From an uncultured Oscillospiraceae bacterium (GTDB lineage: Bacteria > Bacillota > Clostridia > Oscillospirales > Oscillospiraceae): DNA of 16,816 bases. The first letter of the stretch is position 1; each line of letters begins with the position of its first letter. Of this stretch, positions 1-16,816 are shown one piece after another. Both the position numbers and the translations under genes were made by a program. Where the stretch lies: contig CAKUNY010000025.1 in assembly GCA_934668605.1 (NCBI GenBank), forward strand, positions 1 through 16,816, written 5' to 3'. The notes beneath the pieces are model-generated. The model searched no databases and was not told the DNA's origin. It saw only the letters and a program-made list of their open reading frames with translations.

Positions 1-163
1 GGTTTCCTTTGGGCAATTTCTTCGCGGCGGCTCGACACCGCGCTTCTTTGCGCAGCTAAGAAGCGTGGGGTCGAATTTACCAGGCTGGCAGGCTTCTGCC
101 AGTCTAAACTGGCGCTTGCCGCCACGGTCGGCAAAAACATAAACGCCACATTGAGGTTTATCA
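1..163. other. Hairpin-rich non-coding region upstream of rnhA
   Basis: I see no credible gene here. Three successive inverted repeats are visible. The first pairs 32-48 with 58-74 (17 positions with one mismatch and one G-T wobble, 9-nt loop). The second pairs 82-91 with 96-105 (10 bp with one wobble, loop GCTT). The third pairs TTGCCG at 116-121 with CGGCAA at 129-134 and is followed by AAA. None is followed by a clear T-run on either strand, so they do not look like ordinary terminators. The region could be the 3' end or terminator area of an upstream gene outside the window, a palindromic repeat, or a structured RNA leader for rnhA. No convincing rnhA promoter was found. Confidence 0.4.
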
Positions 164-601
164 ATGAAAACAGTAACAATTTACACCGACGGCGCCTGCT
201 CCGGAAACCCTGGCCCCGGCGGCTGGTGCGCCATCCTCCGCTACGGGGAGATCGAAAAACAGCTCTCCGGCGGTGAGGCGAAGACGACCAATAACCGCAT
301 GGAGCTGACGGCCGTCATTGCAGCCTTGCAGGCCTTGAAAGAACCCTGCCGGGTCGAGCTCTACTCCGACTCCAAGTACGTCATTGACGCGCTGGAAAAG
401 GGTTGGGCGCGCGGGTGGCAGAAACGCGGCTGGGTCAAGTCCGACAAAAAACCGGCGCTCAATCCCGACCTCTGGGAAACCCTTCTTTCTCTCTGCGGCA
501 CGCACGACGTGCAGTGCCATTGGGTCAAGGGGCACGCGGAGAATGAATACAACAACCGCTGCGATGAGCAGGCTGTTCTGGAGAGCCAGAGGTTCAAATA
601 A
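164..601 (+). CDS. rnhA: Ribonuclease HI
   Basis: This 145-aa protein is a cytoplasmic endonuclease that cuts the RNA strand of RNA-DNA hybrids, removing R-loops and primer RNA. The whole RNase H fold is present at the usual bacterial length (about 150-155 aa). The four carboxylates of the two-metal active site are D9 (in [14 protein letters not shown]), E47 (NNRMEL), D69 (YSDS) and D134 (NRCDEQA). The mobile-loop histidine is H124 in [12 protein letters not shown]. The basic protrusion [17 protein letters not shown] (81-97) marks the E. coli-type RNase HI, which binds hybrids directly, rather than the shorter archaeal or retroviral-like type. The ATG follows a GAGG ribosome binding site with 7-nt spacing. 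The gene ends at a strong terminator and converges on the VanW-family gene. Identification is secure. Confidence 0.97.
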
Positions 602-603
602 GC

Positions 604-638
604 AAAAAATCCTGTACCAAATCGGTACAGGATTTTTT
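604..638. terminator. Bidirectional intrinsic terminator between rnhA and the VanW gene
   Basis: This is a perfect 15-bp inverted repeat. The arms are AAAAAATCCTGTACC (604-618) and GGTACAGGATTTTTT (624-638), with a 5-nt loop. The A-run of one arm is the U-run of the other strand, so it can end transcription from both sides. It starts 3 nt after the rnhA stop codon and 8 nt beyond the end of the VanW-family gene. Confidence 0.95.
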
Positions 639-645
639 ATGTGTG

Positions 646-2589
646 TCAGTTCCAAAAGTCGGGCATGACCGAGGGGTCGCCGGTATAGCCGCCGTTGTTA
701 TCGGAATCGCTGTCGTCGCCGTTATCCGGGTTATAATCCGGGTCGTAGCTCGGATCGTTCGGGTCGGTGGGATCGGGCTCTTCCGGTTCGGGCTCTGTAT
801 ACGGCGTGACCGAGTAGCAGCGGTCGCGGTGCTTGAACTGGTCGGTATGCAGAAGCTCGGAGCGAATCGTGCTGCCGTCGGCGGCAATGAAGTCGCGGTA
901 GGCGTTGATCGTGTAGCCGGTGTATTCGCTCTCCGTGACGGAGCCGAGCACGTATTTGTTGCCGGATGCGTCAACGGCCAGATCGATTGCTTTTCCGTTT
1001 GCATCGACGCCAGCGCCCTTGGCAATCGTAATTTCGGTCTTTTTGCCGTCAATTTCGGCAACCGTCTTCCACGCTGTCGAGCTTGCGTACACGCCGCGAA
1101 GCTTGATATGGTCGTAGTCGTGCTCCTGCTTGGTGCCGACGAGCTTGATGTGGACATAACCGCCGGAAACAGATGCGTCCACACGCAGCGGCATTTCGGT
1201 CGAGTTCTTGAACTTGAAGTCCAGAGAGCCCCAGTAGATCGTTGCATCCATGCCGGGCTCGACGTAGGTGACCAGATACATGTGCGGCGCGCGCTCTGTG
1301 ACCTCAAGGTCGGCAAGCAAGGTGCAGGTGTAGATCGTGGATGCGACCTGGCAGATGCCGCCGCCCTCCTGCGCGTCGCTCTTGCCGCCGTCGGTGTAGA
1401 CGATGGCGGGAAGATAGCCCTTTTCCTTCGTGCGTTCGCCGACGATTTTGTTGAACGAGAATTCATCGCCGGGGTTCAGGATCGTGCCGTCGATCGCCTT
1501 GCAGGCAAGCTCGAGGTTTTTCGTTCTCGCGGCAAGGTTGGTATGGGGGCTGTCGTAGGAGGCAAGAACGTCTGCAAAGTATGTCTTTTTGAGCTCCTCG
1601 AGCGTCACCTCGGGAACGAGGTCTTCCATCTGGATGGTAATGACCTCACCAGCCTTTGCCATCGCAAGCTGCTGCGTATAATACGGAAGATCGAAGCCGT
1701 AGCCATTGACCTCGGGGACGAGCTCCTTCTTTTCTTCATCGTAATACGCGTCCGTCATTTCCTTGCAGTATTTATCGTAATACTGCTGCAAATCGACGCT
1801 CTCGCAGGGGACGGTGTCGTAATCGAAATCCAAATCGCTGAAATCGCCCGACGAGAAGCGGGCAATGACCGCATCATAGAGTTTATCGGCATCCAGAGAC
1901 ACGGCAGGAGAACCGGCGGTGATCGTAATTGTTCCGGCCTCCTCGTTGACCTTCACGATGGGGTCAATTTTGTCGGACGCGCACTCGCGCGCGGTCTGGT
2001 CGACGAGGGTTCTGATATACTCGGTGTCCAGGTTCAGACTCGAATCGAGATCGACCGAGTATTCGCTCTTCCCGGCGCGCAGATAATGGATAACCGCCGA
2101 AACAGGGCCGCCGGAGCGGCCATAGCGCATGGCTTCATCGATTGCCTGATCGGGGTTCAGCGCCACCTGCGTGACCTCCGGGGTCAGGCTCAGCGTCCGG
2201 TCGGGCAGAACCACGTTCAGCGTATCGCTCGCGTAGCTCTTCTGCACGGCCTCGGACACGGCGGAAACCGCGGCCTCCCGCTTGAGCCCGCCGACATTGA
2301 CGCCCGCGACATAGACGTTCGGGTAAATCGCGTCCTGATTCTTGAGCACGAAGCCATACGAACAAACGCCAAGCACAACCACCACGACCAGCGCCAGCGC
2401 AATAATGAGCCCTTTCTTTCCGCCGCCGGACGACGTCTTCGGCGCTTTGGGCTGCTTCGCGGGCTTATTCACCTGCTGCTCGGCCATCGACTGCTTCTTC
2501 GGCACGCGGCTCTGCTCAAACTTTCCTTTCTTTCTGATAGGAATCCCTCCAATCTTCACCAGCAAAGTCTGCCGGGAATCGGTAAACAT
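646..2589 (-). CDS. Membrane-anchored VanW-family protein with peptidoglycan-binding-like region
   Basis: This 647-aa protein has a cytoplasmic basic N-terminus (about 1-60, with PKAPKTSSGGGKKG), one membrane segment (61-80, LIIALALVVVVVLGVCSYGF) and a long extracellular part. Residues 90-330 resemble the repeated peptidoglycan-binding-like region that usually precedes VanW. The VanW domain lies at about 350-470 and includes NPGDEFSFN, GERTKEKGYLPA, the glycine/cysteine core GGGICQVAST, and APHMYLVTYVEPGMDATI. A further beta-rich part follows. The last 50 residues are a low-complexity tail rich in Asp, Pro, Glu and Asn. VanW was named from vancomycin-resistance clusters, but its biochemical role is unknown; a cell-envelope function is inferred from topology. 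There is no vanA/B/H/X gene nearby, so resistance should not be assumed. The start is uncertain. The first ATG has no ribosome binding site, a GGAGGG lies inside the frame at codons 14-15 with no usable start after it, and ATG at codon 35 (position 2487) is an alternative. Confidence 0.88.
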   Translation of the reverse strand: MFTDSRQTLLVKIGGIPIRKKGKFEQSRVPKKQSMAEQQVNKPAKQPKAPKTSSGGGKKGLIIALALVVVVVLGVCSYGFVLKNQDAIYPNVYVAGVNVGGLKREAAVSAVSEAVQKSYASDTLNVVLPDRTLSLTPEVTQVALNPDQAIDEAMRYGRSGGPVSAVIHYLRAGKSEYSVDLDSSLNLDTEYIRTLVDQTARECASDKIDPIVKVNEEAGTITITAGSPAVSLDADKLYDAVIARFSSGDFSDLDFDYDTVPCESVDLQQYYDKYCKEMTDAYYDEEKKELVPEVNGYGFDLPYYTQQLAMAKAGEVITIQMEDLVPEVTLEELKKTYFADVLASYDSPHTNLAARTKNLELACKAIDGTILNPGDEFSFNKIVGERTKEKGYLPAIVYTDGGKSDAQEGGGICQVASTIYTCTLLADLEVTERAPHMYLVTYVEPGMDATIYWGSLDFKFKNSTEMPLRVDASVSGGYVHIKLVGTKQEHDYDHIKLRGVYASSTAWKTVAEIDGKKTEITIAKGAGVDANGKAIDLAVDASGNKYVLGSVTESEYTGYTINAYRDFIAADGSTIRSELLHTDQFKHRDRCYSVTPYTEPEPEEPDPTDPNDPSYDPDYNPDNGDDSDSDNNGGYTGDPSVMPDFWN

Positions 2590-2618
2590 CGCGTCATTTT
2601 GATATTATGACAACTACC

Positions 2619-2647
2619 ATTATACCGAAGCGGTCTGTTTTTTGCAA
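2619..2647 (-). promoter_or_regulatory. Sigma-A-type promoter of the VanW-family gene
   Basis: Read on the minus strand, a -35 TTGCAA (2647-2642) and a perfect -10 TATAAT (2624-2619) are separated by exactly 17 nt. Transcription would start near 2612, about 23 nt before the first ATG. The promoter lies in the 161-bp gap downstream of mfd, so the gene can be transcribed independently of mfd. I saw no clear intrinsic terminator for mfd in this gap. Confidence 0.8.
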
Positions 2648-2750
2648 CGGCAATTCGACCAAGAATGCCATGCAAATTATGAATTTATCCTTAATATTTG
2701 CCAGCGTGCATACCGGCTTTCCTCCCTGCTTCCTGGACGAGAAAAAGTCG

Positions 2751-5700
2751 TCATTTGTTCCGCAGCAGGCAGTACCGGTCGACCAGCAGCTGCGCGAGCT
2801 TCAAGGAATCCTCGCCGGACTTGAGCTTTACGGTAATGGCTGGGGTCTTTCCGGCGGCGAAGAACACGCGACCCTTGAAGCTCGGCTCCTCGCAAAGGCT
2901 GGAAATGGCGGCAAAATCAAACACACCGAGCTTCACGGTAAGCGCCTGCCCCTTCTGGCTGAGCTCGACAATGCCGCTCGATGCCGCCCGGGCGCGCAGA
3001 AGCGCGATGGCGATCAGGTTCATGACGCCCTTCGGGGGGTCTCCATACCGGTCGACGATTTCGTCCAGCAGATCGTCCGCGTCCTCCTGCGTGCGGATGG
3101 CCGCCATGCGGCGGTACAAGTCCATGCGCTGCTCGCCGGAGGTGACGTAGGTCTTTGTGATGTTTGCCGTCACGTCAAGGTCCGCCGTGCATTCCGGCTC
3201 CTTGAGAGACGCTTCGCCGCGCTCCTCTAAAACCGCGTCTTCGAGCAGTTTCAGGTACATATCGTAGCCGACAGACAGCATGTGCCCCGACTGCTCGGAG
3301 CCCAATAGATCGCCCGCGCCGCGAATTTCCAGATCGCGCATCGCAATCTTGAAGCCCGAGCCAAACTCCGCGTATTCGCGAATGGCCTCCAAGCGCTTTT
3401 CTGCGATTTCGGACAGAACCTTTCCGCGGCGGAAGGTCAGATAAGCGTAGGCGTGCCGGGACGATCTTCCGACGCGGCCTCTGAGCTGATGCAGCTGGGC
3501 AAGGCCGAGCTTGTCGGCGTCTTCGATGATGAGGGTGTTGACATTCGGAATATCGATGCCGGTTTCGATGATCGTTGTACAGACCAGAATCTGAATCTGC
3601 CCGTCGGACATCGCCTGCATCACGTCCGAGAGCTGCTCCTGGTTCATCTTTCCGTGCGCAACCGCAATTTCAACGTCACCCAGGCGCTCTTTGAGCTTCG
3701 CGGCGCATTCGTCGATGGATTCGACCCGGTTGTGAAGATAATAGACCTGCCCGCCGCGCGCTAGTTCCCGGCGGATCGCTTCGTCCAAGATCCGGTCGCT
3801 GTGCTCCAAAACGAAGGTCTGTACCGGATAGCGGTCGTGCGGCGGCTGCTCGATGGTCGACATGTCGCGAAGCCCGGAGAGCGCCATGTTGAGCGTTCTC
3901 GGAATCGGCGTTGCCGACAGGGTCAGCACGTCGACCCCGCGCGAAATTTCCTTTAGCCGCTCCTTGTGGCTCACGCCGAAGCGCTGCTCCTCGTCGACGA
4001 TCAAGAGGCCTAAATCCTTGAAGCGGACGTTTTTTTGCAGCAGCTTGTGCGTGCCGATGATCAGGTCGATTTTGCCGGTCTCGAGCTCCTGAAGCGTCTT
4101 TTTCATCTGCGTCGCCGTGCGGAAGCGGGATAGCACGTCGATCGTCACCGGGAACGAGCCGAAGCGCTTGAGCGCCGTTAAATAATGCTGCTGCGCAAGA
4201 ACCGTTGTGGGAACCAGAATGGCGGCCTGCTTGCCGTCTAAAATGCACTTCATGACGGCGCGGAGCGCGACCTCCGTTTTGCCGAAGCCGACGTCTCCGC
4301 AGAGCAGCCGCTCCATCGGCGCGGGGGACTCCATGTCGTGCTTGATCTCCGCGATGGCACGCAGCTGATCGTCCGTTTCGGCGTACTCGAAGCTCTCTTC
4401 AAACTCCTTCTGCCAGGGGCTGTCCGCCGCAAACGCGAAGCCGGGTCTGCGTTTTCTTTCGGCATAGAGCTGGATGAGCCCAGCGGCTAAATCCTTCGCC
4501 GCCGCCTTGGCCTTTGCCTTGGCCTTCTGCCACTGGTCGCCGCCGAGCTTGTTGAGCCGCACGGTCTGATTCTCCCCGCCGGAGCCGATATACTTGCTGA
4601 CGAGGTCTAACTGCGTTGCGGGAACATACAGGGTATCTGTGCCCTGATAGGCGATTTTTACATAGTCCTTGACGGCGCCGCCGACCTTCATCTGCTCCAT
4701 GCCGACGTAGCGGCCGATGCCGTGGTGCTCGTGGACGACGAGGTCGCCCGGCGTGAGGTCGGTGAAGGACTCGAGCTTTTTGCGGTTCGAGGGCGCTTTT
4801 TTGGGCGTTACTTTGCGCTCGGTTTTTTTGACGAGCAGCTGCCCCTCTGTTAAGATGGCAAAATGCAGGTCGGGATATTCAAGACCTGCCGGAAGAGAGC
4901 CGTCTGTGAGGAAAATCTGCCCTGCCTGCGGCAGATGCACCGCCGGGAAGGCAAGAAGCGCGTTGACGCCCTCTTTTCCGAGCATCTCCTTGAGAATTTC
5001 ACCGCGCCGTTTGCCGCCGCAGAGGACGAGACAGCCGTAGTCGTTTTTCACATAGCTTTTAAGATCATTGACGGCGGTTTCCAGACTTCCGCCGTAGCCT
5101 GGGAGCTGCCGTGCCGTGACGGAAAGCAGCTGCTTTGGGGGTAAACTCTCGGGAAAGCGCGCAGACAGGAAGCTGTTAAAATAGACGGCCGGGTGACCCT
5201 TCATTTTTGCGGCGAGGTCTTCAAACGACAGATAAAATTCGCACAGCTCGCCCGCCAATCTGCCGGACTCCAAAAACGCGTCGAGCCCGAGGCCGAATTC
5301 TTCCTCCTGCGCCTTGGCCGCGCGCGCGAGCGCCCCGTGGTCGCAGAAGTAGACGGCAGTTTCACTCGGAAGATAGTCCGCCGCGCAGGAAAATTCCGGG
5401 TAAATGAGCGCCATGTACCGGTCAGCCGACGGGAAGCTCACGCCGCTTTGCAGGGCTTCGATATCGCGCGTGAGCGTGGTAATGAGGTTCTCATGCGGAG
5501 TTTTGCGCCGCCGCTGCCGCGCAATGATGCTCTCTAAGTCCCGGCAGAGGCCGGAAATGCCATCCGGGTGCAGCTGCGGCAGGCTCTCGGCCACGGGAAG
5601 CAGCAGCGCTTCTTCGGTGTTTTCCGTTCGGCGCTGCGTCGTGGGGTCAAAAAAGCCCATCGCATCTAATTCGTCTCCGAAAAATTCGCAGCGTACGGGC

Positions 5701-6254
5701 TGCTTTTCACCGGGAGAGTAGACATCCAGAATGCCGCCGCGCAGGGCGAACTGTCCCGCGCCCTCGACAAGGGACGTTCTTGCGTAGCCAGCCTGCGTGA
5801 GCTTTTCGGAAAGATCCTCCGGAGAAAAGCTCGCGCCCACGCGAAGGCGGATACTGGCCGAAAACAGCACCTCGCGCGGCATCGTCCGAAGAGCTAAGGC
5901 CTGCGCGCTGGAAATGAGAAGCGGCAGCTTTCCGGAGGCCAGATCGTAAAGAAGCTTCAGCCGCTTCTGCTCCCACTGCCGCGAGACGCCGGAGGCCTCC
6001 ACAAAGGTCAGCTCGCGTTCCGGAAGGATCGGGATCGGAACGCCCAGAAAGCTTTCAAGCTCTTCTTGTAAGCGCGAGGCGGCCATCTCGTCCTGCGTGA
6101 TCATCACCGAGGGACGGGCGCAGGAGGCGTGCAGCGCGGCGAGGAAATGACTGCGTGTGATCTGGCTGAGCCCCGAAATCGCCGCGACGCTGCCGCGCGA
6201 AATGGAATCCTGCAACTGATGAAATTCCGGGCTCTTGTCCAGAGCCTGCAACAA
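2751..6254 (-). CDS. mfd: Transcription-repair coupling factor Mfd
   Basis: Mfd (about 1167 aa, the usual length) is a DNA translocase. It pushes stalled RNA polymerase off DNA and recruits UvrA to the lesion. The N-terminal UvrB-like module (about 1-350) contains GLSQITRSHFLAAL and the RGGILDVYSPGE segment. The RNA-polymerase-interacting domain is at about 495-570 (LTPGDLVVHEHHGIGRYVG). The helicase core follows with Walker A GDVGFGKT (653-660), the DEEQ box at 754-757 (IVDEEQRFGV), motif III LSATPIPRTLNMA (789-801) and motif VI QLRGRVGRS (923-931). The C-terminal TRCF domain occupies about the last 150 residues. The start given is a TTG, but its AGGAGG (6277-6272) is 17 nt away. An in-frame CTG at 6263-6261 has 8-nt spacing and may be the true start. 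The gene follows pth in the same direction. Confidence 0.97.
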   Translation of the reverse strand: MLQALDKSPEFHQLQDSISRGSVAAISGLSQITRSHFLAALHASCARPSVMITQDEMAASRLQEELESFLGVPIPILPERELTFVEASGVSRQWEQKRLKLLYDLASGKLPLLISSAQALALRTMPREVLFSASIRLRVGASFSPEDLSEKLTQAGYARTSLVEGAGQFALRGGILDVYSPGEKQPVRCEFFGDELDAMGFFDPTTQRRTENTEEALLLPVAESLPQLHPDGISGLCRDLESIIARQRRRKTPHENLITTLTRDIEALQSGVSFPSADRYMALIYPEFSCAADYLPSETAVYFCDHGALARAAKAQEEEFGLGLDAFLESGRLAGELCEFYLSFEDLAAKMKGHPAVYFNSFLSARFPESLPPKQLLSVTARQLPGYGGSLETAVNDLKSYVKNDYGCLVLCGGKRRGEILKEMLGKEGVNALLAFPAVHLPQAGQIFLTDGSLPAGLEYPDLHFAILTEGQLLVKKTERKVTPKKAPSNRKKLESFTDLTPGDLVVHEHHGIGRYVGMEQMKVGGAVKDYVKIAYQGTDTLYVPATQLDLVSKYIGSGGENQTVRLNKLGGDQWQKAKAKAKAAAKDLAAGLIQLYAERKRRPGFAFAADSPWQKEFEESFEYAETDDQLRAIAEIKHDMESPAPMERLLCGDVGFGKTEVALRAVMKCILDGKQAAILVPTTVLAQQHYLTALKRFGSFPVTIDVLSRFRTATQMKKTLQELETGKIDLIIGTHKLLQKNVRFKDLGLLIVDEEQRFGVSHKERLKEISRGVDVLTLSATPIPRTLNMALSGLRDMSTIEQPPHDRYPVQTFVLEHSDRILDEAIRRELARGGQVYYLHNRVESIDECAAKLKERLGDVEIAVAHGKMNQEQLSDVMQAMSDGQIQILVCTTIIETGIDIPNVNTLIIEDADKLGLAQLHQLRGRVGRSSRHAYAYLTFRRGKVLSEIAEKRLEAIREYAEFGSGFKIAMRDLEIRGAGDLLGSEQSGHMLSVGYDMYLKLLEDAVLEERGEASLKEPECTADLDVTANITKTYVTSGEQRMDLYRRMAAIRTQEDADDLLDEIVDRYGDPPKGVMNLIAIALLRARAASSGIVELSQKGQALTVKLGVFDFAAISSLCEEPSFKGRVFFAAGKTPAITVKLKSGEDSLKLAQLLVDRYCLLRNK

Positions 6255-6271
6255 AATGTTCAGAGAAACCG

Positions 6272-6277
6272 CCTCCT
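6272..6277 (-). promoter_or_regulatory. Ribosome binding site that bears on the mfd start
   Basis: A consensus AGGAGG on the minus strand lies 17 nt before the TTG at 6254 but 8 nt before an in-frame CTG at 6263. No ATG or GTG start is present between them; the codons read CTG AAC ATT TTG TTG CAG. The extended N-terminus (x-N-I-L-L-Q) aligns more naturally with the start of Bacillus Mfd. Confidence 0.6.
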
Positions 6278-6375
6278 ACGTCCTAAAATCTGGAAATCAC
6301 GTCCGCGACAGATCGCCCGCATGGCAAAAACCATGAGGGTATTGCGCGAAGCCTGTAGAAAAATCTGAGAATATG

Positions 6376-6412
6376 AAAAACCAGCCGCGCCCAGGGTCGG
6401 ACGCAGCGGGCT
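6376..6412 (-). terminator. Probable intrinsic terminator after pth
   Basis: On the minus strand, AGCC (6412-6409) pairs with GGCT (6386-6383), and GCGTCC (6404-6399) pairs with GGGCGC (6392-6387, one G-T wobble). A 4-nt bulge separates the two helices and the loop is 6 nt. After GG comes TTTTT (6380-6376). The stem starts within the pth stop codon. The bulge makes it weaker than the other terminators here, so some transcription may continue into mfd. A second dyad without a T-run lies at 6317-6338. Confidence 0.45.
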
Positions 6413-7005
6413 TATTTACCATTGTATGCGCTTGCGGCCTTTTCCGTGCCGTTTTCTGCGATGCACAGTGCCGCCTCCGCTGCGTGGTGAAGAGCAAGCT
6501 GGAACGCTTCCTGCTCTTCCTTGGGAATGCTGGAGAGCACCCAGTCTGCAAGGTCATAGTCCGGGTGCGGCTTATCGCCGACGCCGACCTTCACGCGCGG
6601 AAACTGATCGGTGCCCAGGCTCGAAATGATGGATTTGATGCCGTTATGGCCGCCTGCAGAGCCGCTTTTGCGCACGCGGATGCGCCCGACGGGAAGGCTG
6701 ATGTCGTCGAAGATCACGATGATCCGCTCGGGCGGGATTTTATAAAAATGCGCGCAGGGCTCGACCGATAGCCCGGAGGCGTTCATATACGTCTGGGGCT
6801 TGAGAAGGATGAGGCGCTTGCCCTTGTAATCACAAACGCCGGTCTCACCTTTGAATTTCGGCTTGTTGACGCGCACGCCGAGCGCTTTGGAAAGCTGGTC
6901 GAGCGCGAGAAAGCCGGTATTGTGCCGGGTCTTTTCATACTCCCGGCCGGGGTTGCCGAGGCCGACAATGAGCCATGCCTCGGCAGCGTTGGACGAAAAA
7001 AGCAT
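6412..7005 (-). CDS. pth: Peptidyl-tRNA hydrolase
   Basis: This 197-aa enzyme cleaves the ester bond of peptidyl-tRNAs released prematurely from ribosomes, recycling tRNA. Family signatures are GLGNPGREYEKTRHNTGF (15-32), with substrate-binding N18 and catalytic base H28; LLKPQTYMNASG (67-78), with N75; FDDISLPVG (99-107), with D100 at the place of the catalytic aspartate; and GSAGGHNGIKS (115-125), with N121. Length is typical (about 190-200 aa). The frame stays open upstream to 7287, but that part overlaps prs and is unlike Pth. The chosen ATG comes 1 nt after the prs stop (TGATATG), which suggests translational coupling. No separate ribosome binding site is evident. This gene corresponds to spoVC in the Bacillus gene order. 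Confidence 0.96.
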   Translation of the reverse strand: MLFSSNAAEAWLIVGLGNPGREYEKTRHNTGFLALDQLSKALGVRVNKPKFKGETGVCDYKGKRLILLKPQTYMNASGLSVEPCAHFYKIPPERIIVIFDDISLPVGRIRVRKSGSAGGHNGIKSIISSLGTDQFPRVKVGVGDKPHPDYDLADWVLSSIPKEEQEAFQLALHHAAEAALCIAENGTEKAASAYNGK

Positions 7006-7006
7006 A

Positions 7007-7957
7007 TCAGAACAGAACGGACATCGACGTCTCTTCGTAGATTCTCTGGATGGCGTCGGCAAAGACGGGCGCGACGTCGATGTAGCGGATCTTCTTGGGT
7101 GCGTTTTCGGGTGCGGGGATGGTGTTGAGCAGCGCCAGCTCCTTGATGCAGCTGTTTTCAATCCGCTCGAGCGCCGGGCCGGACAGAACGCCGTGCGTTG
7201 CGCAGGCATAGACCTCCGTTGCGCCACCGATTTCGACGATCGCCTTCGCCGCGTTGCAAAGAGAGCCCGCCGTGTCGACCATATCATCGTAAAGCAGGCA
7301 GCGCTTGCCCTTGACGTCGCCGATGACGTTCATGACCTCGCACTGGTTGGCGCGCTCACGGCGCTTATCGACGATGGCAAGACCCATGCCCATCTTGTTG
7401 GCGAACGCGCGGCTTCTGGCAACGGAGCCGACGTCGGGGGAGACAACGACCATATCCTCGACGTTTTCGAACTTATCGAGGAAGTACTTAACGAACACGG
7501 CGGTTGCGTGCAGGTTATCCACAGGGATATCAAAGAAGCCCTGAATCTGCGAGGCGTGCAGATCCATCGTGAGCACGCGGTCAGCGCCCGCTGCTTCGAT
7601 CATGTTGGCGACGAGCTTTGCGGAGATGGGGTCGCGGCTCTTGGCCTTGCGATCCTGACGGGCATAGCCGAAGTACGGCATGACGGCGGTGATGCGGCCG
7701 GCGGATGCGCGGTGGCATGCGTCGATCATGACGAGCAGCTCCATGAGGTTGTCGTTGACGGGTTTGCAGGTGGACTGGACGATGAACACGTCGCTTCCGC
7801 GCACTGTCTCGTTGATGCTGACGGAAACCTCGCCGTCGGCGAACTTGGTGACCGCGCAGTCGCCCATCGGCAGCCACAGCTTGCGGCACACGCCCTCGGC
7901 GAACGGACGGTTTGCGTTGGCGCAGAAGACCTTGACGTTTTTACCGTGCGAAATCAT
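7007..7957 (-). CDS. prs: Ribose-phosphate pyrophosphokinase (PRPP synthase)
   Basis: This 316-aa cytoplasmic enzyme makes PRPP from ribose-5-phosphate and ATP, feeding purine, pyrimidine, NAD, histidine and tryptophan synthesis. Class I PRPP synthase signatures are visible: FADGEVSVSI (39-48), PYFGYARQDRK (94-104), the metal-binding segment TMDLHASQIQGFF (130-142, with D132 and H134), the basic flexible loop VDKRRERAN (196-204) with the catalytic lysine, and the PRPP-binding loop LLYDDMVDTAGSL (221-233). Length matches the family (about 315 aa). The ATG is preceded by a GGGGG-type ribosome binding site with 9-nt spacing. It lies 89 nt downstream of the glmU-like gene and 1 nt before pth. No promoter was found in the 89-nt gap, so an operon with the glmU-like gene is likely. 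Confidence 0.97.
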   Translation of the reverse strand: MISHGKNVKVFCANANRPFAEGVCRKLWLPMGDCAVTKFADGEVSVSINETVRGSDVFIVQSTCKPVNDNLMELLVMIDACHRASAGRITAVMPYFGYARQDRKAKSRDPISAKLVANMIEAAGADRVLTMDLHASQIQGFFDIPVDNLHATAVFVKYFLDKFENVEDMVVVSPDVGSVARSRAFANKMGMGLAIVDKRRERANQCEVMNVIGDVKGKRCLLYDDMVDTAGSLCNAAKAIVEIGGATEVYACATHGVLSGPALERIENSCIKELALLNTIPAPENAPKKIRYIDVAPVFADAIQRIYEETSMSVLF

Positions 7958-8046
7958 ATGAAATTACCCCCATAATTTTTGAATTCCGTTTTGTTCTTTC
8001 TTCTGACTGATTATTTATTCAACAGCAAAGGCTGCATGAATACTGG

Positions 8047-9285
8047 TTATTTTTCCTTGAGCTTGTGCTTGCTCGCCCAATCCTTCTTGTTCTGCTGGCG
8101 GGCTCTGGCAATGGAAAGCGCCATTGCGGGAATGTCGTCCGTGATGGTCGAGCCTGCGGCAATGTATGCGCCTTCTCCGACGCGGACGGGCGCGATGAGA
8201 TTCGTGTTGCAGCCAATGAAGGCGCTGTCTTCAATGACGGTGCGGTATTTTTTCGCGCGGTCGTAGTTGACCGTGACGGTGCCGCAGCCGAAGTTGACGT
8301 TTTTGCCGACGTCACTGTCTCCCACATAGGTCAGATGCGAGATCTTTGTACCGTCGCTGACGTTGGAGTTTTTGATCTCCACGAAGTCTCCCACGCGGAC
8401 GCAGTTTCCGACGTTGGAGCCCGGGCGGATATAGGCAAAGGGGCCTACATGCGTGTCGTAGCCGACAGACGAGTTATAGATCTGCGAGGCGTTGACCTTT
8501 GTGCCGTCTCCGATGCGTGCGTTCTCCAGATAGCTGTTGGGGCCGATGATGCAGTTTTTGCCGATCGAGGTCTGCCCGCGCAGGATCGTTCCGGGAAGAA
8601 GCGCCGTCCCCGCGCCGACATTGGCCGCCGGGTCGACATAGGTCGTATTGTAGTCCCAGATCTCGACGCCCTGCCGGGAGAGCTCATAGAGCTTTGCGCG
8701 GGACAAAACCGGCTGCCAGCTCGTCATTTCCTGCAAATCTGCAACGCCGTATACGCCGTCGCGGTCGGTATACGGAACGCCGTGATCCTTCAAAAACGCT
8801 GTGAAAATGAACTTTTCATCGAGCGCCGCCATCAGAGCGGCCTTCGAAACAGAGGTCACGGGGCTGGCGATGGGCGCGGAATCGAACTGGTCTTCCTCCG
8901 CCGCGAAGGGGAGAATGACCGCGGGGCCGGTGACGACGATGATATCCTCTTCCGCTTCATCGGCTGTGGATAAAAACACGTGCAGCTGGTCGCTTGTTGC
9001 GTCGACAGACGGGCAGCTGAACTCCACATCGTCCGGGAAGCATGCGCGCGCTTCGCGCTTAAACCGCTCATGGCAGACCAAAAAGAACCGCCCAACGCCG
9101 CCGGCAATCAAAGAGGACGCCAGCCAGGATAGCAAAGGCGTACCCATGATATTTTGCAGCATCATTGGGCGGGAAAAACCGGTTTTGGGCGTATCATCAG
9201 GAATAAAGATTACTGCGGACAGTCCAGCCAAAGCACTCACACATCCTTCCATCCACTCGGAGCATGTCGCATGCACCAGCCGCAT
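8047..9285 (-). CDS. glmU: GlmU homologue: intact acetyltransferase half, degenerate uridylyltransferase half
   Basis: This 412-aa protein occupies the glmU position upstream of prs. The C-terminal half (about 215-395) is a left-handed beta-helix that keeps the GlmU acetyltransferase residues: R287 (YIRPGS), K305 (VEIKNS), H317 and Y320 (SHLTYVGD), N331 (NVNFGCG), N340 (TVNYD) and K346. It should therefore make GlcNAc-1-phosphate from glucosamine-1-phosphate and acetyl-CoA. The N-terminal half keeps a recognisable fold order (AVIF..., GTPLLSWLASSL) and the linker (SRAKLYELSRQGVEIWD). However, it lacks the nucleotidyltransferase signature LxAGxGTRM, reading FIPDDTPKT instead, and the GD metal motif is replaced by VVTGPAVILP. 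UDP-GlcNAc formation by this protein is doubtful. Family length is about 450-460 aa. The start is uncertain: the first ATG has no ribosome binding site, and GTG at 9240 or TTG at 9231 would give an N-terminus closer to GlmU. Confidence 0.88.
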   Translation of the reverse strand: MRLVHATCSEWMEGCVSALAGLSAVIFIPDDTPKTGFSRPMMLQNIMGTPLLSWLASSLIAGGVGRFFLVCHERFKREARACFPDDVEFSCPSVDATSDQLHVFLSTADEAEEDIIVVTGPAVILPFAAEEDQFDSAPIASPVTSVSKAALMAALDEKFIFTAFLKDHGVPYTDRDGVYGVADLQEMTSWQPVLSRAKLYELSRQGVEIWDYNTTYVDPAANVGAGTALLPGTILRGQTSIGKNCIIGPNSYLENARIGDGTKVNASQIYNSSVGYDTHVGPFAYIRPGSNVGNCVRVGDFVEIKNSNVSDGTKISHLTYVGDSDVGKNVNFGCGTVTVNYDRAKKYRTVIEDSAFIGCNTNLIAPVRVGEGAYIAAGSTITDDIPAMALSIARARQQNKKDWASKHKLKEK

Positions 9286-9306
9286 GTGCCGATCATACGC
9301 ATCAGC

Positions 9307-9335
9307 ATTATAGCAGATAAAAACGCTTTTGTATA
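9307..9335 (-). promoter_or_regulatory. Promoter of the glmU-like/prs/pth operon
   Basis: On the minus strand, a -35-like TATACA (9335-9330) and a perfect -10 TATAAT (9312-9307) are 17 nt apart. The predicted start is near 9300, giving a very short leader before the first ATG at 9285. An imperfect dyad (AATTTCC at 9338-9344 paired with GGAAATT at 9347-9353) lies just upstream and could be a regulator site. Confidence 0.65.
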
Positions 9336-9409
9336 GGAATTTCCCCGGAAATTTCGGAAAAAATAAAGCTGCCGCGCAATTTTCCAGTTTTTCATAAATC
9401 CAGCCCTAA

Positions 9410-9429
9410 AACCCGCCGGGAAAGCGGGT
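9410..9429 (+). promoter_or_regulatory. Dyad upstream of the suf promoter, candidate operator
   Basis: The inverted repeat ACCCGC (9411-9416) and GCGGGT (9424-9429), with 7 nt between the arms, ends 6 nt before the sufC -35 box. With one extra base it reads AACC-N12-GGGT, 20 nt overall. The same outline (AACC-N12-GGTT) overlaps the -10 box of the Rrf2/IscR-like gene at 13240-13259. A binding site for that regulator is an inference; a small RNA hairpin is the alternative. Confidence 0.35.
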
Positions 9430-9435
9430 CAATCA

Positions 9436-9464
9436 TTGCGAAACGGAAAATAATATGATATACT
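9436..9464 (+). promoter_or_regulatory. Promoter of the sufC-sufB operon
   Basis: A -35 TTGCGA (9436-9441) and a -10 TATACT (9459-9464) are separated by 17 nt. The -10 is extended by TG at 9456-9457 (TGATATACT). The predicted start is near 9471, about 26 nt before the sufC ATG. It faces away from the glmU promoter across a gap of about 210 bp. Confidence 0.8.
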
Positions 9465-9496
9465 AATCAGACAATTGCGGAAAAAGAGGAAAAATT

Positions 9497-10231
9497 ATGC
9501 TCGAACTGAAAAATTTAAGCTTCTCAGCGTCCGCTGAAAACGGAACGGTGGGCATTCTCAAGCATATCGATTTAACCGTTGACGACGGGAAATTCATCGT
9601 CATTACGGGGCCGAACGGCGGCGGCAAGACAACGCTTGCCAAAACCATTATGGGTCTTGTTACCCCGACGGAGGGGAAAATTTTCTGGAACGGCGAGGAC
9701 GTGACGGAGCTTTCCATTACCGAGCGCGCCAAGCGCGGCATTTCCTACGGCTTTCAGCAGCCGCCGAGATTCAAGGGCATCCGCGTTTCAGACCTTCTGA
9801 ATGTCGCGGCGGGCAAAACGCTGGGGCACGACGAGGCATGTTCGTATCTGACGAAGGTCGGCCTGTGCGCGCGTGACTATCTAAACCGCGATGTGGACAC
9901 CAGTCTCTCCGGCGGCGAGGTCAAGCGCATTGAGATCGCGACGATCCTTGCCAAAAACGCGAGCCTGATGCTCTTCGACGAGCCCGAGGCCGGCATTGAC
10001 CTCTGGTCGTTTGCCAGACTTACCGAGACGTTCCAGCGGCTTCACGACGAAGGCGGCAGAACGATTATTATCATCTCCCATCAGGAGCGCATCATCCGTC
10101 TTGCCGACGAGATCATCCTCATTTCCGGCGGCCAGGTCACCGGACGCGGCACGGCAGAGGAAATTTACCCGCAGATCCTGGCCGATACGGTCACGGGCTG
10201 CAACATGCTGGAGGTGGACGGCACATGCTGA
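9497..10231 (+). CDS. sufC: Fe-S cluster assembly ATPase SufC (minimal Suf/SMS type)
   Basis: This 244-aa ABC-type ATPase works with SufB in cytoplasmic iron-sulfur cluster assembly and is not a transporter subunit. Visible motifs are Walker A GPNGGGKTT (38-46), the Q-loop FQQPP (86-90), the ABC signature LSGGE (137-141), Walker B with the SufC-typical DEPEAGIDLW (161-170), and the switch histidine H195 (IISHQE). Length matches SufC (about 245-250 aa). The ATG follows GAGG with 7-nt spacing. The gene overlaps sufB by 7 nt (ATGCTGA), implying translational coupling and equal supply of the two subunits. No SufS, SufU or SufD gene is adjacent. This fits the two-gene minimal system known from many anaerobes and archaea (SmsC-SmsB). 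Confidence 0.95.
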   Translation: MLELKNLSFSASAENGTVGILKHIDLTVDDGKFIVITGPNGGGKTTLAKTIMGLVTPTEGKIFWNGEDVTELSITERAKRGISYGFQQPPRFKGIRVSDLLNVAAGKTLGHDEACSYLTKVGLCARDYLNRDVDTSLSGGEVKRIEIATILAKNASLMLFDEPEAGIDLWSFARLTETFQRLHDEGGRTIIIISHQERIIRLADEIILISGGQVTGRGTAEEIYPQILADTVTGCNMLEVDGTC

Positions 10232-11151
10232 ACGACGTACAGAAGCACATTTTACAGATCGTCGCCGATATGGCGGGCGGAGAAGCGCCCGGCGCGGTCA
10301 ACATCCGTTCCGACGGCCAGAAGGCCTACCGGCACAACACGGACAATATCGAGATCGTCTCGAAGACCGACAAAGACGGCATTGACATCAAGATCAAGCC
10401 CTTCACGAAGCACGAGGATGTGCACATCCCGGTCGTGCTCACAAAGTCCGGCTTCCACGATATGGTTTACAACGACTTCTTTGTCGGCGAGGGCTCCGAG
10501 GTGACGATCGTCGCGGGCTGCGGCATTCACAACTGCGGCGACTGCGACTCCCAGCACGACGGCATCCACACGTTCTATGTGGAAAAAAACGCGAAGGTGA
10601 CCTACATTGAAAAGCACTATGGCGAGGGAGAGGGCACGGGCAAGCGTATCTTGAACCCGCAGACGATCGTCTACCTTGCTGAGGGCGCGCAGATCACGAT
10701 GCTGACCTCGCAGATCGCGGGCGTGGACGACACGAAGCGGTATACGAAGGTCGTCTGCGAGGGCGCAAACTCCGAGGTCATGATCACGGAAAAGCTTCTG
10801 ACGCATGCCGATCAGCACGCGATCAGCGAGATGGATGTGATTTTGAACGGCGAAGGCTCGCGCACAAGAGTCATTTCGCGCTCGGTCGCGAAGGAAGCGT
10901 CGACACAGGTCTTCTATCCCAGAGTGCAGGGAAACGCCCCGTGCTTCGGGCATGTGTCGTGCGACGCGATCATCATGGGCACGGCGAAGGTGCGCGCGAT
11001 TCCGGAGATTTCGTGCAACCACGTCGACGCGGGACTCATCCATGAGGCCGCCATCGGCCGCATCGCGGGAGAGCAGCTTTTAAAGCTCGAAACCCTCGGC
11101 CTTACCCCCGAGGAGGCGGAGGAAAAAATCCTCGAGGGCTTCCTCCGGTAA
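10225..11151 (+). CDS. sufB: SufB/SufD-family Fe-S cluster scaffold (short SmsB-like form)
   Basis: This 308-aa protein is the scaffold partner of SufC. It is much shorter than E. coli SufB (about 495 aa) and keeps mainly the beta-helix core and C-terminal SufC-binding helices. In the core, the C264-x-H266 segment of EISCNHVDAGLIHEAAIGRI (261-280) matches the place where E. coli SufB has its key cysteine and SufD its key histidine; here both residues are in one chain, as expected of a homodimer. A cysteine cluster C99-x4-C104-x2-C107 (AGCGIHNCGDCDSQH) is typical of the short form and may bind metal or a cluster. The ATG overlaps the end of sufC. A terminator follows 15 nt after the stop. Family is certain; calling it B or D is a convention. 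Confidence 0.92.
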   Translation: MLNDVQKHILQIVADMAGGEAPGAVNIRSDGQKAYRHNTDNIEIVSKTDKDGIDIKIKPFTKHEDVHIPVVLTKSGFHDMVYNDFFVGEGSEVTIVAGCGIHNCGDCDSQHDGIHTFYVEKNAKVTYIEKHYGEGEGTGKRILNPQTIVYLAEGAQITMLTSQIAGVDDTKRYTKVVCEGANSEVMITEKLLTHADQHAISEMDVILNGEGSRTRVISRSVAKEASTQVFYPRVQGNAPCFGHVSCDAIIMGTAKVRAIPEISCNHVDAGLIHEAAIGRIAGEQLLKLETLGLTPEEAEEKILEGFLR

Positions 11152-11166
11152 AAACCAAAGCAAACG

Positions 11167-11201
11167 AAAAGCGATACTTGATGCGTTCAGGTATCGCTTT
11201 T
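11167..11201 (+). terminator. Intrinsic terminator of the suf operon
   Basis: A 15-bp stem pairs 11167-11181 (AAAAGCGATACTTGA) with 11187-11201, with one T-G wobble and the 5-nt loop TGCGT. The 3' arm ends in TTTT and the T-run continues to 11202. It sits 15 nt after sufB and only 3 nt before the GGAG ribosome binding site of the MATE gene. Confidence 0.85.
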
Positions 11202-11213
11202 TATGGAGTAAGC

Positions 11214-12548
11214 ATGCGTAAAACAAACTTTCAATCGATCAAACCCCAATTGCGGGAGGTCTGGCGGCTGAGCCTGCCTGCGATCCTCACGCAGATCACG
11301 ACGATCGCCATGCAGTACATTGACTCGGCGATGGTCGGAAGACTCGGGGCGAACGCTTCGGCGGCCATTGGGCTGGTCGCGTCGAGCACGTGGCTGATGA
11401 ACGGCGTGTGCTACGCGCTGGCGGCGGGCTTTTCCGTGCAGGTGGCGCACCGGATCGGCGCCGGAAATGAAAAGGAAGCCAGAAACGTCGTCCGGCATGG
11501 TCTGATTTCTGCTTTGATCGTCTCGGGGCTTCTGTGCCTCATCGGCGTGGCAATTCACATGCATCTTCCCGTCTGGCTCAAAGGGGACGCGGAAATTACA
11601 TTCGACGCGGGGCGCTATTTTCTGACGTTTGCGTGGATGCTGCCGTTTACACAGGTTTGCTCTCTGACCGCGTCTTTTTTGCAGTGCGCGGGCGACATGC
11701 TCACGCCGAGCATTTTAAACGCTGTCATGTGCGTGCTGGACGTCTGCTTTAACGCGCTGCTGATTCCAAGGCTCGGCGTCTTTGGCGCGGGACTCGGAAC
11801 GACGCTTGCCTGCGCGGTGGTGAGCGTTGGGATGCTCTGGCTTTGCTGCGGGAAAAATCAGCAGCTTCGCCTGCGCCGGGAGGAGCAGCGGCTCGATACC
11901 GGGATATTGAAAACGGCGCTCAAAATCGGAACGCCCGTTGCCGTGCAGGAGGTTGCGATGTGTCTCGCGCAGGTCGTCTCAACGGCGATCATTGCGCCGC
12001 TCGGCGCGGTATCTGTCGCGGCGAACGCCTTTGCCGTCACGGCGGAGAGCATCTGCTACATGCCGGGCTACGGCATTGCGAACGCGGCCGCGGCGCTTGT
12101 TGGCCGTTCGGTCGGAGCGGGGGATATGGAAAAGGCCAAGCGCTGCGGCAATATCTGCATTGGGCTTGGCGCGTTTCTGATGACCTGTACGGGCGCGGTC
12201 ATGATGCTGATTTGTCCGTTGGTCTTCGGGCTTCTGACGCCGGTTCCGGAGGTGCAGGCTCTGGCCGCAAAGGTGCTTCGCATCGAGCTTCTGGCGGAGC
12301 CGCTGTTCGGCGTGTCGATCGTCGCGGCGGGCGCGCTGCGGGGGGCTGGCGATACGCTGGTGCCGAGCCTTCTGAATCTGGGGAGCATCTGGCTTGTGCG
12401 CGTGGGAAGCGCGCTGGTGCTTGTGCGAAGGTTCGGGCTCACCGGCATGTGGATCGCGATGGCCGTTGAACTCTGTATCCGGGGACTGCTGCTGCTTTAC
12501 CGGCAGAGGACAAGCAAATATTACAAAGAGAGCGCAAAAAGGCCGTGA
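11214..12548 (+). CDS. MATE-family efflux transporter (first of two)
   Basis: This 444-aa inner-membrane protein exchanges H+ or Na+ for organic cations, drugs or metabolites; the substrate cannot be read from sequence. About 12 hydrophobic segments form two homologous halves (about 15-220 and 235-430). MATE features include QYIDSAMVGRLGA near the first membrane segment, RIGAGNEKEARNVV in the first half and the matching GRSVGAGDMEKAKR in the second, and ALRGAGDTLVPS near the end. The start chosen is the ATG preceded by GGAG with 5-nt spacing; the frame extends to 11178, but that ATG lies inside the suf terminator hairpin. No promoter could be found between the terminator and the gene. The stop codon lies inside the 5' arm of the following terminator. 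Confidence 0.92.
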   Translation: MRKTNFQSIKPQLREVWRLSLPAILTQITTIAMQYIDSAMVGRLGANASAAIGLVASSTWLMNGVCYALAAGFSVQVAHRIGAGNEKEARNVVRHGLISALIVSGLLCLIGVAIHMHLPVWLKGDAEITFDAGRYFLTFAWMLPFTQVCSLTASFLQCAGDMLTPSILNAVMCVLDVCFNALLIPRLGVFGAGLGTTLACAVVSVGMLWLCCGKNQQLRLRREEQRLDTGILKTALKIGTPVAVQEVAMCLAQVVSTAIIAPLGAVSVAANAFAVTAESICYMPGYGIANAAAALVGRSVGAGDMEKAKRCGNICIGLGAFLMTCTGAVMMLICPLVFGLLTPVPEVQALAAKVLRIELLAEPLFGVSIVAAGALRGAGDTLVPSLLNLGSIWLVRVGSALVLVRRFGLTGMWIAMAVELCIRGLLLLYRQRTSKYYKESAKRP

Positions 12549-12569
12549 TCAAAAGATCACGGCCTTTTT
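12536..12569 (+). terminator. Intrinsic terminator after the first MATE gene
   Basis: A perfect 15-bp stem (AAAAAGGCCGTGATC at 12536-12550, GATCACGGCCTTTTT at 12555-12569) has an AAAA loop and ends in TTTTT. The MATE stop codon (12546-12548) is within the 5' arm. The A-run on the left means it can also act on the opposite strand. Confidence 0.93.
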
Positions 12570-12645
12570 CGGTATATCCCGATTTTTGTGGTCTTCCCGG
12601 GCGTCTGCCTTCCCGGGTTTTCTGAAACCTTCCGGTATACGTGGG

Positions 12646-12663
12646 ATCGATATCCACATCGAT
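12646..12663. repeat. Degenerate palindrome related to the neighbouring repeat
   Basis: ATCGATATCCACATCGAT is a hairpin (ATCGAT arms, 6-nt loop). Its centre CGATATCCACATCG differs at 2 of 14 positions from CGATGCCCACATCG in the 27-bp repeat that begins 14 nt later. It is probably a decayed third unit of the same element. Confidence 0.4.
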
Positions 12664-12676
12664 TTTCCTTCTTACA

Positions 12677-12783
12677 CGTAGGGGGCGATGCCCACATCGC
12701 CCCAAGGGAAGCTGTGGATTCGCCGGGGATTTCCGTAAAAGGCAGATTATTTTGCCGGGGCGATGTGGGCATCGCCCCCTACG
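12677..12783. repeat. 107-bp element with perfect 27-bp inverted terminal repeats (MITE/REP-like)
   Basis: The left arm (12677-12703) and right arm (12757-12783) are exact reverse complements over 27 bp, with a 53-bp centre. Each arm is itself a hairpin (GGGGCGATG, CCCA, CATCGCCCC) flanked by CGTAG on the outside. No transposase or coding sequence lies inside. Related GTAGGGGC...GCCCCTAC palindromes are, to my knowledge, common between genes in Oscillospiraceae genomes. The rest of the 239-bp gap (12570-12808) holds only the degenerate palindrome at 12646-12663 and no gene I can support. The structure could also stabilise or terminate transcripts coming from either side. Confidence 0.75.
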
Positions 12784-12808
12784 AAATGGACGCAGAGCGG
12801 TACGAATT

Positions 12809-13219
12809 TCAGGACTTCTTCATATTCAGGACATCCACGAGCGTGAAGCCGGAGAGGTAGGTTCGGACGGTTTCATCTAGACCCTGCCAGAGGGGGTAGG
12901 TGCTGCATGCGCCGGCGTTTTCGCAGTTCTGTCCGGCTTCCAGGCAGGCGACCGGCGCGAGCGTGCCTTCGGTGAGGCAGAGGATGTCATAGACCGAGTA
13001 GTCCTCCGGCGCTTTGGCCAGACGATAGCCGCCGCCCTTGCCGCGCAGCGCGTCGAGCATGCCGGCCTTACTCAGAACGGAGAGAATGCTCTCGAGATAT
13101 TTTTCGGAAATTTTCTGCCGCGCGGCGATTTCGGACAGCGGAATGTAGCCGCTTTGCATGTGTCCGGCGAGATCGAGCATCACGCGCAGCGCGTAGCGCC
13201 CTTTGGTGGAAATCATCAT
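12809..13219 (-). CDS. Rrf2/IscR-like transcriptional regulator with three cysteines
   Basis: This 136-aa DNA-binding protein has an N-terminal winged helix-turn-helix (ISTKGRYALRVMLDLA..., recognition region SEIAARQKISEKYLESILSVLSKAG at 29-53, wing RGKGGGYRLAK at 59-69) and a dimer helix at the C-terminus. C92, C99 and C105 (ACLEAGQNCENAGACSTYPLW) occupy the place of the [2Fe-2S] ligands of E. coli IscR (C92, C98, C104), so it probably senses Fe-S status, redox or NO. CymR-type Rrf2 proteins lack this set. The ATG has an AGGAGG site with 8-nt spacing. The gene is divergent from the second MATE gene and is 1.7 kb from sufCB. Autoregulation, and control of suf or the MATE gene, are inferences. 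Confidence 0.92.
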   Translation of the reverse strand: MMISTKGRYALRVMLDLAGHMQSGYIPLSEIAARQKISEKYLESILSVLSKAGMLDALRGKGGGYRLAKAPEDYSVYDILCLTEGTLAPVACLEAGQNCENAGACSTYPLWQGLDETVRTYLSGFTLVDVLNMKKS

Positions 13220-13239
13220 GGTTCGTTCCTCCTGCTTTT

Positions 13240-13259
13240 AACCTACTATACTACTGGTT
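13240..13259. promoter_or_regulatory. Candidate operator over the Rrf2 -10 box
   Basis: The 20-nt sequence AACCTACTATACTACTGGTT has complementary ends (AACC/GGTT, 12 nt apart) and covers the -10 element of the Rrf2 gene. Rrf2-family genes are commonly autorepressed from sites in this place. It resembles the dyad at 9410-9429 upstream of sufC in length and end sequence. Confidence 0.35.
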
Positions 13260-13273
13260 TATTGGTTTATCAA
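13245..13273 (-). promoter_or_regulatory. Promoter of the Rrf2/IscR-like gene
   Basis: On the minus strand, -35 TTGATA (13273-13268) and -10 TATAGT (13250-13245) are 17 nt apart, each differing from consensus at one or two positions. The start is predicted near 13238, about 19 nt before the ATG. Confidence 0.8.
13255..13270. repeat. Tandem 8-bp repeat in the Rrf2 promoter
   Basis: TGGTTTAT occurs twice back to back (13255-13262 and 13263-13270), filling most of the spacer between the Rrf2 -35 and -10 boxes. The second MATE promoter starts 18 nt further on. It could be part of a regulator site or simply slippage. Confidence 0.6.
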
Positions 13274-13287
13274 GTCGAAAGCGAGAA

Positions 13288-13316
13288 TTTACTTTTATTT
13301 TCCGCTGTGATAGAAT
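13288..13316 (+). promoter_or_regulatory. Promoter of the second MATE gene
   Basis: -35 TTTACT (13288-13293) and -10 TAGAAT (13311-13316) are 17 nt apart, and the -10 is extended by TG (TGATAGAAT). It is back to back with the Rrf2 promoter; only 14 nt separate the two -35 boxes. Confidence 0.65.
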
Positions 13317-13349
13317 AAAAACGGTTGATCGAAGCACGGGAGATGTGAC

Positions 13350-14690
13350 ATGACAAAGGATATGACGCGGGGGACGCCGTGGAAGCTGATTGTGCAGTTT
13401 GCGCTGCCGATCATGGCGGGAAACCTCTTGCAGCAGCTTTATAATACGGCGGACACCATCATTGTCGGCAATTTTAACGGCCAGCAGGCGCTCTCGGCGG
13501 TCGGCTCGTGCGCGTCGCTGACGGCGCTTTTTACGGCGCTGGCCATCGGCTTTTCCATCGGCGCGGGTGTGCTCGTGTCGCAGTATTTCGGCGCGAACCG
13601 GTTGGAGGAATTGCGGCGGTATGCGGCGTCTTCCATCGTTCTGATGCTGGAGCTGGGGCTTTTGATGTCGGTGACCGGCTTTTGCAGCGCGGGGCTGCTG
13701 CTGTCGCGGTTTTTGGGCACGCCGCAGGCGCTTTTGCCGCAGGCGAGGCTGTATTTCAGGATCTACGCGGCGGGGCTCGTGTTCCAGTTCGGGTACAATA
13801 TCGCGGCGGCTGTCTTACGCGCGCTGGGAGACAGCAGGGCGACCTTATATTTTCTGCTCGTCTCGTCGGTTCTCAATGTGGCGCTCGACCTTCTTTTCGT
13901 GGCGGGGTTCCACATGGGCGTGGCCGGGGCGGCAATCGCGACGGTCATTTCGCAGATCGTCTCATGCGTCGTGGGCTTCTGGTACATGCGCAGGCGGTAT
14001 GAACTGCTGCGCTTTTCGGCGCGGGAGCTGAGGCTGGACTGGCAGGCTGCCGGGCGCGTGCTGAAAATCGGCGCGCCGATGGCGATCCAGCAGTCGATCG
14101 TATCGTGCGGGTTTTTGTTTTTGCAGAAGCTCGTGAACCTGTTTGGCGAGAGCATGATCGCGTCTTATACGGTGGCAAGCCGGATGGAAAATATTCTGAT
14201 GATCCCGATCATCGGCATTCAGAACACGATGGCGACCTTCGCGGGGCAGAACATGGGCGCGCGGCAGCCGGAGCGCGTGTCAAAGGGACTGGGACAGGGC
14301 GTGCTTGTCTCGCTTCTTATGACGGCGGGGCTCTGTTTGTGTCAGCTTTTTGGCATGGAGCTGATCATAAGGGCATTTAAATTAGACGCGGCCGCGGCGG
14401 AAATTTGCAGGCTGCACCTGTTTGCTTCGGTCGTTTCCGAGCCGATTTTCGCGGTTTATTTCCCGGCGAACGGGATGTTCCAGGGCGTGGGCGAGGGATT
14501 CCACGCGACATTTTACGCGCTCATGGCGCTGGGGCTGCGCGTTGTGTTCGCCTACAGCCTGTACAGAACGGCGGTTTTCGGCTATACGGCCATCTGGTGG
14601 AGCCAGGCGATGGCGTGGACGCTGACGCTCATCACCTGCTACGCGCACTTCTTCCGCGGCAGGTGGAAGGAAAAATCTCTGGTTGCCTGA
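13350..14690 (+). CDS. MATE-family efflux transporter (second of two)
   Basis: This 446-aa membrane protein of the multidrug and toxic-compound extrusion family has about 12 membrane segments in two halves. It shows NLLQQLYNTADTIIVGNFNG near the first membrane segment, SQYFGANRLEELRRYAAS, the hallmark AAVLRALGDSRATLYFLL, and in the second half AGQNMGARQPERVSKGLGQG and FPANGMFQGVGEG. These features place it in a different MATE subgroup (NorM/DinF-like bacterial type) from the gene at 11214, and the two are not recent duplicates. The ATG follows GGAG with 7-nt spacing. It is divergent from the Rrf2/IscR-like regulator, and yfbR follows 18 nt later in the same direction. The substrate is unknown. 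Confidence 0.93.
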   Translation: MTKDMTRGTPWKLIVQFALPIMAGNLLQQLYNTADTIIVGNFNGQQALSAVGSCASLTALFTALAIGFSIGAGVLVSQYFGANRLEELRRYAASSIVLMLELGLLMSVTGFCSAGLLLSRFLGTPQALLPQARLYFRIYAAGLVFQFGYNIAAAVLRALGDSRATLYFLLVSSVLNVALDLLFVAGFHMGVAGAAIATVISQIVSCVVGFWYMRRRYELLRFSARELRLDWQAAGRVLKIGAPMAIQQSIVSCGFLFLQKLVNLFGESMIASYTVASRMENILMIPIIGIQNTMATFAGQNMGARQPERVSKGLGQGVLVSLLMTAGLCLCQLFGMELIIRAFKLDAAAAEICRLHLFASVVSEPIFAVYFPANGMFQGVGEGFHATFYALMALGLRVVFAYSLYRTAVFGYTAIWWSQAMAWTLTLITCYAHFFRGRWKEKSLVA

Positions 14691-14708
14691 GTGATTTCGG
14701 AGGTATTT

Positions 14709-15284
14709 ATGCAGTATAAATTTTTTGCGCTCATCTCGCGCATGCGCTACATTGCCCGGTGGGGGCTGATGCGCAACACGTTTCAGGAGAACATTCAGGA
14801 GCACAGCCACATGGTGGCCGTTCTGGCGCACGCGCTGGCGCTCATTGAGCGGGACATTCTCGGAGGCTCTGCTGACCCTGACCGGTGCGCGGCGGCGGCG
14901 CTTTTCCATGATGCGTCCGAAATTCTGACGGGCGATCTGCCGACGCCCATCAAGTATTATAATCCGGAGATCAAAAAGGCGTATAAGAGGATCGAGGCCG
15001 TGAGCTGCGAGAAGCTGCTGGCGCTTTTGCCGGAAGAGCTTCGGCCGAGCTATGCGCCGCTGCTGCTGGAATCGGACGAAGAGGTGGCCGTGATCGTGAA
15101 GGCGGCGGATAAATTGTCGGCGTATTTAAAATGCGTTGAGGAGCTAAAGGCCGGGAACGCGGAGTTTACGCAGGCGGAAAAGCAGACATACAAGGCGCTT
15201 GTGGATATGCAGCTTCCGTGCCTTGATTACTTCATGGAACATTTTCTGGAGAGCTTCCGGCTGACCCTGGATGAGCTGGAGTGA
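14709..15284 (+). CDS. yfbR: 5'-deoxynucleotidase, YfbR type (HD domain)
   Basis: This 191-aa cytoplasmic HD-domain phosphohydrolase removes the phosphate from deoxyribonucleoside 5'-monophosphates, tuning dNTP and thymidine pools. It matches E. coli YfbR over its length (199 aa). R17 and W18 (IARWGLMRN) correspond to the residues that recognise the deoxyribose. Metal ligands are H32 (EHSHMVA), H67 and D68 (LFHDASEILTGDLPTPIKYY) with E71, and D134 (KAADKLSAYLKCVEEL). The end (LDYFMEHFLESFRLTLDEL) is also characteristic. The chosen ATG has GGAGG with 5-nt spacing; an upstream in-frame ATG at 14691 abuts the MATE stop and lacks such a site. It is probably co-transcribed with the second MATE gene. 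No T-tailed terminator was seen after it. Confidence 0.93.
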   Translation: MQYKFFALISRMRYIARWGLMRNTFQENIQEHSHMVAVLAHALALIERDILGGSADPDRCAAAALFHDASEILTGDLPTPIKYYNPEIKKAYKRIEAVSCEKLLALLPEELRPSYAPLLLESDEEVAVIVKAADKLSAYLKCVEELKAGNAEFTQAEKQTYKALVDMQLPCLDYFMEHFLESFRLTLDELE

Positions 15285-15350
15285 CGGGCGTTTTGTAAAA
15301 AACGTGCAATTGAGCCAAAATTGCAGGCAAAAATATGACAAAACTCACAC

Positions 15351-15379
15351 TTGCCTTTCTGGGGAGCAGCCGGTATAAT
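15351..15379 (+). promoter_or_regulatory. Promoter of the uraA leader
   Basis: -35 TTGCCT (15351-15356) and a perfect -10 TATAAT (15374-15379) are 17 nt apart. Transcription should start near 15385, leaving a leader of about 220 nt before uraA. Confidence 0.82.
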
Positions 15380-15409
15380 GGCTGACGGTAAAAGTACGGA
15401 AGGAAGTGC

Positions 15410-15526
15410 ATGGCGATGAAACAGACGATCTGTCAGAAAATCATCCTCGGCGCTCCCGTTTTTGTTTCGGGCGGCAGTGTTTTCAAAACGCCGGATTGGT
15501 GTTTTTCCAAGATACAGGAATTGTGA
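15410..15526 (+). CDS. Putative 38-aa leader peptide upstream of uraA
   Basis: The frame begins ATGGCGATGAAACAGACG and encodes a peptide starting MAMKQTICQKIILGAPVF and ending WCFSKIQEL, 38 aa in all. It lies about 25 nt after the predicted transcription start. A purine-rich AAGGAAG site sits with about 6-nt spacing, as good as those of the real genes nearby. The stop codon TGA (15524-15526) is inside the 5' arm of the terminator at 15516-15557. U-rich stretches fall inside or late in the frame (15459-15467, 15480-15483, 15502-15506). A ribosome finishing this frame would cover the terminator arm and favour read-through. No known leader peptide is recognised. The function is inferred from layout only, and the frame could be chance. 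Confidence 0.5.
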   Translation: MAMKQTICQKIILGAPVFVSGGSVFKTPDWCFSKIQEL

Positions 15527-15535
15527 TTGGTGTTT
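15494..15535 (+). repeat. 11-nt direct repeat within the attenuator
   Basis: GATTGGTGTTT occurs at 15494-15504 and again at 15525-15535. The second copy supplies the upper 5' arm and loop of the terminator. The first is followed by TTCCAA and can form a separate small hairpin (TTGG at 15496-15499 with CCAA at 15507-15510). The copies may act as alternative pairing partners. Confidence 0.5.
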
Positions 15536-15557
15536 CCATTCACAGTTCCTTTTTTTT
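15516..15557 (+). terminator. Leader terminator (attenuator) ahead of uraA
   Basis: AGGAATTGTGATTGG (15516-15530) pairs with CCATTCACAGTTCCT (15536-15550), with one T-T mismatch and one T-G wobble. The loop is TGTTT and seven Ts follow (15551-15557). It has every feature of an intrinsic terminator but lies between the uraA promoter and uraA, 51 nt before its start. It should therefore act as a regulated attenuator. Confidence 0.85.
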
Positions 15558-15608
15558 GGGCTTGTGAGCGCGGCAGTCTGAAGCGTGGAAATGAGGAAGG
15601 AGATTACA

Positions 15609-16816
15609 ATGGGTAAAAAGAAGATTCCCGAAGAAGGCATCTATGATGCAAGAGAGCTCGGTGCGGGCAGAATGTTCGTGCTCGGCTTCCAGCACATGTT
15701 CGCAATGTTCGGCGCGACGGTTCTGGTTCCGATCCTGACCGGCCTTGATGTGTCGACGACGCTGCTGTTCGCAGGTCTGGGCACGCTGCTGTTCCACCTG
15801 ATCACGGGCGGCATTGTCCCGGCGTTCCTCGGCTCGTCCTTCGCGTTCCTCGGCGGCTACGCGACGATCGCTCCGATGATCGACGGCCAGCCGAACCACG
15901 AAATGCTCCCCTACGCCTGCTTCGGCGTTGCGTGCGCGGGTCTTGTGTATGTGATTCTCGCGGCGCTGTTCAAGTCCTTCGGCGCAAAGAAGGTCATGCG
16001 CTTCTTCCCGCCGATCGTCACCGGCCCCATCATCATCGCCATCGGCCTGAACCTCTCGTCCTCCGCCATCAACAACTGCGCGCAGAACTGGTGGATCGCG
16101 ATGGTCGCCATTGTCATCATCATTGCCGCCAACATCTGGGGCAAGGGCATGATCAAGATCATCCCGATCCTGCTCGGCGTCATCGGCTCCTACGTCATCG
16201 CGGTGATTGCAGACCCTGCTGTCCGCGAGAATCTGGTTCAGAATGTGTCCAACGCCAAGTGGTTCGCGCTTCCGATCTACAAGGATGAGACGGTCTTCGG
16301 CCTGTTCATGAACGGCAACGTCGACTCCCACCTGCTTCTGACCTCGGTCATTACGATCGTCCCCCTGAGCCTTGCTACGATGGTCGAGCACATCGGCGAT
16401 ATTTCCGCGATTTCCTCCACCTGCAACCGCAACTACATTGAAAACCCGGGTCTGCACAGAACCCTGATGGGTGACGGCCTGGCAACGACTCTTGCGGCGC
16501 TCTTCGGCGCGCCCGCCAACACCACCTACGGCGAAAACACCGGCGTTCTCGCACTCAGCAAGATCTACGACCCGCGCGTGATCCGCATTGCGGCGATTCT
16601 GGCCATGTGCTTCTCCTTCAGCCCGAAGTTCGCGGCCATCATCTCCTCCATGCCCGGCGGCACCATCGGCGGCGTCAGCCTCGTGCTCTACGGCATGATT
16701 TCCGCAGTCGGCGTGAGAAACGTTGTGGAAAACAAGGTTGACTTCACGAAGTCCAGAAACGTCCTTGTCGCGGCCTTGATCCTGGTGCTCTCGATCGGCA
16801 TCAGCTACTCCTCCGC
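15609..16816 (+). CDS. uraA: Uracil permease UraA (3' end outside the window)
   Basis: The frame is open from 15609 to the window edge (402 codons; E. coli UraA has 429), so only the C-terminal end is missing. It is an NCS2-family membrane symporter that brings uracil in with protons for pyrimidine salvage. The match to UraA covers the whole length: FQHMFAMFGATVLVPILTGL (27-46), the substrate-site strand GSSFAFLGGYA (75-85, F78 equivalent to F73), VEHIGDISAI (259-268) with E260 equivalent to E241, and NTTYGENTGVLALSK (304-318) with E309 equivalent to E290. D264 stands where E. coli has H245; an EHIGD form occurs in many Clostridia. The ATG follows AGGAG with 6-nt spacing. The 15285-15608 gap upstream carries its promoter, leader frame and attenuator. 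Confidence 0.94.
   Translation, partial: MGKKKIPEEGIYDARELGAGRMFVLGFQHMFAMFGATVLVPILTGLDVSTTLLFAGLGTLLFHLITGGIVPAFLGSSFAFLGGYATIAPMIDGQPNHEMLPYACFGVACAGLVYVILAALFKSFGAKKVMRFFPPIVTGPIIIAIGLNLSSSAINNCAQNWWIAMVAIVIIIAANIWGKGMIKIIPILLGVIGSYVIAVIADPAVRENLVQNVSNAKWFALPIYKDETVFGLFMNGNVDSHLLLTSVITIVPLSLATMVEHIGDISAISSTCNRNYIENPGLHRTLMGDGLATTLAALFGAPANTTYGENTGVLALSKIYDPRVIRIAAILAMCFSFSPKFAAIISSMPGGTIGGVSLVLYGMISAVGVRNVVENKVDFTKSRNVLVAALILVLSIGISYSS

Follow-up and report, generated by a model that had tools for sequence, protein, structure and literature searches.

Several previously described systems control genes by means of a leader that ends in an intrinsic terminator. The closest to the locus reported here is the pyrBI operon of Escherichia coli, in which RNA polymerase pausing depends on UTP, and in which the leader gene pyrL provides a short frame with a strong ribosome binding site and a U-tract before the terminator. 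At the rph-pyrE attenuator of E. coli, a U-rich tract is likewise present and translation continues up to just before the terminator. Pyrimidine genes of the Firmicutes, including the gene for the uracil permease, are controlled by PyrR attenuation (Rfam family RF00515), and amino acid attenuators of the trp/his type also consist of a leader frame and a terminator. In the Clostridia the coupling of transcription and translation is doubted, and this lineage is thought to be uncoupled by default. For pyrBI, a passage of PMC5021804 describes that coupling across the leader prevents the terminator from forming. According to PMC7858274, coupling is loose in Bacillus, and terminators located close to stop codons mark uncoupled genomes; an overlap of stop codon and terminator is therefore no proof of coupling when taken alone.

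The uraA leaders described below share with pyrL the short frame, the strong ribosome binding site and the U-tract before the terminator, but the pyrL frame continues across its terminator, with a stop codon 44 nt past the 5' end of the stem, whereas the uraA frames end at the stem base or within the stem-loop. pyrL thus served as a positive control for the parts only, as the stop window of our pipeline would have missed it. Furthermore, the uraA leaders would control uptake rather than pyrB, occur in another phylum and encode peptides that cannot be aligned with that of pyrL. Because of these last two differences an independent origin is probable and, as far as the sequences tell, the uraA leader is probably non-homologous to pyrBI and likened to it by function, not by descent. 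The uraA leaders differ from rph-pyrE in that their frames comprise 13-45 codons instead of a full gene, and from the trp/his type in that neither a run of a single codon nor an antiterminator helix was found. Among the matches listed in open-licence PMC papers, we found no description of such a uraA leader in the Clostridia.

Organization of the uraA leader in the window

The window, which is the whole stretch of 16,816 nucleotides of DNA from an uncultured Oscillospiraceae bacterium that was analysed, contains a gene for an NCS2 nucleobase permease, uraA (15609..16814, plus strand), that runs off its end. The product matches PF00860 (uracil/xanthine family, E-value 2.6e-83) and its best-scoring solved structures are the uracil permeases 8omz, 5xls and 3qe7, while the NCBIfam uracil permease model gave 284.7 bits, below the equivalog cut-off of 477. 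As assigned by family alone, UraA probably transports uracil. On its upstream side the leader adjoins a gene for a YfbR-like 5'-deoxynucleotidase (PF12917, 14691-15281), which is also related to nucleotide metabolism.

The leader itself, all elements of which are on the plus strand, starts with a sigma-70-type promoter (15351..15379) that was found by a sequence scan. Its boxes TTGCCT (15351-15356) and TATAAT (15374-15379) are separated by a 17-nt gap and match the consensus at 10 of 12 positions, in line with the near-consensus promoter of the preliminary description, although 0.8 sites of such quality are expected per 2 kb of shuffled DNA and the promoter alone is thus weak evidence. It is followed by a Shine-Dalgarno sequence, AAGGAAG (15400..15406), and by a leader frame (15410..15526) that comprises 38 codons and the stop codon TGA (15524-15526) when read from the ATG at 15410. 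This 38-codon frame had been credited with a good ribosome binding site; the frame is indeed present, but AAGGAAG gives a better score when combined with a second in-frame ATG, at 15416, from which 36 codons are read. Three U-tracts (15459-15463, 15480-15483 and 15502-15506) are found, as described before, in the second half of the frame, and the region that they span (15459..15506) is proposed to be a UTP-sensitive pause region. The intrinsic terminator (15516..15557) folds into a stem-loop of −19.1 kcal/mol (15516-15550) followed by a U8 run (15550-15557). The leader stop codon sits within the 5' arm of this terminator and the ATG of uraA at 15609 lies 51 nt past the U-run, so that the strong terminator holding the stop codon and the reported spacing to uraA were both recovered. 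This required a wider custom scan, which replaced a first terminator scan that had missed the structure at a loop limit of 8 nt. The stretch 15386-15562, which includes the terminator, has a more stable fold than its shuffled versions (z = −2.5). Lastly, the fold of a leader from the nearest genus (L001), together with inspection, pointed to a possible Shine-Dalgarno hairpin, H1 (15402..15457), in which 15402-15409 would pair with 15450-15457; the pairing is 8 of 8 in L001 and, by inspection, 7 of 8 in the window, with one mismatch.

Recurrence of the layout before uraA in related genomes

A scan of genome contigs confirmed at least 584 uraA relatives, the best 80 of which were taken. In addition, uraA was detected at an E-value of 1e-60 in 166 of 400 genomes that were sampled from the nearest relative's family, and further upstream regions were added (80 fetched from genomes and 10 from the loci of the 400-genome sample). 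Together with the window this gave 171 upstream regions, with a few genomes represented twice and many of the relatives being metagenome assemblies; dropping regions shorter than 200 nt and merging duplicates left 163 unique regions, window included. At loose settings, 63 of the 171 regions contained a terminator and a frame ending in or near its stem. A near intrinsic terminator was found in 82 of the 163 unique regions, and 54 of these 82 also have a short frame, preceded by a ribosome binding site, that ends in or beside the stem, as compared to 7.4 ± 2.5 such frames expected when the 160 nt upstream of the stem are shuffled (kinship ignored). With strict settings, 46 of the 82 regions showed the layout versus 1.0 ± 1.0 in shuffles, where kinship was again ignored and three genomes were counted twice (L025/L117, L024/L120 and L036/L122). 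The thresholds for the layout were fixed after the first leaders had been viewed. All three genomes of the nearest genus have the layout and, as had been anticipated, the short frame is kept in the uraA leaders of related Oscillospiraceae. When the start codons were retained during shuffling, a null that was run on positives only and does not provide a p-value, roughly half of the frames (28.7 of 54) still ended within the terminator zone, and the position of the stop codon is for this reason less telling than the layout as a whole. The 28 terminator-bearing regions without an accepted frame include some from other families with other hairpins, as well as three regions (L159, L181 and L189) in which the frame reads through the terminator.

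For the comparisons that follow we used a set of 60 leaders, including the window, for which three rows were dropped as judged to be chance or tails of other frames (L028, L076 and L085) and nine were added by eye (L150, L152, L157, L158, L162, L170, L179, L183 and L186). Two likely members, L086 and L087, were excluded by the limit on the stop position. A −10 box with at least 5 of 6 matches is located 23-42 nt before the leader start in 52 of the 60 leaders, whereas 12.7 ± 2.5 were found in shuffles.

The specificity of the layout was assessed in 1.2 Mb (about 47%) of the genome of one relative, in which 1404 genes were crudely called as Shine-Dalgarno-preceded frames of at least 130 amino acids. 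A near upstream terminator was present for 118 of these genes, and the strict layout was encountered once, before uraA. Relaxed settings gave nine rows, namely uraA and eight others, with uraA having the highest U content. These data bear on the view that the window merely combines a terminator of upstream read-through with random frames and is constitutive. Each of the parts (promoter, terminator and frame) is common by itself and eight other rows do appear at relaxed settings, but the combined layout is strongly enriched over shuffles, is specific for uraA in the scanned stretch and includes a separate promoter located at a fixed distance. Since relatives show the same layout above shuffles, the layout in the window is not due to chance, and we regard such a coincidental origin as extremely improbable.

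We also searched for pyrB in 46 genomes of the leader set, which gave 38 matches in 37 genomes, and the loci of 30 were scanned. The leader device was seen before pyrB in 0 of these 30 upstream regions, two of which had less than 300 nt of upstream sequence; if UTP is sensed, uptake alone is therefore served. Among 151 genomes of the order to which one leader genome (G018) belongs, 16 had uraA (E-value 1e-90), with a clear leader in G018 alone; of two other loci of this order, L288 has a hairpin deep inside which a frame ends (+21), and L287 a terminator without an accepted frame.

Other arrangements were noticed along the way. A common hairpin, GCACGC-AAGGAGGGA...CCUCCU-GCGUGC, precedes uraA in Oribacterium and other Lachnospiraceae (L033, L049, L050, L054, L061 and L065) and hides a Shine-Dalgarno-like sequence; Rfam gave no match at gathering score for L033, L049, L054 and L061. 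Five loci (L030, L044, L068, L076 and L078) have a terminator-like hairpin before uraA with a common loop containing CTTGACGG, which perhaps overlaps a −35 box, and Rfam gave no match for L030 and L078. By eye, L168 (genome G109) has its Shine-Dalgarno sequence inside the 5' arm of the terminator and a 9-codon TTG frame filling the loop. A U-run inside the 5' arm of the terminator was seen in L163, L167, L175, L180 and L188, with a TTG or GTG start in 4 of these 5.

Constraint on frame, U content and peptide

In 29 of the 60 leaders the stop codon of the frame lies at −3 to 0 nt relative to the stem base; in another 29 it falls within the stem-loop, and in 2 it precedes the stem by 5-7 nt. The preliminary description had expected the stop codon to stay inside the terminator arm, and what relatives keep is a stop in or at the terminator. 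No alignment of the leader peptides is possible across the class; even the three leaders from the nearest genus (L001, L002 and L003) encode different peptides.

For indels, we compared 19 pairs of leaders with at least 66% identity. In the 7 pairs that are at least 73% identical, the frames are free of indels in 6 and have one 3-nt indel in the seventh. Two of the remaining 12 pairs are gap-free, and the other 10, with an identity of 0.70 or less, align with non-triplet gaps that may represent alignment noise or real change. Our conclusion is based on the 7 closest pairs, because the nine pairs that are indel-free or have a triplet indel had been picked as such. In 6 of the 7 close pairs the spacer between terminator and uraA carries indels, but this spacer is not the sole yardstick, as the 30-nt 5' UTRs of the nine pairs are indel-free in 6 of 9. 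The preliminary description had raised the case of a frame that is broken while the terminator is kept: close pairs retain the frame, yet the 28 terminator regions without an accepted frame stand beside them. It had also suggested a conserved frame with synonymous-biased changes; the conserved frame is seen in close pairs, and the 94 changed codons in 8 gap-free pairs comprise 65 nonsynonymous and 29 synonymous changes. Constraint on the leader peptide would accordingly seem weak at best.

These observations weigh on a mechanism in which the nascent peptide stalls its ribosome in response to uracil or a nucleotide, and the terminator is in turn obstructed by this ribosome. For such a stall, a stop codon located at the stem would be a suitable site, but with peptides that vary even in the nearest genus and mostly nonsynonymous changes, we consider peptide arrest highly unlikely.

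In contrast to the peptides, the U content of the leaders is retained, as had been proposed for the U-tracts. The U fraction climbs from about 0.2 to 0.53 toward the stem in the 60 leaders, 51 of which contain five or more U in some 6-mer of the 60 nt before the stem. Over the 34 nt before the stem, the U fraction is 0.446 in the 46 strict leaders, as compared to 0.311 in the 36 other terminator-bearing uraA upstream regions and 0.236 (sd 0.095) at 139 gene-upstream terminators of one relative, 4 of which reach 0.44, that of uraA included. Among synonymous codon pairs, the ratio NNT/(NNT+NNC) reaches 0.68 over the final 12 codons versus 0.51 in earlier ones (p = 2e-6); in uraA itself this ratio is 0.17 (16 leader genomes), a weak control because uraA has its own codon bias. 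Because the preference for U includes synonymous third positions, selection seems to act on RNA composition rather than on the peptide, which seems less important than translation and U content.

The same build, with the ribosome as mediator, might nevertheless respond to another signal, such as the general speed of translation, the charging of Phe or Ser tRNA, or the general speed of the polymerase. Toward their ends the frames encode many F and S residues (15.3% and 14.8%, respectively, over the last 12 positions of 54 frames), and the role of the ribosome is better supported than the identity of the signal. However, the U bias extends to synonymous third positions, the frames have no fixed run of one codon, the gene downstream is that of a probable uracil transporter, and the strict layout occurs before uraA alone in the 1.2 Mb that was scanned. 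We thus judge a signal other than UTP to be unlikely, though worth bearing in mind.

PyrR, terminator pairing and a model for uraA control

A PyrR protein (NF003549 above cut-off) was found in 1 of 59 leader genomes (0 of 16 and 1 of 43) versus 17 of 37 other genomes (Fisher p = 7e-8, with kinship ignored and the 37 others being a non-random sample); the leaders thus differ from PyrR attenuation, which requires both this protein and its RNA site. PyrR was also absent from the 2 genomes with doubtful leaders (L012 and L021), and in the sole leader genome that has it (G324) the protein is encoded on the contig of pyrB. In 20 of the 37 other genomes neither PyrR nor an accepted leader was found, so a genome that lacks PyrR need not have the leader; some of these PyrR-less genomes (G192 and G129, and those of L159, L181 and L189 with read-through frames) look like variants. 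The 12 genomes chosen for a pyrR gene beside uraA all have PyrR, by selection. An alternative wiring, with pyrR directly before uraA, was observed at L008, L015-L017, L023, L034, L038, L040, L046, L055 and L069. At L085 (genome G091) a leader appears by eye to have decayed, with a ribosome binding site and a U-rich tract and no accepted frame, and PyrR is encoded elsewhere in that genome.

At gathering score, no Rfam family, purine and related families included, matched anywhere in the window, and up to E = 10 there were just two matches in 15280-15640, one to a plant microRNA family and one to a human lncRNA family. The RF00515 model did not match in the window or in 18 genomes picked for their leaders; this model is insensitive here, since it matched 7 of 12 PyrR-bearing genomes, none of them above its cut-off. 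The reported absence of a PyrR-type loop from the leader is consistent with these searches and with the lack of PyrR in 58 of the 59 leader genomes.

If an upstream RNA segment competed for the terminator, its 5' arm should find a partner. Instead, pairing of this arm with the upstream leader (−7.76 kcal/mol) is, if anything, weaker than in shuffles (−8.28 kcal/mol, p = 0.013); 3 of the 60 leaders are at or under the 5% tail, and an upstream partner as strong as the terminator stem was found in 0 of 60. A competing structure of the ligand type was likewise not found across the 60 leaders, and a riboswitch or PyrR reading was rejected on the basis of this result, the Rfam searches and the PyrR count. 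For a ligand- or protein-binding RNA in general (a riboswitch, PyrR or another factor) with an incidental small frame, one may point to the stable fold of the leader and to the recurrence of the Shine-Dalgarno pairing described below. Against it stand the unconserved leader sequences and the retention of the frame in close pairs, besides the weak arm pairing, the missing PyrR and the lack of Rfam matches, and we regard it as very unlikely. As no RNA competitor for the terminator arm was found, the ribosome is the likeliest and simplest antiterminator. According to PMC4824070, shifting a stop codon in E. coli closer to a terminator, from a distance of 28 bp to one of 5 bp, lowered the efficiency of this terminator from about 90% to less than 10%, and full efficiency required more than 27 nt from the stop codon; the stop-terminator geometry of the leaders is inside this effective range. 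The same source states that ribosomes fail to reach the polymerase within the first 100 bp unless special pausing occurs, and names pyrBI as a case where pausing lets this happen.

The Shine-Dalgarno sequence of the leaders is predicted to pair with a pyrimidine tract, as its probability of being unpaired is 0.169 versus 0.273 in shuffles (n = 60, p = 3e-7), with at least 11 of the 60 leaders showing the opposite trend. The partner frequently ends at the U-run, as in L031, L035, L110, L169 and L178. In the window itself this pairing is not above shuffles (0.41 versus 0.42). The Shine-Dalgarno sequence of pyrL (E. coli K-12) is also predicted to pair with the pyrimidines of its own pause tract (0.00 versus 0.15 in shuffles, 3% of which were as low). 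Speculatively, such pairing may form a pause hairpin, a gate on ribosome loading or both, and pairing with the ribosome binding site could partly explain the U-rich codons.

Taken together, the promoter, the frame with its stop geometry, the U bias, the terminator, the lack of an RNA antiterminator and the anticorrelation with PyrR, all read from sequence, argue for a translation-dependent, pyrBI-like attenuator that gauges UTP before uraA in PyrR-less Oscillospiraceae, a reading with a probability of roughly 0.75 that agrees with the pyrBI-type attenuator of the preliminary description. From these features we infer translation of the leader, pausing, UTP as the signal and the ribosome as antiterminator. 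Transcription, as suggested by the −10 box, would start about 15-35 nt before the leader frame. When UTP is ample, the polymerase would outrun the leader ribosome, the terminator would fold and uraA would be off. When UTP is scarce, the polymerase would slow down on reaching the second, U-rich half of the frame, allowing the ribosome to close up and to cover the 5' arm of the terminator at or near the stop codon; with the terminator blocked, read-through into uraA would lead to more uracil import. In this scheme the Shine-Dalgarno-pyrimidine hairpin might induce pausing or gate the loading of ribosomes. Loose coupling in Bacillus had been put forward as an argument against such a device, but we see no objection in it, because a polymerase running uncoupled would correspond to the OFF state, and one slowed at low UTP would provide the condition for contact. 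A more specific proposal, which we hold tentatively and at somewhat less than even odds, is that in PyrR-less Oscillospiraceae the race between ribosome and polymerase independently became a UTP gauge through conditional coupling, the Shine-Dalgarno-pyrimidine hairpin timing both ribosome entry and the polymerase pause.

If the attenuator reading is true, UTP sensing by ribosome-polymerase coupling, which is known from enterobacteria, arose or persists in the Clostridia. About 60 natural leaders with directly testable geometry are at hand, and the leader could serve as a reporter for coupling in the Firmicutes. For the bacteria themselves, the finding suggests how gut bacteria that lack PyrR control the uptake of uracil.
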